Source: Bryobacterales bacterium (lineage in GTDB: Bacteria; Acidobacteriota; Terriglobia; Bryobacterales; UBA6623). From it: 64,000 bases of DNA. This document shows, one piece after another, positions 1 through 64,000 of this stretch. Numbering within the stretch: the stretch's first letter is position 1; each line of letters opens with the position of its first letter. The position numbers and the translations under genes are program-made. The DNA lies in NCBI GenBank assembly GCA_028819575.1, contig JAPPLB010000156.1, positions 1 to 64,000 on the forward strand, in the 5' to 3' direction. The notes beneath the pieces were generated by a model. It did no database searches, was not told the DNA's origin, and was given only the letters and a program-made list of their open reading frames with translations.

Positions 1-57
1 CGCGCCATCAGCCCCGAACGGTTGCGAGAGATCATCCGGGAGGCATATGGCCTCTAG
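1..57 (+). CDS. 3' end of an unidentified gene, probably prophage tail gene
   Basis: The first 18 codons are open and end in TAG at 55-57, giving a C-terminus that finishes in IIREAYGL. The gene starts outside the window. It lies upstream of a tail assembly chaperone and tape-measure gene on the same strand, so a phage tail gene is the likeliest origin, but nothing in the residues identifies the family. A dispersed repeat begins at the very next base (58). Confidence 0.45.
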   Translation, partial: RAISPERLREIIREAYGL

Positions 58-405
58 CCTGCATATCTCACCACGTGGCGAGGCGAAGTGGGTGAGAGGG
101 CCGTCAGGACAAGGCGCGAGCCGGGCAGAGGAAAAAGGCGCAAGCAACATGGCCTTTAAGGTTTTTCACGAATCACAGCCTTTACGGTTCACCGGCCGTC
201 AGACATTTCTTCTGGAGCGAACCAGGCCCCCGTCCATGGTTTTCACGAATCACGAGACACGAAACACGAATCACGGCCTTTCAGGCGCAAGTCTCGCAGA
301 GACAAGCCCGAATTCCGGGGTTTTCACGAAACACGAAACACGAATCACGGATTTTTTTCGAAACACGAATCACGAGACACGGCTTTTTATCAAGACACGA
401 GACAG
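58..405. repeat. dispersed composite repeat, copy 1 (arm, core, module B, heptamer tracts)
   Basis: The copy begins with the left arm CCTGCATATCTCACCAC directly after a TAG stop. It continues with the shared core (GTGAGAGGGCCGTCAGGAC), then a second module (GGTTCACCGGCCGTCAGACA, about 185-240). Long runs of heptamers CACGAAT, CACGAGA and CACGAAA follow at about 241-278 and 321-403. The right-hand arm seen in full-length copies (GTGGTGAGAAATGCAGG) is missing. The tract stops just before the Shine-Dalgarno AGGAGGT (404-410) of the next gene, so it lies in that gene's 5' leader. Confidence 0.9.
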
Positions 406-419
406 GAGGTACGGATTTT

Positions 420-719
420 ATGAGATACGAGGATTTGCCGCGGGACGAGAAGAACGGGGCGGTGCTGCCCGAGCAGGTGGAGTTTCCGATCGGATTCCGG
501 CTGTTGAGGCCGGTCTCGAAGGACGGTGTGCACTGCGCCGAGATCGAGATGCGGGAGCCGACGGTGCTGGATCTCGAGACGGCGCATCGCGAGAAGAGCG
601 ACATGGGGCGGACGGTCGCGCTGCTGTCGAACCTGCTGGAGTTGACTCCGGACGAGGTGCGGCGGCTGGGCACGCGGGACTTTTCGCGGCTGGGCGAGGT
701 GGTGGCGGCTTTTTTGTGA
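420..719 (+). CDS. phage tail assembly chaperone (P2 gpE / Mu gp41-like)
   Basis: This 99-residue protein matches the general form of phage tail assembly chaperones of the E/gp41 class, which coat the tape measure during tail assembly and are absent from the virion. Visible family-like features are the acidic, Leu-rich middle (EPTVLDLETAHRE) and the segment LLELTPDEVRRLGTRDF before a short C-terminus. A strong Shine-Dalgarno, AGGAGGT at 404-410, lies 9 bases before the ATG. The last sense codons are GCT TTT TTG followed by TGA, which makes a T TTT TTG slippery heptamer at 710-716, and an overlapping -1 frame continues into a GpE-like extension. That arrangement, with the tape measure downstream, is the classic P2-type E/E' pair. 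Identification is by motif and context. Confidence 0.75.
   Translation: MRYEDLPRDEKNGAVLPEQVEFPIGFRLLRPVSKDGVHCAEIEMREPTVLDLETAHREKSDMGRTVALLSNLLELTPDEVRRLGTRDFSRLGEVVAAFL
710..716 (+). other. programmed -1 frameshift site, T TTT TTG
   Basis: Six T residues and a G are in the exact X XXY YYZ register with the tail chaperone frame (GCT TTT TTG TGA). Slipping back one base at TTT TTG avoids the TGA at 717-719 and reads on through GTG ACG CCG to a stop at 866-868. P2-like phages make their E+E' chaperone fusion by a -1 shift in the same place. Whether the site still works in this decayed prophage is unknown. Confidence 0.75.
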
Positions 720-868
720 CGCCGCCGGCGGCCTGGCGGCCGGCGATCGTCGATCTCGCCTGGGTCTTCCACTGGGCGCTCGAGGATATCGAGAGGATGC
801 CGCTCGGGAAGCTGCGGGCCTACCACGCGCTGGCGGTGGAGAGGGCGAAGGCGTCAGTTGTTCGATGA
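716..868 (+). CDS. GpE-type frameshift extension of the tail chaperone (E')
   Basis: In the -1 frame relative to the tail chaperone, 50 residues are open to a TGA at 866-868. They contain WRPAIVDLAWVFHW followed by ALEDIERMPLGKLRAYH, which resembles the P2 GpE family (a short protein with D(I/L)AxVFHW and a later helix). A GTG at 716 could start it alone, but the slippery heptamer suggests it is mainly made as a fusion to the upstream protein. Its 3' end overlaps by 15 bases the convergent small membrane-protein gene on the other strand. Confidence 0.7.
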   Translation: MTPPAAWRPAIVDLAWVFHWALEDIERMPLGKLRAYHALAVERAKASVVR

Positions 869-1075
869 GAACGTCTTCACGACGATGCCGTAGAGCACGA
901 GCGCCGAGAGGATCAACAACGCGGCGATGAACGACGTCCCCACGAACATCAAGATGAAGGTCAACGCTATATCCATGAAATGCGACGAAGAGTCGTGCAC
1001 AAACCAGATAGCGGCTGCGAGGCCGAGCAGGCCACTCAACCCCAGCACGGAGCGTTCGGAAGGTAACCGCGGCAC
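854..1075 (-). CDS. small membrane protein, tandem paralogue 1
   Basis: This is a 73-residue protein with two hydrophobic segments (about 10-27 and 36-66) and a C-terminus of TFSSNN. I do not recognise a family. It lies on the opposite strand to the tail genes, between the chaperone extension and the tape measure, and overlaps the 3' end of the former. A diverged copy lies 311 bp downstream (1165-1389) with the shared residues SGLLGLAAAI, HFMD and a terminal SS-N. A cargo gene (moron) inside a tail operon, or a lysis or exclusion type membrane protein, are possibilities, but that is guesswork. Conservation of an open frame in both copies argues that it is a real gene. Confidence 0.55.
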   Translation of the reverse strand: MPRLPSERSVLGLSGLLGLAAAIWFVHDSSSHFMDIALTFILMFVGTSFIAALLILSALVLYGIVVKTFSSNN

Positions 1076-1164
1076 GCGGGTAGTCTAGCATGGCCGGACG
1101 GAAGCGGATGCCGATCAGCGAACTGCGGGCCTGCCGCGCGCTGGCGGTGGAGAGGGCGAAGGCG

Positions 1165-1389
1165 TCAGTTGTCCGATGAGAGCAGCCGCATGAAGATGTC
1201 GTAGAACATGAGCGCCAAGAAGATGAACACCGCAGCGATGCACGACACCCCCACGAATATGATGATGGCGGACAACGCCATATCCATGAAATGCGACGGA
1301 GACGAGTTGTACAAGAACAAGATAGCGGCTGCGAGGCCGAGCAGGCCACTCGGCCACAGCATGAGGCGTTTGAAAAGAAACCGCGTCAC
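1165..1389 (-). CDS. small membrane protein, tandem paralogue 2
   Basis: This 74-residue protein is the second product of the tandem duplication. It shares SGLLGLAAAI, SSPSHFMDMAL and the ending LLSSDN with the upstream copy. Two hydrophobic stretches (about 12-28 and 37-66) predict two or three membrane passes. It is antisense to the tail genes and ends before the Shine-Dalgarno (GGGAG) of the tape measure. Function unknown. Substitutions relative to copy 1 are mostly hydrophobic for hydrophobic, consistent with both copies having been under selection. Confidence 0.55.
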   Translation of the reverse strand: MTRFLFKRLMLWPSGLLGLAAAILFLYNSSPSHFMDMALSAIIIFVGVSCIAAVFIFLALMFYDIFMRLLSSDN

Positions 1390-1403
1390 GCGGGGAGTCT
1401 AGC

Positions 1404-3650
1404 ATGGCCGAGTTGAAGACAGCAATCACGATCGAGGCGCGGGAAGAGTTCTGTCGTCTGGCGGAGAAGATCGACGGCGCGGCGACGCGGCTGAGCAGGC
1501 GGCTCCCCGAGGCGCGGCGCAAGCTGGCGGTCGACAACGCGCGGGCCGGCAGGGCCGGACGGTTGGCGCTCGGAGCGCCGCCGTTGGCAGGAGGGATATC
1601 GCGCCTCGGGGCATTGATCCGAGGCGGGGCCGCGGGGCCGATGGAAGCCGCGGCGGAGGTCGCGCGGTCACGCGGGCGGCTGGCGGCGCTCGGCATGAGC
1701 GAGGCGGGCATCGACGAGGTCGAGCGGACCGGCCGGGCGCTCAGCCGGCAGTACGCCGGGATCGAAACGGCGGGATTCCTGGGCTCGGCGTACGACGTGC
1801 GGTCGGCGATGGGAGAGCTGAGCGAGACGGATGTCGCGCCGGTGGCCGGGATCGCGGCTGAACTGGGACGAGCGGCCGGCGCGGCGCCGGAGGAGATGAC
1901 GAGCGCCGTAAGCGGCGCTTACGGAGTTTTCAAGGAGCCCTTGTACGGCGGTCTCGAAGACGTCGCGTTCGTCGAGAGGTTCGGCGCGCAGTTGTCGAAG
2001 GCCATGGAGATGTTCCGTAAGACCGGCGGGCAAATGGAGCAGGGCATCGAGTCGATGGGAGCCGGGCTGTCGCTGAGCGGCATCACGATGCCGGAGCAGT
2101 TGGCGGCGCTCGGCAAGCTGCAGGACTCGATGGACGCCGGCGAGGCGGGCGCAGCGCTGCGGTCGATGCGCCAGGGCGCGGTCGAGGCGCACGAAGCCTT
2201 CCGCGAGGCCGGGCTCGATATCGCCGTGATCGATGAGGCGGCGGGCAATCTGCGGCCGATCGCGTCGGTGCTCGACGGCATGGAGCGCGTTTTCGGCGAG
2301 GTGCTGGATGACAGCGCGGCGGCGCGGATCAAGCAGGCGTTCGGCCGTGACGAGGCCTTGCGGGTGTTCGAGGCGATGTGGGCCGGCGGGAAGGAGCTGC
2401 GGGCCGCGGCGCGCGAGCTGGAGGCGGCCACCATGGCCGACGCGCGGCGGCGGGCGCGGGCGCGGGACGACAACCTGGGCGGGGCGCTCGATCGGATCCG
2501 GCGGCGAAGGACGGAACTCGCTGAGCGGCTCGCTGCGGCGCTCGAGCCGGCGCTTCGCAGGCTGGAGCCTCATCTGGACCGGGCGATCGGCTGGCTGGAG
2601 ACCGCCTCGGAGCGCTGGCCGGACATGACCGCGGGAATCACGACGCTGGTCGGAGCCATCGGGCTGCTCGCCGCGCCGGCGGCGAACCTGGTGGCCGTCT
2701 TCGACGTGCTGATGCGGGCGCTGCGGCAGTTGGGGCGCCGGTCGCTTCAGACGGCGGGGGAGCTGCAGGGCGCGGGCGGCGGCGGCCCGGTTGCGCGCCG
2801 CGGCCGGATCCGGGGCCTCGGCCGCAAGGTGGCCGACAGGGCCAAAGACCTGCCGTCCGGGATCAAAGGTCTCGGCGGCGGGCTGATGGGGCGAGTCGGC
2901 GAGCTGGGCAAGGGTCTGGCGGGGCGTATCGGCGAAATCGTCAAGGGCGTTCCGGGGCTTCTGCGCGGCAAGGGCCTGGCCGGCCGGGCGCTGGGTCTGC
3001 TCAAGGGCAAGGCCGGGTTGCTGGGCGCGGGGATCGGGGCGCTGTCGATCGGCTCGACGCTGCTCGACGACAAACTGAGCGGACGCGAGAAAGCCGCGGA
3101 GATCACCGAGGACGCCGGGGGCATCGGCGGCGCGCTGGCCGGCGGGGCGCTCGGAGCGGCGATCGGCACGGCCGTGCTGCCCGGTATCGGGACGGCGGTC
3201 GGAGGGATCGTGGGCAGCATCGCGGGAGGCCTGGGCGGCGGCGCGCTGGGCGCGAAGCTCGGAAGCCTGTTCCGCGGCGAGTCAGAGGAGGAAGTTCCTG
3301 TCGGGCAACGTTCGCTGGCGAAGGCGATCGGGACCGCCGCGGCGGGGCTCGCTCTGACCCTGCCGGCAGCCGCGGGAACATCCGGGGCTCCCCTCGAGCC
3401 GGCTCCGGTCGTGGCTCCAGCCACTACAGAGGTGGGAGCGCCGCCGCTGAGCGGCCTGACCTTGCCGCCGTACGCGGCGTCGGCGGGCGCAATGCCGGGC
3501 GCATCGATCGATCAGGGTATCCATATCCAGCAGTTGACCATCCAGCAGCAGCCCGGCGAGGATGCCGGGGAACTGGCCGAGCGCGTGATCCGCGAGATCG
3601 AACACCGCCGCCAGGTGAGAAGCAGAGCGGCGCTGTACGACGATCTATGA
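1404..3650 (+). CDS. phage tail tape measure protein
   Basis: At 748 residues this has the build of a P2/TP901-type tape measure, which fixes tail length and lines the tail tube. Residues 1-60 and 300-400 are rich in charged helix. The central region around 75-300 contains the usual helical pattern including IAAELGRAAGAAPEEMTSA and MGAGLSLSGITMPEQLAAL. A hydrophobic stretch lies near 410-440. A long Gly/Ala-rich segment around 560-640 (GGALGAAIGTAVLPGIGTAV) resembles the membrane-active part of many tape measures. The C-terminus (IHIQQLTIQQQPGEDA, then ELAERVIREIEHR and RAALYDDL) matches the P2 gpT-like ending. It follows the tail chaperone pair as expected, but the next gene is a portal protein, not a tail gene. 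Confidence 0.85.
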   Translation: MAELKTAITIEAREEFCRLAEKIDGAATRLSRRLPEARRKLAVDNARAGRAGRLALGAPPLAGGISRLGALIRGGAAGPMEAAAEVARSRGRLAALGMSEAGIDEVERTGRALSRQYAGIETAGFLGSAYDVRSAMGELSETDVAPVAGIAAELGRAAGAAPEEMTSAVSGAYGVFKEPLYGGLEDVAFVERFGAQLSKAMEMFRKTGGQMEQGIESMGAGLSLSGITMPEQLAALGKLQDSMDAGEAGAALRSMRQGAVEAHEAFREAGLDIAVIDEAAGNLRPIASVLDGMERVFGEVLDDSAAARIKQAFGRDEALRVFEAMWAGGKELRAAARELEAATMADARRRARARDDNLGGALDRIRRRRTELAERLAAALEPALRRLEPHLDRAIGWLETASERWPDMTAGITTLVGAIGLLAAPAANLVAVFDVLMRALRQLGRRSLQTAGELQGAGGGGPVARRGRIRGLGRKVADRAKDLPSGIKGLGGGLMGRVGELGKGLAGRIGEIVKGVPGLLRGKGLAGRALGLLKGKAGLLGAGIGALSIGSTLLDDKLSGREKAAEITEDAGGIGGALAGGALGAAIGTAVLPGIGTAVGGIVGSIAGGLGGGALGAKLGSLFRGESEEEVPVGQRSLAKAIGTAAAGLALTLPAAAGTSGAPLEPAPVVAPATTEVGAPPLSGLTLPPYAASAGAMPGASIDQGIHIQQLTIQQQPGEDAGELAERVIREIEHRRQVRSRAALYDDL

Positions 3651-3717
3651 GGAGCAGGGGAATCGATGCATCCTGGGAGCGCGCGGGCGCCCTTTGGGAG
3701 CCTGCCCGCATCATGCC

Positions 3718-5013
3718 ATGACTGACGACATCCGCATCCTGGGTCCCGACGGACGTCCCGTCCGCAAGCGCGAGCTGACCCGCGAAGCGGGCCGGCCGGC
3801 GCTGACCGGCGTGCGGCAGGTTTCGCGGCGCGGGACGATCGCCGCCGGGCTGACGCCGCAACGGCTGGCGGCGATCCTGCGCGCGGCGGCCGAGGGCGAT
3901 CACCAGAACGGCGGCTACCTGACGCTGGCCGAGGAGATGGAGGAGCGCGACCCGCACTACGCGGCGGTGCTGGGGGTGCGCAAGCGGGCCGTGTCGGGAC
4001 TCGATCCGGCGGTCGAGGCGGCGACGGATGATGCCCGCGACGTCGAGCTGGCCGACGCCGTGCGCGAGCTGGTCCGCAAGCCGGAGTTCGCCGGGCTGCT
4101 CGAGGACTGCCTCGACGCGCTGGGCAAGGGCTTTGCGGCGGTCGAGATCATCTGGGACCGCTCAGGGCCGCTGTGGTCACCCGCGCGCTACGAGTGGCGC
4201 GACCCGCGCTTCTTCGTGTTCGACCGCGCCGACGGACGCACCCTGCGGCTGCTCGACGAAGCCGACAGCTACCGCGGCATCGAGCTGGCGCCCTACAAGT
4301 GGATCGTGCACGCGCCGCGGCTGAAAGCGGGCATTCCGATCCGGGGCGGTCTGGCGCGGCTGGCGGCGGCCGCCTGCATGGTGAAGGCCTACACCGTCAC
4401 CGACTGGACGGCCTTCGCCGAGGTCTTCGGAATGCCGCTGCGGCTGGGGCGCTACGGCGAGCAGGCCGGCGAGGACGACATCCGCAAGCTCATCACGGCG
4501 GTCGCCAACCTGGGAACGGACGCGGCGGCGGCGATCCCTGACTCGATGCGGATCGAGTTCATCGAGGCCGGCAACCGGCAGGGCGGCGCGGAGCTGTTCC
4601 AGCGGCTGGCGGAGTATCTCGACAAGCAGGTCTCGAAGGCCGTGCTGGGGCAGACGATGACGACCGACGACGGCAGCTCGCACAGCCAGGCCAAGGTGCA
4701 CGACGAGGTGCGCGGCGACATCCTGCGCTCCGACGCGCGGCAGCTCGAGAACACCCTGAACCGCGACCTGGTGCGGCCGTTCATCGACCTCAACCTCGGC
4801 CGCCGGGAGCACTACCCCCGGCTGATGCTGCCCGTCGAGAAGCCGCAGGACATCAAGCTGCTGTCGGAGACCCTCGCGAAGCTGGTCCCGCTGGGGCTCA
4901 AGGTCGAGGCGTCGGTGATCCGCGACAAGCTGGGCCTGCCCGATCCCGAGAACGGCGCCGAGATCCTGACCGCGCCCGCCCGCCGACCCGAACTCGATTC
5001 CCATACTCGATGA
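3718..5013 (+). CDS. portal protein, DUF935 / Mu gp29-like
   Basis: This protein of about 431 residues belongs to the DUF935 portal family, through which Mu-like phages package DNA. Recognisable parts are TLAEEMEERDPHYAAVLGVR (about 65-85), YKWIVHAPRLKAGIPIRGG (about 195-215), TDWTAFAEVFGMPLRLGRY (about 228-246) and VSKAVLGQTMTTDD (about 312-325). An ATG at 3718 is preferred over an in-frame TTG at 3694 because homology-like sequence starts there. The C-terminus (APARRPELDSHTR) looks out of frame: reading shifted by one base continues into a long open stretch to 5317. A portal next to a tape measure with no capsid, sheath or protease genes shows that the prophage is rearranged or deleted. Confidence 0.8.
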   Translation: MTDDIRILGPDGRPVRKRELTREAGRPALTGVRQVSRRGTIAAGLTPQRLAAILRAAAEGDHQNGGYLTLAEEMEERDPHYAAVLGVRKRAVSGLDPAVEAATDDARDVELADAVRELVRKPEFAGLLEDCLDALGKGFAAVEIIWDRSGPLWSPARYEWRDPRFFVFDRADGRTLRLLDEADSYRGIELAPYKWIVHAPRLKAGIPIRGGLARLAAAACMVKAYTVTDWTAFAEVFGMPLRLGRYGEQAGEDDIRKLITAVANLGTDAAAAIPDSMRIEFIEAGNRQGGAELFQRLAEYLDKQVSKAVLGQTMTTDDGSSHSQAKVHDEVRGDILRSDARQLENTLNRDLVRPFIDLNLGRREHYPRLMLPVEKPQDIKLLSETLAKLVPLGLKVEASVIRDKLGLPDPENGAEILTAPARRPELDSHTR

Positions 5014-5317
5014 GTCGGCGATAGAACGGCAAGTCACCCCGGCCGGCGGCGGTAATCCCGGCGGTGCGTTCCGGGGCCGCGATGGCGCCACCCGCTATAT
5101 CGAACAGTACGACGGCCCGCCCCGGGCATGCCCGCAAGCCGTTGCGAATCGCATCTGCCGCGAGCTGGGGTTCGAAGCGCCCAACTCCGCCCTGCTCCGC
5201 CACGGCAATGGCAAGCTGTCATTCACCGCCGGTTCGACGTTTCTCGTGACGAGAATCGAGCGCAGCAGCGGCGGTGGCGCCAACATCAGGATGAGAGAGA
5301 TCGCCCCCGGCGCTTAG
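4970..5317 (+). pseudogene. fragment of a phage head protein with kinase-like domain
   Basis: This frame is open from 4970 to a TAG at 5315-5317 but has no ATG, GTG or TTG near its start, and it overlaps the end of the portal gene. Its residues look genuinely coding: GGNPGGAFRGRDGATRYI, then ANRICRELGFEAPNSALL and GSTFLVTRIE. That pattern (NPGG, a phosphate-loop-like turn, then ANxxxxxLG) resembles the HipA/phosphoinositide-kinase-like domain attached to some Mu F-like minor head proteins. The most economical reading is a frameshift or deletion fusion that joined a portal gene to the tail of a downstream head gene. Family assignment is by memory of the motif, moderate at best. Confidence 0.45.
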
Positions 5318-5323
5318 CAGTCC

Positions 5324-5641
5324 GTGTCAAAAGTCCCGTGGAAGGCGCGGCGGGCTCCTGCGGTTGTTCGGCGCGGAGTGAGGAGGATGGCGATCCGGGT
5401 GATCTCCTCCTCGCGAAGGAAAAGCGAACGACAAAGCCGACGGCCTTAGGCGGTCGCCTCCGTGTTCACGCCAGTCAGCAAGATCGGAACCGCCGTTGGA
5501 ACAAAAAAATGTCCGTCGCCCGAAGGGTTACGCGCCGCTTCCGGCCAACGGCACAGAGGGTGCAGCGCCATGTTCCTCGAACGACCAGGCGTTACTCCAT
5601 CGGCCCCCGGCGCGTAACGCCGCCCGCGTGACTTTTGACAC
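5324..5641. mobile_element. 318-bp segment bounded by perfect 12-bp inverted repeats
   Basis: GTGTCAAAAGTC at 5324-5335 is repeated as its exact reverse complement GACTTTTGACAC at 5630-5641, with weaker complementarity continuing inward. An internal inverted pair, GTTACGCGCCG near 5528 and CGGCGCGTAAC near 5609, sits toward the right end. No convincing gene is present inside. The size and termini fit a miniature inverted-repeat element or an internally deleted insertion sequence. I see no clear target-site duplication, so mobility is inferred. It lies between the broken head-protein fragment and dispersed repeat copy 2. Confidence 0.5.
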
Positions 5642-5655
5642 ATGGATACTGTTAA

Positions 5656-5860
5656 CCTGCCTTTCTCACCACGAGGCGATGTGAAGTGCGTGAGAGGGCC
5701 GCCAGGACGAGGCGCAAGCCGGGCGGAGGAAAAAGGCGCGAGCCGGGCGGAGGAAAAAGGCGCAGGCAACATGGCCTTTAAGGTTTTTTCACGAATCACG
5801 AGACACGAATCACGACCTTTTAATCGTGTGCTTCGGCCGTCGGGTGGTGAGAAATGCAGG
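5656..5860. repeat. dispersed composite repeat, copy 2 (both arms present)
   Basis: Left arm CCTGCCTTTCTCACCAC starts at 5656 and right arm GTGGTGAGAAATGCAGG ends at 5860, so the 205-bp copy is flanked by near-perfect inverted arms. The core has GTGAGAGGGCCGCCAGGACG, an internal tandem duplication of a GAGCCGGGCGGAGGAAAAAG-like unit, and a short heptamer tract (CACGAATCACGAGACACG). The usual right-hand core is replaced by that tract. Confidence 0.9.
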
Positions 5861-6176
5861 TTGGAATCGCACCGGGACGGGCTGGAAACCGTCGCCGCTG
5901 GATCAGGCTTTCAACGCACGGGCCGAAAAGACCTTCCGCGAGATGGACGAGGCCGAAAAACGCGGCGATCTCGTCCCGGCGAGCCCAGCGGGCGAAATCG
6001 TCACTGCGTGCCAGATGGCACGCGCGGGGAACTCCCGAATCAAGTGTCAAACGGCCACACTCCGCGCAGGTCGCGCCGCGCAAGTCGAGAAATCAAAAAA
6101 AGGGCCACGAGACGCCAAGTTATTAACTCTGAGATCGTTATGACTAGAGAAAAGGTCCCGCTTCAAGCGTCAACGC
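5861..6176. other. no confident gene; possible protein fragment
   Basis: A plus-strand frame open across about 5826-6143 contains PLDQAFNARAEKTFREMDEA, EKRGDLVP and GEIVTACQMARAG, which could be a coding remnant, but it runs in from the dispersed repeat without a credible start and I cannot name a family. The stretch ends where the truncated transposase ends. It may be deletion debris of the prophage or of the insertion sequence. Confidence 0.3.
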
Positions 6177-6931
6177 TCACCCGGCAGGCAGCTGGCCCCA
6201 GACGATCAGCAACGGTTGATCGATGTGACGCACGAGCGCTTTGAGAAAGTCGATCACCTCGGCTTGGCGGATCACACCGGGATCGAGCCGGAAGTAGAAG
6301 TGGCGCAGCGTCAGCCCGGCCGACATCGAGAGCTTGTCCCAGTTGAAGTTGAACTTCAGCTCCGGCGTCTTCCCGCGCGGTGCCCAACTGCGGCAGCGAT
6401 GCGGCTTCTGACTCAATCCGCTTTCGTCGATGAAGAGAAGCGTGCGGCCTTCGGTGCGGGCTTTTTGTTAACGCCGGGCCAGGTCTTGCGCTTCCAAGTG
6501 CGGATCGCTTCTTCGTTGCGCTCACGCGCTCGGCTGACCGGGCGTTGGGGGCTCCAGCCCAGCCCCCGCAGGACTTTCCAGACGTGACCTTCGTGGTAGT
6601 CAACCCCGAACTCGTCTCCGATCAGGCGAGCCACCCGCGGGCAACTCCACAGCGGCGTCGGGAAGCCGTGCGCCTCGGGACCTTCCAGTAACAGCGTTAC
6701 CAGCCGTTCCCGTTGCGCGGCGTTCAACAGCGGCTTGCGCCCGGCACGACGAAGCGCGGCCGCGCCTTGTCGCTGGTATTGCCGCCGCCACTCACTGACG
6801 GTTTGCCGGGACACCTTGAGCCGCCGGGCCGTTTCCGACTGATTCAGGCCTTGGTCGAGCAGCCGCATGGCCTCAAAACGGCGCTTCTCCAGCGCCAGAA
6901 AATCCCGCTTCACACCTTTGGGGTTGCCCAT
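6177..6931 (-). pseudogene. truncated IS630-family transposase (two frames, -1 shift)
   Basis: The first frame (6413-6931, 172 residues) carries an N-terminal helix-turn-helix (GLNQSETARRLKVSRQTVSE) and a winged-helix segment with GDEFGVDYHEGHVWKVLRGL, typical of IS630 transposases. The catalytic part lies in the -1 frame: TLLFIDESGL holds the first DDE aspartate, followed by PHRCRSWAPRG. The two meet at an AAAAAG run (plus-strand 6461-6467), a plausible -1 shift site. The second frame stops at 6177 after LLIVWGQLPAG, where intact family members have a D in WDxLPAH. The second Asp, the final Glu and about 60-70 residues are therefore lost. The element should be dead. It is a decayed remnant next to the prophage. 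Confidence 0.8.
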
Positions 6932-7356
6932 ACCTATTAGATGCTACAAACTACCAAAAGATGTCATAGTATTTTGCGGGACTCAATGGTCTAATGTTTG
7001 TGATTTTCGTGAGCGCATAAGCCCACTGCCTGCCGCTGGGCATTACCGCAGGATTGGCCTGATTCGTCGCGACGTACCCAAGCAGGTTCCTCGGGCAGCA
7101 GGCAAGATCAAACCCGGCGGAAAGGCTAATGATGACCAACGCCGCGGTCGCTGGAATCGCCGCGGCAGACCTGATTAGCGCCCCGCTTCCTGGTGGCGAA
7201 GCCGGTCAGCAACAGATCGCAGCATTGCCGGAGGGCGAATAGACAAGGCCACGGGATTTTGAGAATCAATGAACGCCTTCACACACTGTTGCGCCGGATG
7301 AGTCCCATGCTGAACTTCCGAGAATGTTGGCTGCCAGCCTATTGCCTGCTCGGGGA
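6932..7356. other. no gene seen
   Basis: This 425-bp stretch lies upstream of the truncated transposase and downstream of a minus-strand membrane-protein gene. A short minus-strand frame (6951-7139) contains GFDLACCPRNLLGYVATN and might be a remnant, but it has no convincing ribosome site or family. The right end of the insertion sequence should lie near 6940-7000; I could not pair it because the left end is deleted. Confidence 0.3.
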
Positions 7357-7785
7357 TCAAATCCCCTGGTCCTGCTCCCGATAGAGCCAACACCCCACAA
7401 GCCCGGCCACGATCATTTCTACCAAGCCCCAAATGATCACGGTGATCAACGCGCTGAATGGCCACATATCCATCGCGATCTGGCCTATGGTCGGCAGGGC
7501 GTAGGCGAGAAACCACACGGTCGTTCCGGAGCACATTGCCGTCTTCGGGCCGGCGCCGTAGCGCGGACGGACCGCCGCGTAGAGCCAGACCAGGGCTATG
7601 CCGGTCAAAAACCCCATGATGTTAAACACCGCGATCTGGCCGCCGCTGAACTCGCCTGTCATGCCGAGGGCTTGCATAGAGGTCGACCAAGTGTCCTTCA
7701 GCACCCCTTCATGAAGGGCCCCCTGTGACATATTGATGATTAGTCCTGCAACAAGACCGCCCAGGACGATTCTTTTCCAGTTCAT
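7357..7785 (-). CDS. four-helix membrane protein of unknown function
   Basis: This 142-residue protein has four predicted membrane segments (about 5-22, 50-70, 85-105 and 112-135) and begins MNWKRIVLGGLVAGLI. I do not recognise a named family. It has an excellent Shine-Dalgarno, AGGAGG (plus-strand 7790-7795), 4 bases before the ATG, and its reading frame is intact, so it is probably expressed. It stands alone between the mobile-element debris and the hydantoinase genes. Confidence 0.65.
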   Translation of the reverse strand: MNWKRIVLGGLVAGLIINMSQGALHEGVLKDTWSTSMQALGMTGEFSGGQIAVFNIMGFLTGIALVWLYAAVRPRYGAGPKTAMCSGTTVWFLAYALPTIGQIAMDMWPFSALITVIIWGLVEMIVAGLVGCWLYREQDQGI

Positions 7786-7863
7786 ACTTCCTCCTGCTCT
7801 TCTGGCCGCATGATTCTAGCACTGCCTCATCGTGGACACGGGGAGTACGTCGCGAAGATTCTC

Positions 7864-9432
7864 CTACGGTTCCATCTCCCGCTCGCGGCCGAACCCTCCA
7901 CCGCCGGGGGTTTTTATGGTCAGACGGTCTCCTGTACCGGCGCTGAAGTGGCCCTTGGCGGGCAGGGGGTTTCCGTTAAGTAGGTTCTGGCCGGGTTGGC
8001 CTGGTTGACCTCGTTGGGAGCCGTAGGGACGAGTTTGACGGCGGTCGGAGAGGAGTGCGAAGTCGGTCTCGGTGAGGAACTCGAACTCGCGGATGACTCC
8101 GTCACCGCCTCGATATTTGCCCTCGCCTCCTGAGCCGCGGCGGACGGCATAGCGCCTCATGAGTAGGGGGTAGAGATGCTCCAAGGCCTCGACCGGAGTG
8201 TTGAGGCTGTTGGTCATGTGGTTCTGTACCGCATCCATGCCGTCGGCTGTCGGGCGTGCGCCCATTCCTCCGGCGATGGTTTCGTAGTAAGCGAAGGGAA
8301 GTCCGGTCAAGGGGTCGATGCCGCCCAGGGAGAGATTGTTCATCGTCCCGGCGCTGGCGGCGGGAATCTTCTCCGGGAGAGCCTTCTGTAGAGCTCCGAG
8401 CAGGGTGTCGGTGATGCGCTGGGATGTCTCGACATTGCCTGCTGCGACGCTGGCGGGCGGTTGGGCGTCGAGGACGCTGCCGGGTTTGGTGAGCACTTCG
8501 ATGGGACGCAGCAGGCCGGCGTTGAACGGTGCGTCGTCGTCGATGAGGCACCGGAAGCAGTACATCGTGGCGGCGACGGTGATGGAGAGATTGGCGTTGA
8601 CGCCGCCGCGCTGTTGCTGGGCGGAGCCGCTGTAGTCGACGAGCGCCCGGTCGCCGCAGATGGTAAGACGGCAGTGGATACGGACGGGTGGAGATCCGAA
8701 GCCGTCGTCGTCCAGAAAGTCTTCGAAGTCGTATTCGCCGTTAGGAATTCCTTGGAGGCGGACGCGCATCATGCGTTCGGTGTAGTCCTTGAGGGCGTCC
8801 ATCTGTCGGGAGATGCGCCCGTGGCCGTATTTTTCCGTTGCGGCGAGTAGGCGGCGTTCGCCGATGCGGTGAGAGGCGACCTGGGCGGCGAGGTCGCCCC
8901 GGCGTTCCTCCGGCGTGCGGACGTTGGCGAGGATCAGGTCGAGGGTTTCGTTTTGTATCTCGCCATGCCGGAAAAGCTTGACCGGCGGTATCCGAAGGCC
9001 TTCCTGGTAGATCTCGCGGGCAAGGGGCATCGAGCCGGGAGACATGCCGCCGACGTCGGCATGGTGGGCGCGGGTGGCGAGGTAGTAGGCGGGTTCAGGG
9101 TCGTCGGCGGTGAAGACTGCAGATACGGAAGTGATGTCAGGCAGGTGCGTGCCGCCCCGGAAGGGGTCGTTGAGAATGACGATGTCTCCGGGGTCGATCG
9201 TATGGGAACGCAGAGCTTCGGCGACCGAGAAGGGCATGGCGCCGAGATGGACCGGCATGTGATCGCCCATGGCGATGGTTTCGGCGTGCCGGTCGTAGAC
9301 GGCGCAGGAGAAGTCCAGCCGCTCCTTGATGTTGGCCGAAAAGGCGGTGCGCCGAAGGACGATGCCCATTTCGTCGGCGATGGAGAGAAAGATGTTCCGA
9401 AAAACTTCGAGTTCAAGGTTGAGTCCGCTCAT
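7864..9432 (-). CDS. hydantoinase B / oxoprolinase family protein (HyuB)
   Basis: This 522-residue protein has the full length and motifs of the HyuB family, the partner of HyuA in ATP-dependent ring opening of hydantoins, N-methylhydantoins or 5-oxoproline, or in related acetone-carboxylase-like enzymes. Visible signatures are FRNIFLSIADEMGIVLRRTA near the start, DHMPVHLGAMP and NDPFRGGTHLPDIT (about 55-105), then RPYGSQRGQPGQPGQN and TPGGGGFGRE at the end. The gene starts 10 bases after the stop of the HyuA-like gene on the same strand, so the two form an operon. The substrate cannot be told from sequence. Cytoplasmic. Confidence 0.9.
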   Translation of the reverse strand: MSGLNLELEVFRNIFLSIADEMGIVLRRTAFSANIKERLDFSCAVYDRHAETIAMGDHMPVHLGAMPFSVAEALRSHTIDPGDIVILNDPFRGGTHLPDITSVSAVFTADDPEPAYYLATRAHHADVGGMSPGSMPLAREIYQEGLRIPPVKLFRHGEIQNETLDLILANVRTPEERRGDLAAQVASHRIGERRLLAATEKYGHGRISRQMDALKDYTERMMRVRLQGIPNGEYDFEDFLDDDGFGSPPVRIHCRLTICGDRALVDYSGSAQQQRGGVNANLSITVAATMYCFRCLIDDDAPFNAGLLRPIEVLTKPGSVLDAQPPASVAAGNVETSQRITDTLLGALQKALPEKIPAASAGTMNNLSLGGIDPLTGLPFAYYETIAGGMGARPTADGMDAVQNHMTNSLNTPVEALEHLYPLLMRRYAVRRGSGGEGKYRGGDGVIREFEFLTETDFALLSDRRQTRPYGSQRGQPGQPGQNLLNGNPLPAKGHFSAGTGDRLTIKTPGGGGFGREREMEP

Positions 9433-9442
9433 GGGGTGTGGG

Positions 9443-11242
9443 TCACGGTTTGGTCAGGATCAGGTTGCCGACGGCGTCGCCACGAGAGGCCCACCCGGGC
9501 GGGATGTAGACGCTCGAGAAGGTCTCGGCCTGGGTGGGTGCATCCAGATCGATCTTGTCACGCGGAGCGACAGCTCGGATGCGGGCGGTGACGGCTTCGA
9601 CAGCGAGGCCGGAATGATCGTAGCCGTAGCGTTTACGGTGGGCGTCGTGGAAGCGGTCACGATCGGCGGCGGGGACGGTGATTTCGAAGGACTGACCTTC
9701 GTAGCGCAGATCGACCTGGCGTTCGAAGTGCACTTGAGGGTGACCTTCAGCGGCGAACTCGCGGGACGCGCGGGCTTCGAGTTCGGTGAAAACCTCGTTG
9801 ACATTGCGGCCGAGGGTGGACTGAGAGAAGTCGCGCACGCAATCGGCGGAGAGCATGCCCAAGGCGGACAGCACGCCGGCATGCTGAGGCACGATAACTG
9901 TTTTCATCTCGAGGCGGGCGGCAAGCTCGCAAGCATGCTGCGGTCCGGCGCCGCCGAAGCTGAGCAGGGCGAAGTCACGGGGGTCGTAACCGCGCTCGAC
10001 CGAGATGGCGCGGATGGCACGCTCCATGTTGGAGTTGGCGACCTGAATGATGGCCTTTGCGAGTGAGTCAGGAGAAGTGCCGACGGATTCGGCGAAGCTC
10101 GTCATGTGCCTGCGGGTGCGTTCGATGTCCAACGGCATGCGGCCGCCGAGGAACTGTTCCGGGTTGAGACGGCCAAGCATGAGGTTGGCGTCGGTGACAG
10201 TGATTTCATCGCCTTCGCCGTAGCAGACCGGGCCGGGGTGGGCGCCGGCGCTGCGGGGCCCGACGCGAAGGGCGCCGGCGGAATCGAGATAGGTGATCGA
10301 GCCGCCCCCGGCGCCGACGCTGTGGATATCGAGCATCGGCACGCGAATGGGGAAATCTCCAATCTTTGATTCGGTGGTGTAAGTGAAGCCGTTGTCGTAG
10401 AGAGAGACATCGGTAGAAGTGCCTCCCATGTCGAAGCTGATGATCTTTTTGAAACCTGCCGATCGTGCCACGGCGGCAGCCCCGAGCACGCCACCGGCGG
10501 GACCGGAGAGGACGGTGTGGATGGCGCTGTGGCCGGCTGCCCGAGTGGAGATGGAGCCTCCGTTCGATTGAAAGACGCGGAGGCGGCTGGCGGTCAGTTG
10601 CTGATCGAGTCGGCGGAGGTAGCGGTCCATCAGCGGTGAGACGTAGGCATTCACGACGGTGGTGGACGCGCGCTCGTATTCGCGGTATTCCGGAAGGATT
10701 TTGTGCGAGAGGGATACGAACAGGCGCTCCAGCTTTTTACCGAGCAGTCGTTCGTGGGCGGTGTTCACGTACGAGTGCAGCAGGCAGACGGCGACGGACT
10801 CGGCGCCAGCCTCGCGAATCCGGCGGGCAAGGGCCTCGGCGGCTTCGTCTGTCAACTCACGTTCGACGGAGCCGTCATGGAGGATGCGTTCGGGAGCGCC
10901 GAAGGTGAGTTTCCTGGGGATGAGGCTGGGGCGGGCGGCGGCGAAAAAGTTATAGAGTTCTGGGCGGTTCTGGCGTCCGATTTCGAGGATGTCTTCAAAG
11001 CCTTCGGTGGTCACGAAGGCGGTGCGTGCGCCTTTGCGTTCGAGCAGGGCGTTGGTCGCGACGGTCGAGCCGTGGACGATCTCGTCGGCTGTGATGTCGG
11101 CGAGTTCCTTGATGATGGCGCGTGCCGGGTCATCGGGCGTGGATCGGGTTTTGCGTGCGAAGTAGCGTTCCCCGTCCCTGATAAGGAAGTCGGTGAACGT
11201 GCCGCCGGTGTCGACGCCGACCTGGATGTGAGGGGTTGGCAC
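9443..11242 (-). CDS. hydantoinase A / oxoprolinase family protein (HyuA)
   Basis: This 599-residue ATPase-fold protein belongs to the HyuA family. It shows the N-terminal phosphate-binding motif VDTGGTFTDF (about 9-18), then HGSTVATNALLERKGA, GFEDILEIGRQNRPELY, SGPAGGVLGAA and DMGGTSTDVSLYD, with GAGGGSI near 315. It is shorter than the roughly 680-720 residues common in this family and ends soon after the AVAPRDKIDLDAP segment, so the usual C-terminal extension is short or absent. It is the first gene of the pair with the HyuB-like gene downstream. Together they would hydrolyse a cyclic amide with ATP, in the cytoplasm. Confidence 0.9.
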   Translation of the reverse strand: MPTPHIQVGVDTGGTFTDFLIRDGERYFARKTRSTPDDPARAIIKELADITADEIVHGSTVATNALLERKGARTAFVTTEGFEDILEIGRQNRPELYNFFAAARPSLIPRKLTFGAPERILHDGSVERELTDEAAEALARRIREAGAESVAVCLLHSYVNTAHERLLGKKLERLFVSLSHKILPEYREYERASTTVVNAYVSPLMDRYLRRLDQQLTASRLRVFQSNGGSISTRAAGHSAIHTVLSGPAGGVLGAAAVARSAGFKKIISFDMGGTSTDVSLYDNGFTYTTESKIGDFPIRVPMLDIHSVGAGGGSITYLDSAGALRVGPRSAGAHPGPVCYGEGDEITVTDANLMLGRLNPEQFLGGRMPLDIERTRRHMTSFAESVGTSPDSLAKAIIQVANSNMERAIRAISVERGYDPRDFALLSFGGAGPQHACELAARLEMKTVIVPQHAGVLSALGMLSADCVRDFSQSTLGRNVNEVFTELEARASREFAAEGHPQVHFERQVDLRYEGQSFEITVPAADRDRFHDAHRKRYGYDHSGLAVEAVTARIRAVAPRDKIDLDAPTQAETFSSVYIPPGWASRGDAVGNLILTKP

Positions 11243-11392
11243 TCGCTGAATCCTGAATTGTAGGATACGGGCGATTCGAGATTCAGAAGGGGCCGAATCC
11301 GCGCCGGGAGTAATGGGCCGGAACGCGGCGAATCCATCTGTGATCCAAAGCTGATGGGACTGTCGGATCGTTCTCCAAGGCGCTGTCCGGCG

Positions 11393-12370
11393 TTAGCGTC
11401 CCTGTCCCAATGGGACTTGGCGGTCGGGTTTGGGCTTGGCGCGGATCAGGCGCCAGGGCCTCTGCCGCAACTCATCCGTTAGTTCCTCGACATTCCGGGA
11501 TGCGACGCGGAAGTTCTCGATCGATTCATTGACGTTTTCCTCGTTTACTGCGACCAGGGCCTGAATCTGGTCGAGTAGTTCGCGAGCTTCGCGTAGTGTC
11601 AACCCCAACTCTTCGAGGTCGCGCTTGAGCGGCTCACGGGCATCCTGGAGCATTCCGTTGAAGTTGGTGACCGTTGCATCGGTATTCTTGGCCAGCTTGG
11701 TGTATTCGTCGGTCATTCCCTGCGCTTTTTCGAGAGTCTCACTGATGTCGTTGGCAACTTGATCAATCTTGGGGCGGAGTTCTTCGACGAGTAGGTTCGT
11801 GTTTTCGAGCATCTTCTCGATGTTGCGCTGGTTTTTGCTGCCGGTCAGCTCTTGGAGGTTCATCAGGAGCACGTGGGCGTCTTCGGCGACCATACGAAAG
11901 TCGCGCTGAACAACTTTCATCACATCCTCTGCCGTGTCAGTAACGTCAGCGATTTTCTTGGTGAGGTCGTCAAGGGTTACGGTTTCCATCGAATCAATGG
12001 TGCCCCCAGGTTCGATGCGCGGGGCGTTCATTTCCCCCGGCGTCACCTCCAGGTAGTTATTTCCCAAAGCGCTGAGAGAAGCGATCCTGGCGACGGACTT
12101 GGCGTTGACGGGCACATCTCCGCGCATCTCCAACATGACCTCGATGCGTGTCGGATCTTCTGTCCAAGGCCGAATGTCGGTCACGACGCCGGCCTTGAGC
12201 CCGCCGAAACGTACCGTGTGTCCAGACTCCAACCCGCCTGCATAGTCGAAGTAGGTCTTGTAGGGAATCTTCTCCCCCGCTAACTCTATGTTTGCCACGG
12301 AGATGAAGGTCGCCACGAAGATGATCAGGGCTAAGATAACGAAGGCGCCGACTTTGGCTTCATTGCTCAT
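11393..12370 (-). CDS. mlaD: MlaD family (MCE domain) lipid-transport substrate-binding protein
   Basis: This 325-residue protein has one N-terminal membrane helix (about 7-27) followed by an MCE domain (about 38-120; AGGLESGHTVRFGGLKAGVV and LGNNYLEVTPG). A long helical C-terminal region (about 130-300) is rich in Asp/Glu/Lys heptads. Proteins of this type form hexameric rings in the periplasm and move phospholipids between the two membranes. The long helical tail suggests a needle-like extension rather than the short E. coli MlaD. The gene follows the ATPase gene by 8 bases and is the last of the mlaE-mlaF-mlaD order. Confidence 0.85.
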   Translation of the reverse strand: MSNEAKVGAFVILALIIFVATFISVANIELAGEKIPYKTYFDYAGGLESGHTVRFGGLKAGVVTDIRPWTEDPTRIEVMLEMRGDVPVNAKSVARIASLSALGNNYLEVTPGEMNAPRIEPGGTIDSMETVTLDDLTKKIADVTDTAEDVMKVVQRDFRMVAEDAHVLLMNLQELTGSKNQRNIEKMLENTNLLVEELRPKIDQVANDISETLEKAQGMTDEYTKLAKNTDATVTNFNGMLQDAREPLKRDLEELGLTLREARELLDQIQALVAVNEENVNESIENFRVASRNVEELTDELRQRPWRLIRAKPKPDRQVPLGQGR

Positions 12371-12378
12371 GAGGAATC

Positions 12379-13209
12379 CTAGATTTTTGTAAGCGTCTGG
12401 AGATAGTCGTCTTGACCGCCCGCAGCTTGGTCAGGAACGCGATCGAGGAACTGGCGGATGCGAGGGTGAGTGCTTTGGCGAATCTCCTCGGTGGTGCCTA
12501 CGGCAAGAATCTTCCCATGCCGTAGCATGCACATGCGATCGGCAATCAGAAAAGCGCTGGCGAGTTCGTGTGTCACGACGACGATGGTCATCTTGAAAGC
12601 GCTCTTGAGTTGCAGAATGAGGCTGTCGATTTCAGCGGCAATGATGGGGTCCAGGCCGGCTGAGGGCTCATCGAAGAGCAGGATCTCGGGATCCATCGCG
12701 ATGGCGCGGGCAACCGATGCGCGTTTGCGCATTCCGCCCGACAGTTGTGCCGGGTAGAGATTCTCGGCGTCTCCAAGACCGACCTGGGAGAGTTTCATCC
12801 GGGTCATGAGCCGAATGGTCGACTCGGCCAGATTGGTGTGCTCGCGCAGCGGTAACGCTACGTTGTCGGCCAATGTCATCGAGTTGAACAGTGCCGCGCT
12901 TTGGAACGAAATACCCATGATGCGGCGGATGTCATTGACTTCTTCCTCGGTAGCACAGCTGATATCAACGTTCTTGATAAAAACATGACCGGAGGTGGGC
13001 CTGTCGATCCCCATGATCCGGCGGAGCAGAGTGCTCTTGCCAGACCCGGAACCGCCCATGATTACCATCGTTTCGCCGGTGAAGATGTCAAGGTTGATGC
13101 CGTCGAGAACCGTCTTGTCGCCATAGCGGACCACCAAATCGCGCACCGAGATGATCGGTGCATCGGAGGCCCAATGCGCGCGGCTGCTAGGAAGTTTCGG
13201 TTCACTCAT
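12379..13209 (-). CDS. mlaF: ABC transporter ATPase MlaF
   Basis: This ABC ATPase has about 276 residues. It carries Walker A (MGGSGSGKSTLLRR, about 55), signature LSGGMRKRASVARA, Walker B ILLFDEPSAGLDPI and the switch His in VVVTHELASA. It powers phospholipid transport with MlaE and MlaD. The frame is open further upstream to 13344, but that part is antisense-like and lies inside mlaE; the ATG at 13207-13209 overlaps the mlaE stop as ATGA and starts MSEPKLPSSRAH, so I place the start there. The coupled stop-start implies translational coupling in a single operon. Confidence 0.9.
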   Translation of the reverse strand: MSEPKLPSSRAHWASDAPIISVRDLVVRYGDKTVLDGINLDIFTGETMVIMGGSGSGKSTLLRRIMGIDRPTSGHVFIKNVDISCATEEEVNDIRRIMGISFQSAALFNSMTLADNVALPLREHTNLAESTIRLMTRMKLSQVGLGDAENLYPAQLSGGMRKRASVARAIAMDPEILLFDEPSAGLDPIIAAEIDSLILQLKSAFKMTIVVVTHELASAFLIADRMCMLRHGKILAVGTTEEIRQSTHPRIRQFLDRVPDQAAGGQDDYLQTLTKI

Positions 13210-14003
13210 CGCCAGAAGAAGTAGAAGAACGCCGTAAACAAAAGGTCGGCCAGGATGATCAGAAAGATCGACTTCACAACGGCCGCCGTGGTCGAGCGGC
13301 CGACGCCGACGGGTCCTCCCGTGACGTGAAAGCCTTCGTAACAACCGACATGTACGATGATCGTTCCGAAAGCAATGCTCTTGATGAGTCCGGATACGAT
13401 ATCACGAAGCAACAGCGCTTCTAACATAGCTCGAATGTAAAGGGCAAATCCCATATCGAGCGTGAAATAAATGTAGATTCCCCCGGCGAGGATACCTGCT
13501 GTATTGGCGGCGATGGTCAGGCACGGGAGCATGAGGAGCATCGCGATGTATTTGGGCACCAGCAGGAACTCGATGGGGTCGAGCGCCATCGATCGGAGCG
13601 CGTCGACTTCTTCGGTGACGACCATGGTTCCGATCTCGGCCGAAAAGGCCGACCCGGAGCGTCCCACGACGACAATCGCAGTGATCAGCGGACCGAGTTC
13701 CCGCGTCATGCTTACGGCAACGAGATTGATCACAAGCTGTATGGCCCCGAGCTGCCGCAGTTCGGCTCCGCCCTGAAGGGCCATGATCAATCCTGTACAG
13801 GCAGCAATCAAGCAGACGACGGGAAGAGCATTGACGCCGACGACCGCCATGTGCTGAATCGTGCTGGCCCATCGGAGTCGACTGCCGGTGAGAGGGTTGG
13901 CGCGCCAGGCAGCAGCGGCGCCGCGATAGAACTGAATGGTCAGCCCACCGATATACTCGGCCCGCTGGATAGTGCCTCTGCCGACGGATGCCAAGAGCGA
14001 CAT
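13206..14003 (-). CDS. mlaE: ABC transporter permease MlaE
   Basis: This 265-residue integral membrane protein has about five or six hydrophobic segments and the MlaE motifs LPVVCLIAACTGLIMALQGG, TRELGPLITAIVVVGRSGSA and GTMVVTEEVDALRSMALDP. MlaE dimers form the inner-membrane channel of the phospholipid transporter with MlaF and MlaD, both encoded directly downstream. Its stop overlaps the mlaF start (ATGA). Upstream, after 61 bases, lies a STAS-domain gene. In many bacteria an STAS protein (MlaB) is a subunit of this transporter, so that neighbour may be functionally tied. Confidence 0.9.
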   Translation of the reverse strand: MSLLASVGRGTIQRAEYIGGLTIQFYRGAAAAWRANPLTGSRLRWASTIQHMAVVGVNALPVVCLIAACTGLIMALQGGAELRQLGAIQLVINLVAVSMTRELGPLITAIVVVGRSGSAFSAEIGTMVVTEEVDALRSMALDPIEFLLVPKYIAMLLMLPCLTIAANTAGILAGGIYIYFTLDMGFALYIRAMLEALLLRDIVSGLIKSIAFGTIIVHVGCYEGFHVTGGPVGVGRSTTAAVVKSIFLIILADLLFTAFFYFFWR

Positions 14004-14064
14004 GAATGTGACCGAACTGGTGGGGTGTCCGTTGAGTGGCGGTGACTATACGCCGCAAGGCCGT

Positions 14065-14391
14065 TCAGGTTACGGCTTCCTCCGTTTCGGCGATCTCGAA
14101 GACGTTCAGCAGTCGAGTCAACTCGAGCACGTGACGCGGTCCCTCGCGCAAGCCGACAAGGACGAAACGGCGGTTCTGCTTTCTGGCCTCCTGCAGACCC
14201 TCGACCAGACTGGCGATGCCGGAACTGTCGATATAGGGCACTTCGGCCAGGTTGACGATGATCTGCTCCTGTTGGCGCTTGCGGAAGAGATCCAAAACCG
14301 TCTCGCGCAGCTCAGGAGAAGAGTAGAGGTCGATGTCGCCTTCCACGTACACAACTGACCGTGTTCCGACACGCTTTATGTTCAAGTCCAT
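14065..14391 (-). CDS. STAS-domain anti-sigma factor antagonist (RsbV/SpoIIAA-like)
   Basis: The 108-residue protein is a single STAS domain. The motif IDSSGIASLVEGL places a phosphorylatable Ser at residue 57, equivalent to the regulated Ser of SpoIIAA, in a DSSG context. It starts 9 bases after the stop of a GHKL anti-sigma kinase gene on the same strand, which favours a partner-switching role: the kinase phosphorylates this protein and releases or binds a sigma factor. It is also immediately upstream of mlaE, where the MlaB STAS subunit is often encoded, so it could serve either or both. No sigma factor gene is adjacent. Confidence 0.8.
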   Translation of the reverse strand: MDLNIKRVGTRSVVYVEGDIDLYSSPELRETVLDLFRKRQQEQIIVNLAEVPYIDSSGIASLVEGLQEARKQNRRFVLVGLREGPRHVLELTRLLNVFEIAETEEAVT

Positions 14392-14400
14392 GGCTCAAGT

Positions 14401-14817
14401 TCACTTGGCATGCGCCTTGATTCGTTTCCTCATACGCATACAGTTCTTGCCGTCCCGGCGTTCATATTCGATTTCGTCCATGACGGTCTGCATCAGAAAC
14501 ATGCCGCGTCCGCCTGCGCGCAACTCGTCGGGGGCGGGGAGCGGCTGGCTCATGGGGTTGAACGGTTCGCCGTTGTCGTGGATTTCCACCTCGATAGCAT
14601 CTTCGCTGTACAGGGCGGAAACGGTGAGGCGTTGCTTGCACTCCCCTTGGTAAGAGTGCTTGATGACGTTGGCGGACGCTTCGTCGACCGCCAAGACTAT
14701 CTCGCGCGCCGATTGTGCATCCAGACCCTTCAGCTCGGCGTATTCCGTAACGATGCGTCGGATCAGGCTAAGCCAGCGCGGATGACTGGCGACTGTGATC
14801 TCGACCTCGGCGGCCAT
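14401..14817 (-). CDS. anti-sigma factor serine kinase (RsbW-like, GHKL ATPase)
   Basis: This 138-residue protein has the small HATPase_c fold of RsbW/SpoIIAB proteins: N-box VDEASANVIKHSY (about 45-57), G1-like DNGEPFNPM and G2 GGRGMFLMQTVMD. Such kinases bind a sigma factor and phosphorylate the STAS antagonist encoded 9 bases downstream. It is the first gene of the minus-strand run that continues into mlaE-mlaF-mlaD. It diverges from rsmB across a 137-base gap (14818-14954), which should hold both promoters. Confidence 0.85.
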   Translation of the reverse strand: MAAEVEITVASHPRWLSLIRRIVTEYAELKGLDAQSAREIVLAVDEASANVIKHSYQGECKQRLTVSALYSEDAIEVEIHDNGEPFNPMSQPLPAPDELRAGGRGMFLMQTVMDEIEYERRDGKNCMRMRKRIKAHAK

Positions 14818-14954
14818 TCATTTCGTCGGGAGCTAGCGGGGACGCCAGGAACGCGCGTATCAGGCGCAATTATAGCATGCGGTTCCTGGATCTCCGGAAC
14901 CGTCGGCGGCCTTGAGTTCATTGGAGAAAGCGGCGGAATTGCTATCGTGAGTCG

Positions 14955-16208
14955 GTGCCGGACCGGGTGTCACCGGCGCGCTGCGGCGCCTTCCAAGCCC
15001 TCCTCCGCGTCGAGGCGGAGGATGCCTTTGCGTCCGATACGATCCACACCGACTCCCTGTTTGCTGCGATGTCGGAGCGCGACCGGGCGCTTGCTCAAGA
15101 GATCACCCTGGGGTGCCTGCGATGGCAGGGAGCAATCGACGCAATGTTGGCGGATGTGGCTCGGAGGCCGGTCGGAGGGCTGGACCGAGAGGTTCGAATC
15201 GCTTTGCGCATGGGTTGCTATCAGATGCGCTATCTGGACCGGATACCGGATCGGGCAGCCGTTTCGGAGAGTGTGGAGCTGGTCAAGACGTCCGGGAAGA
15301 GGTCCGCTGCCGGGTTTGTGAACGCCGTTCTGCGAACCTTGCCTCAGCGCGCTGAGGAAAAGGTCGAGCTGGAACGGGCTCATCCGCAATGGCTCCTGGA
15401 TCGATGGACTGAATGTTTCGATAGAGAGACGGTTGCGGGCATCCTCAGGGCGAACCAGACGCCGCCCCGCACGTATCTTCGGTTGAACACGCAATATCCG
15501 TTGGAGGAGACTCTGGAGCAACTGGGTGAGGAAGGCGTTGAGACGGAAGCGACGGAACTGGCTCACGCGCGCCTGCTCGTAAGAGGCAAACCGATGGTGA
15601 CGTCGTGCTGGCGCGACGGGCGAGTCCGCATCCAGGATCTGAGTTCGCAAATGATCGTTCCCTTGCTCAATCTGTCTCGGGAGCACCGGTTTCTCGACCT
15701 TTGCGCGGCGCCCGGGGGTAAAACCGCGCAAGCGTTGGAGATAATCGGCACGAGTTCGAGAACTGTCGCAGCCGACCGCCACCTTCACCGCCTTCGCGTT
15801 CTCGGTCAACTGGCGGCCACTCCCGTAAAGAAGGTAGCTCTTGATGCCACCGCCCCACTTCCTTTCCGAACGAAGTTTGATCGTATTCTCGTGGATGTGC
15901 CATGTTCCGGCACCGGAACCCTGGCCCGTAACCCTGAAATCAAGTGGCGTTTGATACCGCAAGACCTGAAGGACCTCACGCTGAAGCAGAAGAGCATTCT
16001 GAACGGCGCTCTTGACTCATTGGAATTCTCGGGAGTCTTGGTCTACTCCTCTTGCTCTCTGGAGCCGGAGGAGAATCAGGGAGTTGTCCAAGCGGTGCTT
16101 GATGAGAGAACCGAATTTCGGGTCGATGCGTATCTGGAAAGAGTGCCCGGTCGCGACCCGGGAGACGGATTCTTCGCCTGTCGGTTCGTGCGACGGCGTG
16201 ATTCGTGA
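14955..16208 (+). CDS. rsmB: 16S rRNA (cytosine-967-C5)-methyltransferase RsmB
   Basis: This 417-residue protein has an N-terminal NusB-like RNA-binding domain (about 5-130) and a C-terminal SAM methyltransferase domain. The SAM site LCAAPGGKTAQAL, the catalytic-loop motif DVPCSGTGTLARNPEIKW and the second Cys motif VYSSCSLEPEEN are all present. It would methylate C967 of 16S rRNA. The start is a GTG at 14955 (an alternative in another register at 14947 is out of frame). A dispersed repeat lies 67 bases past the stop, and then rpe follows on the same strand. Confidence 0.9.
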   Translation: MPDRVSPARCGAFQALLRVEAEDAFASDTIHTDSLFAAMSERDRALAQEITLGCLRWQGAIDAMLADVARRPVGGLDREVRIALRMGCYQMRYLDRIPDRAAVSESVELVKTSGKRSAAGFVNAVLRTLPQRAEEKVELERAHPQWLLDRWTECFDRETVAGILRANQTPPRTYLRLNTQYPLEETLEQLGEEGVETEATELAHARLLVRGKPMVTSCWRDGRVRIQDLSSQMIVPLLNLSREHRFLDLCAAPGGKTAQALEIIGTSSRTVAADRHLHRLRVLGQLAATPVKKVALDATAPLPFRTKFDRILVDVPCSGTGTLARNPEIKWRLIPQDLKDLTLKQKSILNGALDSLEFSGVLVYSSCSLEPEENQGVVQAVLDERTEFRVDAYLERVPGRDPGDGFFACRFVRRRDS

Positions 16209-16275
16209 CCCGCAGGCAAGCACAGCTTCGCGATAGAATGAGAATCAGTTACCTCCCCTGGTCGTCTCACCGTAG

Positions 16276-16451
16276 CCTGCGTTTCTCCCCATGTGGGGAC
16301 GCGAAGGGCGTGAGAGGGCCGTCAGGACGAGGCGCACGCCGCTTGTCTCGCTCAGGTGTACTTGAAAGTACATTGAGTACGGCAAGCAAGTGCAACGAAG
16401 TCATGGCGGTCTTATCGCGTGCTGCGGCCATCAAGTGGTGAGAAAGGCAGG
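16276..16451. repeat. dispersed repeat, copy 3 (full length, 176 bp)
   Basis: Left arm CCTGCGTTTCTCCCCAT starts at 16276 and right arm GTGGTGAGAAAGGCAGG ends at 16451. The core contains CGTGAGAGGGCCGTCAGGAC, then GCAAGCAAGTGCAACGAAGT and CATGGCGGTCTTATCGCGTG, which recur in other full-length copies. No heptamer tract. It ends 16 bases before the rpe start codon, so the right arm lies in the rpe leader. Confidence 0.92.
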
Positions 16452-16467
16452 CTAGCCTCGATACACC

Positions 16468-17142
16468 ATGGTTGAGATCGCTCCTTCGATTCTGGCTGCG
16501 GATTTCGCCCACTTGGGCCGCGATGTGAAAGCGGTCGAGCGGGCCGGCGTTTCGATGATCCACGTGGATGTGATGGACGGGCATTTTGTGCCCAACATCA
16601 CCATCGGCCCACCGGTCGTTCGCTCGTTGCGCAAGGCGACCGATCTCTTGCTGGACTGCCATTTGATGATCGAGAATCCGGATCTGTATATACCGCAGTT
16701 CGCGGTATCGGGTGCGCGGATGATTTCGGTTCATCAGGAAGCATGTCCTCACCTGGACCGAACGATTCAGCTCATCAAGGATAATGGCGCGGCTGCGGGC
16801 GTCGTGCTGAATCCGGCGACGCCGGTGCACACCCTGTCGACAATACTTGGGGCGGTGGACTTCGTGTTGGTCATGAGCGTTAATCCCGGGTTTGGCGGCC
16901 AGAAGTTCATCGACTATGCGCTTGAGAAGATCCGGGAATTGGATCGGATGAGGCGTGAGCGGCGGTTTTCTTATCGCATTGAGATTGACGGCGGTGTCTC
17001 TGAAGACAATGTCGGCGAGATTGCAAGCGCCGGATGCGATATCATCGTGGCTGGATCGAGCATTTTCGGTCGCGACGATCCGGCTGCGGCTGTCGCAGGA
17101 TTGCTGCGTAAGGTAGAGGAGCAGGCGTTTCTCCGAGCTTAG
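16468..17142 (+). CDS. rpe: ribulose-phosphate 3-epimerase
   Basis: This 224-residue TIM-barrel protein interconverts ribulose-5-phosphate and xylulose-5-phosphate in the pentose phosphate pathway. Diagnostic segments are IAPSILAADFAHLG, HVDVMDGHFVPNITIGP (metal-binding His and Asp), MSVNPGFGGQKFI and EIDGGVSEDN near the C-terminal phosphate-binding loop (AGSSIFGRDD). Length is normal. It is followed after 27 bases by the bamD-like gene. The leader carries the right arm of a dispersed repeat. Confidence 0.95.
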   Translation: MVEIAPSILAADFAHLGRDVKAVERAGVSMIHVDVMDGHFVPNITIGPPVVRSLRKATDLLLDCHLMIENPDLYIPQFAVSGARMISVHQEACPHLDRTIQLIKDNGAAAGVVLNPATPVHTLSTILGAVDFVLVMSVNPGFGGQKFIDYALEKIRELDRMRRERRFSYRIEIDGGVSEDNVGEIASAGCDIIVAGSSIFGRDDPAAAVAGLLRKVEEQAFLRA

Positions 17143-17169
17143 AACGCATAGGGTTGGATAGGTGAAGAC

Positions 17170-18288
17170 ATGAAGCGAAACTTGTTGGTCATTGCTGTTT
17201 GCGGGATGGCTGTGAGCCTTCTGGTAGGGTGCGGCCGCAAAGCCTATGAGAATCCGATCGCCACGAACTCCCAGCAGCCGGACAAGATCCTTTTCGACAA
17301 AGCCGTCAACGATCTCGAGAGGCGGCGCTACGAGCTGACGCGTCTGACGCTCAATACATTGATCAATACCTATCCCGACAGCGAGTACATCGCCAAAGCC
17401 AAGCTGGCCATTGCCGACAGTTGGTATCGCGAGGGGACGCGCCACGCCTTGGCCCAAGCGGAAGCGGAATACAAAGACTTCATGACGTTCTTCCCGACCA
17501 TGGAAGAGTCGGCGGAGTCGCAGATGAAGATCTGCAAGATCCACTACGACCAGATGCACAGCGCCGACCGCGACCAGACGCATGTGGTCAAAGCGGAGCA
17601 GGAATGCCGGCAGATGCTGATGCAATACCCCGACAGCCGCCATGCCGATGCGACGCAGCAAATGTTGCGTGAAGTTCAGGAAGTGTTGGCGGACGGCGAG
17701 TTTCGGGTCGGAGCGTTCTATTCCTTCAAGGGCAGCTACCGCGCCGGCGCGAATCGCCTGCAGGCTGTGACAGACCACTATCCGCTGTTTAGCCGCAGCG
17801 ACGAAGCGCTATGGACGCTTGCCGATACGTACCTGAAGATGGGTGACGAGTACGAGGAGCAAAGGGCTGACGCTTTGTCCCGGCTGGTGCGGGACTATCC
17901 ACTGAGCGAATTCCTCGATCGTGCGAAACAGGAGTTGGTGGCGATGAATCGGCCCGTGCCCGAGGTGGACCCTGCGCGCTTCGAGTTGATGAAGTACAAC
18001 ATCGATAACCGTACGAAGCGAAGCTTCTACGGCAAGATGTTTGGATTTTTCGGAACCGGCCCGAACGTCCGCGATGCCGCCAAGGCAGGTGACCCGGTGA
18101 TGACGGCTCTGATGCCGACGACGCCGATGGGAGTGGGCGAAACCCGCGTCGAGGCGGATGCAACCGCGGGCGTCACCGTCGAGACCATCTCGGGAGAAAG
18201 CAAGCTGGACACCGAGCCCGACGCTCGCCGGGGGGGGCAGCAGAACGATTCGGAAGACGAACCGGAGTCAGATCAGCAGGAACAGTGA
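17170..18288 (+). CDS. bamD: outer membrane assembly lipoprotein BamD
   Basis: This 372-residue lipoprotein has a signal peptide ending in the lipobox LLVGC (Cys 21). It is followed by tetratricopeptide-like repeats (about 40-260: FDKAVNDLERRRYELTRL, INTYPDSEYIAKAKLAIADS) typical of BamD/YfiO, the essential partner of BamA in outer-membrane protein insertion. It is longer than E. coli BamD (about 245 residues) because of an acidic, low-complexity C-terminal tail (about 310-372, ending in SEDEPESDQQEQ). It is predicted to be anchored to the inner face of the outer membrane and is the second gene after rpe. Confidence 0.85.
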   Translation: MKRNLLVIAVCGMAVSLLVGCGRKAYENPIATNSQQPDKILFDKAVNDLERRRYELTRLTLNTLINTYPDSEYIAKAKLAIADSWYREGTRHALAQAEAEYKDFMTFFPTMEESAESQMKICKIHYDQMHSADRDQTHVVKAEQECRQMLMQYPDSRHADATQQMLREVQEVLADGEFRVGAFYSFKGSYRAGANRLQAVTDHYPLFSRSDEALWTLADTYLKMGDEYEEQRADALSRLVRDYPLSEFLDRAKQELVAMNRPVPEVDPARFELMKYNIDNRTKRSFYGKMFGFFGTGPNVRDAAKAGDPVMTALMPTTPMGVGETRVEADATAGVTVETISGESKLDTEPDARRGGQQNDSEDEPESDQQEQ

Positions 18289-18401
18289 TCGTCATCCGGT
18301 CCGCGCTGCTGCGCCGGTGTCGCCGATGGAATGGGTTGCGGACGAGGTCCCGGATATCGACTCCGAGATCTGCGGTGCGGGTTTAGGGTTTCCTCTGCTG
18401 A

Positions 18402-18576
18402 CCTGCATTTTTTACCAAGTGACGAGGCGAAGTGCTCGAGAGGCCGTCAGGACGAGGCGTCATCCTCTTGGAACTCGCAGGTCTTCTTGACGGTACAACG
18501 AGCACGGTAATCAAGCTCAACGAAGTCATGGCGGTCTTGTCGCGTGATCCGCACGTCAGTGGGTGAGAAATGCAGG
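18402..18576. repeat. dispersed repeat, copy 4 (full length, 175 bp)
   Basis: Left arm CCTGCATTTTTTACCAA starts at 18402 and right arm GTGGGTGAGAAATGCAGG ends at 18576. The core shows the shared GAGAGGCCGTCAGGACGAGG and AAGTCATGGCGGTCTTGTCG segments. The copy ends 14 bases before the start of the receiver-domain gene. Confidence 0.9.
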
Positions 18577-18589
18577 TTGATTGCTGTGA

Positions 18590-19243
18590 GTGGGTTTTGT
18601 GAGCACAATCCTGTTGGCTGACGACAATCCCCATGCGCGCCGTATGGGCAGTGAGATCTTGGTGGAAGAAGGTCACCAGGTCGTTACCGTCGAGAGCGGC
18701 GACGAGGCGGTTGCCTGGCTCAACTCTCACCGCCCGGACCTTGTGTTGGCAGACACGGAAATGCCCGGCGCGAGCGGCTACGAACTTTGCGGATTCGTGA
18801 GGTCGCAACCTGAGTTCGGGAACGTGAAAGTAGTATTGCTGCATCCTCCGTTGGAACGATTCGACGAACGTCTCGCTGCCGAAGTTGGCACGGATGGCAT
18901 GTTGCAAAAGCCCCTGGACGCGGAGGCTCTCATCGAAACCGTTTCCTCGTTGCTTGAGAACAATGGTGCTGCTCAGCCCCCAAAGGAGCAACCAGGATCG
19001 GATAGCTTGGGAACAGCCGGAATCACTGAGCCTGCGTCAGGCGATTTTGAAGGCCGGTCTTCGGATCATCAGACTGACGATCCGTTTGCGGAGGTCGTCG
19101 AGCAAGTGCTGTCGGAACCGCGCTCTGAACGTGAGCTGCGTGACCGAGTTCATGCCGCCGTGGCGGAAGTGATGGAGAGTGTCACGCCGGCTTTGGTCGA
19201 TCGGATTACCGAACGGGTCCTCCAAACCATGCGCAAGGGATGA
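18590..19243 (+). CDS. response regulator receiver protein with C-terminal helical tail
   Basis: The 217-residue protein starts with a receiver domain (about 4-122): acidic pair DD in LLADDNPHARRMG, phospho-acceptor Asp in LVLADTEMPGASGYELC, and a Lys-Pro pair (MLQKPLDAEAL). After an acidic linker (about 125-165) comes a helical region (DPFAEVVEQVLSEP to MRKG) with no recognised output domain. There is no adjacent histidine kinase. The start is GTG at 18590, or possibly GTG at 18599, which gives VSTILLADDN; neither has a strong ribosome site. The next gene (YajQ) starts 18 bases later and is likely co-transcribed. Confidence 0.8.
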   Translation: MGFVSTILLADDNPHARRMGSEILVEEGHQVVTVESGDEAVAWLNSHRPDLVLADTEMPGASGYELCGFVRSQPEFGNVKVVLLHPPLERFDERLAAEVGTDGMLQKPLDAEALIETVSSLLENNGAAQPPKEQPGSDSLGTAGITEPASGDFEGRSSDHQTDDPFAEVVEQVLSEPRSERELRDRVHAAVAEVMESVTPALVDRITERVLQTMRKG

Positions 19244-19261
19244 CACTCGCAGGCTAGAGCG

Positions 19262-19762
19262 ATGGCAATGAACAGCTTCGATATTGTTTGCCGTATCGAC
19301 GTCGAAGAGGTAGGCAACGCCGTCAATCAGGCCATGAAGGAAGTACGGAATCGTTACGATTTGAAGAAGACCGGGAGCACGATTGCACTGGATCGGGCAG
19401 CCAGTAAGATCGTCGTCCGCAGTGAGGATGATTTTACGCTCAAGCAAGTGCTCGACGTGTTGGAACAGAAGCTGGTTCGCCGGAATGTTCCTCTCAAGGC
19501 TCTGACGTACGGACCGGTCCGGGAAGCGGCCGGCTCGACGGTGGTGCAGGAAATCGCCATGCAGCAGGGCATCCCGATCGAGAAGGCGCGCGAGATGGTC
19601 AAGCTGATCAAGCAGCAGAAGCGCAAAGTGCAGTCCTCGATTCAGGGAGATCAGGTGCGGGTGAGCGGCAAGAAGCGTGACGACTTGCAAGCTGTGATGG
19701 CGATGCTGAAGGAGAAAGACTTCGGTATCGACATGCAGTTCGCGAATTACCGCAGCAACTAG
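19262..19762 (+). CDS. yajQ: YajQ family (DUF520) nucleotide-binding protein
   Basis: This 166-residue protein has the standard length and sequence of the YajQ family: SFDIVCRIDVEEVGNAVNQA at the start, SEDDFTLKQVLDVLEQKL, IPIEKAREMVKLIKQ, VQSSIQGDQVRVSGKKRDDL and the C-terminal FGIDMQFANYR. Members bind nucleotides, and some bind cyclic di-GMP and act as effector proteins. It lies 18 bases after a receiver-domain gene and 21 bases before a hydrolase gene, suggesting an operon of three. Confidence 0.9.
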   Translation: MAMNSFDIVCRIDVEEVGNAVNQAMKEVRNRYDLKKTGSTIALDRAASKIVVRSEDDFTLKQVLDVLEQKLVRRNVPLKALTYGPVREAAGSTVVQEIAMQQGIPIEKAREMVKLIKQQKRKVQSSIQGDQVRVSGKKRDDLQAVMAMLKEKDFGIDMQFANYRSN

Positions 19763-19783
19763 AAATCCTCCGCTCGTAAATGT

Positions 19784-20434
19784 ATGGCTCGAGTCGTTAA
19801 ATCCACGTTCATCCAGGGACCCGCGGGTCGGCTTGAGGCGCTTCACGAGGAGCCGGACGAGGGCGCGCGACTCGATCGGGTCGTCCTCGTATGCCATCCC
19901 CATCCGCTGTACGGCGGGACACTCCACAACAAAGTGGTCTTCCGATTGGCGCGTGCGGGCCGGCGGGCTCACTCGGCGGTGCTTCGATTCAACTTCAGGG
20001 GTGTTGGACTAAGCACTGGCTCCTACGACGAAGGAGAAGGAGAGCAGGATGACCTGCGTGCGGCATTGTCTTACATGAATGACCGTTACCCGGGGTTGCC
20101 GATGGTGGTCGCCGGATTCTCTTTTGGGGCGAGGGTGGCGCTGCGGCTGGCATGCCGCGATTCTCGGATCGAGCGGATCGTGGCCGTGGGCACGCCGGTC
20201 TTCAAGCACGATTGGTCTCATCTGGCTCGATGCGGCTGCACGCAGATCTTCTTGCACAGCACGAACGACGAGTTTGGCCCAAGAGAGACGATGGAGAGTG
20301 TCTTTGCCGTTGCGTCGGAACCCAAGCGGATCAACTGGATCGAGTCAAGCGATCATTTTTTCAGTGACAATCTCGATGGCCTCGAAGAGGCGGCGTATGA
20401 GGCAATTCGGACGCCCGTCACGACCGCATCGTAA
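19784..20434 (+). CDS. alpha/beta hydrolase
   Basis: This 216-residue protein has the fold signatures of a small alpha/beta hydrolase. CHPHPLYGGTLHNKVVFRLA and RFNFRGVGLSTGSYDEGEGE precede the nucleophile elbow GFSFGA (Ser about 113), and a late DEFGP Asp and DHFF His complete the triad. This subgroup (often annotated as dienelactone-hydrolase-like, or as OsmC-like serine hydrolases) has no defined substrate. Third gene of the receiver-yajQ run. No signal peptide, so cytoplasmic. Confidence 0.8.
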   Translation: MARVVKSTFIQGPAGRLEALHEEPDEGARLDRVVLVCHPHPLYGGTLHNKVVFRLARAGRRAHSAVLRFNFRGVGLSTGSYDEGEGEQDDLRAALSYMNDRYPGLPMVVAGFSFGARVALRLACRDSRIERIVAVGTPVFKHDWSHLARCGCTQIFLHSTNDEFGPRETMESVFAVASEPKRINWIESSDHFFSDNLDGLEEAAYEAIRTPVTTAS

Positions 20435-20609
20435 ACCTCACGAGCCCGTATGCGCCCTGGTCAGCATCATTCTTTTCGCGGGGTCTCTGGGTGGGTGGCT
20501 GATGCCGCTTTGCAAAAAAGTGACATCCACTGAAGGGAGGTCATGATGCCGTCGGGGGAAAGGCTGTCCGAACACCGCTGCTGACCTTGTGCGCAGGTTG
20601 CGGTTTGCC

Positions 20610-21875
20610 TTATCGCATGTCGTCCAGATCGTCTTCCGGGTCGCTTTCCGCTGCGGTGCGAGGTTGAATGCGGACATGGGTTGCACGGCCTGCTTGCACT
20701 TCGACGACTTCCGCATCGGCCCCCTTCAACTTGACGGCATCTCCGACTTTGAGTAGGCGGCCCAATTTACTGACGAGCAGCCCCGAGACCGTATCGGCCT
20801 CGGAGTCGTCAAATTCGAGCTTGAGTTCGCGGTTGATGCGCTCGATGGGCAATTGACCCGCAACCAGATAGCGCCCTTCGCCCTCAGGGACGATCTCGGG
20901 CATTTCAGTGTCGAACTCATCCTGCACGGCGCCGACGATCTGTTCCAGCACGTTTTCTAGAGTGACGATCCCTACTGCGGTTCCGAACTCATCGATCACG
21001 GTGGCCATGTGCTGGTGGGTGCTCTGCATCTGCCGCAGCAGGCGGCTGATGGGCATGGATTCCGGGACGGTTCGCAGTGGCCGCACGACGTTGTCGACTT
21101 GGAACGGTTGGTCCTGGGGAACTCCCAGCAGATCCTTGATGTGCACCAGGCCGAGAGCGTCGTCGAGGTTCCCCTCGCACAACGGATAACGCGTGTGTTT
21201 CGTCCGTTGGGCTATTTCTATGCAACGAGATAGTTGCCATGTGCGGTCGAAGATGACGACCTCGCGGCGTGGCACCATGATTTGCCGCACGACGAGCTCG
21301 TCGAAATGGAACACGGCGCTCAGAAGTTGCAGTTCAGCAGGTGTGATCTCGCCGGACCTGCCGCCTACCTGGATCATGGCCTGGATTTCGTCCTCGGTCA
21401 CGGAGGGGGTCGATGTCCTCACGGTGAAGAGTTTCGCGAAACCTTGTGTCACCTTGATGATGGGATAAAGCCCCTGCTGCATCAGCGTCACTGGCCACAC
21501 GACAAGGTGCCAAACGCTTTTCCAATGTACGGCGCCGTAGGTCTTGGGCAGGATCTCGCCGAGAAACAGGATCGCGACGGTCAGCAATGCCGAGAAGGCA
21601 GGAACCCATGCGGTCCCGAGTACGGTAGTGGCATACATACCCGCGATGGTGGCCCCCGCAGTGTTGGCGATCGTATTGAGTATGAGGATGGCGGAAGTCG
21701 GCCTCGCGATGTCCTTCTTCATGTCCATGAATCGCGTCGCAAGCCGGCGGTGCTTCCCGACAGTTCGTGCCGACTCGATCGCGGCCATACGCGTCGAATA
21801 GAGCGTCGACTCGAACAGGGAACACATCCCCGAGATAATGACGGTCAGCGCCGCCACCAAGAGAAGGATGGTCAT
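20610..21875 (-). CDS. CNNM / CorC-HlyC family transporter with DUF21 and CBS domains
   Basis: This 421-residue protein has an N-terminal DUF21 membrane domain (about 1-180; MAAIESARTVGKHRRLATRF and NTIANTAGATIAGMYATTVL), two CBS domains (about 200-320; IMVPRREVVIFD and HIKDLLGV) and a C-terminal CorC_HlyC domain (about 330-405). The family is linked to magnesium or other divalent-cation export. The length is typical. It is encoded convergently with the hydrolase gene. The intergenic 175 bases (20435-20609) show no clear terminator. Confidence 0.88.
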   Translation of the reverse strand: MTILLLVAALTVIISGMCSLFESTLYSTRMAAIESARTVGKHRRLATRFMDMKKDIARPTSAILILNTIANTAGATIAGMYATTVLGTAWVPAFSALLTVAILFLGEILPKTYGAVHWKSVWHLVVWPVTLMQQGLYPIIKVTQGFAKLFTVRTSTPSVTEDEIQAMIQVGGRSGEITPAELQLLSAVFHFDELVVRQIMVPRREVVIFDRTWQLSRCIEIAQRTKHTRYPLCEGNLDDALGLVHIKDLLGVPQDQPFQVDNVVRPLRTVPESMPISRLLRQMQSTHQHMATVIDEFGTAVGIVTLENVLEQIVGAVQDEFDTEMPEIVPEGEGRYLVAGQLPIERINRELKLEFDDSEADTVSGLLVSKLGRLLKVGDAVKLKGADAEVVEVQAGRATHVRIQPRTAAESDPEDDLDDMR

Positions 21876-21957
21876 TCTAAGGTCTCCTTATCCGGAGTGC
21901 TGAAGGGTTGTGAACGCGCTTGAATCCGCCCGCGTGATTTTCACCACAGGCTGCTGG

Positions 21958-22133
21958 CTTGCATGTCTCCCCGCATGGGGAGGCAAACTGCGTGAAAGGA
22001 CCCTCAGGACGAGACGCGGGCCTAAGGGTGTCCGCAAGTGTGCTTGACCCAATCTCGAGTAGGGTAACCAAGCGCAACGAAGCCATGGCGGTTTTATCTC
22101 CTGGTTCGACCGTCCGGTGTTGAGTGATGCAGG
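21958..22133. repeat. dispersed repeat, copy 5 (full length, 176 bp)
   Basis: The left arm is degenerate (CTTGCATGTCTCCCCGC at 21958) and the right arm is GTGTTGAGTGATGCAGG ending at 22133. The core keeps GTGAAAGGACCCTCAGGACG and AACGAAGCCATGGCGGTTTT. The last base directly abuts the reverse-strand stop codon (22134-22136) of the channel gene, so that gene's 3' end is set exactly at the repeat. Confidence 0.88.
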
Positions 22134-23207
22134 TCAGGGTGTCTCGCCAAACCATTTTTTGTAGAGTCTGCGGTGGGTTCCATCCTCTTGCAGATCAAGG
22201 AGGGCGCGGTTGACCTTCTCTCGAAGAGGGCTTCCGTTCGGGAACGCCATTCCGTACGACTCGGTATTGAGAAGCGGCCCGACCAAAGCGACGCGGCTTT
22301 CGCTGCTTTCTTTCACGTATTGAAGGAGCGGCGGTGCATCGAAGACGATGGCGGCCACTTCTCCGGCCTCGAGAAGGTCATAGGCATCCTCGATTTCTTG
22401 GACTTCGACGAGGTGGGCTCCGAAACCGCGAATCACATCCGTGCTGGTGGAACCGGCAACCGTCGCCACTCGACGCCGGCGCAGGTCTTCGGGCCCGCTG
22501 ATGTCGGAACCGAGTTGCGCGAGGGTGAGGCCCGCTGACAGCTCTGCGATGATGATCCCGAACAGGGCGATGCCGGTGACCATGACCAGGAGTGCGATGA
22601 ATCGTCCGATCCAGCGCTGTGGAGTAATGTCGCCATAGCCGACGGTCGTCACCGTAGCAAGGATGCACCAGGCGGCCTCGAAGATTCCGGGGATGTAACC
22701 TCGGCTGATCGATTTGCTGCCTCGCTCCGCAAAGAACAGAATGTGGGAACAGATGAGTATGAAGCCAATCAGGTAACCGAGGGGCTTCACGATGCCGGAC
22801 TCGGTTACTCCCCGCAGCAGGCGGTAAAGGCTCGACTCTTCGTGATTGACACCCGCCAGAATACGCAATCCCGAACGCATGTAGGGATGGCTGAAATCCA
22901 TCTCGCGTTCTCGACTTCCGTTGATGGTGATGCCTGCGATCGCAGCGTCCACTTCTCCTTCCTTCACGGCTTTCAGCAATTGCTCGAAGGGAAGAAGCTT
23001 GTATGTACTCTCGATTTCAGCGGCCCGGCGAACTTCTTCCCAGAGCTCGATGTCGAAACCGGTGTATGAGTTCTGACCAGCGCCACCCTTCATCACGTTA
23101 GGGGGGAACAGGGCTATTCCAACGGTTGTTTCGGAATCGGCGCCCGAGAGCGGTGTCGTGGATACAGAGAAAAGGAGAAGCCCAAGCAGCCACGGGGGCT
23201 GTTGCAT
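22134..23207 (-). CDS. GluR0-like ligand-gated potassium channel
   Basis: This protein of about 357 residues has a prokaryotic ionotropic glutamate receptor plan. In order: a signal peptide (1-22), the first half of a periplasmic amino-acid-binding domain (about 25-135, with TGFDIELWEEV and DFSHPYMRSGLRIL), membrane helix 1 (about 141-160) and a pore loop with the potassium selectivity filter TVGYGD (188-193). Membrane helix 2 (about 200-225) and the second half of the binding domain (about 230-357) follow. The filter marks a K+-selective channel opened by a small ligand. The frame continues to 23351, but the ATG at 23207 gives the first sensible leader (MQQPPWLLGLLLF), so I choose it. No strong ribosome site supports either start. 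Confidence 0.85.
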   Translation of the reverse strand: MQQPPWLLGLLLFSVSTTPLSGADSETTVGIALFPPNVMKGGAGQNSYTGFDIELWEEVRRAAEIESTYKLLPFEQLLKAVKEGEVDAAIAGITINGSREREMDFSHPYMRSGLRILAGVNHEESSLYRLLRGVTESGIVKPLGYLIGFILICSHILFFAERGSKSISRGYIPGIFEAAWCILATVTTVGYGDITPQRWIGRFIALLVMVTGIALFGIIIAELSAGLTLAQLGSDISGPEDLRRRRVATVAGSTSTDVIRGFGAHLVEVQEIEDAYDLLEAGEVAAIVFDAPPLLQYVKESSESRVALVGPLLNTESYGMAFPNGSPLREKVNRALLDLQEDGTHRRLYKKWFGETP

Positions 23208-23518
23208 GAAAGGGATTGTAGCAAGCCGATCGTCGGCGTCGGGGTGCAGTTGCCCAGCGTCGATGCGGAAGGGTTGAGGCTGTGAACGGTGCGAAATTCT
23301 TTCATGGTTGTGCATCTGGTTCATACCAGTTGCACCTGATGCCATGCTCAAGTTGCACCCTCACGAAAGAGCTTAAAGTGCTGAATCCCAATGGCTTGCG
23401 ACTTTATCCACGACACGAGCGAGGTTTGGAACCCTTGTTGCACTAGTAGAGAGATGCGATTGAGCGTAGCCGCCATCAGCGCCAATCGAACCGACACCGT
23501 TACCCAAAGGAGAGCCTG

Positions 23519-24403
23519 ATGAGCATAACGACGCCCCAACCTCAACCCCTGAAGAAGTCCCCTTCCGGACAGATGATCGCATTGGCGCTTGTGATTGTTT
23601 TTGCCGCTGCGACGAATGTCTATCTTTTTTCGCGAGTGAAGAGCCTGGAAGTCGAAGCGCACACTTTGCGCACGAATCTGGAAACTGAGATCGCGAAGTT
23701 CAACGAGTCTTCCGCCTATCGAAACGTTCAGACGCGGCGCGAGTTCGAAGACTTGCGCAAGGAAGTCAAAAAGGCCCGATCACGGATCAGCAAGGAGACC
23801 GAAGCGAACACGCGGGCGCGCACCCGGCGCCTTGCCGACAACGTTGCCAAGAAACAGCGCGAGCAACAGGAAATGTTGCTGGGCGAAATCCGGGTGGTCT
23901 CCGGTAAGGCAGGGAAGGCCCAAAGTGGTGTTGACGAAGTGCGCACCGACGTCCAGGCGATGCGTTCCGATGCAGAAGAAACACGCACGCAACTCAACGA
24001 GACAGGAGCCATGCTCCGCGCTACGCACAATCATGTTATGGATCTCGATGGACAGGTGAGCGGTAACGCCACCGGCATCGAGAGGCTGCGCCAACTGGGC
24101 GAGCGCGAGCGGATCGCCTTCGCCCTCAAGAGGACAGACCGCCTGCAGCGGGTCGGTGGGATCTATCTGCGACTGAAGAATACCAGCCCCAAGAACAATC
24201 GCTTCACACTAGAAGTGATGGCCGACGACAAGAAGGTCGAGCAGAGAAAAAAGCATGTCCACGAGGCGATGCGCTTCTATCTGCCGGGCACGGGGCAGCC
24301 GTATGAGATCGTGATCACAGCGGTCCAAAAAAACCAGGTAAATGGGTACCTGAGCAGGCCGAAACTGCACGCCAACCGCATTGCCGCGATGGCGTCACGC
24401 TAA
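23519..24403 (+). CDS. membrane-anchored coiled-coil protein, unknown
   Basis: This 294-residue protein has one N-terminal membrane helix (about 19-40, MIALALVIVFAAATNVYLF). A long charged coiled-coil region follows (about 42-195, with many R/K/E heptads such as RREFEDLRKEVKKARSRI), then a small C-terminal domain (about 205-294) ending in LHANRIAAMASR. The C-terminal part, with RVGGIYLRLKNTSPKNNRFT and ADDKKVEQRKKHVHEAM, looks like a beta-rich periplasmic domain. I recognise no family. A stem-loop terminator follows 17 bases after the stop, so it is probably a monocistronic gene. The structure resembles a cell-envelope tether or signalling spacer, but that is guesswork. Confidence 0.65.
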   Translation: MSITTPQPQPLKKSPSGQMIALALVIVFAAATNVYLFSRVKSLEVEAHTLRTNLETEIAKFNESSAYRNVQTRREFEDLRKEVKKARSRISKETEANTRARTRRLADNVAKKQREQQEMLLGEIRVVSGKAGKAQSGVDEVRTDVQAMRSDAEETRTQLNETGAMLRATHNHVMDLDGQVSGNATGIERLRQLGERERIAFALKRTDRLQRVGGIYLRLKNTSPKNNRFTLEVMADDKKVEQRKKHVHEAMRFYLPGTGQPYEIVITAVQKNQVNGYLSRPKLHANRIAAMASR

Positions 24404-24419
24404 GTCGAATGCAAGTGCT

Positions 24420-24450
24420 GCCCCGCTGACGAGGCGGGGCCGTATTTGTT
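24420..24450 (+). terminator. stem-loop terminator
   Basis: GCCCCGC (24420-24426), a 7-base loop and GCGGGGC (24434-24440) form a perfect 7-bp GC-rich stem, followed by a modestly T-rich run (CGTATTTGTT). It lies just after the coiled-coil gene. Confidence 0.65.
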
Positions 24451-24573
24451 CCTTGTTTCGGTAGAAACCTCTACGGTTTGAACGAGACAAGCGCAGGCAA
24501 TTCATCGGCCGTAAGCGCACTGGGCAGGAGCCGCTCCTCGGGCAGCTTCTTGCCGGGTATGATCGATGTCAAG
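24451..24573. other. short intergenic region with a coding-like remnant
   Basis: Directly downstream of the PhoX-like gene, in the +1 frame on the minus strand, about 35 codons are open and look protein-like (PDLTSIIPGKKLPEERLLPS, ALTADELPALVSFKP). They have no start. It may be the severed end of a lost gene or of an older version of the PhoX-like C-terminus. Confidence 0.3.
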
Positions 24574-25803
24574 TCAGGCCAGGAACGGACCCGTCACCTC
24601 AAAAGTCATGCCGTCTTCCGATTCACCCGTTGCGCCGCGCTGCGAGCTGAAGTACAGCCGCGTCCCGGATGGATCGAAGACGGGTCCGGTGATCTCGGAC
24701 TTGTCGTGGCCGACGACTCGGAGCAGGGCCGCCGTTTTCCGGCCGGGTAGAACGGTGACGATCTGTTGGTCGCCGCCGTCTTCCGCCACGATGACGTCCC
24801 CGGCGGCCGATACGGTGATGTTGTCGACGCCGGTCAGCTCGGGCTCCGCGTGGTCGTCATCGTCATAAATGACGGTGATGGTGCTCGCGGAGATGTCATA
24901 AGCCCAGACGCGCCCGTCCTGCGTTGTTGTGAAGTAGATGACCTGGTCGTGCTGCCAGATGCCTTCGCCTCCTCGGAAGGCAGTGGCCTGCGGAACCTGC
25001 ATGCGCGTGGGCTGTACGGCTCCGCTGGGGTCTTTCACGCGATGCCACGCCACTTTGCCGCCGTCCATGACTTCCGCAGCTTCGAGCCGCCCGGCTGAAA
25101 GGTCAGGCGCACTGTTCCCTGGGCGAAAGCGGTAGAACAGTCCGTCACCGGTGTCCTCGGTAAGGTAAACATCGTTCCGAACGGGGTCGACTGCCGCGGC
25201 TTCATGTTTGAACAGGCCTAGCGCGGGACGAACGATCGCCTGCTTCTTGCCGAGCGGATCGCACTCCCACACCTGCCCCTGATCGAACTCTTCACAGGAC
25301 AGCCAGGTGCCCCAGGGCGTAGGGCCGCCGGCGCAGTTGGTGCTTGTGCCGTCGAGTATCGAGTAGGAATCGATCACCCGGCCCTCGAGGTCGAACCGCA
25401 AGGCGCCCACGCCGCCTTGGTTGCCGCCGACCTCGCTATTGGAAACGTAGATCCAACCGTCGTCGGTGGTGAAGACGGCCGCTCCGTCGGGCGCCGGGTG
25501 CCAGCGATACCCGCAACCCGGAACCGGTTCCTGGCTCGACTGCGCCACCACGCGTGACGTGAACCCCTCGGGCAACCTCACGCCGTTTTCGTCCGGTGGC
25601 TGTAACGGGCCCAGCTTGCCCAAGCGGTCTCCGAGTGTCCGACTCGGCGGCTCTCCTTTTGCGCCGACGGGGTTCGATTCCCGGCAGTGCGAGAGCATGG
25701 ACCCGGTAGCCAATACCCCCATACCCACAAGACCATGCCTCAAGAATTCGCGGCGGCCTCGATGGTCTCGCTGTTTTTCCGTTTTTGAACTGAAAAGTTG
25801 CAT
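24574..25803 (-). CDS. PhoX / DUF839-like Tat-exported protein
   Basis: This protein of about 409 residues has a twin-arginine leader (RREFLRHGLVGMGVLATGSM) and a beta-propeller of the DUF839 (PhoX) type. Motifs include NCAGGPTPWGTWLSCEE, ALGLFKHEAAAVDP, YLTEDTGDGLFYRFRP and GVDNITVSAAGDVIVAEDGG. PhoX enzymes are calcium-iron alkaline phosphatases; several conserved segments are present, but I cannot confirm all metal ligands from sequence alone, and some DUF839 proteins have other roles. I start at MQLFSSK (25803) rather than five residues upstream. Exported to the periplasm folded. Confidence 0.8.
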   Translation of the reverse strand: MQLFSSKTEKQRDHRGRREFLRHGLVGMGVLATGSMLSHCRESNPVGAKGEPPSRTLGDRLGKLGPLQPPDENGVRLPEGFTSRVVAQSSQEPVPGCGYRWHPAPDGAAVFTTDDGWIYVSNSEVGGNQGGVGALRFDLEGRVIDSYSILDGTSTNCAGGPTPWGTWLSCEEFDQGQVWECDPLGKKQAIVRPALGLFKHEAAAVDPVRNDVYLTEDTGDGLFYRFRPGNSAPDLSAGRLEAAEVMDGGKVAWHRVKDPSGAVQPTRMQVPQATAFRGGEGIWQHDQVIYFTTTQDGRVWAYDISASTITVIYDDDDHAEPELTGVDNITVSAAGDVIVAEDGGDQQIVTVLPGRKTAALLRVVGHDKSEITGPVFDPSGTRLYFSSQRGATGESEDGMTFEVTGPFLA

Positions 25804-25879
25804 TTCGATGACTCCCAAATGTGCTGAACTACCTACTCTTATTTTTTCATACTTCTGGACGGACCATTCGATCCCGCGT

Positions 25880-27196
25880 TCACACCCGCCAATAGGTGCC
25901 CTGGATCGTAGTCACTCCGTCGGTATCTTCTCCCCAGTAGACCGTGAAGAGTCCACCGTCTTCCTGGACGATCGACGTCGGATACCCGAGGTTCGAGCTT
26001 CCCAAATCGTCACGCAGGATGACCTCGTTCTCGATGTCCCAGGTTTCGCCTTGGTCAGAGCTCACACAAGCCCGTATGCCGAACGGCTCGCGGCGATGGC
26101 CGTAGACGGTGACCACGCGTTCGTCAGGAAGTTGGACGATGTGCGCCGGATAACCCCAGATCGGCAGTCTCTTGGGCTGTGACCAGGTGTGGCCGTTGTC
26201 ATCGGACACCACTTGATATAGATATCGTCCGCCGCTCTTCTCCGACGTCCGCATATGGGAGATCAGCCGCCCGCTTTTGAGCCGAGCCAGACAGGGCTCG
26301 AAAAAGTTGACGCCGGGATCGCGGGCGATTTCACGGGTCTCGCTCCAACTGTGGCCGCGATCCTTCGATACCGCGACGAAGGCGACGCTTTTGCCCGGCT
26401 TGATCTCGCCGCGTTCATCCCGCTCGTTGCCGAGCGGTTCAAGATCCGGAACGCCTCGCGACTCGAAGTACTCGTCGAAGAAGGGGTCTCCGGCGGCAAG
26501 CGGCAGAACGACCGTGCCGTCTTCCAATTCGACCGCACCCTTCGGGCTGTAGCCGCTGATGAACGGCCCCGTATCGACCTCGACCGTTTCGTCCCACGTA
26601 CGCCCGCCGTCGCTCGAACGATGCACGAATGTCCCGCGGTGAGTGCTGACCCAGGGATAGGGGTCCCGCGGGACAGCCCCCATCAGGCCGGGCATCTTGC
26701 TCGCGGTCTCCTTGGGATAGAACTGCCGGATGTAGACGCTCGCGAGCAAAGTTCCATCGGATAGCACGGCCAAGCCGGGACATTCGGCGCTGGTCCAGTT
26801 GAAGCCCGGATAGACGCGCGGGACGTCCCAGGTTTTTCCCAGATCGTCCGAACGGGTGAGGACGTTTTGGAAGCTTGGGTCGCTGGGTGGATGCTTCCAC
26901 TCGTCGGGCAGCCGATCGGTCACTTCACGCATGACTCCGAGCGAAAAGGCAACGACCCATTTCCCTTTTTGCGTGACGGCGATCGAGGGTCCGAGCACGT
27001 AACGGTACTTGTCGCGAAAGACCGTGATATTGCGAAACGGGGAACTGCCTTCGACCGGAGCTTCCGTCGTCGGCGCTTGGCAGCCGGGAATCGAGACGCT
27101 GCAGATCGTGGCGATTCCCAGACCGAGGCATTCGTTGAAGGCGCGTCTTGTATGCCTGTTGATTTCTTTCGACGCCTCACGGGTCGGGCTGCTCAT
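25880..27196 (-). CDS. sialidase-like BNR repeat protein (lipoprotein or secreted)
   Basis: This protein of about 438 residues has five Asp-box (BNR) motifs: SDDLGKTWD, SSDGGRTWD, SKDRGHSWS, SDDNGHTWS and SSDQGETWD, regularly spaced in a six-bladed propeller. An N-terminal hydrophobic segment ending in SVSIPGC could be a lipoprotein signal. The ATG at 27196 (MSSPTREASKE) is chosen over the upstream one because an AGGAGG and a GGAAAG lie just before it. Catalytic Arg triad and Tyr/Glu residues cannot be assigned with confidence, so it may be an inactive relative or a glycan-binding propeller. Neighbour of a PhoX-like gene. Confidence 0.75.
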   Translation of the reverse strand: MSSPTREASKEINRHTRRAFNECLGLGIATICSVSIPGCQAPTTEAPVEGSSPFRNITVFRDKYRYVLGPSIAVTQKGKWVVAFSLGVMREVTDRLPDEWKHPPSDPSFQNVLTRSDDLGKTWDVPRVYPGFNWTSAECPGLAVLSDGTLLASVYIRQFYPKETASKMPGLMGAVPRDPYPWVSTHRGTFVHRSSDGGRTWDETVEVDTGPFISGYSPKGAVELEDGTVVLPLAAGDPFFDEYFESRGVPDLEPLGNERDERGEIKPGKSVAFVAVSKDRGHSWSETREIARDPGVNFFEPCLARLKSGRLISHMRTSEKSGGRYLYQVVSDDNGHTWSQPKRLPIWGYPAHIVQLPDERVVTVYGHRREPFGIRACVSSDQGETWDIENEVILRDDLGSSNLGYPTSIVQEDGGLFTVYWGEDTDGVTTIQGTYWRV

Positions 27197-27575
27197 TATG
27201 ACTTTCCGCCGGCCTCCTTTCGCCTCGAGGTCGTTGACGCGCCGTCTTCCCACTGTGGTTTCGAGTAAGAAGCGGCATGACCGGTGTATGACACTCGCGT
27301 GCGGATCTTCCAGCACACTCGAGTCAGGAACCGCTCGCCGCTGCCTTTCACATGGCTCGACTCAATGTTAGCAATACCCTTGCGGGGGAAACACGGTCGT
27401 AGGACTTCCTCGTCCAGCCGCCTGAATGAATGAGTTGCCCTGATTTCGAGTGTGGAACGACCGGCGGGAGCGGTTGCACGCATCTCGGGACCCGTTGCGG
27501 AAAACCCGAATGATGCCCCACCACCCCAATGTGAGGTATAGTTATACTGCGTAAAAGGGAAAGGTTCGCCTACTG
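27197..27575. other. 379-base intergenic region, divergent promoters
   Basis: It separates the minus-strand sialidase-like gene from the plus-strand PFOR operon, so it must contain promoters for both. Just upstream of the PFOR start is AAAGGGAAAGG (about 27554-27564), a likely ribosome site. I could not assign -10 and -35 elements. Confidence 0.4.
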
Positions 27576-29603
27576 ATGAGCACAGTCGCTAAGGTACCGC
27601 CGCAATACGTAGGGCTCGAAGAAGCCCAGGAAATCAAGTTCCCGTTTCCCGGAATACCAACGACCTCGGACGGCGCCGGAACGGTGGTGTGGGTGGAGAC
27701 CCAAATCTGCCAGGGGGCGTGCGCGTATCCGATCACGTCCTCCACGACGATGGGTGGGGGGTTTGAGTCGGCCGTCGCCAACGGCAAGAAGAATCTCTGG
27801 GGCGAGGATTTGGTGTTCATCGAGCCTGAATCCGAGCACAGCGCCGCCACGACCTGCGAGGGTTTCGCCGTCAGCGGCGGACGTGTCACGAACTTCACTT
27901 CCGGTCAGGGCCTGATCCTGATGAAGGAAGTCCTCTACACGATCTCCGGCAAACGCCTGCCGGTCGTGTTTCACATCGGCTCCCGCGCCATTACCTCTCA
28001 TTCGTTGAACGTCCACGCCGGCCACGACGATGTCTACGGTGTCGCCGACTGCGGCTGGGGTGTCATCTATGGGCGAAACGCGCAGGAGTCGGGCGATTTG
28101 GCGCTCATCACTCGCCGCGTTGCTGAGGATACCGACACACCGTTCCTCAATGTTCAGGACGGCTTCCTCACGACCCACACGATCGAGAACGTCCGCTTGC
28201 CCGAACCCGAAATGATGAAGCTCTACGTGGGTGACCCGAATCGTCGTCTGCGTAATCTGATGGATCCCAAGATCCCCCTCATGTCGGGTGTAGTCCAGAA
28301 TCAGGACTCCTACATGAAGGGCAAGATCGCCCAGCGGACCTACTACGACAAGGTCCTTGGCGCTGTCCGCCATGCGATGGACGAGTTCTTCGAACTGACG
28401 GGCCGCCGCTACGATCCGGTCATGCCCTATCGCCTCGATGACGCCGAGTACGCCATCGTCGGATCTGGGTGCATGATGGAGACGGCCGAAGCCGCCGTCG
28501 ATTGGATCCGGGAAAACATGGGAGTCAAGGTCGGCCTGCTGCACGTCAGTCTTTTCCGGCCTTGGCCTTCGTACGACATCGTCGACGCGCTCAAGCACAT
28601 GAGAGGCATTTCGGTCATCGAGCGCCTGGACATCCCGATGCAGCAGTCGAATCCGCAGCTTTGCGAGCTGAAGAGTGCGTTTGCCGACGCGCTGAGCAGG
28701 ACGCCCGGCTATCCCGTGGTCGACCGCTTGCCGAAGTTCTATGGCGGCTCGGCCGGCCTCGGCAGCCGCGACGTGCGCGCTGGTGATTTCATCGCCGTGA
28801 CCGAGAACATGCTAAGCGACGATCCACGCCATTTCTTCAGCTTGGGGATCAAGCATGAGACCGCGCTGGTTCCCAAGATCGATCCGGACGTTCGCTCGCC
28901 GGGTTCGTTCTCGATGCGGGGCCATTCGGTGGGCGGCTATGGTTCGGTCACCACCAACAAGGTGATCGCGACCATCGCGGGCGAGGTGTTCGGTATGGAC
29001 GTCCAGGCCTATCCGAAGTACGGTTCGGAGAAGAAGGGCCTGCCGACTACCTACTACCTGACGATTGCCAAAGAACATATTCGCTCGCATTCCGAGCTGG
29101 AGCACGTAGAGTTCATTCCGCTCAACGACGTGAATGCCTTCAACCTCGGCGATCCGTTGGTGGGTTTGGCCCAGGACGGCATCGTCTTTGCGCAAAGCCA
29201 TGACAAGGAGCCGACTGAGATTTGGAAGTCGGTCCCGGCATGGGCGAGGAACCGCATTCGTGACAAGAATGCGCGCTTCTTTGCTCTCGATACCGTGTCG
29301 ATTGCCCGTGAAGTCGCTTCGGTAGCGGACCTCCAGCAGCGCATGCAGGGCATCGTTCTGCTGGGTGTCTTCCTCAAGGTGACGCCGTTCTGCGAAGAGT
29401 CGAAGATCAGCGACGAAGACCTTTTCCGGGGTGTGGAGAAGTCTCTGCGCAAGTATTTCGGCAAACGCGGCGAGCAGGTGGTTCAAGACAACTTGACTTG
29501 TGTCCGCCGCGGCTTCTCCGAGGTCATCGAAGTTCCGGCTGACGTCATGCGGGCGACGGCTGAATCCGACAAGGTTGAAGGCAGTTTGAGGATCATTCAA
29601 TGA
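27576..29603 (+). CDS. pyruvate:ferredoxin oxidoreductase, alpha-gamma polypeptide
   Basis: This 675-residue protein corresponds to the alpha (domains I and II, about 20-400) and gamma (about 420-640) parts of PFOR joined in one chain. Visible pieces are QICQGACAYPITSSTTMGGG, SEHSAATTCEGFAVSGGRVTN, SGQGLILMKEVL, VVFHIGSRAITSHSLNVHAG and the gamma-type SFSMRGHSVGGYGSVTTNK. PFOR oxidises pyruvate to acetyl-CoA and CO2 and reduces ferredoxin. The downstream gene starts inside the stop (ATGA, 29600-29603) and supplies the ferredoxin-like and thiamine-diphosphate parts, so the enzyme is split into two chains rather than the usual one (about 1170 residues) or four. Confidence 0.88.
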   Translation: MSTVAKVPPQYVGLEEAQEIKFPFPGIPTTSDGAGTVVWVETQICQGACAYPITSSTTMGGGFESAVANGKKNLWGEDLVFIEPESEHSAATTCEGFAVSGGRVTNFTSGQGLILMKEVLYTISGKRLPVVFHIGSRAITSHSLNVHAGHDDVYGVADCGWGVIYGRNAQESGDLALITRRVAEDTDTPFLNVQDGFLTTHTIENVRLPEPEMMKLYVGDPNRRLRNLMDPKIPLMSGVVQNQDSYMKGKIAQRTYYDKVLGAVRHAMDEFFELTGRRYDPVMPYRLDDAEYAIVGSGCMMETAEAAVDWIRENMGVKVGLLHVSLFRPWPSYDIVDALKHMRGISVIERLDIPMQQSNPQLCELKSAFADALSRTPGYPVVDRLPKFYGGSAGLGSRDVRAGDFIAVTENMLSDDPRHFFSLGIKHETALVPKIDPDVRSPGSFSMRGHSVGGYGSVTTNKVIATIAGEVFGMDVQAYPKYGSEKKGLPTTYYLTIAKEHIRSHSELEHVEFIPLNDVNAFNLGDPLVGLAQDGIVFAQSHDKEPTEIWKSVPAWARNRIRDKNARFFALDTVSIAREVASVADLQQRMQGIVLLGVFLKVTPFCEESKISDEDLFRGVEKSLRKYFGKRGEQVVQDNLTCVRRGFSEVIEVPADVMRATAESDKVEGSLRIIQ

Positions 29604-31195
29604 GCACACAGGTCGATCCCATACATCAGGCAAGACTGGCGGATTTCCAGGAAAACATTGTTGACGTCGCCGATTTCAACGAGCGTGTCGTCGGCGCTTA
29701 CAACAACGGCACGGCCGAGATCGCGCTCGAAGCGGACGATCAGGTCGCCCGCAGCGTGATTCCCGCCGGCACCGGTGCATTGCGCGATTTCAGCTACATT
29801 GCCCCGGACATTCCGGAGTTCCTTTCCGATCAGTGCGTGGGTTGCATGGACTGCGTGACGCAGTGTCCTGATACGGCCATCCTCGCCAAGGTTATCGAGC
29901 CTGAAACCCTCGATCAGAAGCTCGAGGGCATCGGAGACGAAGCCGAGCGCGGCAAGATGCGCGAGCAGTGGACCGAGACCAACAAGTATTGGAAGGTTCT
30001 CGAGCGCAAGGGTATCGGCGGTGGAAAGTTCGGCATCTTCATCGACCCGACGAAGTGCAAGGGCTGCGCCGAATGCGTCGACGCCTGTGGCGATCACGAC
30101 GCGCTGAAGATGATTCGCAAGGACGACGAGAACATGGAGTGGTACAAGGCCGCGTTCTCCTTCTTCAATGAAGCTCCCCCGACGCCGAAGAAGTTCATCA
30201 ACGAGAGGGCGCTCGCCGACATGATGCTGTCGGACGACTCGCTGCTTTACGTGGGTGGTGCGGGATCATGCATGGGTTGCGGAGAAGCGACGGTGCTGCG
30301 CATGATGCTCGCCGCCACCGGATTCGTCTACGGGCCTGAGAATATCGGCATCGTTGCGGCCACCGGCTGCAACACGGTATACACTTCTACCTACCCCTAC
30401 AACCCGTATCTCGTTTCATGGACCAATTCGCTTTTCGAGAACGCGCCGGCCGACGCGATGGGGGTGCGGGCGCGCTGGGATCAGATGGGCTGGCAGAACA
30501 AGCGGCTGTGGGTGATCGGCGGTGACGGCGCGATGCTCGACATCGGCTTTCAATCCTTGTCGCGCATGATGGCCTCCGGGATGGATATCAAGGTCCTCGT
30601 CCTCGATACGCAGGTGTACTCCAACACCGGCGGTCAGGCCTCGACCGGCTCCTACCTGGGTCAGAACGCCAAAATGTCAACCCACGGCAAGGCGATTCAT
30701 GGCAAGAAGGAGAACCGCAAGGAGCTGGCGAACATCTGCATGATGCACAAGGATGTCTACGTTGCCCAGACGACCGCCGCTCATACGAACCATTTGTATC
30801 GCGCGATTCTCGACGCCAATGAGTTTCCCGGACCGGCGATCGTGAACACCTTCACGACCTGTCAGCCCGAGCACGGTGTGGCTGATGACATGGCCTATCA
30901 CCAAGCCAAGCTGGCAGCGGATTCTCGGACGTTCCCGGTTTTCATCTACGACCCTCGTAAGGGACCGCGCATCAAGGATCGCCTGAAGCTCACCGGCAAT
31001 CCGAACCAGAAGGCAGACTGGTATGTGAACCCGAAGACGGGCGAGCAGATCGACTTCATCACCTTCGCCCGGTCGGAAGGCCGCTTCTCCAAGCACTTCG
31101 ATAAGGATGGGAACCCGTCTGAAGAGATGCTCGCCGCTCGGCAGGACCGCCTCGACAACTGGAATTTGCTGCAGGAACTCGCGGGCTTGAAGTAA
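29600..31195 (+). CDS. pyruvate:ferredoxin oxidoreductase, delta-beta polypeptide
   Basis: This 531-residue protein fuses a ferredoxin-like domain to the thiamine-diphosphate beta part of PFOR. Two 4Fe-4S motifs are complete: C79, C82, C85, C89 (CVGCMDCVTQC) and C153, C156, C159, C163 (CKGCAECVDAC). The proximal cluster Cys residues appear in GAGSCMGCGEA (C224, C227) and ATGCNTVYTS (C257). The thiamine diphosphate site is GGDGAMLDIGFQSLSRMM followed by the Asn in VYSNTGGQAS. Translation is coupled to the alpha-gamma gene by a 4-base overlap. No separate ferredoxin gene is adjacent. Confidence 0.9.
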   Translation: MSTQVDPIHQARLADFQENIVDVADFNERVVGAYNNGTAEIALEADDQVARSVIPAGTGALRDFSYIAPDIPEFLSDQCVGCMDCVTQCPDTAILAKVIEPETLDQKLEGIGDEAERGKMREQWTETNKYWKVLERKGIGGGKFGIFIDPTKCKGCAECVDACGDHDALKMIRKDDENMEWYKAAFSFFNEAPPTPKKFINERALADMMLSDDSLLYVGGAGSCMGCGEATVLRMMLAATGFVYGPENIGIVAATGCNTVYTSTYPYNPYLVSWTNSLFENAPADAMGVRARWDQMGWQNKRLWVIGGDGAMLDIGFQSLSRMMASGMDIKVLVLDTQVYSNTGGQASTGSYLGQNAKMSTHGKAIHGKKENRKELANICMMHKDVYVAQTTAAHTNHLYRAILDANEFPGPAIVNTFTTCQPEHGVADDMAYHQAKLAADSRTFPVFIYDPRKGPRIKDRLKLTGNPNQKADWYVNPKTGEQIDFITFARSEGRFSKHFDKDGNPSEEMLAARQDRLDNWNLLQELAGLK

Positions 31196-31247
31196 CCGCT
31201 TCCGGTTGTTCCCAAAACCGTAAAGAGTGGTTGTCGTGCGGGTCGAA

Positions 31248-31314
31248 CCTGCATGTCTCACCACGAGCCTCTGACCCCCTGCCTTGCCACGGACAAGGTG
31301 GTGAGATATGCAGG
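31248..31314. repeat. dispersed repeat, copy 6 (reduced 67-bp hairpin form)
   Basis: AACCTGCATGTCTCACCAC (31246-31264) and GTGGTGAGATATGCAGGTT (ending at 31316) are 19-base inverted arms with one mismatch, separated by only about 33 bases. The 176-bp core of other copies is absent. It lies 52 bases after the PFOR stop. Confidence 0.9.
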
Positions 31315-31399
31315 TTAGTCGCAGTTCCGGCCGGTATGGTCTTGTGGCCGTCATTGGTGGGCAAGGCTGGCTGAGCGTTTCCCGTCTCCGGGACAAACC

Positions 31400-32905
31400 T
31401 TGAGAACAATGAGTAGGCAACACGGATCGGGACCGGCCGAAACTGGAGGGCGGATTCTGCTTACGGGTGCATCCGGATACATAGGAGGCCGGCTGCTCGC
31501 GCGGCTTGAGCAGGAATCCCGACCAGTGCGATGCCTGGCCAGGCGCCCGGAGTTTCTCCGGCGGCGCGTCGGCCCCGGCACGGAGGTGGTCGGGGGAGAT
31601 CTTACGCGGCCGGAGACGCTGCCGGCGGCGATGCAAGATGTCTCGACGGCCTACTACCTGGTTCATTCCATGGCTTCGGGGGGCAGCTTCCGTGAACAGG
31701 ACCGCCTCGCCGCCGAAGCCTTTGCCGCGGCGGCTCGAAGGGCATGTGTGAAACGCATCGTCTATTTGGGGGGGCTGGGCGGGGAAGGGAATCTTTCACA
31801 CCACTTGGCCAGCCGCCAGGAGGTCGGTCGTATCCTCAGGGACTGCGGCGTACCGACGCTGGAGTTCCGTGCGTCCATCATCATTGGATCGGGCAGCCTG
31901 TCGTTTGAGATGATACGCGCCTTGGTCGACAGGCTGCCGGTGATGATCACACCTCGGTGGGTCCGAACGCAGTCCCAACCTGTCTCCATCGAGGACGTGA
32001 TCGCATACCTGATCGCTGCGCTCGAGTATCCCACCGCCGAAAGCCGCGTCTTCGAGATTGGCGGGGCGGATCAGGCCTCCTATGGAGACATCATGATGGA
32101 GTACGCGAGGCAGCGCGGTCTCCATCGTCTGATGCTCTCGTTCCCGCTCCTGTCCCCGCGGCTGTCGGGTTTGTGGCTCGGACTGGTCACCCCTGTCTAT
32201 GCCCGCGTGGGTCGCAAACTCGTAGACAGCCTCAGAAACGAAACCATCATAAAGAACCGGGATGCGCTCGATTCCTTCGATGTCCGGCCGCGCACTCTCC
32301 ATGAAGCGATTGCTCGCGCCCTGGTGAACGAAGATCGTCAATTCGCGGCGACCCGTTGGTCCGACGCCCTGTCTTCTTCGGGAAAGGTCCGGGGAATCGC
32401 TGGCGTTCGCTATGGTGCGCGGGTAGTTGACTCCCGTACGCGGAAGGTCGAGGTGAGTGCAAGCGCCGCGTTCAAGCCGATCCGCAGGATCGGAGGAAAC
32501 ACCGGATGGTACGCCGGTAACTGGCTCTGGAGGCTCAGGGGTTTTCTTGATTTGATGATTGGTGGGCCGGGTATGAGGCGCGGCCGGAAGGATCCGGAGC
32601 TTCCCGGAGTTGGGGAGACGATCGACTTCTGGCGCGTCGAGGTCTTCCAGCCGGATCGGCTGTTGCGCCTGTATGCGGAAATGCGGTTGCCGGGTCGAGC
32701 TTGGCTCCAGTTCGAAGTCGAACCCTCCGGCTCCGGCTGCATCATCCGTCAGACGGCGGAGTTCGAACCGCTGGGGCTCGCAGGGCTTGCCTACTGGTAC
32801 GTTCTCTACCCTCTGCACCAGCTGTTGTTCGAGCGCATGCTCGGGCGCATCGCCCGGCTTGCCGCAGGCCAAGCGGCGGATCGCTTCAGGAAGGGTGCTT
32901 CATGA
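31400..32905 (+). CDS. SDR family oxidoreductase with DUF2867 domain
   Basis: The 501-residue protein has an N-terminal NAD(P)-binding domain (about 12-290) with TGASGYIGGRLLARL and a Tyr/Lys-free extended SDR pattern. The C-terminal DUF2867 domain (about 330-490) contains GETIDFWRVEVFQPDRLLRL, ARLRLPGRAWLQ-like sequence and YWYVLYPLHQLLFERML. Similar proteins are annotated as NAD(P)H-binding oxidoreductases of unknown substrate. The next gene starts within the stop (ATGA, 32902-32905) and encodes TspO, so the two are coupled. Confidence 0.8.
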   Translation: MRTMSRQHGSGPAETGGRILLTGASGYIGGRLLARLEQESRPVRCLARRPEFLRRRVGPGTEVVGGDLTRPETLPAAMQDVSTAYYLVHSMASGGSFREQDRLAAEAFAAAARRACVKRIVYLGGLGGEGNLSHHLASRQEVGRILRDCGVPTLEFRASIIIGSGSLSFEMIRALVDRLPVMITPRWVRTQSQPVSIEDVIAYLIAALEYPTAESRVFEIGGADQASYGDIMMEYARQRGLHRLMLSFPLLSPRLSGLWLGLVTPVYARVGRKLVDSLRNETIIKNRDALDSFDVRPRTLHEAIARALVNEDRQFAATRWSDALSSSGKVRGIAGVRYGARVVDSRTRKVEVSASAAFKPIRRIGGNTGWYAGNWLWRLRGFLDLMIGGPGMRRGRKDPELPGVGETIDFWRVEVFQPDRLLRLYAEMRLPGRAWLQFEVEPSGSGCIIRQTAEFEPLGLAGLAYWYVLYPLHQLLFERMLGRIARLAAGQAADRFRKGAS

Positions 32906-33375
32906 TGCGATCCCTGGTCGTCCTGGTTTCGCTGCTCGTGCTGTGTTTGGGAGCCGGTTATCTTGGCTCTCTGGCGACGTCGGAATCGGTTCGCGATTGG
33001 TATCCGACGCTAGCAAAGCCACGGTGGACGCCTCCTGACGGCGTCTTTGCTCCCGTCTGGACGGCGCTCTTCGTGTTGATGGCGGTCGCTGCATGGCGGG
33101 TCTGGACTCGATCGCGGTTCAAGGGAGCACGGCTGGCTTTTTTGCTGTTCGGGTTGCAGTTGGTGTTGAACGTCATCTGGTCTGTCCTGTTTTTCGGACT
33201 GCGCATGCCCGGCGCCGCCCTGTTGGAGATCCTCTTGCTCTGGACAACGATCCTGACCACGGTTCTGGCTTTCAGGGCTCACAGCATCATCGCGGCATTA
33301 CTCCTCATGCCTTATCTCGCTTGGGTGGGGTTTGCTATTTATCTCAACTACGGCATCTGGAAGTTGAACTCCTGA
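32902..33375 (+). CDS. tspO: TspO/MBR family tryptophan-rich sensory protein
   Basis: This protein of about 157 residues has five membrane segments and the TspO signatures: GYLGSLATSESVRDWYPTLA, KPRWTPPDGVFAPVWTALF (about 38-57) and QLVLNVIWSVLFFG. TspO binds tetrapyrroles and steroids and acts in the membrane in stress-linked porphyrin handling. The start ATG at 32902 overlaps the upstream oxidoreductase stop as ATGA. A 35-base gap follows before a dispersed repeat. Confidence 0.9.
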   Translation: MMRSLVVLVSLLVLCLGAGYLGSLATSESVRDWYPTLAKPRWTPPDGVFAPVWTALFVLMAVAAWRVWTRSRFKGARLAFLLFGLQLVLNVIWSVLFFGLRMPGAALLEILLLWTTILTTVLAFRAHSIIAALLLMPYLAWVGFAIYLNYGIWKLNS

Positions 33376-33409
33376 GGACTCATCCCCTTGGCCGCAAACG
33401 GTAAGTGGC

Positions 33410-33660
33410 CCTGCACGCTGCCCGTGAGGGGCAGTGCGTGAGAGGGCCGTCAGGACAAGGCGCTCGCCGCCTGGCGTGCACAGGTGTAGCGGACTTGTCG
33501 CTTCCTTCGGCCTTCGGGTCGCGGAACACGAGTCATGGCCTTTACTGTTAACCGGCCGTCAGACATTTCTTTCTGGAGCACACCAGAACCACGCCATTGG
33601 TTTTCACGAATCACGAATCACGAAACACGGCTTTTATGCTTTTTCACTAACCACGGCCTT
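33410..33660. repeat. dispersed composite repeat, copy 7 (degenerate)
   Basis: Starts with a degenerate arm (CCTGCACGCTGCCCGTG), then the core GCGTGAGAGGGCCGTCAGGA, then module B (AACCGGCCGTCAGACATTTC at about 33550) and heptamers CACGAATCACGAATCACGAA at about 33606-33630. The tail overlaps and supplies the stop codon of the minus-strand gene that ends at 33647. Confidence 0.88.
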
Positions 33661-34249
33661 TCCGATGCCCGAGCACACTGAGGGCTGCGGCTGCAGCCAT
33701 CTTGTGGTCCTTGCGCCACGGCGTTCCCGCCTCTCGGCCGAACTGGGCGATGAGAGAATTGACCTCGGCTACCTCGACTCCCATTGCTTGGGCCGCCAGT
33801 GCCGTCGGGTCGGTCTTGCGAGGGTACCTCCGGACCTCCATTCCGAGTTCGGCCGCGGCTTCGGCCAGGGCCTCGCGGTACAGCATGCCGTCGGCGGCCA
33901 GGGTCAAGCGACGTGAGTTCAGAATCTCCTCCAGCGAGTCCGGCAGGCTGTCATATGGGCTCGATGGCAGGATCAACACCTGGGCGCGATAGGTCGCCAG
34001 CAGGGTCGAGATCGCCGCGCTCGCGTGTTTCGCCACCGATCGTCTCACTCGGTCCACGAGATCGATTGCTGTATCGATGTCCAGGCTTAAGGCTTCGTGG
34101 TGGTAGGGCGCGCTCGGCAGGCCTTTGTCGATCAGCTCGACGCGCCGACGATCGAGCAAGACCGGAGAGGCGCCTGCTACCGCAAGGGTGACCAGCTCGG
34201 CCCGAGCGTAGTGGTCGGCGGCTCCGATGACGGCTTCGGTGGCGCTCAT
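33647..34249 (-). CDS. conserved-looking protein of unknown function
   Basis: This 200-residue protein has no family I can name. Visible stretches are a hydrophobic-rich N-terminus (HYARAELVTLAVAGASPVLL), RRRVELIDKGLPSAPYHHEA, a helical middle (DTAIDLVDRVRRSVAKHASA) and LTLAADGMLYREALAEAAAE near the end. The last residues (KGRG) and the stop fall inside dispersed repeat copy 7, so the C-terminus may have been replaced by repeat sequence. It is probably a real gene, on codon use and length. It lies 73 bases downstream of the wHTH regulator gene. Confidence 0.6.
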   Translation of the reverse strand: MSATEAVIGAADHYARAELVTLAVAGASPVLLDRRRVELIDKGLPSAPYHHEALSLDIDTAIDLVDRVRRSVAKHASAAISTLLATYRAQVLILPSSPYDSLPDSLEEILNSRRLTLAADGMLYREALAEAAAELGMEVRRYPRKTDPTALAAQAMGVEVAEVNSLIAQFGREAGTPWRKDHKMAAAAALSVLGHRKGRG

Positions 34250-34322
34250 CGAAGGGGATTCTATCGCGGGCGTGCGGCAGGTGCTCCCTTACTCTCCCCT
34301 TCCGCTTCCGTCGTGGCAGCCT

Positions 34323-35591
34323 CTACCGGACGGCCTTTCCTGCAACCGCCATCTCTTTTTCAGCCCCACTGCGGGTAGCTACCACACGGCTCTCGATCGG
34401 CACGCCGCTCTTGAGCTCGACTTCCAACACGCATTCAAAGGGGAGAATGTTCCCGTCCGAAAGCACGCCGGCCTCTGTGACCAGCATCTGGAGTTTGTTG
34501 GGCTGGCAGAGGAACTCCACCGCCGCCTGCGTGCCCTGCGTCGTCACCCCGCCCACGAGCAGGATGCGCCGGTCGGGCGCGAAGCCCGGCAACAGCCGGA
34601 TCAGCGCGTAGTCTCGCCGTCCCGGGTCGGGCCGCGACCCGTCAAAGACGGCAGGCTCCCCCGAGCGTGGCTGCCGGTTGACGATCACCGCGCCATAGCT
34701 GCCCACGAATGGTTCCAGAGGGCGGAAGAAAAACTCTCCTTCTTCACGCAATTCCCGCAACTCGTTGACAGGCAGGTTCTCCACCGGACCTCCGATGAAA
34801 ACCAGGTTTGCGTTCTTCGCGTCGTCCCACCCCAGCAGTCCGCCCCGTTTGACATCGATCCGCCGGCCCATGTGCCAGAAGACTTCGCCGAGCGCATGGA
34901 CCGCCATGACTTCCCCGACACCCGTATAGGTGTAGACAAGCTCACTGCGCCGGTGCGCGGATGCATCGAAGTAGAAAAGACCCGTCGTCCCGGCATTCCC
35001 GACAAAGGGAGCGTTGCTGTAAACGACCGTAGGCCGTTCCGTCCCTCTTGCGAAAGCGCTCCAGAAGGAACTCACAATGTCCTCCGACTTCGCCTCTGCG
35101 GCGCGGTTCGCAGGGTGCTGCATCACGTGGCCAATCCATCCGATAATCAGGATGACCACCAGGACCGCCACCGCCGCCTCCAGCAGGAATCTCATGCTGA
35201 GCGTCGAGCGCCCCGTCCGTAGCGCTCCGCCTGCGAAAGCGCCGTCCTTGACCTGCCGGCCCGGTTCCGTCGCTTTAGGGTCGTGGAAAAAAACTCGGTA
35301 GTGCCCTTTCGGAATGTCGACGATGCATTCGTCCTCGGACCCCTCTGTCCGATAGTATTCCGCCAGTTTCTGTCGTAGCCGATTCATCGTTACCCGCACG
35401 ATCGAATCGGCCTGGGAGTCGAAGTCCTCGCTCCTCCCCAGGACTTGCGTGGCGATCTCGTATTCCTTGATGGCTGCCGTGGGCGATTGCAGCGATCGCT
35501 GTCCGACGTAGAGAAGAACGTTCTTCAGGGTGTCCGAGCCCTGAAACGTGCCGCTCGACGCGACTTTGTGAAGCTCTTCCAGCCTCTCCAC
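34323..35591 (-). CDS. membrane-anchored winged-helix (CadC/OmpR-type) transcription regulator
   Basis: The 422-residue protein begins with a DNA-binding region (about 15-105) that looks like a winged helix of the OmpR/CadC class: AAIKEYEIATQVLGRSEDFD, then SIVRVTMNRLRQKLAEYYRT and IVDIPKGHYRVFF (the wing). A membrane helix follows (about 132-155, FLLEAAVAVLVVILIIGWIG), and then a periplasmic domain (about 160-415) of unknown fold. It diverges from a TonB receptor gene across 272 bases that include an 11-bp tandem repeat, a fitting binding site. One-component membrane sensors of this kind control the neighbouring gene in response to an external signal; that role is inferred. Confidence 0.7.
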   Translation of the reverse strand: MERLEELHKVASSGTFQGSDTLKNVLLYVGQRSLQSPTAAIKEYEIATQVLGRSEDFDSQADSIVRVTMNRLRQKLAEYYRTEGSEDECIVDIPKGHYRVFFHDPKATEPGRQVKDGAFAGGALRTGRSTLSMRFLLEAAVAVLVVILIIGWIGHVMQHPANRAAEAKSEDIVSSFWSAFARGTERPTVVYSNAPFVGNAGTTGLFYFDASAHRRSELVYTYTGVGEVMAVHALGEVFWHMGRRIDVKRGGLLGWDDAKNANLVFIGGPVENLPVNELRELREEGEFFFRPLEPFVGSYGAVIVNRQPRSGEPAVFDGSRPDPGRRDYALIRLLPGFAPDRRILLVGGVTTQGTQAAVEFLCQPNKLQMLVTEAGVLSDGNILPFECVLEVELKSGVPIESRVVATRSGAEKEMAVAGKAVR

Positions 35592-35722
35592 TGATTTGAC
35601 TCTATCACAGGCTGTTTTTGGTCATCGGCGCTTCAGGTAACACCGTGTAACGTCCTCCACAAAAGAGAGAAACCTCAGCCACAAGCTGTTGATTTCATGA
35701 ATCTTGCAAGGTGCGTTCCTGG

Positions 35723-35744
35723 CATAACCGTGACATAACCGTAA
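35723..35744. promoter_or_regulatory. tandem 11-bp direct repeat, candidate regulator-binding site
   Basis: CATAACCGTGA (35723-35733) is followed directly by CATAACCGTAA (35734-35744), 10 of 11 bases identical. An 11-bp period is the standard spacing for binding of OmpR-type winged helices to two helical turns. It lies between the divergent wHTH-TM regulator gene and the TonB receptor gene. A further, weaker match (CAAACTTCACC) follows immediately. Confidence 0.55.
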
Positions 35745-35863
35745 CAAACTTCACCCCACGGAAAATCAGTGACAGTCTGAGGATACGAGATGTGCGTGTC
35801 GACTCCTTGCCGATCTCGCCGTGGTCTTCGGGGGGTCGGGAAGAAAAGGAATAGGGGATTTTC

Positions 35864-38800
35864 ATGTCACTGAGAGCATTCACTCCTGCGGCTCCATTGC
35901 TGTCCGCAGCTTTACTTCTGGTACTTTGCTTTTCCCTTGCAACCCTGTCACCGGCTCAGGAAGTGAGCGCCGGGTTGACGGGTTTTGTCACCGATCCCAG
36001 CGGGGCGGCTGTCGTTGCCGCCGAGGTGACCGCCCGGGAAACCAACCGTGGCGCCGAGTACACCACGCAAACCAATGCGGAGGGCGTTTATATCTTCCCC
36101 CGCATTCCGGGTGGAATGTACTTGTTGACCGTGCAATTGGACGGTTTTCGCACCTACAGGCAGTCCCGGATCCTGCTTGAAGTCAACCAGCGCGCCCGTA
36201 TTGACGTCACCCTGGAATTAGGTGCGTTGACCGAGACCGTCGAGGTCATCGGAGAAGCGCCGCTGCTCAATACCGACACGACCATCGTCGGCCAGACTCT
36301 CGATACCTCATCTCTGACCGAAACGCCGCTGGCCAGCCGCAACTTTATCGAGTTGACGCTGATGGCGCCGGGCACGACCACAACGAGTCTTTCCGGCATG
36401 CGGGACAGCCAGCGCAGCGGCTACGGCCAGGCGCGGCCCTATGTGAATGGCAACCGTGCCCAAGCCAACAACTTCCTTCTCGACGGCATTGACAACAATC
36501 AGGTGTCGGATAACTACACCGCCTATCAGCCGAACGTTGACGCCATCCAGGAAGTCAACATGATCACCAACAACGCTTCGGCCGAGTTCGGTAACTTCCA
36601 GGGTGGCATCATGAACGTGGTCATGAAGTCGGGCGCGAACGATTTCCACGGCACACTCTTCGAGTTCTTCCAGAACGACAGGCTCAACGCCAATAACTGG
36701 GCCCGCAACTGGCGGGGCAACCCTCGCCCGCCGGTCCGTCTGAACACTTTCGGCGGCACCTTTGGGGGGCCGGTCCGCAAGAACAAGTTGTTCTTTTTCG
36801 GAAACTATCAGGGCATCCGCCGCGTTCGCCCGGCGGCGGACAACAACTTTAACGTCATCCCGGCCGGATTCCGTCAGGGTGATTTCTCCGAGCTGCTCGC
36901 CGTCGCGGGCATTCAGCTTTATGATCCGCTGACGACGGACGCCGGCGGCAACCGCGATCCCTTCGCAAACAACCGGATCCCGATGAGCCGCATCGATCCG
37001 GTTGCGAGCAATCTGTTCAACGACTCGAGCCTCTACCCGCAGCCGCTGACCGGCGGACTCGAGTTCAACCAGAACGATCGGCGCGGCAGCACGCTGACGA
37101 CCGACCAGGGCGACATCAAGATCGACTACAAGCCCGGTGTTGCGGATGACATCTCGTTCCGATATTCCATCGGACGTCAGAGCCGTCCCGGTACGACGAC
37201 ATTTCCGCTGAGCTTCGGCCGCTTCAGCGAGTCGCCGTTCCAGGCCGCGGTTCTGAATCATACGAAGACATTCGGCTCGTCTATCGTCAACGAAGCTCGC
37301 TACGGCGTGAACCGCATCACGATCGACAACGGCGGCCTCGACAACGGTCTCGGCGACATTGCCGAACAGCTCGGCATCGTTGGCGCCAACGACCGCGGAC
37401 CCGGATTGCCGCAGATTCAGTTCAGAAACGGACGCGCCACAAGCATCGGAGCCACGAACATCGGATCGCAGGCGTTGTTCGCCAACACCACTTTCCACCT
37501 CGCCGACAACATGACGGTGGTTCAGGGCCGCCACACGATGAAGTTCGGCGGGCAGTGGCTGCGGCAGCGCATGAACACGCTCTATACCGGCAACACCGGC
37601 CGTACCGGGTTCATCCGCTTCGACGGACGGTTTACCGGCGCGAACCCGGGCGCGGTCGGTTCGGCCGAGGCGGATTTCTTCCTCGGAGCTCCCTCGCGTG
37701 TCGGGCGCGGCGTCACCAGCCTGTGGGGACACCGCAAGCACATCCTCGGCTTCTACCTTCAGGATGACTGGCGTGTCTCCGACAGCTTGACGCTCAATCT
37801 CGGCCTGCGCTGGGAGTACCACAGCCCCTTGGTCGAAGTCTACGACCGCCAGGCGAACTTCTCCCCGTTCTCCGGCGAGCTTCTCATCGCCGGTCAGAAC
37901 GGTAACAGCCGTGCTCTCTACGATCCGTTCAAGAAGGACTTTCAGCCCCGCTTCGGATTCGCATGGACTCCCGATGCCCTCGGCCGCAAGATCGTCGTTC
38001 GAGGAGCCTACACCATCTCCTCCTACATGGAGGGAAGCGGAACCAATCTCAGGCTGCCGATCAATCCTCCGTTCCAGCAGGAAACCGAAGCGCGGTTTGA
38101 CGACGGCACGTTTGTGCAGCCGGCGATCAGCACCTCCGAATCCATCGTTGCGCAGAGCAACCCCGGCGATCCCTTCGCCAATGCCAACATTCGCCTCTGG
38201 GACCCGAAGGTGCGTCCTGCCAACAGCCAGCAATGGAGCCTGGTCATCGAGAACCAGTTGCCTCATCAGACGGTGCTCTCCATGGGTTATATCGGCCAGA
38301 AGGGGCATCACCTGATCGTTCCAATGCCCTATTTCCAGCGGACTTTGCTTGCCGATGGCGCGACGGAACCCAGCCCGTATCTGAGCGGGAACCCGGCTCT
38401 CGCCGGCATCTCTCAGATTTCGGGAACCGAGTCGAACGGCAACATGATCTACCACGGGCTGCAGGTCAACGCCCGCCGCCGTTTGAACGCCGGGTTGACG
38501 TATCAGTTCTCGTACACCTTCTCGAAGACCATGACCGACTCGCTCGGCTTCTTCGGCGATGTCGGCCAGGTGGCCGGGCCCTCCGCCTACTGGCAGAACC
38601 TCAACGACCGTCAGGCCGAGTGGGGTCCGGCGTTCTTCGACGCCAGGCACAATGCCACGCTGTCGTTGGTCTACGAACTGCCTGAAGGGGACGAATGGAA
38701 CTCCCCCCTGAAAGCCGTCTTGGGAGACTGGCAACTCGGCAGCATGCTCTACATGCGCAGTGGTTTTGCGATGACGGTTCGGTCCTCCGATAACTCGCGT

Positions 38801-39163
38801 ACACGCTCTCGAGGCGCCCGTGCGGATCGTATCGGTGACGGCGCCAAAGGACCGCGGACGGTGGGTCCGGGCGGCGAATGGTTGGACACCTCCGCCTACG
38901 CCATTCCGGCGTTGGGCACGTTCGGAACGGCCGGCAACGGCACGTTTCGCGGCCCCGGGCTGTTCGACCTCTCGATATCGCTGCAGAAGTTCTTCCCGAT
39001 CACCGAGAAGCAGCGAGTCCAGCTTCGCGCGGAAGCGTTCGGCCTCACCAACACACCGGCCTTCCAGGGAGTCAACCGCTCGGTCAGAAGCCAAACCTTC
39101 GGCCAGGTTCGCGGTTCTCAAGGTGAGCGGCGCATTCAGCTCGCTCTCAAGTACATTTTCTAG
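35864..39163 (+). CDS. TonB-dependent receptor with carboxypeptidase regulatory-like N-terminus (Oar-like)
   Basis: This 1099-residue outer-membrane protein has a signal peptide (1-30, ending SPAQ), then a carboxypeptidase-regulatory-like beta domain (about 34-115: LTGFVTDPSGAAVVAAEVTA, TNAEGVYIFPRIPGG). A plug domain (about 120-250, with NGNRAQANNFLLDGIDNNQ) and a large beta-barrel ending in LALKYIF, the C-terminal aromatic of outer-membrane proteins, complete it. Large receptors of this form are numerous in Acidobacteriota and import large substrates. Substrate unknown. It is likely controlled by the divergent wHTH regulator. A clear terminator follows 25 bases later. Confidence 0.9.
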   Translation: MSLRAFTPAAPLLSAALLLVLCFSLATLSPAQEVSAGLTGFVTDPSGAAVVAAEVTARETNRGAEYTTQTNAEGVYIFPRIPGGMYLLTVQLDGFRTYRQSRILLEVNQRARIDVTLELGALTETVEVIGEAPLLNTDTTIVGQTLDTSSLTETPLASRNFIELTLMAPGTTTTSLSGMRDSQRSGYGQARPYVNGNRAQANNFLLDGIDNNQVSDNYTAYQPNVDAIQEVNMITNNASAEFGNFQGGIMNVVMKSGANDFHGTLFEFFQNDRLNANNWARNWRGNPRPPVRLNTFGGTFGGPVRKNKLFFFGNYQGIRRVRPAADNNFNVIPAGFRQGDFSELLAVAGIQLYDPLTTDAGGNRDPFANNRIPMSRIDPVASNLFNDSSLYPQPLTGGLEFNQNDRRGSTLTTDQGDIKIDYKPGVADDISFRYSIGRQSRPGTTTFPLSFGRFSESPFQAAVLNHTKTFGSSIVNEARYGVNRITIDNGGLDNGLGDIAEQLGIVGANDRGPGLPQIQFRNGRATSIGATNIGSQALFANTTFHLADNMTVVQGRHTMKFGGQWLRQRMNTLYTGNTGRTGFIRFDGRFTGANPGAVGSAEADFFLGAPSRVGRGVTSLWGHRKHILGFYLQDDWRVSDSLTLNLGLRWEYHSPLVEVYDRQANFSPFSGELLIAGQNGNSRALYDPFKKDFQPRFGFAWTPDALGRKIVVRGAYTISSYMEGSGTNLRLPINPPFQQETEARFDDGTFVQPAISTSESIVAQSNPGDPFANANIRLWDPKVRPANSQQWSLVIENQLPHQTVLSMGYIGQKGHHLIVPMPYFQRTLLADGATEPSPYLSGNPALAGISQISGTESNGNMIYHGLQVNARRRLNAGLTYQFSYTFSKTMTDSLGFFGDVGQVAGPSAYWQNLNDRQAEWGPAFFDARHNATLSLVYELPEGDEWNSPLKAVLGDWQLGSMLYMRSGFAMTVRSSDNSRTRSRGARADRIGDGAKGPRTVGPGGEWLDTSAYAIPALGTFGTAGNGTFRGPGLFDLSISLQKFFPITEKQRVQLRAEAFGLTNTPAFQGVNRSVRSQTFGQVRGSQGERRIQLALKYIF

Positions 39164-39188
39164 TCGGTTTCATTCATCCGCTGTTCCA

Positions 39189-39220
39189 GGGCCACCCTCA
39201 TGGGTGGCCCTTCTTTTTTC
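39189..39220 (+). terminator. Rho-independent terminator
   Basis: GGGCCACC (39189-39196), a 6-base loop and GGTGGCCC (39203-39210) make a perfect 8-bp stem, followed by TTCTTTTTTC. It ends the TonB receptor transcript. Confidence 0.9.
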
Positions 39221-39262
39221 TGCAGGGAGAAGTCCCGAATGCTGAGACATGATCGGAATTAA

Positions 39263-39595
39263 CCTGCAAGCGCGGTCCAGAGAGTTCTACGCGCATATCT
39301 CCCCGTGTGCGGAGGCGATGTGCGTGAGAGGGCCGTCAGGATGGGGCGTGAGACTTCTTCGCTGGTAACACGGCCTTTAAGGTCTTTCACGAATCACAGG
39401 GTTTTTGGTAGTGAAGGGCTTCAGTCTTTTTCCCCGGCTCGACCTGCATAGCATGAGGAGAGAAGAGCTGTTTCTCATGTCTCGTAATGCCCGATCCGTG
39501 ACGCAAGAGAAACGAATATTCATCGGCTGTCAGGCGTTGAGTACCACTGGATCGCTTCCAGGGGATTTCACGAAACACGAAACACGGCTTTCCTG
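39263..39595. repeat. dispersed composite repeat, copy 8 (degenerate)
   Basis: A partial left arm (CCTGC at 39263; GCATATCTCCCCGTGTG at about 39292) precedes the core GTGCGTGAGAGGGCCGTCAG. Heptamer-like tracts (TTTCACGAATCACAGG; TTTCACGAAACACGAAACAC) and other repeat fragments follow. The region 39164-39900 has no supportable gene. Confidence 0.75.
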
Positions 39596-39857
39596 AATCA
39601 CCGCCTTGTTTCCTCGCCTACGATTTCCCGGCATTTCCCACGATTTCCCGGCCCCCCGGGCGCGCAAATCAGATGGCAGCGCACAGTCGGCCGTTCTCGA
39701 TCGGCCTCGGAGAAGAGCTCTGCTGAGAATGCCTTGGCGCATCCGGCAGGCTTGGCGAGATGCTTCGAGTCGTTCGGGTCGCTGGTCCGGACTCCGGGAC
39801 AGAGTCTCCATGGTTGCGGAATTACGAGGACGTTGTGCTAAAATCCCAAGCTTTTAG
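39596..39857. other. no gene seen
   Basis: About 260 bases between repeat copy 8 and repeat copy 9. Apart from short low-scoring frames there is nothing I can support. It should contain the promoter for the SulP-DabA-Mrp cluster. Confidence 0.4.
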
Positions 39858-39906
39858 CCTGCGTTTCTCATCCCGTGCTTCGGCCGGCAGAGGGTGAAAA
39901 ATGCAG
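39858..39906. repeat. dispersed repeat, copy 9 (reduced 49-bp hairpin form)
   Basis: CCTGCGTTTCTCATCCC (from 39858) and GGGTGAAAAATGCAG (to 39906) are inverted arms with about 17 bases between them. It directly precedes and touches the start region of the SulP gene; an upstream in-frame ATG at 39901 lies inside the right arm. Confidence 0.85.
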
Positions 39907-39918
39907 AGTGAGACCGCT

Positions 39919-41571
39919 ATGAATACCAACTTGCCTGCGGAAGAGGTGCCGAGAGGTACATTCGACGGACTCCGAAAACACTGGACCTCCGATCTGCTTT
40001 CCGGTTTTCTCGTCTTCCTGATCGCACTCCCTCTGTGTCTTGGCATCGCCCTCGCCTGTGGGTACCCGGCCATAGCCGGAATCTTCACGGCGATTATCGG
40101 GGGCATCCTCTCCGCTTTCTTGAGTAACTCGGAGCTAACGATCAAGGGACCCGCGGCCGGTCTCATCGTCATCGCGATCGGCTGCGTCACGGACTTCGGC
40201 TTTACCGCGGGGCGGGACCCTGCCGCGGACATGCAAGCGTACCGCCTTGCTCTCGGCGTGGGCGTGGTCGCCGGGGTCATCCAGATACTATTCGGAGTGT
40301 TCCGGTCGGGTATTCTTGGGGGCTTCTTCCCCACTGCGGCCGTGCATGGGCTGCTCGCCTCGATTGGCGTGATCATCATCGCCAAGCAGTTCCCCATCAC
40401 CATGGGTTTGGGGTCGGAAGGTGCGCCGCTGGAGCTGCTTGCCAAGATTCCCCAATTCATAGCGGATATGAATCCGGTAGTCGGCTTGATCGGGATCATC
40501 AGCCTGGTCGTGATGTTCGGACATCCGTTGATCAGGATTCCGCTCCTCAGTAAGATTCCCGCTCCTATGGTCGTCTTGCTGATCACCGTCCCCTTGGGTC
40601 TGCATTTCGGAGTCAGCCAGGAGCACACCTATTCGTTCGCCGGACGGGATTACTCGCTAGGCCCTCACTTGTTGGTCAATGTACCCGCCAACATGTTCAG
40701 TGCGATCACGTTCCCGGACTTTTCCGGTGTGATGACCGCCACGGGCTTCCAGTACATCGTGCTGTTCTCGTTGATTGGGAGCCTCGAGTCTCTTCTGAGT
40801 GCAAAAGCCGTCGACGAAATCGATCCCTGGCGCAGAAAGACGAATCACGACCGCGACCTGCTTGCGATTGGCGTCGGCAACACGCTCGCCGCCTTTGTAG
40901 GCGGGTTGCCGATGATCTCCGAGATCGTGCGCAGCAGGGCGAATATCGATAATGGCGCGAAAACACGCTTTGCCAACATGTTCCATGGGCTGTGCTTGCT
41001 CTTGTTCGTGGCGCTGGCGCCTGCCCTGATCAATCAGATTCCGCTCGCTGCGCTGGGAGCGATGCTGGTCTTTACCGGGTTTCGGCTGGCCTCGCCTCGC
41101 GAGTTCGTCCACATGTACAAAGTCGGGCGCGAGCAGTTGATCATTTTTGTTGCAACCATTGTCGGCGTCCTGGCGACCGATTTGCTCTCGGGTATTGCCA
41201 TCGGCATCGCTGTCAAGGCCCTCATCCATCTCGTGAATCGGGCTCCGGTTGCGTCGCTGTTTCGATTGCGGGTCGACATCGACCGCAACGACAAGGACGG
41301 CGTGAAGGTCAGCGTCAAAGACTCCGCGGTGTTCAGCACCTGGATCGGCTTGCAGAAGAGACTGCAGAGCGTGCGGGATCAGCCACGGGTTGTCCTGGAT
41401 TTGTCGGAAACCTTTCTGGTTGATCATACGGTGATGGAGAGGCTCAACGAGATGCAGCAGGAGTTTCGGGAGCATGGTTCCGAGCTGGTCATCGAGGGGC
41501 TCGGCTCGCATCGGAAGCTGTCGGAGCATCCGTCGTCGGCCCGGGTCAGGCGCGCTCAGGGAGCCGCCTAG
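39919..41571 (+). CDS. SulP family anion transporter with STAS domain
   Basis: This 550-residue protein has about 10-12 membrane helices and ends in a STAS domain (about 440-540, with VVLDLSETFLVDHTVMERL). SulP signatures include LIALPLCLGIALACGYPAIA, TIKGPAAGLIVIAIG and VGGLPMISEIVRSRANI. SulP members carry sulfate, bicarbonate or other anions, usually with Na+ or H+. The next gene, 44 bases downstream, encodes DabA, so bicarbonate is a likely substrate here, by inference. I use ATG 39919 rather than the ATG at 39901 that lies in a repeat arm. First gene of the 12-kb cluster. Confidence 0.85.
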   Translation: MNTNLPAEEVPRGTFDGLRKHWTSDLLSGFLVFLIALPLCLGIALACGYPAIAGIFTAIIGGILSAFLSNSELTIKGPAAGLIVIAIGCVTDFGFTAGRDPAADMQAYRLALGVGVVAGVIQILFGVFRSGILGGFFPTAAVHGLLASIGVIIIAKQFPITMGLGSEGAPLELLAKIPQFIADMNPVVGLIGIISLVVMFGHPLIRIPLLSKIPAPMVVLLITVPLGLHFGVSQEHTYSFAGRDYSLGPHLLVNVPANMFSAITFPDFSGVMTATGFQYIVLFSLIGSLESLLSAKAVDEIDPWRRKTNHDRDLLAIGVGNTLAAFVGGLPMISEIVRSRANIDNGAKTRFANMFHGLCLLLFVALAPALINQIPLAALGAMLVFTGFRLASPREFVHMYKVGREQLIIFVATIVGVLATDLLSGIAIGIAVKALIHLVNRAPVASLFRLRVDIDRNDKDGVKVSVKDSAVFSTWIGLQKRLQSVRDQPRVVLDLSETFLVDHTVMERLNEMQQEFREHGSELVIEGLGSHRKLSEHPSSARVRRAQGAA

Positions 41572-41615
41572 GAGCCTCTCGGGCAGCGCCTGCCTGTAGA
41601 GGGACGTTATCGGAA

Positions 41616-44609
41616 GTGAACACGACGACATCACAATCGACCCCGCAAGCCTCGGCGGCTCTGTCCATGGAGGAACGAGAGAGCGTCCGCCGTCAGGTTG
41701 GCGAAGCATGTCAATCGGTCGCCCAACTCTGGCCGCTCAAGACGTTCGCCTACCGCAACCCGATACGAGGGTTCGAGCATCTGCCTTTCGATGAAGCGGT
41801 TCGGGAAGGGAAACGCTTGCAGGGAGGGGTCGGATATCTCCCGAATCACGAGTATCGTCAGTTCTACCGGGACGGACGCATCACAGAGAAGAATGTCCGC
41901 CGTGCGTTGGACCGTTTCGGGCCGAGAGCAGACTCGGAGTCGGCCGTCCAGGCGGGTTCCCGACGGATCGATTCCTCGGATGTATTCCTCCAGCACCTCC
42001 TGTCGGGAATCGAAGCGTTGGAGCCCGCGCTTCTGGACTGGACGTTGAAGCAGGAAGGCCTTGACAATCCTCTGAGCGAGGACCCGCCGGCTGAAGGTAA
42101 TGGTAAGGCGGATCTGTGGGAAAGCGCATTGTCCGTTCTGTACCATCAAGACCCACTTGTCGGCGGACCAAGTGCATCGGGGGAAGATGCGACTGGTCGT
42201 GAGTCAGCTCGGCCTGGCGCTGATCCCGACGCGGCATTGCCGGACGGACGGACCATCGGTGATTGGCTGGACCTGCTGGCGGGAGCTTCGATTGTCGAGC
42301 GGATCGACGCCCAGATGATCAAGTGGACCGCGGCTTTTCTCGACGAAGGCATGGCCGGATGGGGGATGCCTTCGAGGAAGCGTGGCTTCTATCAAAGCTG
42401 GCGAGAGCTTGCCGCGCGCGATTTCTCCTGCCGCTTCCTCGGAGTGAAGAACTTCGCACGCAAGGTCCGGTCGCTGCCCGATGCGCCGGAAGAGGCTGTC
42501 GCCCACTGTTTGCATCGGCTGGAGATGCCGCCTGAGCGTTGGAAGGATTATCAGTCGCGCCACTTCGCTCAACTGCCCGGGTGGACGGGGTTCGTTCGAT
42601 GGCGCAGCGAGACCCCCGAGTATCCCGCCCAGCACGAGCACCCGATCGACTTGGTTCAGTATCTGGCGGTGCGCCTCTTCTACGAAGTGGAGCTTGTCAA
42701 TGCCTTTTGCGAACGGCAGTGGAGTATTCCCGGGACACTGTCAGCCATCTCCTCCTGGTGTCGAAGCAATCCTGACCGGCCGGCTGGCTCGGCGGAACAG
42801 GACTCCCATCATGCGGACGATCGGACGCTGACGCTATGCCGCGATGCATGGCGGCTCTTTTGGTTGGCCCGCAGCCTGGATCTGACTCCCGGCGATGTGC
42901 GAACGTTGTCCTTGGCCGATGCCCGGACGCTGCTGGCATGGTTGGATGCGTTTCCGCAGGACGACCACGGGCCCGTCTGGCTCGAAGCCTATGAGGACGC
43001 TTTCCGGGAGGAGTTCGTTGAGAAGCTGTCCGCGCACGGCGGGAGCGGGCAGGGAACGGACGGCCGTCCTCGAGCCCAGTTGATCTTTTGCATCGATGCG
43101 CGCTCCGAACCCTTTCGGCGGCAGATCGAATCGCAAGGACCTTATGAAACCTTTGGTTACGCGGGGTTCTTCGGCGTGCCGATGAGCCATCAGGCTTTTG
43201 ACACCACCGAGCGTCTGGCTCTGTGTCCGGTATTGCTCAAGCCCGGACACGCCGTTGCTGAAACGCCTCGCTCCGGAGAGCAGGCTCCCTTGCAGACGTT
43301 TGCATCGGGGACGCGCTGGCGACGCTTGGGAGACGAGCTGTTTCACGACTTGAAGCAACACCCCGTAAGTTGCTTCATGCTGGTTGATGTGCTGGGGCTC
43401 CTGTTCAGCATCGGACTGATTGGTAAGACGTTGATTCAAAAGCCGTTTGTCAGCGCTCGAGACTGGGTCAGGCGAAAGGTCAGGCACCCGTTTAGAACCC
43501 ACATACCTTTTTCGAGATCCGAGGTCGAAGATGGCTTCGAGGAGACTGCAGAGGCGAAACTCGGGCGGCTTCCTGGATTCACTCTCCAGGAGCAGGCGGC
43601 TTTCGTCGAAGGCGGCCTGAGGATTATTGGCTTGACCCGGCGCCTCGGCCGCCTCGTCATCGTTTGCGGTCACGGCTCCGTCACGGAAAACAATCCCTAT
43701 GCCGCCGCCTATAACTGCGGTGCCTGCGGGGGTAGCCATGGCGACCCGAATGCGCGTGTTTTTGCGGCAATGGCGAACCATCCCGATGTTCGCAGCACTC
43801 TCCGGCGCAACGGCCTCGACATCCCCGAAGACACTTGGTTCCTCGCCGGGAAGCACGATACGACGACCGATCGGGTCGCATTCTACGACGTGGTCGATTT
43901 GCCGTCGAGCCATGCCGAAGACCTGCGTGAACTGGCCCGTGATCTCGATGAAGCGGGCGCCCGCCAGGCTCTCGACCGGTGCGGCCGTCTTCCTCGCGCT
44001 CCCAGGGGCATGTCGTCCAAAAGTGCCTACGCGCATGCGCTCTCTCGCAGTACGGACTGGGCGAACGTCCGGCCCGAATGGGGTCTTTCCAGCAACGCCG
44101 CATTCATCATCGGGCGTCGCCAGGTGACCGCGGGCCTTGATTTGTCCGCTCGGGCCTTCTTGCATTCCTATGATCCGGATTCGGACCCCGACGGCGCTCT
44201 GCTCGAGAAGATCATGACGGCCCCGTTGATCGTCGGCGAGTGGATTAACATGGAATACTACTTCTCCGCTGTCGATCCTTGGTTCTACGGCAGTGGCAGC
44301 AAGGTGATCCACAATGTTGTCTCCGGTGTTGGCGTGATGCTCGGAAGCCAAAGCGATCTCCAGAGTGGCCTCCCTGTGCAAAGCATCAATGACGGCGATG
44401 TTCACTACCACGAACCGATGCGGCTTCTCGCCATGATCGAGGCTCCCCGGGAGCGAATAGCTTCGATTATCCGTAAGCATGAAGTTCTACAGCAGATCTT
44501 CCATAACCAATGGATGAATCTGTTGGCGCTCGATCCGCAAACCAGGGAATTCCACCGCTATCATCCGGACTCTACTTGGGAGGCCATGACGTTGTCGCGG
44601 GCCGCGTAG
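41616..44609 (+). CDS. dabA: DabA (UPF0753/DUF2309) inorganic carbon transport protein
   Basis: This 997-residue protein is a member of the DabA family, the carbonic-anhydrase-like subunit of the DAB inorganic-carbon system. Predicted zinc ligands are all present at the expected spacing: Cys 492 and Asp 494 (IFCIDARSEP), His 686 (VCGHGSVTEN) and Cys 701 (AYNCGACGG). Typical DabA also has a GTG or ATG start and about 800-1000 residues. DabA partners with a membrane protein of the NuoL/MrpA type (DabB) that couples CO2 hydration to ion flow. Here the following genes are Mrp subunits rather than a lone DabB. The start is GTG at 41616. Peripheral membrane location. Confidence 0.9.
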   Translation: MNTTTSQSTPQASAALSMEERESVRRQVGEACQSVAQLWPLKTFAYRNPIRGFEHLPFDEAVREGKRLQGGVGYLPNHEYRQFYRDGRITEKNVRRALDRFGPRADSESAVQAGSRRIDSSDVFLQHLLSGIEALEPALLDWTLKQEGLDNPLSEDPPAEGNGKADLWESALSVLYHQDPLVGGPSASGEDATGRESARPGADPDAALPDGRTIGDWLDLLAGASIVERIDAQMIKWTAAFLDEGMAGWGMPSRKRGFYQSWRELAARDFSCRFLGVKNFARKVRSLPDAPEEAVAHCLHRLEMPPERWKDYQSRHFAQLPGWTGFVRWRSETPEYPAQHEHPIDLVQYLAVRLFYEVELVNAFCERQWSIPGTLSAISSWCRSNPDRPAGSAEQDSHHADDRTLTLCRDAWRLFWLARSLDLTPGDVRTLSLADARTLLAWLDAFPQDDHGPVWLEAYEDAFREEFVEKLSAHGGSGQGTDGRPRAQLIFCIDARSEPFRRQIESQGPYETFGYAGFFGVPMSHQAFDTTERLALCPVLLKPGHAVAETPRSGEQAPLQTFASGTRWRRLGDELFHDLKQHPVSCFMLVDVLGLLFSIGLIGKTLIQKPFVSARDWVRRKVRHPFRTHIPFSRSEVEDGFEETAEAKLGRLPGFTLQEQAAFVEGGLRIIGLTRRLGRLVIVCGHGSVTENNPYAAAYNCGACGGSHGDPNARVFAAMANHPDVRSTLRRNGLDIPEDTWFLAGKHDTTTDRVAFYDVVDLPSSHAEDLRELARDLDEAGARQALDRCGRLPRAPRGMSSKSAYAHALSRSTDWANVRPEWGLSSNAAFIIGRRQVTAGLDLSARAFLHSYDPDSDPDGALLEKIMTAPLIVGEWINMEYYFSAVDPWFYGSGSKVIHNVVSGVGVMLGSQSDLQSGLPVQSINDGDVHYHEPMRLLAMIEAPRERIASIIRKHEVLQQIFHNQWMNLLALDPQTREFHRYHPDSTWEAMTLSRAA

Positions 44610-44634
44610 TGCTCGGCGACCCTGAGACCAAGAC

Positions 44635-45129
44635 ATGAGCGTCCTTCTCTCAACTACCCTGCCGCACAGGACAGCCGCTCTCTTCGTGCTTTGGCTGCTC
44701 CTTTCCGAGAGTTACAACCTGCCTCACATGGCGATTGGATTGGCCGCGGCGATTACCGTCGCCCTCCTGAACACCGACAGGCTGACTCCGGTCGCGTACC
44801 GCATTTACTGGCTGAGGCTGGCCGCGTACCTGCCCTGGCTCCTTTGGAGGATTTTCGTGAGCGGCGTCCACCTCTCCTTCTTGATCCTTCATCCGCGTAT
44901 GCCCATCGACCCCATCATGTTCAGCCATCGAACGAAACTGGCCAACAAGAATGCAGTCGTCCTTCTCGGCAACTCGGTCACGCTCACTCCCGGCACGCTC
45001 ACCGTCGAGGCCAATCCCGATGAAGTTCTCGTCCACGCCATGGATGAGTACTCCGCGCAAGACGTGAAGACTCTCCGGCTCGATCGAAAAATCGCAAACC
45101 TGTTCAAGCGAACGGAGGCTCTAGGGTGA
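44635..45129 (+). CDS. mrpE: Mrp-type antiporter subunit E
   Basis: This 164-residue protein has two or three membrane helices at the N-terminus (LFVLWLLLSESYNLPHMAIG, YRIYWLRLAAYLPWLLWRIF) and a cytosolic C-terminal part (TVEANPDEVLVHAMDE). The MrpE family residue pattern NSVTLTPGTLTVE is clear. Subunit of the multisubunit Na+/H+ antiporter. The GTG start of mrpF overlaps its stop by 4 bases. It starts 25 bases after dabA. Confidence 0.88.
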   Translation: MSVLLSTTLPHRTAALFVLWLLLSESYNLPHMAIGLAAAITVALLNTDRLTPVAYRIYWLRLAAYLPWLLWRIFVSGVHLSFLILHPRMPIDPIMFSHRTKLANKNAVVLLGNSVTLTPGTLTVEANPDEVLVHAMDEYSAQDVKTLRLDRKIANLFKRTEALG

Positions 45130-45392
45130 CGGGATTTCATTTGTTCGTGCTCAACATCCTCGCGGCCATGATCATCATCTACTTGCATCGTGTGGTCCGC
45201 GGGCCCACGGTCTACGACCGGGTCTTGGGGCTGAACGGCATCTCCACGAAAGCGATCATCCTTCTGATCGTCATTGGTACCGTCTACGAGCGCGTGGACA
45301 TGTTCGTGGACATCTCCACCGGCTATGCCCTCCTGAACCTGGTGGGCGCGCTGGCCATCATTAAATATCTGGAACAGAGAGGAACTGCCTGA
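45126..45392 (+). CDS. mrpF: Mrp-type antiporter subunit F
   Basis: This 88-residue protein has three membrane helices. The MrpF/PhaF signature RVVRGPTVYDRVLGLNGIST follows the first helix. Starts at GTG (45126), coupled to mrpE (GTGA overlap), and ends right at the start of mrpG (TGA 45390-45392, ATG 45393). Confidence 0.88.
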   Translation: MTGFHLFVLNILAAMIIIYLHRVVRGPTVYDRVLGLNGISTKAIILLIVIGTVYERVDMFVDISTGYALLNLVGALAIIKYLEQRGTA

Positions 45393-45692
45393 ATGGAGTT
45401 GATCGGCGCTGGCCTGATGCTCGTGGGCCTGTTCTTTCTGGTCGTGGCCGCCATTGGGATGGTTCGTCTGCCGGACGTGTTTTCTCGTTCGCATGCCGTG
45501 GCTCTCACCGATTCGCTCGGTGCGCTGTTCCTTCTGGTGGGTTTGGCGGTCGAACATGGTTTCAGCCCGAATGCTCTCAGGATCCTCGTTGTACTGGCGT
45601 TGCTTTACATTCTGAATCCCGTGATATCCCATGCAACCGTCCGGGCTGCGCTTCGTTCCGGGATGAAACCGTGGAGGCGGGAGAGCGGATGA
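45393..45692 (+). CDS. mrpG: Mrp-type antiporter subunit G
   Basis: The 99-residue protein has three membrane helices and the MrpG pattern GLFFLVVAAIGMVRLPDVFS RSHAV-like in its first 35 residues, followed by LTDSLGALFLLVGLAV. Starts at once after mrpF and overlaps the next gene by 4 bases (ATGA). Confidence 0.88.
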   Translation: MELIGAGLMLVGLFFLVVAAIGMVRLPDVFSRSHAVALTDSLGALFLLVGLAVEHGFSPNALRILVVLALLYILNPVISHATVRAALRSGMKPWRRESG

Positions 45693-46219
45693 CATACTCG
45701 TTCGAATTGCTCTTGCTGGTGCTCCTGATTCTGACCGCGGGCGGCGCCATCGTTGTGAAGGACCTGATCAGCGCCGTGGTCATTCTCGGCTCATACAGTT
45801 TCTTCCTTGCGCTTGTTTGGGCCTGGCTGGGGGCCGTGGACGTGGCGTTTGTCGAGGCGGTCGTCGGAGCCGGCTTGGCCACCGTGTTCTTCTTGCTCAC
45901 CCTGTTCGGCACGGCGCCCAAGGATACTCTGATTCGGCGGACTCCTCCCCCCATCGCCGCCGTGATTGCTCTGCCGTTGCTTGGCTTGCTGCTTCTCTAT
46001 GCCGCCGACGATCTGCCGGCCTTCGGAGACCTCCAGGCGCCCGCCAGCGTGCATGTCTCACCGTTCTACTTGGAGAACAGCTTTAGCGACACTCACACTC
46101 CCAATGTCGTCACCGCAGTCCTCATGGACTATCGGGCGCTCGACACGATGATGGAGACGGCCGTGATCTTTACGGCCGGCATCGCCTGTTGGCTTATCCT
46201 TCGCCGGAGGGTCTCATGA
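45689..46219 (+). CDS. MbhD/MbhE-like (detached MrpA C-terminal) subunit
   Basis: This 176-residue protein has about five membrane helices. Residues 1-80 match the DUF4040/MbhD pattern (VVKDLISAVVILGSYSFFLA, then VEAVVGAGLATVFFLLTLFG). Residues 85-175 match the MbhE region (YLENSFSDTHTPNVVTAVLM, DYRALDTMMETAVIF). In standard Mrp operons these two domains are the C-terminal part of MrpA, after the NuoL-like part. Here they stand alone between mrpG and mrpB, while the NuoL-like protein is encoded 2.3 kb later. Start ATG 45689 overlaps mrpG stop. The mrpB gene overlaps its end by 4 bases. Confidence 0.75.
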   Translation: MTYSFELLLLVLLILTAGGAIVVKDLISAVVILGSYSFFLALVWAWLGAVDVAFVEAVVGAGLATVFFLLTLFGTAPKDTLIRRTPPPIAAVIALPLLGLLLLYAADDLPAFGDLQAPASVHVSPFYLENSFSDTHTPNVVTAVLMDYRALDTMMETAVIFTAGIACWLILRRRVS

Positions 46220-46668
46220 TTCACACCGGACATGAGAGCATGATCGTGCGGCGCTCGGCTGCGTTGGTCATTCCTCTTGTGCAGCTCTTCGGTCTGTATG
46301 TCCTGTTCTTCGGTCAATACGGACCCGGCGGCGGCTTCGTCGGAGGGGTCATGTTGGCGGCGAGCCTCATCGCGGGAATCCTGGTGTTCGGCCCTGATGG
46401 ACAACCTGCGGCTACAGCGAAGAAGCTGCTGAAAACAGACGGTTTGGGCTTGCTCATCTTTGCGGGTGTAGGGGGCTTGTGTTTGATCGGCGGTGGAGCG
46501 TTCCTGAACTATTCCAGCATGCAGCTGCCGGGCCTGGATGATCCCACGCGCCGTTACTTGGGGATCGTCCTGACTCAGATTGGTGTTGCGGCCGACATCG
46601 CCGTGGCAGCCGTCTCGATCGTTTTCAGCTTGTATTCGGCCAGTAGCAACGAGGTGTCTGATGGTTGA
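46216..46668 (+). CDS. mrpB: Mrp-type antiporter subunit B
   Basis: This 150-residue protein has four membrane helices and the MrpB/MnhB pattern LVIPLVQLFGLYVLFFGQYG PGGGF-like motif, followed by GGVMLAASLIAGILVFG. The ATG at 46216 overlaps the previous stop (ATGA); an earlier in-frame ATG at 46189 would lie inside the upstream gene and is less likely. Confidence 0.85.
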   Translation: MIHTGHESMIVRRSAALVIPLVQLFGLYVLFFGQYGPGGGFVGGVMLAASLIAGILVFGPDGQPAATAKKLLKTDGLGLLIFAGVGGLCLIGGGAFLNYSSMQLPGLDDPTRRYLGIVLTQIGVAADIAVAAVSIVFSLYSASSNEVSDG

Positions 46669-47038
46669 ACTGATCGAGGCCTGGCTGTACCGGCCGAACT
46701 TTATCGCTTTCGTGATCTTGTTCCTGTGGGGCTTGTATATCACCGTCGTTCATCACAACCTCGTCAAGAAGTTGATTGGTCTGTATCTTGTCCAGACCAG
46801 CGTCATTTTTTTCCTGGTCACCACCAGCGCCAAATCAGGAGCGACCGTCCCGGTCTTGACTTCTGTGACGAATCCTGGCGGAGCGGAGATGTACGTGAAT
46901 CCCTTGCCTCACGTTCTTACGCTGACTGCGATTGTGGTTCAAGTGGCGACGTTGGGCGTCTCCCTGGCCTTGGTGTCGGCTATCTATCGAAAGTTCGGCT
47001 CACTGCATGAGGCTGAAATCTTGAATCGGCTGGAATGA
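46661..47038 (+). CDS. mrpC: Mrp-type antiporter subunit C (NuoK-like)
   Basis: The 125-residue protein has three membrane helices and the NuoK/MrpC features LVKKLIGLYLVQTSVIFFLV, DPLPHVLTLTAIVV-like sequence (NPLPHVLTLTAIVVQVATLG) and a C-terminal LVSAIYRKFG. Start ATG 46661 overlaps the mrpB end by 8 bases. Confidence 0.88.
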   Translation: MVELIEAWLYRPNFIAFVILFLWGLYITVVHHNLVKKLIGLYLVQTSVIFFLVTTSAKSGATVPVLTSVTNPGGAEMYVNPLPHVLTLTAIVVQVATLGVSLALVSAIYRKFGSLHEAEILNRLE

Positions 47039-48498
47039 CGTACCATCTTCCAGCTCTGGTGTTCCTGGTCCCGTTTGTCACCGCTATCGGTCTTCCACTG
47101 ATAGCGCTCCGGGACGAGCGGCGCTGCCGGCCCGTGGCTCTGGCGGCCCTTTCCGTCATGGCTGCCTTGTCCTTGATGAGTCTGGGCTCCGTGTTGAATC
47201 AAGGTGAGATCCGCTATGCCTTTAGCGGTTGGGCCCCGCCGGTCGGTATTGAATGGGTGGCGGACGAGATTGCCTCGATCATGGTCGTGGCCGCGAGTTT
47301 GCTCGCCTTGGTTTCGCTGCTCTATTCTTCCCCCTTTCCCACCCAGACGTTGCAAGGCAGAAGCGTCCCGTACTACAGCATCCTGCTCCTGCTGGTATCC
47401 GGCCTTTCGGGCGTGATCTACGCCGGAGACCTTTTCAACATTTTTGTGTTTCTCGAGATCGTGGCGCTTTCCGCCTACTCCTTGGTAGCTGTTCCAGGGG
47501 GGAGGGCCTTGGTGTCGGCGTTCCGCTATCTCATCATGGGAGCTCTCGGAGCGTCGTTCTACCTGCTGGGCGTGGCTTACTTTTATTCGGCGACCGGCAC
47601 CCTCAACATCGCCGACCTTGCCCAACGCACTCCCGGTCTCCTGGAGTCCAAAGCGGTCATCGGCGGTTTGCTTTTCATGTTTATCGGGCTGGGGATCAAG
47701 ATGGCCCTGATGCCGCTGCACGCCTGGTTGCCTGACGCGTACACGGACGCGCCCGACACGGCTTCTCCGATCCTTGCGGCCCTGTTGACGAAAGTTGCTT
47801 TGCTGGTCTGGGTGCGAATCCTGTTTTGGGTTATCGGCTCGGGAGACTCGGAGCAACCCGTCGTTGTCTTCTCGCTGGTATGGGTCTTGGGAGCTCTCGC
47901 GTCAGTCAGCGGGGTCATTCTGGCGCTCAGTCATACGGACCTGAAAAGGATATTCGCGTATGGAGGCATAGCTCATGTCGGGCTGGTTCTGATTGGCGTG
48001 GGGCAGGGTAGTCATACCGGGTTGACGGCTGGCCTGTTCTACATCATCAACGACGCCGTGATGCAGTGCGCCTTGTTCCTGCTGGCGGGCGTGCTGGTCC
48101 ATCAATACAAAGCTCGCACTCTCGATGACCTGAAAAGTGTGAACATCAGAAGTTCCTGGGTTGGCGGAGCTTTCGTTGTCGTCGCCTTATCGATGATCGG
48201 CCTCCCTCCCACAGGTGGGTTTTTCGGAAAGTGGTATATCGTTCTCAGCGCCGTTGAGAACCGCAATTATTTCGCTCTGGTGGCCATCATCGTTACGACT
48301 CTTCTAACGCTGGCGTACTTTGCCCGGGTCTTGGAGAGGATGTTTCGAAGTGCTCCGAAGTCGCCGCAGGTCCCGGACACTCCGTTATCTTTCCGGGCCA
48401 GTGTCGCGGCGCTGGCCGCCGCCATCATGGGCCTCGGCTTGTGGAGCGATCACATCGTGAGCGTGTTGCTGGAAGCAACGCGCGGTCTTGGACGATGA
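47035..48498 (+). CDS. mrpD: Mrp-type antiporter subunit D (proton-translocating, NuoN-like)
   Basis: This 487-residue protein has about 14 membrane helices of the proton-conducting complex I/Mrp family. Key charged residues are visible: Glu in FVFLEIVALSAYSLVAV (helix 5), Lys in GIKMALMPLHAWLPDAYTDA (helix 7/8) and Lys in SHTDLKRIFAYGGIAHVGLV. ATG overlaps the mrpC stop (ATGA). Confidence 0.9.
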   Translation: MTYHLPALVFLVPFVTAIGLPLIALRDERRCRPVALAALSVMAALSLMSLGSVLNQGEIRYAFSGWAPPVGIEWVADEIASIMVVAASLLALVSLLYSSPFPTQTLQGRSVPYYSILLLLVSGLSGVIYAGDLFNIFVFLEIVALSAYSLVAVPGGRALVSAFRYLIMGALGASFYLLGVAYFYSATGTLNIADLAQRTPGLLESKAVIGGLLFMFIGLGIKMALMPLHAWLPDAYTDAPDTASPILAALLTKVALLVWVRILFWVIGSGDSEQPVVVFSLVWVLGALASVSGVILALSHTDLKRIFAYGGIAHVGLVLIGVGQGSHTGLTAGLFYIINDAVMQCALFLLAGVLVHQYKARTLDDLKSVNIRSSWVGGAFVVVALSMIGLPPTGGFFGKWYIVLSAVENRNYFALVAIIVTTLLTLAYFARVLERMFRSAPKSPQVPDTPLSFRASVAALAAAIMGLGLWSDHIVSVLLEATRGLGR

Positions 48499-48525
48499 CG
48501 GAACGAGAAGGGCTGACGGAATAAC

Positions 48526-50625
48526 ATGTCGATCTACCTGTTCATTCCGCTGTTGCCTCTATTGGCGTTCCTGGTTCTTGCCCTCGGTGGCAAATCTCTG
48601 GGTGAGTCGAGCCACAAGGTGGGTGTCCCGGCGGTCGGTTTGACGCTGGCGCTTTCGATCGGAGCGTTTTTCAGTGTCGCCGCAAGCGGCCCGATCTCCA
48701 TCCCCATCTATCGGCTGATTGAAGTCGGCACACTGGCTGTCGACGTCGATTTGTACGTTGACCAGCTAACGGTGCTGTTGCTGCTGCTGGTCACGGCAGG
48801 CAGCTTCGTCGTTCATGTTTATTCGGTGCGTTATATGATCGGCGATCCGAAGTACAGCCGATTCTTCGCCGTGATGGCGCTGTTTACCTTCGCGATGGTC
48901 ATGCTGGTGATGAGTAATAACCTGCTCGTCACCTACATGTGCTGGGAGGTCATGGGGATCTGTTCGTACCTGTTGATCTCGCACTGGGCGCATCGGGAGT
49001 CAGCCTGTACGGCGGCGACGAAGGCCTTCTTGGTCAATGCTGTCGCTGATGTCGGTCTCGGCTTCGGGGTCATCTTGACTCTGTTCACCTATGGCACGCT
49101 TGACATTCAGGACATTCTGGCCGCCGCTGCGGGCGCGGGCGGCAGTGGCATCAACCTGCTGGCATGGGCCGGCTTCGAATGGATGGTCGAAAGCAATACG
49201 CTGATTACGCTTTGTTTGCTGGTGGGCGCACTGGGCAAGTCGGCCCAGTTTCCTCTCCACGTTTGGCTCCCCTTCGCGATGGAGGCCCCGACTCCGGTCT
49301 CGGCTCTGATTCATGCCGCCACGATGGTCAATGCCGGACCGTTTCTTCTGGTGAGGCTCAGTCCGTTGGTCATGCTGGCTCCCTCGGCCATGACGGTGAT
49401 CGCAATCGTGGGCGCCGTGACCGCGCTTTTTGGAGGCTTGGTGGCGCTCACTCAGTCGGATATCAAGAGGCTCTTGGCTTACTCCACGATCAGCCATATC
49501 GGATTCATGATCTTTGCCTGTGGCGTCGGCGCCTTTGTAGTGGCGATCTTTCACCTTCTGGCTCACGGATTTCTCAAGGGCTTCCTGTTCCTTTCGACCG
49601 GCGATTCCCTGTGGTCGATAACCCCGCACGGGAGCGCTGAAGACGGAGAGGAGCAACGTTCCACGGCGCCGGTCGCCCCATCGCTGCTGGTGGGAACTTT
49701 GCTGCTGGCTTGCATCCCCCCGCTCGTGCTCTTCTCGGGAACGTATGAGCAGATGTGGAACGTCCATGATTTGTCTTCGGCTCGGATCGCCTTCTGGATC
49801 ATTGCTCTGGGTACCGTGTTTCTGACGGCGATGTACACCTTTCGTGCCGTCGTCTCGCTCTTTCAACAGAGTATGGTGCGTCAGGACGCTGCGGATTCGG
49901 GATTGTACGCTGTTCGTCCCCGTTTGTTTTCCACGGAACACATTCTCAGCGTTGGGTTGTTGACGGCCTTGGTGGGATGTCTTCTGGTGTTCCTTTGGTC
50001 GTGGTTCACCGCTTTTCTGGCGCCGGCGCTCGGGGCGCAGCCGGGCGGCTTGCTGGAGCCCTCCGGAGGCTTCTCCCCTTGGCTTGTGGCGCCGTTTCTG
50101 GCGGCGGCCGGAGGTTGGAGTCTTGCCTGGTATGCCCGTCGGCGCCGTGGATTCGCGGCGGTCAATCGTGGCGAGTGGACAAGAACCGCGTATGTCTTGC
50201 TCCTGAACAAGCTCTATGTAGACGAGATATACGATGTTTGTGTGGTCAAGCCTGCCATTCGATTTTCCAAGTGGTTGTTCTATCGCGTGGATGTTCGGGG
50301 ATTCGATCTATGGAGTCGTGACTTGGCCGGCTTGTCGAAAGACTTGGCTCAATGGCTGGATAGAACGATAGAACTTCAAGCGGTGGAAAGAACAGTCCGT
50401 CAAGGAGCCAGTGGATTGGTATCCCTGTCTCGCTGGATGTGGAGAGTGATTGACCTTCGCGGGACGGATCAGGCCGTCCAACAACTGGGTCGTATCAATG
50501 ACGAGACCGGAGAAGTGCTGCAGGGGATCGAACCGCGTACGCTTCAGCACAATCTGGTCGTTGTCGTCGTTTGGTTGGTGCTGGTTATCGGACTGTTGTA
50601 CGGGTTGGTTTATGGAACTGCGTAG
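48526..50625 (+). CDS. NuoL-like proton-channel subunit (MrpA N-part or DabB-like)
   Basis: This 699-residue protein has the antiporter-type fold with 14 or more helices. It shows Glu in YMCWEVMGICSYLLISHWAH (helix 5), Lys and His in LGKSAQFPLHVWLPFAMEAP (helix 7/8) and SDIKRLLAYSTISHIGFM. The C-terminal 150 residues include an amphipathic stretch (DLAQWLDRTIELQAVERTVR) and a final helix, like the lateral helix of NuoL. It could be the missing MrpA N-terminal part or a DabB-type partner of DabA. It starts 27 bases after mrpD. A 34-bp repeat hairpin follows, then a NuoM-like gene. Confidence 0.85.
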   Translation: MSIYLFIPLLPLLAFLVLALGGKSLGESSHKVGVPAVGLTLALSIGAFFSVAASGPISIPIYRLIEVGTLAVDVDLYVDQLTVLLLLLVTAGSFVVHVYSVRYMIGDPKYSRFFAVMALFTFAMVMLVMSNNLLVTYMCWEVMGICSYLLISHWAHRESACTAATKAFLVNAVADVGLGFGVILTLFTYGTLDIQDILAAAAGAGGSGINLLAWAGFEWMVESNTLITLCLLVGALGKSAQFPLHVWLPFAMEAPTPVSALIHAATMVNAGPFLLVRLSPLVMLAPSAMTVIAIVGAVTALFGGLVALTQSDIKRLLAYSTISHIGFMIFACGVGAFVVAIFHLLAHGFLKGFLFLSTGDSLWSITPHGSAEDGEEQRSTAPVAPSLLVGTLLLACIPPLVLFSGTYEQMWNVHDLSSARIAFWIIALGTVFLTAMYTFRAVVSLFQQSMVRQDAADSGLYAVRPRLFSTEHILSVGLLTALVGCLLVFLWSWFTAFLAPALGAQPGGLLEPSGGFSPWLVAPFLAAAGGWSLAWYARRRRGFAAVNRGEWTRTAYVLLLNKLYVDEIYDVCVVKPAIRFSKWLFYRVDVRGFDLWSRDLAGLSKDLAQWLDRTIELQAVERTVRQGASGLVSLSRWMWRVIDLRGTDQAVQQLGRINDETGEVLQGIEPRTLQHNLVVVVVWLVLVIGLLYGLVYGTA

Positions 50626-50643
50626 CGCGGCATGGGTTCTTGG

Positions 50644-50677
50644 CCTGCCTTTCTCCCCACGTGGGGAGAATTGCAGG
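50644..50677. repeat. dispersed repeat, copy 10 (minimal 34-bp palindrome)
   Basis: CCTGCCTTTCTCCCCAC is joined directly to GTGGGGAGAATTGCAGG, so the element is two arms with no loop or core and only two mismatched positions. It sits 18 bases after the NuoL-like stop and 57 bases before the NuoM-like start, inside the operon. Confidence 0.92.
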
Positions 50678-50734
50678 TTAATTGCCCCTCTGAGGCCGCC
50701 GATCGTTCGAAGCGCGTGAACCGGAGTGCTTTCT

Positions 50735-52240
50735 ATGAGTCCTGTTTTTACCGATCATCTGATTAGCTGGACGATTGCCGTTCCGTTTATCGGACTTGCC
50801 CTGTTGGCCTTTGTGCGAAGTCAGGAATGGATACGGCGCATCGCGCTGGCCATCACGTCGCTTGCCTTTGCTCTCGCCGTTGTTCTGTGGTCCCTTTTTG
50901 ATGCCTCGCAGCCGGGCATGCAGTTCGTAGAGCGTTCGGAGTGGATGCCCACCTTCAACATTCAGTACGCCGTGGGCATCGACGGCATCAGTCTGCTTCT
51001 GGTCCTGCTGACGACGTTTCTGGCCCCGATCTGTGTGTTGGCCTCCTGGAAGTCGATCGATACCAAGGTGAAGGCCTTCATGAGCCTGATCCTTTTGGTG
51101 GAAGGCGCCATGATCGTGGTCTTTACGGCCCTGGATCTGTTCCTGTTCTTCATGTTGTGGGAAGTCACGATGATTCCCATGTATTTCCTGATCATTCTCT
51201 GGGGCGGGCCGGCTCGAAGAGCCGCCGGCATCAAGTTCGTTCTCTACAGCTTGACGGGCAGTCTGCTGCTGCTGGTTGGGATTCTCGGACTCTACCTGGA
51301 AGGCGGACGTACTTTCGACCTGTTGGCGCTCGCGGAAAGGACATACCCCTCGGAGGTCCAGTTTTGGATTTTCCTTGCGTTCCTCATTGCTTTTGCCATC
51401 AAGTTGCCCATGGTCCCGTTCCATTCGTGGCTCCCGGATGCCCACTCGGAAGCCCCCACGGCCGGTAGCGTCATCCTGGCCGGCGTGCTGTTGAAGATGG
51501 GCGGCTATGGGTTCTTGCGGTTCTGTCTTCCCATTCTTCCGGAAGCGTCTGCGGCCTTCGCTCCGGTGATTCTCTGGTTCTCGGTGGTGGCCATTCTGTA
51601 TGGCGGATGCCTGGCGCTGGCTCAATCGGATCTCAAGAAGCTGGTGGCGTACTCTTCGATTTCTCACATGGGCTTTGTGACGCTCGGCATCTTCGCGTTC
51701 AACAGTCAGGGCATCCAGGGTGCCGTTCTGCAGATGTTCAATCACGGCATCACGACGGGCGCGCTCTTCCTGGCGGTGGGTCAGTTGTACGATCGGACGC
51801 ATAGCCGCGAGATCGGCGATTACGGTGGTCTGCACAAGCCGATGCCCCGTTTTGTCGTATTTCTCTGCGTTTTCTCGGTGGCGGCTTTCGGCTTGCCGGG
51901 AACGGCGAATTTTATCGGCGAATTTCTCGTTCTCTTTGGCGGTTCCCATACAAGCTTTGTCAGGGTGTTGCTCGCAATGGGCGGAATTGTGTTGGCCGCG
52001 GCCTACATGCTCTGGATGCTGCAGCGCGTCGTTCTCGGAAAGGCCTCAACTCGGGAGGCCGCTCTGCTTCCCGATCTCGACATGAGAGAGACCGCCACCT
52101 TGGTGCCTCTGGCAGCCCTGGTCTTTATCTTGGGTTTGTATCCCGGACCTCTGATGGAGCTGATGGACTCCAGCGTGACCAGCCTTGTCGAGCAGACGGC
52201 GGAATTTGCGCCCGCAGACGTTTCGATGCTTCGGCCCTGA
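50735..52240 (+). CDS. NuoM-like proton-channel subunit
   Basis: This 501-residue protein matches the NuoM type: about 14 helices, Glu in FMLWEVTMIPMYFLIILWGG (helix 5), Lys in AIKLPMVPFHSWLPDAHSEA (helix 7/8) and SDLKKLVAYSSISHMGFVTL. The ATG at 50735 has the Shine-Dalgarno CGGAG 8 bases upstream; a GTG at 50726 is within that site. Third proton-channel-type subunit of the cluster (with MrpD and the NuoL-like protein). Last gene; a 650-base repeat-rich gap follows. Confidence 0.9.
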   Translation: MSPVFTDHLISWTIAVPFIGLALLAFVRSQEWIRRIALAITSLAFALAVVLWSLFDASQPGMQFVERSEWMPTFNIQYAVGIDGISLLLVLLTTFLAPICVLASWKSIDTKVKAFMSLILLVEGAMIVVFTALDLFLFFMLWEVTMIPMYFLIILWGGPARRAAGIKFVLYSLTGSLLLLVGILGLYLEGGRTFDLLALAERTYPSEVQFWIFLAFLIAFAIKLPMVPFHSWLPDAHSEAPTAGSVILAGVLLKMGGYGFLRFCLPILPEASAAFAPVILWFSVVAILYGGCLALAQSDLKKLVAYSSISHMGFVTLGIFAFNSQGIQGAVLQMFNHGITTGALFLAVGQLYDRTHSREIGDYGGLHKPMPRFVVFLCVFSVAAFGLPGTANFIGEFLVLFGGSHTSFVRVLLAMGGIVLAAAYMLWMLQRVVLGKASTREAALLPDLDMRETATLVPLAALVFILGLYPGPLMELMDSSVTSLVEQTAEFAPADVSMLRP

Positions 52241-52314
52241 CAGCCGCCGGCATCATCGGAATCGGACGCTCGCCCTGGCGCCGTTCGTTGTCGCGAATGC
52301 GCTCACGATGTGAA

Positions 52315-52510
52315 CCTGCCTGTCTCATCCCGTGGGCAGGCAAGGCCCGTGCGGGTCACCAGACACGAATCACGAGACACGGCTTTTCCCTATCGAGCAC
52401 GGCAAGCCGGTGCAACCAAGTCAGTGCGGTCGTGTCGCCTGCTTCTGCCTTCGGATCAAGAATTACGAAACACGGGTTTTTTGGCGCGAATCACGGCCTT
52501 GACATCTTCT
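52315..52510. repeat. dispersed composite repeat, copy 11
   Basis: Starts with CCTGCCTGTCTCATCCCG, runs through CACCAGACACGAATCACGAG and the core piece GCAAGCCGGTGCAACCAAGT. It ends with heptamer-like sequence (ATTACGAAACACGGG, GCGAATCACGGCCTT). The right end interrupts an antitoxin gene. Confidence 0.85.
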
Positions 52511-52665
52511 GAGTGTGCACGGGTTCTGTCGACCGTTTTGGGAGTGGGTTTGGGCGGTGGAGGCGTTTCGATCCGGGTCTCTCGAAGTGTGCGCTTGCCG
52601 GCTCGATGTTCACGAACCTCCTGGAGCCCCTTGAGGACCTCCACGGCAATGTTACGCTCAGGCAT
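52456..52665 (-). pseudogene. truncated HigA-like antitoxin fragment
   Basis: From ATG 52665, the first 54 codons (MPERNIAVEVLKGLQEVREH, then AGKRTLRETRIETPPPPKPT) look like the N-terminal lead of HigA/XRE-type antitoxins, in which a helix (EILxGLxEI..H..G) precedes a TLRT-type turn and the helix-turn-helix domain. That domain is missing. The frame then runs into repeat copy 11 (DVKAVIRAKKPVF) and stops at 52456. A 24-codon piece of a toxin overlaps its start. The pair is a remnant. Confidence 0.55.
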
Positions 52666-52737
52666 TCTCGATCTCCTTGACAACCTTCCGCCACTCCGCT
52701 AGCTCAGCGCGTCTCAGGTCTTCCTTAAAGTGGGCTG
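52658..52737 (-). pseudogene. 3' remnant of a toxin gene (RelE/ParE or HigB type)
   Basis: The last 24 codons of a protein, ending in HFKEDLRRAELAEWRKVVKE IENA, are open from the edge of repeat copy 12 (52738) to a TGA (52658-52660). They overlap the antitoxin start in another frame, the tight order typical of HigB-HigA and RelE-type modules with the toxin first. The rest of the toxin is gone. Assignment rests mainly on the position before an antitoxin-like start. Confidence 0.45.
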
Positions 52738-52891
52738 CCTGTCTCATCCCGTGGGGAGGCGAGGATCGTGCGGGTCACCAGACACGAATCACGCAACACA
52801 ACCTTCCCCGTCCCTCCGGCGGCTCCAATAAGAGCAACCCCAAGCCCGACCGACAGGTTTTTCACGAATCACGAGACACGAAACACGGCCT
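52738..52891. repeat. dispersed composite repeat, copy 12
   Basis: Starts CCTGTCTCATCCCGTGGGGA and contains CGGGTCACCAGACACGAATC, close to the same part of copy 11, so copies 11 and 12 are sister copies flanking the toxin-antitoxin remnant. It ends in CACGAATCACGAGACACGAA and abuts the stop codon of the TonB receptor gene at 52892-52894. Confidence 0.88.
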
Positions 52892-55800
52892 TTAGAAACT
52901 GAGGCGCAGCGATAACTGGAACTGTCGCGGGTCGAAGGCCGACGCGAACGAAAAGGGTTCTGTGACTGGTCCCCGCCGGCCGACTATTTGGGCGGGCAGG
53001 TCTTCGAGCGAGGCGTTCCCGACGACGCCGTTCACCCCTCTGAAGTTGGTTTTGTTCAGAACGTTGAACGCCTCGCCGATGGCCTGCAGGCTCAACCCTT
53101 CCGTGAGCGTGAACGTCCTCGCCAGCCTCATGTCGAATCCGAAGAAGCTGGGCCCCGTCCCGGCATTGCGGCCGAGCCCCCACGGGCGGTGGGTGTCGTT
53201 GTGACGATCGCCGATCGTGTCGAAGCCGGCGTTCAGGTTGAATGGCGCCCCCGAACGCGCAATGATGATCCCGGAAAACATGAAGTCGGCTAGCAGATTG
53301 TGCCCGAACCCGCGGCCCTTGCCCGCTTTCAAGGGAGATTTTGTCACGGCGTGCGCGACAAATCGGTGTTTACGGTGGAAATGGGACAGCGCCAGCTCGT
53401 TGCGGGCGTCCCACTGCAAGTGAGGTTCGTAGGACGAATTGTAGTCGGTGTTCTCGTCGATGTGCTTGCTCCAGGTGTGGTGCGCGGAAACGGTAAATCC
53501 CTCCGAGAACCGTTTTTTGATCTGCACGATCATGGCGTGATAGTACGATCTGCCCCAACTGCCGTAGACGTTGTCTTGCAGGATGAGGGGGTCATGGAAG
53601 CCCACGATGGGTCTGCCGTCTTCCCTGGTCCCGGCTTGGTAGACGTTGAGGTCGAGCGGCCGTATGATATGGATGCCTCGGTTGTAGTTGTAACCTGCCG
53701 ACAAGGCGTAGCTGCCGATCTCGCGCTGGATTTCGAAGCTGCCCTGCTGCGAATAGGGGTTCACCGTGTCTTCGGCAAGGCGGAATCCGATTCGCAACGG
53801 ATAGCCGGGACCGGGGTCGATGCCATGGATCGCCAGGTCTGCGGGCGTGATGCTCCTCTGGCCGAGAATCCCCCTCGCTTGCAGGGTCTGGTAGATTTCG
53901 GCGGAAGTCAGCGGCTCGCCGGTCAGGGCGCTTTGGATGCCCGGCGCTCCGGTCAAGGGGATGAAAACCTGATAGATCTGCTGCTTGTCGCCAAGCAGGT
54001 CATTGACGTACGTGGCTTGGCCGTCGATTCGAGCGTGGTAGATTCCGAAGCCCCCTCGAACGACCGTCTTTGTGTCCGGACTCCAGGCGAATCCCGCCCG
54101 CGGGCCGAAGTTGTTGTAGTCGCGCGGAAATCTTGTCTTCAACTCCAGTTCGTGGCGCAGGCCCAGGGTCAGCAGAAAGTTCGACGTGACCTTGATCGCG
54201 TCCTCCACGAAGAAGTTGTAGCGGTTTGCCCAGCCCAGCCAATACGGGTCGCCGAACCCTTGTTGGTAAACCGTCGGAAGCCCGAGCGTGAATGACTGGA
54301 GAGACGTCATGGGTGCGTCCACGGCCCCCACCAGGTGGCTCGAACCGACTGCCGCCAGCAGGCCCTTGAGCAGTAGTGAGGTTCCCGGCCCGGCTGCGCT
54401 GTCGACGACGGCGCTCAGCGGTATCGCCTCGGAGAAAATGAATCGGCCGCTGAAGAATGTTTCCGCCCGCACCCAATCCCGGGTCGGGTTGAAGTCGGCT
54501 CCGAACTTGAGTGTCTGGCGGCTGGTAATGCGCATGAAGTTCTGACGCGCTTGGTAGACGCGCTCCAATACTCGCGTAGGGAGAATGAAATCCCTGCCGA
54601 ATTCTCCGAATCCGCTGATATCGATCGCCGGACCGTGCGGATCGCTCGGATAGGAGCCGGAGTCGTGGTACCCGAAGCCCAGGCGCGTCTCGCTGACCCA
54701 TTGGGGACTGATCACGTACGTATCTCCGAAAGCCAGCGAAAAGTCGTTGACCTCGGCATTGTGGCCGCGGTTCAGCGCGGTCAGTGCGCCGAATGTCGTG
54801 TTCTGGTTGTCCTGGAACGTCCCGTTCACGCGCAGGAAAAGGTTGTGCCCGTCCCGCAGAGTGTGATCGAAGCGGGCGACCACTTGCTGCCGCTCCTCCG
54901 CGAACGGAAAAACCCCGCTGTTATTCTCGAAGAGATCCAGGACTCCGGGGTGGTTGGCCGGAATGAGCCCCGCTGCGATCTCGCCCACCAGAGGCCGGAA
55001 CGGCAGGGGCGCTGCAACGTTGAGAACGTCGACCAGCGCTTGCTGCGAGTCCGTGAGTGAGGTCAGGAATGATCGGTCGGAAAGCAGCGGCACGATCAGT
55101 GTCTCGTGCCGGTCCAGGCGTTCGTACGCGCCGAACAGGAAAGACTTGTTCCGCTTGATAGGACCTCCGGCGGAAGCGCCGCTCTGCGAGCGGGTGTAGG
55201 CGCTTCTGCCCGGATCGAAGTAGTTTCGGGCCTGGAACCGGCGGTTGCGCAACAGGCCGAACAGAGACCCGTGCAACTCGTTCGTTCCGCTCTTCGTCAC
55301 GATGTTGACCGTGCCGCCGGGAGCCCCGCCCTGTTCCGTCGAGAAAGAGTTCCTGTTGACCTGGAACTCTTGGACCGACTCTTGGCTGATGGCGGAGCGC
55401 ACGCTGCCGGTGTTGAGAACGTTGGCCACGCCGTCGATCATGAAGGTGTTGCCGCGTCCGTTCGTGCCGCCGATGCCGAGACCGGAAGACGGTGTCGGAA
55501 CGATTCGTCGGTCCGTGGCATTGGCGACGTAGTTCACGTCCACGACGCCCGGTGTCAGCAGCGCCAGGGAGAGGTAGTCGCGGCGGTTGATGGGAAGATT
55601 CTCGATGCGGACGGAATCGATATGATCGGACTGCTGCGTTCGGTCGGGCTCGATGGCCGGCCGCTCTGATGCCTCCGAGACGATGATTTGCTCCTCGGCC
55701 GCGGCCACGACAAGCTGCGGGGAAAAGGACTCCGTTTCTCCGGTGCGCACCTCGAAATCTTCAACGAGATACGGGGCAAAAGCCTCCGCCTCGAAACGCA

Positions 55801-56089
55801 GCGTGTACGTGCCGGGATCGAGATGACTGAGGAAATATTCACCTTCAGCCGACGTGCTGGTCTGCCGCCTCGCGCCGCGGCCCTGCTCGACGGCCGTCAC
55901 TTTGGTGTCCGGGATGATCGCCCCCGTTTCGTCGTACACGTGGCCGCGGATATGGCCGGTGTTGGTCTGGGCCTGCGCCAGCACGCCGCTTGCCAGCAGC
56001 AGCACCAGAACGGTTCTCTGTTGCTGCACAAGGCGTCGAATGGAAGAGATAAGAGAACGCCGGTTCCGTAAAGCCGAGAATGTGGTCAT
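52892..56089 (-). CDS. TonB-dependent receptor, Oar-like (second)
   Basis: This protein of about 1065 residues has a signal peptide (ending LAQAQ), a carboxypeptidase-regulatory-like domain (about 40-125: GHVYDETGAIIPDTKVTAVE, TSAEGEYFLSHLDPG) and a plug (about 150-280; INRRDYLSLALLTPG, GRGNTFMIDGVANVLN). The large barrel ends in LSLRLSF. It differs strongly from the receptor at 35.9 kb. The start at 56089 (MTTFSALRNRRS) is favoured over 56131. The 3' end is fixed by repeat copy 12. No regulator gene is adjacent. Confidence 0.88.
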   Translation of the reverse strand: MTTFSALRNRRSLISSIRRLVQQQRTVLVLLLASGVLAQAQTNTGHIRGHVYDETGAIIPDTKVTAVEQGRGARRQTSTSAEGEYFLSHLDPGTYTLRFEAEAFAPYLVEDFEVRTGETESFSPQLVVAAAEEQIIVSEASERPAIEPDRTQQSDHIDSVRIENLPINRRDYLSLALLTPGVVDVNYVANATDRRIVPTPSSGLGIGGTNGRGNTFMIDGVANVLNTGSVRSAISQESVQEFQVNRNSFSTEQGGAPGGTVNIVTKSGTNELHGSLFGLLRNRRFQARNYFDPGRSAYTRSQSGASAGGPIKRNKSFLFGAYERLDRHETLIVPLLSDRSFLTSLTDSQQALVDVLNVAAPLPFRPLVGEIAAGLIPANHPGVLDLFENNSGVFPFAEERQQVVARFDHTLRDGHNLFLRVNGTFQDNQNTTFGALTALNRGHNAEVNDFSLAFGDTYVISPQWVSETRLGFGYHDSGSYPSDPHGPAIDISGFGEFGRDFILPTRVLERVYQARQNFMRITSRQTLKFGADFNPTRDWVRAETFFSGRFIFSEAIPLSAVVDSAAGPGTSLLLKGLLAAVGSSHLVGAVDAPMTSLQSFTLGLPTVYQQGFGDPYWLGWANRYNFFVEDAIKVTSNFLLTLGLRHELELKTRFPRDYNNFGPRAGFAWSPDTKTVVRGGFGIYHARIDGQATYVNDLLGDKQQIYQVFIPLTGAPGIQSALTGEPLTSAEIYQTLQARGILGQRSITPADLAIHGIDPGPGYPLRIGFRLAEDTVNPYSQQGSFEIQREIGSYALSAGYNYNRGIHIIRPLDLNVYQAGTREDGRPIVGFHDPLILQDNVYGSWGRSYYHAMIVQIKKRFSEGFTVSAHHTWSKHIDENTDYNSSYEPHLQWDARNELALSHFHRKHRFVAHAVTKSPLKAGKGRGFGHNLLADFMFSGIIIARSGAPFNLNAGFDTIGDRHNDTHRPWGLGRNAGTGPSFFGFDMRLARTFTLTEGLSLQAIGEAFNVLNKTNFRGVNGVVGNASLEDLPAQIVGRRGPVTEPFSFASAFDPRQFQLSLRLSF

Positions 56090-56175
56090 AAATGATGTAC
56101 ACGGAATACTCTCATGAAGTCGATGGACCAATATTTCTCTTGGCCATCCTTATCCAGATAGTGTAGTCGAACTGA

Positions 56176-56308
56176 CCTGCATTTCTCACCACGTGTCGAG
56201 GCGAAGTGCGTGAGAGGCCCGTCAGGACGAGGCGCGCGAGCTGCTTGGCGCGCAAAGCTGTAGGGGCCTTCGCCTCCTTCGGCCCTCAGGTCACGAATCA
56301 CGGCCTTG
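56176..56308. repeat. dispersed repeat, copy 13 (left part)
   Basis: Starts CCTGCATTTCTCACCACG and keeps CGAAGTGCGTGAGAGGCCCG TCAGGACG-type core. It ends with CCTTCGGCCCTCAGGTCACG AATCACGG; the right arm is missing. It lies upstream of the TonB receptor and 31 bases from the tRNA gene. Confidence 0.88.
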
Positions 56309-56339
56309 GATAATACCGATTGAATCTACGGGGAAGGTA

Positions 56340-56414
56340 TGGCAGCGCTAACGGGATTCGAACCCGTATTTGAGCCTTGAGAGGGCCCTGTCCTAACCCT
56401 TAGACGATAGCGCC
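56340..56414 (-). tRNA. tRNA-Glu (anticodon CTC)
   Basis: On the minus strand, GGCGCTATCGTCTAAGGGTT starts the gene and it ends in an encoded CCA. The acceptor stem pairs GGCGCTA with TAGCGCT (G1-U72), the T arm contains GGGTTCGAATCCC, and the anticodon loop CTCTCAA gives CTC (Glu). 75 nucleotides including CCA. It stands alone, flanked by repeats. Confidence 0.95.
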
Positions 56415-56475
56415 GCTCACTCAAGATTTTAGAAGAGCGCTGAAAGTCGGTCAAGGACGCGGTCCGTTCGTCCAT

Positions 56476-56598
56476 TTGTGAGAAGCCCGTAAGGACGATG
56501 CGCAAGCCGCCCGCGCTGGCAACACGGCCTTTACGGTTTTTCACGAATCACGAGACACGAGACACGGCTTTTCCGAAACACGGCTTTTTCCTCGTGCT
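56476..56598. repeat. dispersed composite repeat, copy 14 (partial)
   Basis: Contains GTGAGAAGCCCGTAAGGACG, GGCAACACGGCCTTTACGGT and heptamers TTTTCACGAATCACGAGACA CGAGACACGG-like. The left arm is absent. It ends just before the NIPSNAP gene start, so it is in its leader. Confidence 0.85.
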
Positions 56599-56605
56599 AT
56601 AAGAA

Positions 56606-57394
56606 ATGAGCATGAATCGACGTTCCTTCCTGGGCGCATCGCTGGCTGGCCTCTCGGCAGGCTCCGCGGCCGCCGTACATCGAGACTCCAACCAGTACTT
56701 CGAACTTCGGTTCTTTCAACTGCGCAACAGCAAGGCCGATCAACAGCGGCGGCTCGTTCGTCTGCTGGAAGATCATCACCTGCCGATGACGAAGCGCAAC
56801 CGCTTTGGGCCGGTGGGCTACATGCAGGTTTTCCTGGGCGCCGGGATGCCGAAGATCCTGATTCTCACCGCCTATCGTTCTTGGGCTGAAGTAGCCGGGA
56901 AGCAAGCTGCGATGATGGCCGATGAGTCATGGCGCAAGGCCTTCGATGCGGCGGGCGCGGATGACGATCCGTACTTCGATCGCGTCGAGACCTGGCTGCT
57001 CAGGGCGTTCGACGCTGCGCCTCGTTTGGAAGAGCCTGCGATCGAGCCCGGCAAGGCGCCGCGGCTGTTCGATCTGCGGACGTACGAGGCCGAGACCTTC
57101 GGAGACGTCGGTCGCAAGGTCGATATGTTCAATCGGGAGGAGATCAGGATCTTTCGTCGATCCGGCATTCATCCGGTCTTCTTTGGACATTCCCTCTACG
57201 GGCCGAGACAGCCGAACTTGACCTACATGGTCTGGTACGACGACATGCGCGCCCGTGAGGCGGCCTGGAAGCGCTTTCTGGATGACCCCGATTGGAAGCG
57301 TATCCGAAACAAGCCCGGCTGGACCAACGCCGAGGCCGTCTCGAACATCTCGAATACGTTTCTGCGGCCGCTGCCGTTTTCGCCGATTCGTTGA
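56606..57394 (+). CDS. NIPSNAP family protein with Tat leader
   Basis: This 262-residue protein has a twin-arginine leader (MSMNRRSFLGASLAGLSAG) and two NIPSNAP-type ferredoxin-like domains (about 30-130 and 150-260), with ELRFFQLRNSKADQQRRLVR and LFDLRTYEAETFGDVGRKVD at their starts. NIPSNAP domain proteins are small alpha-beta barrels of unclear function. A second ATG at 56612 is possible. The C-terminal end is 4 bases from the stop of the convergent DUF1552 gene. Confidence 0.85.
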   Translation: MSMNRRSFLGASLAGLSAGSAAAVHRDSNQYFELRFFQLRNSKADQQRRLVRLLEDHHLPMTKRNRFGPVGYMQVFLGAGMPKILILTAYRSWAEVAGKQAAMMADESWRKAFDAAGADDDPYFDRVETWLLRAFDAAPRLEEPAIEPGKAPRLFDLRTYEAETFGDVGRKVDMFNREEIRIFRRSGIHPVFFGHSLYGPRQPNLTYMVWYDDMRAREAAWKRFLDDPDWKRIRNKPGWTNAEAVSNISNTFLRPLPFSPIR

Positions 57395-57398
57395 GCGG

Positions 57399-58730
57399 CT
57401 ACACGATGCCGGGCAGTTTGCGGCGTGCGTTCGGAAAGCTGTCGAGTCCCGCTTGCATCACGTTGTTCGCCAGCGTGAGATACAGATCGCCCGTCGTGCC
57501 GGTGGTCTCGGTGTGGCGGCCCGTGACAAGCTGGTTCGCGTGGCCCGCGACGATGGCGATGAGGCCGTTGTTCTTGTGGGCATTGGCTTCGGCGTGCTCG
57601 TGGAGGTAGAGCAGGCAGGTGTTGTCGAGCAGGGTGCCGTCGCCTTCCGGAATCGATTTCAGACGGCCCAACAGGTACGCGAACTCCTGTACGTGCCAGC
57701 GGCAGATGTCGCGAAGCACGCGCTGGCCTTCCGGACCGTCCGCTTTGTGGTGCGTGTAGTCATGGTGCCGCAGCGTCGTATAGCCCAGCCAAGGCATCCG
57801 CGTCAGGCTCTGGCACTTCGTGAGCATGTAGGAAGCGACGCGTGTCTGTCCGCTGGCGAACGCATGCACGATCAGATCGGTTTGGAGCTTCGCGATGTGC
57901 GGCCAGTCTTTCATGTCGCCGCTGATCCCGGGCTCTTCGACTACGGAGTATTCGGGGGGCAAGCTGCCGATGGCGCGCTCCAGGTCGCGGATGGACGCCA
58001 TGTAGTCGTCGAGGCGTTCTTGATCTCGGCGCCCGAGGTCGGCCTTCAGACTCGTTGAGCTTTCGCGCACCGAGTCAAGCACGCTCTTCTTGCGATCGAC
58101 CCAAGCGGGATCTTTGATGCCGAAGATGCGGTTGAACAGATTCTGTGGAATCAACTCCGGCGGGAGTGCTCGGTCCTTGCCGGCCCAGCTCATGTTGCGT
58201 TGAATGCTGTCGCCGTGAGACTCCGGACATACCCCGACTTGCAACGACCGGAACCGCGACCGGCCTCCGATCTTGGCGGCGATGGCTTGATCGATCGAGG
58301 GTCCGCCCGCGCCGCGCCCGGTGAAGGGAACTCCCGTCATCAGTCCGCTCATCGAGCGGTGATGATCATTGCCCGGACCGGGCACCCGTGCGATGTCGTT
58401 GTCGAGTCCGCTGAGAATGTGAATGTCGTTGCGGAACGGAGCGAGCGGCGAGAGGCATGGCGTGATTCGGAAATCCGTGCCGGTTTCGGTCGGGATCCAG
58501 TAGCGCTCCGGTATGCCATTGCCGTTGAACCAGACCAGGAAGCGCGATTCCATCGGCGACTCGGTGATCCGGCCGGCCGCGTTCGCGGCGGCGTAAGCCG
58601 TCCCGGACGAATTGAACATCGCTTCGAGCGGAGGCAATCCAAAGCGGATCGTGGCGCCGCCAAGAGCCGATCCGCCAAGAAAAGTGCGCCGGGATAGTCG
58701 TCGCATCTTCCGTCCGCTCAACATTAACAT
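57399..58730 (-). CDS. DUF1552 protein with Tat leader
   Basis: This 443-residue protein starts with a Tat leader ([20 protein letters not shown]) and continues with a DUF1552 domain. Signatures are [52 protein letters not shown] and [20 protein letters not shown]. In Acidobacteria and Planctomycetes DUF1552 proteins usually sit beside DUF1592/DUF1588/cytochrome-c proteins; no such partner is seen here. Exported, possibly to the periplasm. The start could also be the in-frame ATG 8 codons later (58706). It runs convergently to the NIPSNAP gene. Confidence 0.85.
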
Positions 58731-58872
58731 GATACGCCTTCCGCCGCTGTTGCACTACCCTGTTTCGCTTGATCGCAACGATGCTTCCCAGTACGGTCTG
58801 GCAGCCTTGTCTGATCGGATGTTTAAATCCCGGACAGGTGGTGCGCTGTCCGAATTCGTAGCGCGGCCGATC

Positions 58873-59964
58873 TCAAGGGTCCTGAGAACCTTGATGCTGC
58901 CCGCTCCAGTGTACTTCGCAATGCGGCCTTCGCTCGCGAAACTCTCTGACGCCCTCCGCCGACACCCTCGTGCCGTCGAGGTAGAGCGTCTTCAGCCTGG
59001 ACAGCTTCGAGAGCTCGCGAAGAGTTTCGTCGGACACTTTCGTTGATGAGAGATCGAGCGTTGTCAGACGGCCCATCGCCGTCAGGTGTTTCGCGGCTCC
59101 GTCATTGATCTCCTCCGCGCCGGAGAGGTGCAAGGTTCGCAACTCGCCAAGTCCGGTGAGGGATGCCACTCCGGCCTCGCTGATCTGTGTTCGACTAAGG
59201 TCGAGAAAGCGAAGCCGGCGCAACGCCGCCAGCTTCCTCACGCCCAGGTCCGTGAGCTTGAGATCCGCCGCGTCAAGGTGCTCGAGTTGGTCGAGTTGCG
59301 TGATGACGTCGATGTCCAGATCCGTCACCGCCACCGACCAGAAGCCCGAGTTGCGCATCTGGAGTCCGCTGAGGCTCAGCTTTTTCAGGTTCGGCAGCAA
59401 TTCCAGGACGTGCAGGCCGAGCTCGGTGATCTTGTTGGCCCCCAGGGTCAGCTCCCGCAGCTCGGTGAGTTCGGCAAGGTGCTCCATCCCGTTGTCGGTG
59501 ACTTGCGTGACGCTGATGTCGAGGGCTTCAAGACGACGGTGCGAGGCAACGTAAGACAGGCCGGTGTCCGTGATGTCGGCGCCGCGCAGGTTGAGCCGGC
59601 GCAGGTTCTTCCAGTGGCGCAGGTGGGCGAGCGACGTGTCGGAGATGTGCTCGCAGGCGAAGAGGTTCAACTCCTCGACCCCGGTGAGCGGCCTGAGCCT
59701 CTCGATGCCCAGGTCCGTGATCCGGGTTAGCGACAGGTCAAGGCGCTTCAGGGAGTTGATGCCGGCGATGTGGTCCAGGTCTCCGTCCGCGACCCAGGTG
59801 AACCCGAACCGCACTCCGACAACATCACCGGCCTCGTCGGTTTCGATCTCGCCTCCTTGCGATAGAACCCGGCTGCGCAGATCGGCGGCGTCCAAGTCCG
59901 CGCCGTGAACCGGCATGGCTGGATACAAGGCCAAAGTCCACACCAGGGCGCAATGTTTGATCAT
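58873..59964 (-). CDS. leucine-rich repeat protein
   Basis: This 363-residue secreted protein has a signal peptide (1-21, ending VHGA) and about 11 leucine-rich repeats of 23-24 residues. Examples are LKRLDLSLTRITDLGIERLR, LRRLNLRGADITDTGLSYVA and LRFLDLSRTQISEAGVASLT. Repeats of this form (LxxLxLxxTxIxDxGLxxL) are common in Planctomycetes and Acidobacteria and serve in protein binding. It is encoded 10 bases after the stop of a sulfatase-superfamily lipoprotein, so the two are likely co-transcribed. Confidence 0.85.
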   Translation of the reverse strand: MIKHCALVWTLALYPAMPVHGADLDAADLRSRVLSQGGEIETDEAGDVVGVRFGFTWVADGDLDHIAGINSLKRLDLSLTRITDLGIERLRPLTGVEELNLFACEHISDTSLAHLRHWKNLRRLNLRGADITDTGLSYVASHRRLEALDISVTQVTDNGMEHLAELTELRELTLGANKITELGLHVLELLPNLKKLSLSGLQMRNSGFWSVAVTDLDIDVITQLDQLEHLDAADLKLTDLGVRKLAALRRLRFLDLSRTQISEAGVASLTGLGELRTLHLSGAEEINDGAAKHLTAMGRLTTLDLSSTKVSDETLRELSKLSRLKTLYLDGTRVSAEGVREFRERRPHCEVHWSGQHQGSQDP

Positions 59965-59974
59965 TCGTAACTTT

Positions 59975-62446
59975 CTATTGGATGTATCCCAGGCTCCGCA
60001 GCCGTTGCAGCTCTTCGTCGCTCAAGTTGTCGCTCGCCCCGTCCTCGTCTAGGGCGCCTTCCATCACTTTGGCGCGTTCCTGCTCCAGCAGAGACGCCAG
60101 CATCTTTACCCTGTCGGGGTTCGCCTCGCTCACGTCTTTGAGGTCGAGGGGGTCCTCCGCGTGGTGAAAGAGTTCGTATTCCGCGACTCCCTCCGCCGGC
60201 TTCGGATGGTGAATCAATTTCCAGCCGTCCGAGACGATCGCATACGCTTCGGTATCGTAAGGTCGCGGCCCGCCCGACTGCTTCGTCTCGGCCTTCTGCG
60301 CGATCGCCGGTTGCGGTTGCCAGCCGTTCGCCGCGGCGGCCTCACGTAGAGAGCTGCCTTCGGGCAAGTCCCGCGCTGCCGCCATCAACGGCACGAGGCT
60401 CTGCCCTTGGATCGTCGCCGGGAGAGGCAGATGGCTCAGTTCCAGCAGTGTCGGAGCGATGTCGATGCTGCGAGTGGTCTCGTCGAAGCCGAGGCCGGCA
60501 GGTACGAAAGCCGGCCCGTAGAACATCAGCGGGACGTCCGTGAGTTCGCCGTATACGTGTTGTCCGTGCCACATGTATCCATGCTCGTGGAAGCCTTCGC
60601 CATGATCGGCTGTGAACGCGATCAACGTCTTCTCCGCTAGGCCAAGCTGCCGCAGCTTCTCGAACAGACGCGCCATCTCCACATCCATTCCGAGGATCGA
60701 GCCGTCATACCAGCCCTTGTTGTAAGCCATGAACTCGTTCCGGTCGACACCCGAAGCCTTCAACTCATCGAGCATCGGCATGACGCGGTTCCTGTCCGAA
60801 GGATGCTTGATGAACTCCTTGACCGTCTCCACGTTCTTGTCGTGCGCATCTCGCTGGGCAGGGTCCGCCCAACGCCCGTTGTAGGGCCGGCGAGGCTCGA
60901 AAGGCGAGTGTGGGTCGAAGACGTGAAGGAAGACGAAGAACGGTCCGTCCTTTCGTGCTTCGAGCCAATCGGTTAAACGATCGACATACGTTCGGGCGGT
61001 CTTGCTTCCGGATTCTTCGATGGAGCTCCTCTCGTGCAGTTCTTCGAACCCTTGATGCAGGTTGGTGAACTTGCCGCTGAAGGTAACCGATGAGTAGCTG
61101 ACCGTTGCGTAACCTGCTTCCCGGTATGCCTCGGCCAGAGTGACCGCCGCGGCCGGAAGGCGGTCCCTCATATCCGCCACCCGGTGAGCCAGCGGATACA
61201 TGCCGGTGAGAATCGACGGGACCGAAACCTTCGTCCATGTTGCTTGCGCCACATTGTCACGGAAAATCGCGCCTTCGCTGCCGAGTCTCGCCAGGAACGG
61301 CGCGGTCTCTCGTTCGTACCCGTGGAAGTTGAGATGGTCCTTGCGCAACGTGTCGGCAACGACGAGAATGACGCCCTGCGGCGCCGGAGCTCCCGGCAAG
61401 GCTTCTACCTCAGGGCGTTCGGTGGCGGCAGGTGAAGCGGCGGCCCGATCCCGAATCGCGGGTCCGCCCCAGAAGCCCAGTGTGCCGGCGTCCTCTGCGT
61501 GCAGGTCGAGGGACAGCGTGATGCTTCGGCCTCCGTATACGGAAAGGTCAAGGGACGCTCCCTCCCAGCGGTCCGGCGTGGTCATCGTCCGCTGCAGCAG
61601 CAGCTCTCCTGCGGCCGGCTCGGAATCCGTCGCCGCGATGCGCACTTCGAAAGTCACCGGAGCGTCCTCGACAGTGCCCAGGTGCAGATCAAGCCACGGG
61701 TCCGACGGGAGATCCAGATCGACCTGTATCGATTCAGGCGAACGCGATACCAGTGTCTCGCGGTAGATCTCGCCCAAGCCTTGCCAGCCGACGCCCGACG
61801 GAATCCGCGACAGATGTTCTCTCCGCGAAACGATCTTGACGGACTCGATTTCGAAGTCCGCACCTGCCTCATCGGAGGGACGGACAAGCAGTTTGTGGAC
61901 ACTCGACAGCCGCGTGTTCCGTGGCGGCGTCAGCACGTACGTCTCGATGTTCTCTCCGGCGATGAGCGGCGCGTTCAGGTTCCAAGGCTCACTGAGCCCT
62001 TGGGCTCGCTCCAGAATTCGCTTGACATTCAAGTCTCCCGAGCCCTGCGATTCTGCGCTCAGGTTGGTGCCCTTGCTTGCCCGCATCCGAATCTCGACGG
62101 CGTGCAGCAGGTCTGAGGTATCAAGACCTTCTTTGCGCTCGACATACACGATGGGAAAGCTCGTCGTGGTCCGTCCTTGCAGTCGGCCATCTTCGGTTCG
62201 CAAAGAAGATACGCCGGCGCCGCCCTTCCATCCCAAGGTTGCCGGCGACTCCTCCGGCGGATTCTCCGGAGTCTCTCCGAACTCCCAGAGGCCCGCCGGC
62301 TCGGGCCGGGTCACCTGCGTCGGGACGTTCTTGACCATCCTCTGGTTGAAGTGGTCAACGAGCCGTATCGCGATCGGTTGATCCGAACCGCCGCAACTGC
62401 TGAGAAGCAGCAAGAGGCTGAACGAAGCAGCGGCAAGGGATCTCAT
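59975..62446 (-). CDS. sulfatase-superfamily lipoprotein without the formylglycine motif
   Basis: This 823-residue protein has a lipobox (LLLSSC, Cys about 18), a beta-rich N-terminal half (about 30-355) and a C-terminal sulfatase-like domain (about 365-800). Metal-binding Asp and His appear in VVADTLRKDHLNFHGYE and FTADHGEGFHEHGYMWHGQH. The nucleophile region reads ATWTKVSVPSILTGMYP, like the WT-x-P-S subgroup where a Thr or Ser takes the place of formylglycine Cys. The CxPxR motif of classic sulfatases is absent, so it may be a phosphodiesterase or phosphatase-like enzyme. Upstream of the LRR gene by 10 bases. Confidence 0.85.
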   Translation of the reverse strand: MRSLAAASFSLLLLLSSCGGSDQPIAIRLVDHFNQRMVKNVPTQVTRPEPAGLWEFGETPENPPEESPATLGWKGGAGVSSLRTEDGRLQGRTTTSFPIVYVERKEGLDTSDLLHAVEIRMRASKGTNLSAESQGSGDLNVKRILERAQGLSEPWNLNAPLIAGENIETYVLTPPRNTRLSSVHKLLVRPSDEAGADFEIESVKIVSRREHLSRIPSGVGWQGLGEIYRETLVSRSPESIQVDLDLPSDPWLDLHLGTVEDAPVTFEVRIAATDSEPAAGELLLQRTMTTPDRWEGASLDLSVYGGRSITLSLDLHAEDAGTLGFWGGPAIRDRAAASPAATERPEVEALPGAPAPQGVILVVADTLRKDHLNFHGYERETAPFLARLGSEGAIFRDNVAQATWTKVSVPSILTGMYPLAHRVADMRDRLPAAAVTLAEAYREAGYATVSYSSVTFSGKFTNLHQGFEELHERSSIEESGSKTARTYVDRLTDWLEARKDGPFFVFLHVFDPHSPFEPRRPYNGRWADPAQRDAHDKNVETVKEFIKHPSDRNRVMPMLDELKASGVDRNEFMAYNKGWYDGSILGMDVEMARLFEKLRQLGLAEKTLIAFTADHGEGFHEHGYMWHGQHVYGELTDVPLMFYGPAFVPAGLGFDETTRSIDIAPTLLELSHLPLPATIQGQSLVPLMAAARDLPEGSSLREAAAANGWQPQPAIAQKAETKQSGGPRPYDTEAYAIVSDGWKLIHHPKPAEGVAEYELFHHAEDPLDLKDVSEANPDRVKMLASLLEQERAKVMEGALDEDGASDNLSDEELQRLRSLGYIQ

Positions 62447-62529
62447 GGACAGTTCAAGCTCCTGTCGGCAGGTATTCTACCAGCAGCCTTGGGGGACCGC
62501 GCCCAAGGTTGCCGCCGCTACGACCACCT

Positions 62530-62828
62530 TCGGCCCTGGGGTTACGAAAAACGAATCAAGGCCTTTTCGGTTCACCGGCCGTCAGGCATTTCTCCTGGAG
62601 CGAACCAAACCCCCGCCAATGGTTTTCACTAAACACGAATCACGGCTTTAACCTGCATTTCTCACCACGTGGCGAGGCAAAGTGCGTGAGAGGGCTGTCA
62701 GGACGAGGCGCGCGCCGCTTGGCGCGCGCAGGCGTACTTGAACAGTACGTTGAGCACGGCAAGCAAGCGTAACGAAGTCCTGGCGGCCATATGGCGTGCT
62801 TCGACCGTCGGGTGGTGAGAAATGCAGG
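62530..62828. repeat. dispersed composite repeat, copy 15 (reference full copy with module B)
   Basis: Module B (GGTTCACCGGCCGTCAGGCA at about 62570) and a heptamer run precede a complete 177-bp element. Its left arm is CCTGCATTTCTCACCAC (62652-62668) and right arm GTGGTGAGAAATGCAGG (62812-62828), exact reverse complements. Inside are CGTGAGAGGGCTGTCAGGAC, GCGCGCCGCTTGGCGCGCGC (a hairpin) and AAGCGTAACGAAGTCCTGGC. It ends 11 bases before the stop of the dehydrogenase gene. Confidence 0.95.
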
Positions 62829-62839
62829 GTAGGACCCTT

Positions 62840-63928
62840 TCAGGGCCGAATGCCGACTCGGAGGGCGCGACTTGCCACGGCGTACTGAAAGGCCTGGCTG
62901 ACCTCGGTAAGCGAGTATGTCCGGGTGAGAAGCTCGGAAAAGGGAAATCGGGTGTGGTGCTGCTCGAGAAAGGCTACCGCGTCCGACAGGTCTTCCGGAG
63001 CGTAGTTGTGAACGCCCCGGATCTGCAGCCATCCGCGCACCACCCGTTCCGGATCCAGGGAAAGAGGACTGCTGGGAAACACGGCCCCGACCAGCACATA
63101 GCGCCCGCCGGTCCTCAGTAGAGGCACGGCCGCCGCCATGGCGCTGGCAGCCCCCGATAGTTCCAGTGCCAGGTCCACCCCGCGTCCCCGGCTGATCTCC
63201 ATTACCGTTCGGGCCAGCATTTCGGGGCCTTCTCCGACCGCTACGCAGTGGCTGGCGCCAAAGCGTTCGGCCTGCTTCAATCTGGTTTCGTCGATATCAC
63301 AGACAATAATTTGACTGGCGCCTCGGGACCGGGCCACGGCGCAGGCGGTCAGACCCAGCATGCCGGCACCTTGGATGAGCACGATCTCACCCCGGCAGCC
63401 TCCGCCGGCCCGCATGGCGGCCATGACCGTGGCCGTGGCGCAGTTGGCCGGGCAAGCCACCTCGTCGGGAAGACCCTCCGGAACCGAAACCACCGGGGTA
63501 CCGGCAATCAAATGGCACACCTCCGCCAGTCCCCCGTTGAAGAGGTGTTCAGGCCGAAGGCTCTCGTGTCCGTACTTGAATAGCCGTTCGCACTTCTGTG
63601 AAAGGGAACGCCGGCAGAAGAAACACTGCCCGCAACTGGCCGCGATCGACCAGGAGATGCGATCGCCCACTCCCACCGCCTCGCCGTCCAGAGTTCGCAC
63701 CGGCGGCCCCGGGCCCGTTTCGATGACTTCACCCAGGATTTCGTGGCCCAGAATGGTGGGCGTGGGGGTCTGGCGGCGGCCCTGATAGGTGTGCAGGTCG
63801 CTGCCGCAGATCGAACTGCAGCGCACCCGGACCAGCAGTTGCGAAGATCCCGGCCGAGGCAGTGGAAAGCTCTCCAGCCGGAGGGGCTCTCCCGGTCCGT
63901 CAAAGACTGCCGCGCGCGACTTTTCCAT
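62840..63928 (-). CDS. zinc-dependent alcohol dehydrogenase, HpnZ-like
   Basis: This 362-residue medium-chain dehydrogenase has a catalytic zinc region (SSICGSDLHTYQGRR, GHEILGE), a structural zinc site with four Cys (CGQCFFCRRSLSQKC, about 98-112) and an NAD-binding fold (VLIQGAGMLGLTACAVARSR). It resembles the TIGR03366-type proteins, proposed to act in phosphonate catabolism. I am confident in the fold and moderate in that subtype. A gene ending just upstream (63945) is likely in the same operon. Confidence 0.85.
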   Translation of the reverse strand: MEKSRAAVFDGPGEPLRLESFPLPRPGSSQLLVRVRCSSICGSDLHTYQGRRQTPTPTILGHEILGEVIETGPGPPVRTLDGEAVGVGDRISWSIAASCGQCFFCRRSLSQKCERLFKYGHESLRPEHLFNGGLAEVCHLIAGTPVVSVPEGLPDEVACPANCATATVMAAMRAGGGCRGEIVLIQGAGMLGLTACAVARSRGASQIIVCDIDETRLKQAERFGASHCVAVGEGPEMLARTVMEISRGRGVDLALELSGAASAMAAAVPLLRTGGRYVLVGAVFPSSPLSLDPERVVRGWLQIRGVHNYAPEDLSDAVAFLEQHHTRFPFSELLTRTYSLTEVSQAFQYAVASRALRVGIRP

Positions 63929-63944
63929 CTTCGCCTCTCTATGA

Positions 63945-64000
63945 CTACCAGGGCAGTGAGAAGGTCTTGACCGTAGACATGAACTTCATGGCCTCGATGA
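63945..64000 (-). CDS. 3' end of an unidentified gene
   Basis: About 18 codons (IEAMKFMSTVKTFSLPW) end in a TAG at 63945-63947, 16 bases before the dehydrogenase ATG. Only the end of the gene is in the window. If the dehydrogenase is HpnZ-like, the partner may be a phosphonate-related enzyme, but the fragment itself does not show this. Confidence 0.5.
   Translation of the reverse strand, partial: IEAMKFMSTVKTFSLPW

Follow-up and report, generated by a model that had tools for sequence, protein, structure and literature searches.

Genes and layout of the operon

The window, by which the whole 64,000-nucleotide stretch analysed here is meant, is part of contig C180 of a 5.37 Mb genome that is 98.7% complete. 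On its minus strand, genes for an RsbW/SpoIIAB-like serine kinase and a STAS protein head a run that continues into mlaE, mlaF and a gene for an MlaD-like MCE protein (Table 1); reading frames and strands are as described in the initial annotation of this DNA, and the domains are matched by Pfam. The kinase gene is the first of the run, because the RsmB-type rRNA methyltransferase gene that flanks it lies on the plus strand. Nine bases separate the kinase and STAS genes and 61 bases the STAS gene and mlaE, and mlaE and mlaF share 4 bases (ATGA). A promoter and terminator scan of positions 11200-15100 returned neither a site resembling a promoter nor a terminator on the minus strand, in each case no more than shuffled sequence gives; it therefore says little on co-transcription.

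Table 1. Features of the kinase-STAS-mla operon, in window coordinates
Feature	Coordinates	Strand	Basis
RsbW/SpoIIAB-like serine kinase (GHKL, HATPase_c_2), 138 aa	14401-14817	-	PF13581, E 1.2e-30
STAS protein in the MlaB position with RsbV-type predicted phosphosite, 108 aa	14065-14391	-	PF01740, E 6.7e-20
Ser56 codon of STAS, predicted phospho-acceptor of DSSG	14224-14226	-	Alignment to E. coli MlaB Thr52 and other STAS proteins; start of helix 2 in the model
Ser57 codon of STAS	14221-14223	-	
MlaE permease	13206-14003	-	PF02405, E 3.5e-72
MlaF ABC ATPase with 22-residue C-terminal extension ending DDYLQTLTKI	12379-13209	-	PF00005, E 9.9e-30
MlaD-like MCE protein with long C-terminal tail, 325 aa	11393-12370	-	PF02470, E 1.6e-14, residues 34-112

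The earlier naming of the run as an Mla phospholipid transporter holds in part: mlaE, mlaF and a gene for an MCE protein are present, and the nearest PDB chains of MlaF include MlaF of Pseudomonas aeruginosa and of Escherichia coli. A ‘true Mla’ system has been defined by an MlaD with a single MCE domain and without a long C-terminal helical region, together with MlaC and MlaA in the genome (PMC7790496); because the MCE protein here has 325 residues and a long tail after its domain, helical as judged by eye, the system is termed Mla-like rather than true Mla. NCBIfam MCE and MlaD models match this protein with scores below their cut-offs, and the window's operon contains no mlaC.

Conservation of the gene order

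The survey of gene order that the initial annotation had proposed finds the kinase-STAS-mla order conserved, with a kinase at 24 different mla loci from two phyla; those relatives of the operon that bear names belong to the Acidobacteriota, and most are Bryobacterales genomes assembled from metagenomes. In a sample of 40 regions around MlaE (11 of the window's family, one of family f2 and 28 of family f3), the order kinase-STAS-mlaE-mlaF occurs in nine of the 11 window-family regions and in the single f2 region, with mlaD in all except L052; the remaining two window-family regions hold a second, STAS-less type of MlaE, and those genomes have the first type too. All nine same-family genomes fetched share the four-gene order, as does the window. 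Family f3 regions carry the kinase in 0/28 cases and STAS in 1/28, and the linkage is present in one genome of that family (G092, locus L162).

A homology search returned 18 loci, 17 of them acidobacterial; ten of the 17 are, to judge from their lengths, contigs already in the order sample, and an eleventh is a contig of G005. Since kinase-STAS-mlaE-mlaF recurs in the same order in 17/17 of these acidobacterial loci, chance adjacency of the kinase-STAS pair to mla is rejected. The eighteenth locus, L105 from a Halodesulfovibrio record, has STAS and no kinase there. Further instances of the four-gene order are L107, L141, L144, L145 and L162. Across 297 Acidobacteriota genomes the kinase and MlaE profiles meet in at least two, G000 and G211, among the matches listed; among the matches fetched from 297 genomes of the Halodesulfovibrio phylum, kinase-STAS-mlaE is found in G464, G502 and G723, with another layout in G707, and the kinase-mla linkage is rare in that phylum.

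The kinase of G707 is the best match outside the training rows in the kinase-profile search of 297 genomes (111 bits; L055 was left out of the training set for the first profiles). At this locus, L187, the kinase gene (3131-3544, minus strand) points away from mlaF-mlaE-mlaD-STAS at a distance of 331 bases, in a layout independent of the kinase-STAS-mlaE-mlaF order; its MlaD has 146 residues, its MlaE scores a lower 161 bits to the window type, and its STAS site reads DSSG. Seven other candidates, L188-L194, were set aside, having no mla genes beside the kinase; in L191 the mla genes are ~7 kb away, and L189, L190, L192 and L193 lie on small fragments or close to the end of a contig. Also discarded was L173, a supposed kinase-STAS cassette near an MlaF-like ATPase, where the presumed kinase forms the last part of a PP2C sensor protein, and the match of the ATPase to the MlaF profile is weak.

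The STAS protein as a predicted transporter subunit

By family model and fold the STAS protein resembles RsbV. It scores 79.3 bits against the anti-sigma factor antagonist model TIGR00377 (cut-off 53.45), with the DSSG site present, and 26.2 bits against the MlaB model NF033618, below the cut-off of 90. An AlphaFold model (mean pLDDT 95.9), in which helix 2 begins at residue 56, retrieves TM1442, RsbV and SpoIIAA as top Foldseek matches (TM to 0.90), with MlaB chains lower (0.55-0.73); the model has a C-terminal strand, and MlaB is reported to be without such a strand in the available text of PMC7367683.

Context and residues point to MlaB. STAS is kept without the kinase at 17 mla loci, as seen in ~0.24-10 kb of upstream sequence (less than 1 kb in L110, L112, L157 and L161, where a kinase may lie farther away), and at six of these, in the Halodesulfovibrio phylum, it is fused to MlaE, a fusion noted earlier (PMC1810536 and PMC5016091, in the parts available). 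A 50-row tree of MlaE plus MlaF places the STAS-less rows on one side of a starred branch (99) and all STAS-type operons on the other. In the same tree, the root of which was not inferred by the tool, the kinase-less loci L161, L082 and L159 are placed among rows that carry the kinase, and for this reason they read most simply as cases of kinase loss with STAS retained; the choice of loss over gain is our own reading of an unrooted tree. A STAS tree, from which the six fused STAS domains were omitted, groups standalone mla-linked STAS proteins with E. coli MlaB apart from 32 non-mla STAS proteins (branch support 87, from few columns and with a long E. coli branch); six near-copies were dropped from both trees. 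Residues A60 and E64 are present in 35/35 standalone mla-linked STAS proteins, as against 0/32 and 2/32 non-mla proteins, respectively; E. coli MlaB has A60 and lacks E64.

In E. coli, a C-terminal MlaF extension of ~25 residues reaches the neighbouring MlaF-MlaB pair through Tyr261, Leu265 and Leu266, according to the available text of PMC7367683. The MlaF tail after the conserved RQF has 19-26 residues in 23/23 kinase-linked loci and 25 in L187, which is counted besides these, 15-33 in 11/11 kinase-less loci with standalone STAS and 6-22 in the six loci with fused STAS. Tails of at least 15 residues thus occur in 34/34 standalone-STAS loci versus 4/52 STAS-less loci, the latter being part of those fetched and mostly from family f3. 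In L144, L145 and L187 the tail follows the spacing seen in E. coli, GPxP ... D[YF]..D[IL]L. Retention without the kinase, fusion to MlaE, the STAS tree and the MlaF tail together suggest that the STAS protein belongs to the transporter, with binding to MlaF predicted. It may well be RsbV-like by fold and family model and MlaB-like by context and A60/E64 at once, and a protein of both kinds is what a switch needs.

The only MlaE of the genome is that of the window operon, and the search for a second MlaB ended in rejection: five STAS genes were found (STAS_2 finds four of the same five), and the other four products neither adjoin MlaE nor have A60, so the assignment of this STAS protein to the MlaB position stands. 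At least two of the other STAS proteins have kinases of their own (adjacent on C161, fused on C176); the genome's kinase-STAS sets besides the window pair include a PP2C-kinase-STAS cassette on one contig (L126) and, on another, a kinase fused to STAS in a single 262-residue reading frame (L128). The genome has seven HATPase_c_2 matches and five SpoIIE-type PP2C matches, the latter all on contigs other than the window's.

The predicted phosphosite

A phosphorylatable serine is present in the STAS protein, as first annotated, and its position shifts by one: not residue 57, as then proposed, but Ser56, the first Ser of DSSG, is the aligned counterpart of E. coli MlaB Thr52 (numbering as in the available text of PMC7367683) and is where helix 2 of the model begins. 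The following comparisons omit L002, L006, L013 and L014, which are copies of the window locus. Kinase-linked STAS proteins have Ser at the Thr52 position in 24/24 cases, always as DSS; at the 17 kinase-less loci the residue is Thr in nine, Ser in five and Ala or Asp in three, with Ser retained by four standalone STAS proteins (L105, L110, L142 and L143), of which L105 has a PP2C in its operon. The same position is that which we take to be Ser58 of SpoIIAA.

A naive Fisher test of Ser against kinase gives p 7.8e-07 for all loci and 4.9e-05 for standalone STAS, values inflated because the loci share ancestry. Counted by collapsed clades, Ser is found in 6/6 kinase-linked versus 4/9 kinase-less clades (p 0.044), or versus 3/5 when these are standalone (p 0.18), and a tree-based test of the correlation, with only two independent pairs on starred branches, is not significant. 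The association of Ser with the kinase is suggestive.

Kinase and phosphatase

The best PDB relative of the kinase is RsbW (6m36_A, 2.1e-21). Its N, G1 and G2 boxes, which match those of RsbW and SpoIIAB, are intact within the HATPase_c_2 fold; it scores below the cut-offs of the RsbW/SpoIIAB equivalog models (67/145, 63.5/155 and 48/135 bits). E46, N50, H54, D81, G83, G103, R104 and G105 are among the invariant columns in nine relatives, and all mla kinases aligned share E46, N50, H54, D81 and the glycine-rich box; the L144 kinase is without the glycine of the DxG box (G83). Substitution rates indicate that the kinase gene is under purifying selection, because dN/dS is 0.25 against the nearest relative (0.15 for STAS and 0.07 for MlaE) and ~0.09 against the next, where dS is saturated. 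The kinase tree is poorly resolved, needs two changes and fits one or several origins of the mla kinases.

Operons of both phyla include a phosphatase gene. The complete order PP2C-kinase-STAS-mlaE-F-D is found in L107, L144, L145 and L162, where a Pfam-confirmed SpoIIE-type PP2C directly precedes the kinase on the same strand; the enzyme bears GAF domains in L107, L144 and L145, and an FHA domain too in L107. In L105 a GAF-PP2C gene directly precedes STAS-mlaE, and another part of that genome has a PP2C-kinase-STAS cassette with an RsbW-like kinase. The window operon has kinase and STAS and no phosphatase gene.

A proposed switch with a transporter as its output

Thr52 of MlaB has been placed near the middle of its interface with MlaF, and MlaF is lost from MlaE when MlaB is absent (available text of PMC7367683 and PMC5016091). 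The T52E substitution weakens MlaF binding in pull-down (PMC7367683, as available), and T52A keeps binding and abolishes ATPase activity (PMC5016091, likewise), a result that does not fit simple phosphoregulation. Because the residue lies at the interface, T52E cuts binding and MlaF needs MlaB to stay, a scheme with phosphorylation as the off state appears likeliest. We propose, with a probability of roughly two in three, a lipid ABC transporter of the MlaFED(B) type with a STAS subunit that a dedicated RsbW-like kinase would phosphorylate reversibly on serine, the modification turning transport off and PP2C reversing it.

In steps, unphosphorylated STAS would bind MlaF through its helix-2 face, as E. 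coli MlaB does, leaving MlaF assembled and active; the kinase, answering to a putative signal, would compete for that same face or phosphorylate it at Ser56; phospho-STAS would release MlaF and transport would drop; and PP2C, whose gene belongs to the operon in some relatives and sits on other contigs in the window's genome, would restore STAS. In a classical partner switch the kinase has a second partner, being shared between the STAS protein and a sigma factor; here, by contrast, the STAS protein would be the one shared, common partner and effector subunit in one. That this amounts to a partner switch with a transporter output, in which kinase and MlaF compete for the helix-2 face, Ser56 phosphorylation gates lipid traffic directly and a GAF/FHA-sensor PP2C reverses it in some lineages, across at least two phyla, seems on balance probable. 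The idea in the initial annotation that STAS phosphorylation could tie lipid transport to a partner switch gains support from the conserved linkage, the MlaF tails and the DSS site; the direction, with phosphorylation as off, is what we infer.

The same genes could form a standard RsbW/RsbV switch that governs a sigma factor or some other regulator and merely lies upstream of a transporter that works without MlaB. The TIGR00377 match and RsbV-like fold would be expected of such a pair, and the genome does hold other kinase-STAS pairs of the same type; yet STAS stays beside mlaE where the kinase is absent and is fused to MlaE elsewhere, STAS-type MlaF proteins bear the tail that in E. coli clasps MlaB, and mla-linked STAS proteins form a distinct group. 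Above the curated cut-off the genome gives no SigB/F/G match, though three matches reach 115-137 bits against 234. A plain sigma-factor switch is weakened by these sequence comparisons, and we hold it to be quite unlikely. A reading that keeps the STAS protein as MlaB subunit and kinase target but changes the sense, with phosphorylation activating transport, or the transporter's state being signalled through STAS to the kinase and a further target, is also unlikely; the second partner of the kinase in classical switches would suit it. So would the loss of ATPase activity with binding kept in T52A (PMC5016091, in the part available), since the residue then matters for activity too, whereas the weakened binding of T52E (PMC7367683, in the part available) favours phosphorylation as off.

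That the kinase is a scaffold or acts on another STAS protein of the genome, the mla STAS being a purely structural MlaB, is very improbable: four other STAS proteins could serve as substrates, but at least two of them are already paired with kinases on C161 and C176, the window kinase has intact catalytic boxes, and the kinase adjoins STAS in all kinase-linked operons but L187, where both flank the same mla genes. Phosphorylation of the STAS subunit as the off state appears the preferable reading.

Relation to known systems

The STAS protein shares with MlaB of the E. coli and P. aeruginosa MlaFEDB complexes a single STAS domain coded together with MlaF, MlaE and MlaD, a Ser/Thr after a conserved Asp, A60 and an extended MlaF. 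In E. coli, by contrast, the site is Thr, the mla region has no kinase and the gene order is another; the window STAS protein is longer with an extra strand, and its operon lacks mlaC. The RsbW/RsbV/RsbU and SpoIIAB/SpoIIAA/SpoIIE systems likewise combine a GHKL kinase with a DSSG STAS protein, with PP2C matched in some relatives of the window operon, but the window pair is coded with a lipid transporter and its STAS protein has mla-type residues. HsbA-type switches are pairs of STAS protein and kinase that control something besides a known sigma factor, and the same is true of SypA/SypE of Vibrio fischeri in the available part of its description; unlike in both, the window STAS protein is a predicted ABC transporter subunit.

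Phosphorylation of MlaB Thr52 has been proposed by analogy with SpoIIAA, and no kinase for MlaB is named, in the available parts of PMC5016091 and PMC7367683, the latter presenting MlaB regulation as an open question without experimental evidence of phosphorylation. The main text of a review of STAS-only proteins (PMC8256260) contains no word that starts with Mla, and among the papers listed by full-text searches of open-licence literature no description of kinase-STAS-mla operons was recognised. Both parts, an Mla-like transporter and a partner switch, are known in kind; their joining is what these operons add. The operons offer a candidate kinase, and sometimes a phosphatase, beside the predicted substrate and target, so that the published question of MlaB regulation becomes directly testable in a three-protein in vitro system. 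If the proposal is true, this would be a case of an ABC transporter acted on by serine phosphorylation by way of a STAS subunit that can detach.

Related kinase–STAS arrangements and neighbouring genes

Elsewhere in the window's own genome, a single 262-aa ORF is a natural kinase–STAS fusion: its kinase part is RsbW-like, and its STAS domain carries DSSG at the predicted phosphosite (the residue aligned with E. coli MlaB Thr52). The same genome holds a PP2C–kinase–STAS cassette apart from mla genes, whose STAS has SSS at this site and lacks A60, a residue typical of mla-linked STAS proteins. In the acidobacterial locus L173, a single 894-aa chain has PP2C and, after it, an RsbW-like kinase at its end, with a STAS gene following. 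Among STAS–MlaE fusions of the Halodesulfovibrio phylum (L146–L150, L157), the predicted phosphosite varies between Asp, Ala, Thr and Ser, and MlaF tails are short in most of these loci.

Flanking genes were also recorded: ECF-type sigma factors divergent to the STAS gene in two kinase-less relatives, a putative PAS-type hybrid histidine kinase adjoining the mla-linked kinase of G707, and, downstream of the window's MCE gene, hydantoinase/oxoprolinase genes on the same strand.

Coordinates of the features described
Feature	Location	Assignment
Kinase–STAS fusion	L128:3413-4201 (G000:C176)	
PP2C–kinase–STAS cassette	L126 (G000:C161:32000-40000)	
PP2C–kinase protein	L173:3-2687	
ECF-type sigma factor, G083	L131:1696-2301	Pfam-confirmed
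ECF-type sigma factor, G115	L159:642-1205	by likeness
PAS-type hybrid histidine kinase, G707	L187:544-3060	by eye
Hydantoinase/oxoprolinase B and A	window 7864-11242

Follow-up and report, generated by a model that had tools for sequence, protein, structure and literature searches.

IS1380 is placed in the wider piggyBac group in the literature, and MITEs are usually viewed as short-lived deletion products with drifting interiors. Prokaryotic MITEs such as Correia, ERIC, Chunjie, Nezha and QMITE are short and gene-less, carry inverted ends, duplicate their target, lie in intergenic DNA, are predicted to form a stable hairpin transcript and occur as partial and full copies in their hundreds, ERIC for instance with 711 copies in Photorhabdus (PMC10969869). 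Neither IS1380 nor Acidobacteria are mentioned in this review of prokaryotic MITEs (PMC10969869). The GTAG/CGTC-tagged REPs with RAYT are likewise palindromic, dispersed and intergenic (PMC3733652).

Here, a window of 64,000 nucleotides from a contig (C180) of a draft Bryobacterales genome (5.37 Mb, 200 contigs, 98.7% complete) was analysed. It contains a repeat that shares all of the above features of prokaryotic MITEs and differs from the known ones by its IS1380 partner, by its 4-bp YTAR target and by an interior of which sequence, fixed length of 174-179 bp and paired shape are kept over a phylum. TTAA is among its targets, as for eukaryotic piggyBac elements and their MITEs; unlike these, the repeat is bacterial and its target is YTAR, not strictly TTAA. 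From sequence comparison we put the probability that the repeat is a MITE with an IS1380 partner at roughly 0.9. The literature searched, with most subscription journals and ISfinder outside the search, holds no description of an IS1380-linked MITE or of a phylum-conserved MITE core. We judge the phylum-wide, length-constrained and covarying core to be the new part, while the MITE kind itself is known.

Copies in the window and in the host genome

The initial annotation described a dispersed repeat family with 17-bp inverted arms and about 15 copies in the window. Every one of these positions was recovered by a covariance model; the weakest three matches (39290, 56479, 52734) are marginal fragments. 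Four full copies of ~177 bp, one mosaic and about ten reduced or partial copies were found with this model, to which the E values below refer:

62652..62828, + strand: full-length element, 177 bp, young, 97% identical to the genome consensus (E 2.4e-49), with 4-bp flanks TTAA / GTAG
62652..62668, + strand: left terminal inverted repeat CCTGCATTTCTCACCAC, 16/17 identical to the left end of the IS1380 element L038:1256-2979
62812..62828, - strand: right terminal inverted repeat, reverse complement CCTGCATTTCTCACCAC
16276..16451, + strand: full-length older copy, same site occupied in the sister species G002
18402..18576, + strand: full-length older copy, same site occupied in G002
21958..22133, + strand: diverged copy of full length, missing from G002, with an untidy junction
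5656..5860, + strand: mosaic copy with both arms present (E 4.9e-19)
58..226, + strand: partial copy, left half (E 1.3e-9)
56176..56303, + strand: partial copy, left half (E 1.3e-9)
33410..33530, + strand: partial copy (E 1.5e-8)
31248..31314, unstranded: reduced copy of two arms with a 33-bp centre
39858..39907, unstranded: reduced copy, two degenerate arms (E 1.5e-4)
50644..50677, unstranded: 34-bp palindrome in which the two arms join directly, among 12 short copies of 34-50 bp
52315..52476, + strand: degenerate partial copy (E 1.4e-5)
39290..39470, + strand: degenerate fragment (E 5e-4)
56479..56535, + strand: core fragment, marginal (E 0.05)
52734..52797, + strand: arm-like fragment, marginal (E 0.08)

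The copies at 16276, 18402, 21958 and 5656 are older and diverged, and in the centre of the mosaic a 24-bp tandem unit together with CACGAAT-type heptad repeats replaces the core.

The initial annotation held that a family confined to the window would speak against a mobile element; it proved instead to be genome-wide, genus-wide and, patchily, phylum-wide. The consensus has 177 bp (CCTGCATTTCTCACCAC ... GTGGTGAGAAATGCAGG) and no gene. A sample of 850,576 bp, which is 16% of the host genome, was used for counting copies. Its 110 loci comprise 127 pieces, of which 42 are near full-length; the pieces are 74-99% identical to the consensus (median 93%). Full copies occur at about 50 per Mb; extrapolated from the 16%, the genome would carry about 265 full copies and 690 loci, amounting to 1.5% of its DNA. 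Ends resembling the terminal inverted repeat with at most three mismatches number 193 in the 850 kb compared to six in one shuffled control, showing that the repeat family is not due to chance. The best 40 copies genome-wide are all near full-length and at least 93% identical to the window copy, and the best 150 covariance matches in the host genome are all full-length. By a simple in-house gene predictor, 40 of 43 full copies are intergenic in a sample that is 85% coding. They point along or against the neighbouring genes at random (13 sense and 11 antisense in co-directional gaps).

Target sites and recent insertions

The flank consensus is YTAR on both sides of the element. Identical 4-bp flanks were found for 21 of 63 intact-ended copies, where 8.7 are expected (reached in 0 of 5000 permutations, maximum 18), while identical flanks of 1-3 or 5-10 bp occur in at most one copy per length. 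The asymmetric target TTAG/TTAG appears in direct form nine times and in inverted forms three times; hence YTAR is a genuine target duplication rather than part of a longer inverted repeat.

Filled and empty sites were compared with G002, a congeneric sister species with flanks 88-96% identical, and each species was found to carry insertions that the other lacks. The empty site CGTGGCTAAACGATCC corresponds to the filled site CGTGGCTAA[198 bp]CTAAACGATCC. At C122:22843-23040 the host genome (G000) is filled with flanks CTAA/CTAA and G002 keeps an intact CTAA; conversely, G002 is filled at C147:9146-9307 with CTAA/CTAA and the host genome keeps an intact CTAA. Three empty targets lie in the window:

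58724..58727, unstranded: empty target TTAA; a full element sits exactly there in G002:C139 as TTAA[element]TTAC, directly before a start codon
59967..59970, unstranded: empty target GTAA; filled in G002 as CTAA[element]CTAA
57399..57402, unstranded: empty target CTAC; filled in G002:C139, with extra bases at the junction

The junctions at 57399 and 21958 are untidy in this comparison. The clean empty sites are, as read from the two assemblies, the product of precise insertion since the two species split.

A probable IS1380-family partner

The host genome encodes two full IS1380-family elements (L037 and L038) of 1723-1724 bp that are 97.3% identical, with a transposase matching PF13701 (E 1e-147) and the NCBIfam IS1380 model (385 bits, cut-off 180). 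The left end of L038, CCTGCATTTCTCACCAG, is the better match and agrees with the repeat at 16/17 positions, the right end at 13/17. These elements are flanked by the direct repeats CTAA and CTAG, and one of the two has landed within a repeat copy. IS1380 elements from plasmids of Pseudomonas putida, Stutzerimonas and Bradyrhizobium, with transposases about 54-56% identical, end in CTAG|CCCGCATTTCTCACA ... TGTGAGAAATGCGGG|CTAG, and the CCCGCATTTCTCACA ends share 15-bp identity with the MITE ends in the Acidobacteriota genomes G333, G289 and G173. The repeat thus resembles IS1380 elements in its CTAG/YTAR duplication and in its ends, which agree at 16/17 positions here and at 15/15 when several Acidobacteriota repeats are set against Pseudomonas IS1380. 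Unlike IS1380 elements, it carries no transposase gene, which is found in the partner elements only, and its interior does not resemble that of the IS (local score 21, null mean 21.8); apart from the ends, it therefore did not arise from the resident IS by simple deletion. G002 contains many MITE copies, but only broken pieces of the close transposase were found in its assembly. A search for IS1380 genes gave none in G333 (277 kb covered) or G289 (340 kb covered); at 4-8% of each genome this says little, and the partner in these distant hosts is presumed from the end sequence only. In the finished relative genome G008:C1 (loci L165 and L187) about 28 IS1380 transposase matches were seen, most of them 52-54% identical to the partner transposase, and the window element is unmatched there by BLAST.

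Two other partners were considered. One, suggested by the REP-like half of the initial MITE/REP-like reading, takes the copies as palindromes of the REP/BIME type that owe their spread to a RAYT (Y1 tyrosine) transposase, in line with their short palindromic form, high copy number and intergenic position. We consider this practically negligible, as Y1_Tnp (PF01797) gave no match in the host genome although the same search was positive in five control genomes, as REPs do not make 4-bp target duplications, and as the element is a bipartite 177-bp unit and not a GTAG-tagged REP of 20-40 bp. The tagged REPs (PMC3733652) are much shorter, and their GTAG-tag anatomy is missing here: the conserved element terminus is CC and the outer YTAR belongs to the target duplication. 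Hardly better is the case for a MITE that depends on an IS630/mariner-like IS, an origin proposed for Correia or RUP elements. TA does lie within the flanks and IS630 fragments occur in the genome, but the exact duplications are 4 bp and not 2 bp long, only remnants of IS630 were found, and IS1380 shares both the ends, at 16/17 positions, and the YTAR targets. The MITE half of the initial reading stands, and of the two kinds of partner that it suggested, the IS with matching ends was found. Its proposal that the element may be mobilised in trans agrees with the matching autonomous IS1380, the 4-bp YTAR duplications and the empty sites.

From the ends, the target and the co-residence of both elements we infer such trans-mobilisation by the IS1380 transposase. 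An IS1380-family DDE transposase, provided by a full-length IS elsewhere in the genome, would recognise the 17-bp ends of the MITE, cut the element out and insert it at a 4-bp YTAR (TTAA, CTAG, CTAA or TTAG), duplicating these 4 bp. This cut-and-paste movement is suggested by the relation of IS1380 to piggyBac.

Distribution in the Acidobacteriota

With a covariance model that was built from 26 Bryobacterales copies and does not include the flanks, 27 of the 297 Acidobacteriota genomes gave matches. These genomes represent about 15 families, and their matches are mostly full-length (model 1-177, 174-179 bp), with E values down to 2.5e-27. The covariance model is far more sensitive than a single pattern scan of genome contigs, which returned Bryobacterales only. 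YTAR or a close variant of it borders nearly all phylum matches, and an exact 4-bp target-site duplication is present in 10 of 23 representatives of phylum matches and Bryobacterales relatives. In G289 all five sampled near-full copies are CTAG-flanked and 92-100% identical to the reference copy, and G333 shows TTAA and CTAG duplications, which makes these separate recent bursts. The terminal inverted repeats measure 17 bp in the genus and reach 22/22 in distant genomes. They differ between genomes (CCCGCATTTCTCACAG.., CCCGGATTATTCATGA.., CCTGCATGTCTCAACG..), yet the two arms of each copy agree. The interior motifs GAGGCGCGCG..., GGCGTACT..AGTACGTCGAG and GAGCGCAACG are recognisable across the phylum. 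Interior length varies out of frame between genomes within 174-179 bp; paired structure and not codons is conserved. Nothing convincing was found in plasmids, phages and viral contigs at blastn sensitivity; matches to Rhodobacter phages were rejected, being 33 bp long and at chance level (E 0.05).

Secondary structure and strand asymmetry

The copies fold almost end to end, and the window copy reaches a z-score of -6.5 as DNA and of -10.9 as RNA. In a phylum alignment of 24 sequences, collected with a structure-aware model that favours paired examples, both partners have changed in 45 of 61 pairs, and 93.6% of cells pair. With 260 double changes, the alignment reaches a covariation score of 0.543, compared to 0.057-0.106 for slid controls. 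The inner helices 75-81/109-116 and 85-92/99-106 (helices 5 and 6) covary too; as they lie outside the search model, their covariation was not produced by the search. Among the genus copies the substitutions preserve folding, and 91% fold better than with the same substitutions placed randomly.

The two strands differ, with a consensus folding energy of -98.7 for one and -53.4 for the other. G-U outnumber A-C mismatches 99:19 in the pairs of the better-strand fold, a ratio that is inflated because the pairs were chosen from that strand's own fold. For pairs common to the folds of both strands the ratio is 30:14 (p 0.02), with a non-significant sign test of 11:4, and for the end repeats, chosen without folding, it is 32:9 (sign test 11:2, p 0.02). 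In the genus copies, counting cells gives 143:79, counting pairs 32:17 (p 0.04) and counting distinct states a non-significant 47:41. A strand-specific mutation bias as source of the G-U excess was rejected, since unpaired positions show no bias. The asymmetry is suggestive of selection acting on one polarity in single-stranded form, with RNA as the simplest candidate, and an RNA role of the core is put forward tentatively. The initial annotation also allowed for a known rRNA-, tRNA- or phage-linked element. Rfam searches did not bear this out: only tRNA-Glu was found in the window, distant copies gave sub-threshold matches of the generic long-hairpin kind, and a known RNA family was rejected, as no copy reached a gathering threshold.

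Origin and role of the conserved interior

The element belongs, on the proposed reading, to an old foldback lineage of 174-179 bp that is patchy across the phylum Acidobacteriota and whose ends vary and, where compared, match known IS1380 ends. As the interior keeps its motifs, length and paired shape while the ends vary, it is probably needed for something. We think that it helps the element to persist, as a compact hairpin in read-through transcripts or as an aid to transposition. In its full form, the proposal is that of an old selfish lineage in which the interior of ~176 nt is under selection through a product that is single-stranded, has one polarity and most likely is RNA; this product would serve the element itself, while the ends swap or evolve to fit the IS1380 transposase of the host. 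This is a tentative reading, less likely than not. Such a product would serve transposition, nuclease protection or tolerable insertions.

That the element is primarily a structured RNA (or DNA) kept by the host, with a core acting as RNA and with transposition being secondary, appears somewhat less likely still. Core, length and pairing kept across about 15 families, the one-sided folding energy, the excess of G-U over A-C in pairs and end repeats and the unbiased unpaired positions would all fit such a role. However, the orientation relative to genes is random, copy number ranges from few to hundreds, insertion sites differ between sister species, no Rfam family applies, and with reduced relatedness the G-U excess of the genus copies becomes weak. 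Recent horizontal transfer of one element could also produce similarity across the phylum in place of constraint, and the patchy distribution in 27 of 297 genomes as well as the frequency of IS1380 transposases on plasmids are in its favour. It is nevertheless distinctly improbable, given the many and compensatory differences between families (alignment A3: mean column identity 72%, 260 double changes) and the plasmids and phages that carry no copy at blastn sensitivity.

What sets the element apart from the usual view of MITEs is that interior sequence, length and paired shape are kept over about 15 families, with independent bursts of near-identical copies. It offers a natural system for asking what a non-coding transposon interior does, why one strand folds better and how an element tracks changing transposases. 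The covariance model could serve to annotate hundreds of unexplained repeats per Acidobacteriota genome.

Copy classes and neighbouring repeats

The 65 arm pairs of the 850-kb sample comprise about 40 with the standard core, 16 mosaic ones with the same arms and a heptad-type centre (CACGAAT/CACGAGA...) and six bare 34-bp palindromes. Twelve short copies of 34-50 bp were found in all sequence examined, several of them flanked by YTAR on both sides. Bare palindromes of two fused arms are located at L097:2124-2157, L145:13419-13452, L139:1102-1135 and 50644-50677 of the window; some are perfect with matched mutations in both arms and some have YTAR flanks, and they could be minimal mobile units or deletion products. 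Matching substitutions in the two arms of one copy number 34, where 7.8 are expected (maximum 18 in 2000 permutations). They are partly due to subfamily descent, e.g., T3C in G001, and correction of one arm by the other is a possible further source. Longer composite elements bounded by repeat ends were rejected: the 850-kb sample has three candidates, with ends 1.3-4 kb apart, and their 4-bp flanks do not match.

Heptad-like arrays (CACGAAT/CACGAGA/CACGAAA, then CACGGCTTTT) adjoin or interrupt elements in the window:

166-419, 5790-5812, 33600-33630, 39560-39590, 52340-52370, 52860-52885 and 56535-56588: heptad-like arrays

A second repeat module, CACCGGCCGTCAGACATTTCTTCTGGAGCGAACCAGGCCCCC, recurs beside heptad arrays (~190-230, ~33550-33600 and ~62575-62625). 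Further features of the window are a tandem duplication of ~310 bp at 792-1410 with units about 83-84% identical, a piece of an IS630-type (DDE_3) transposase gene close to the mosaic copy (6204-6440, - strand) and a tRNA-Glu (CTC) gene (56340-56414, - strand) between a partial element and a heptad array. Another dispersed repeat of ~323 bp, L095:7167-7490, is common to several places in G002.
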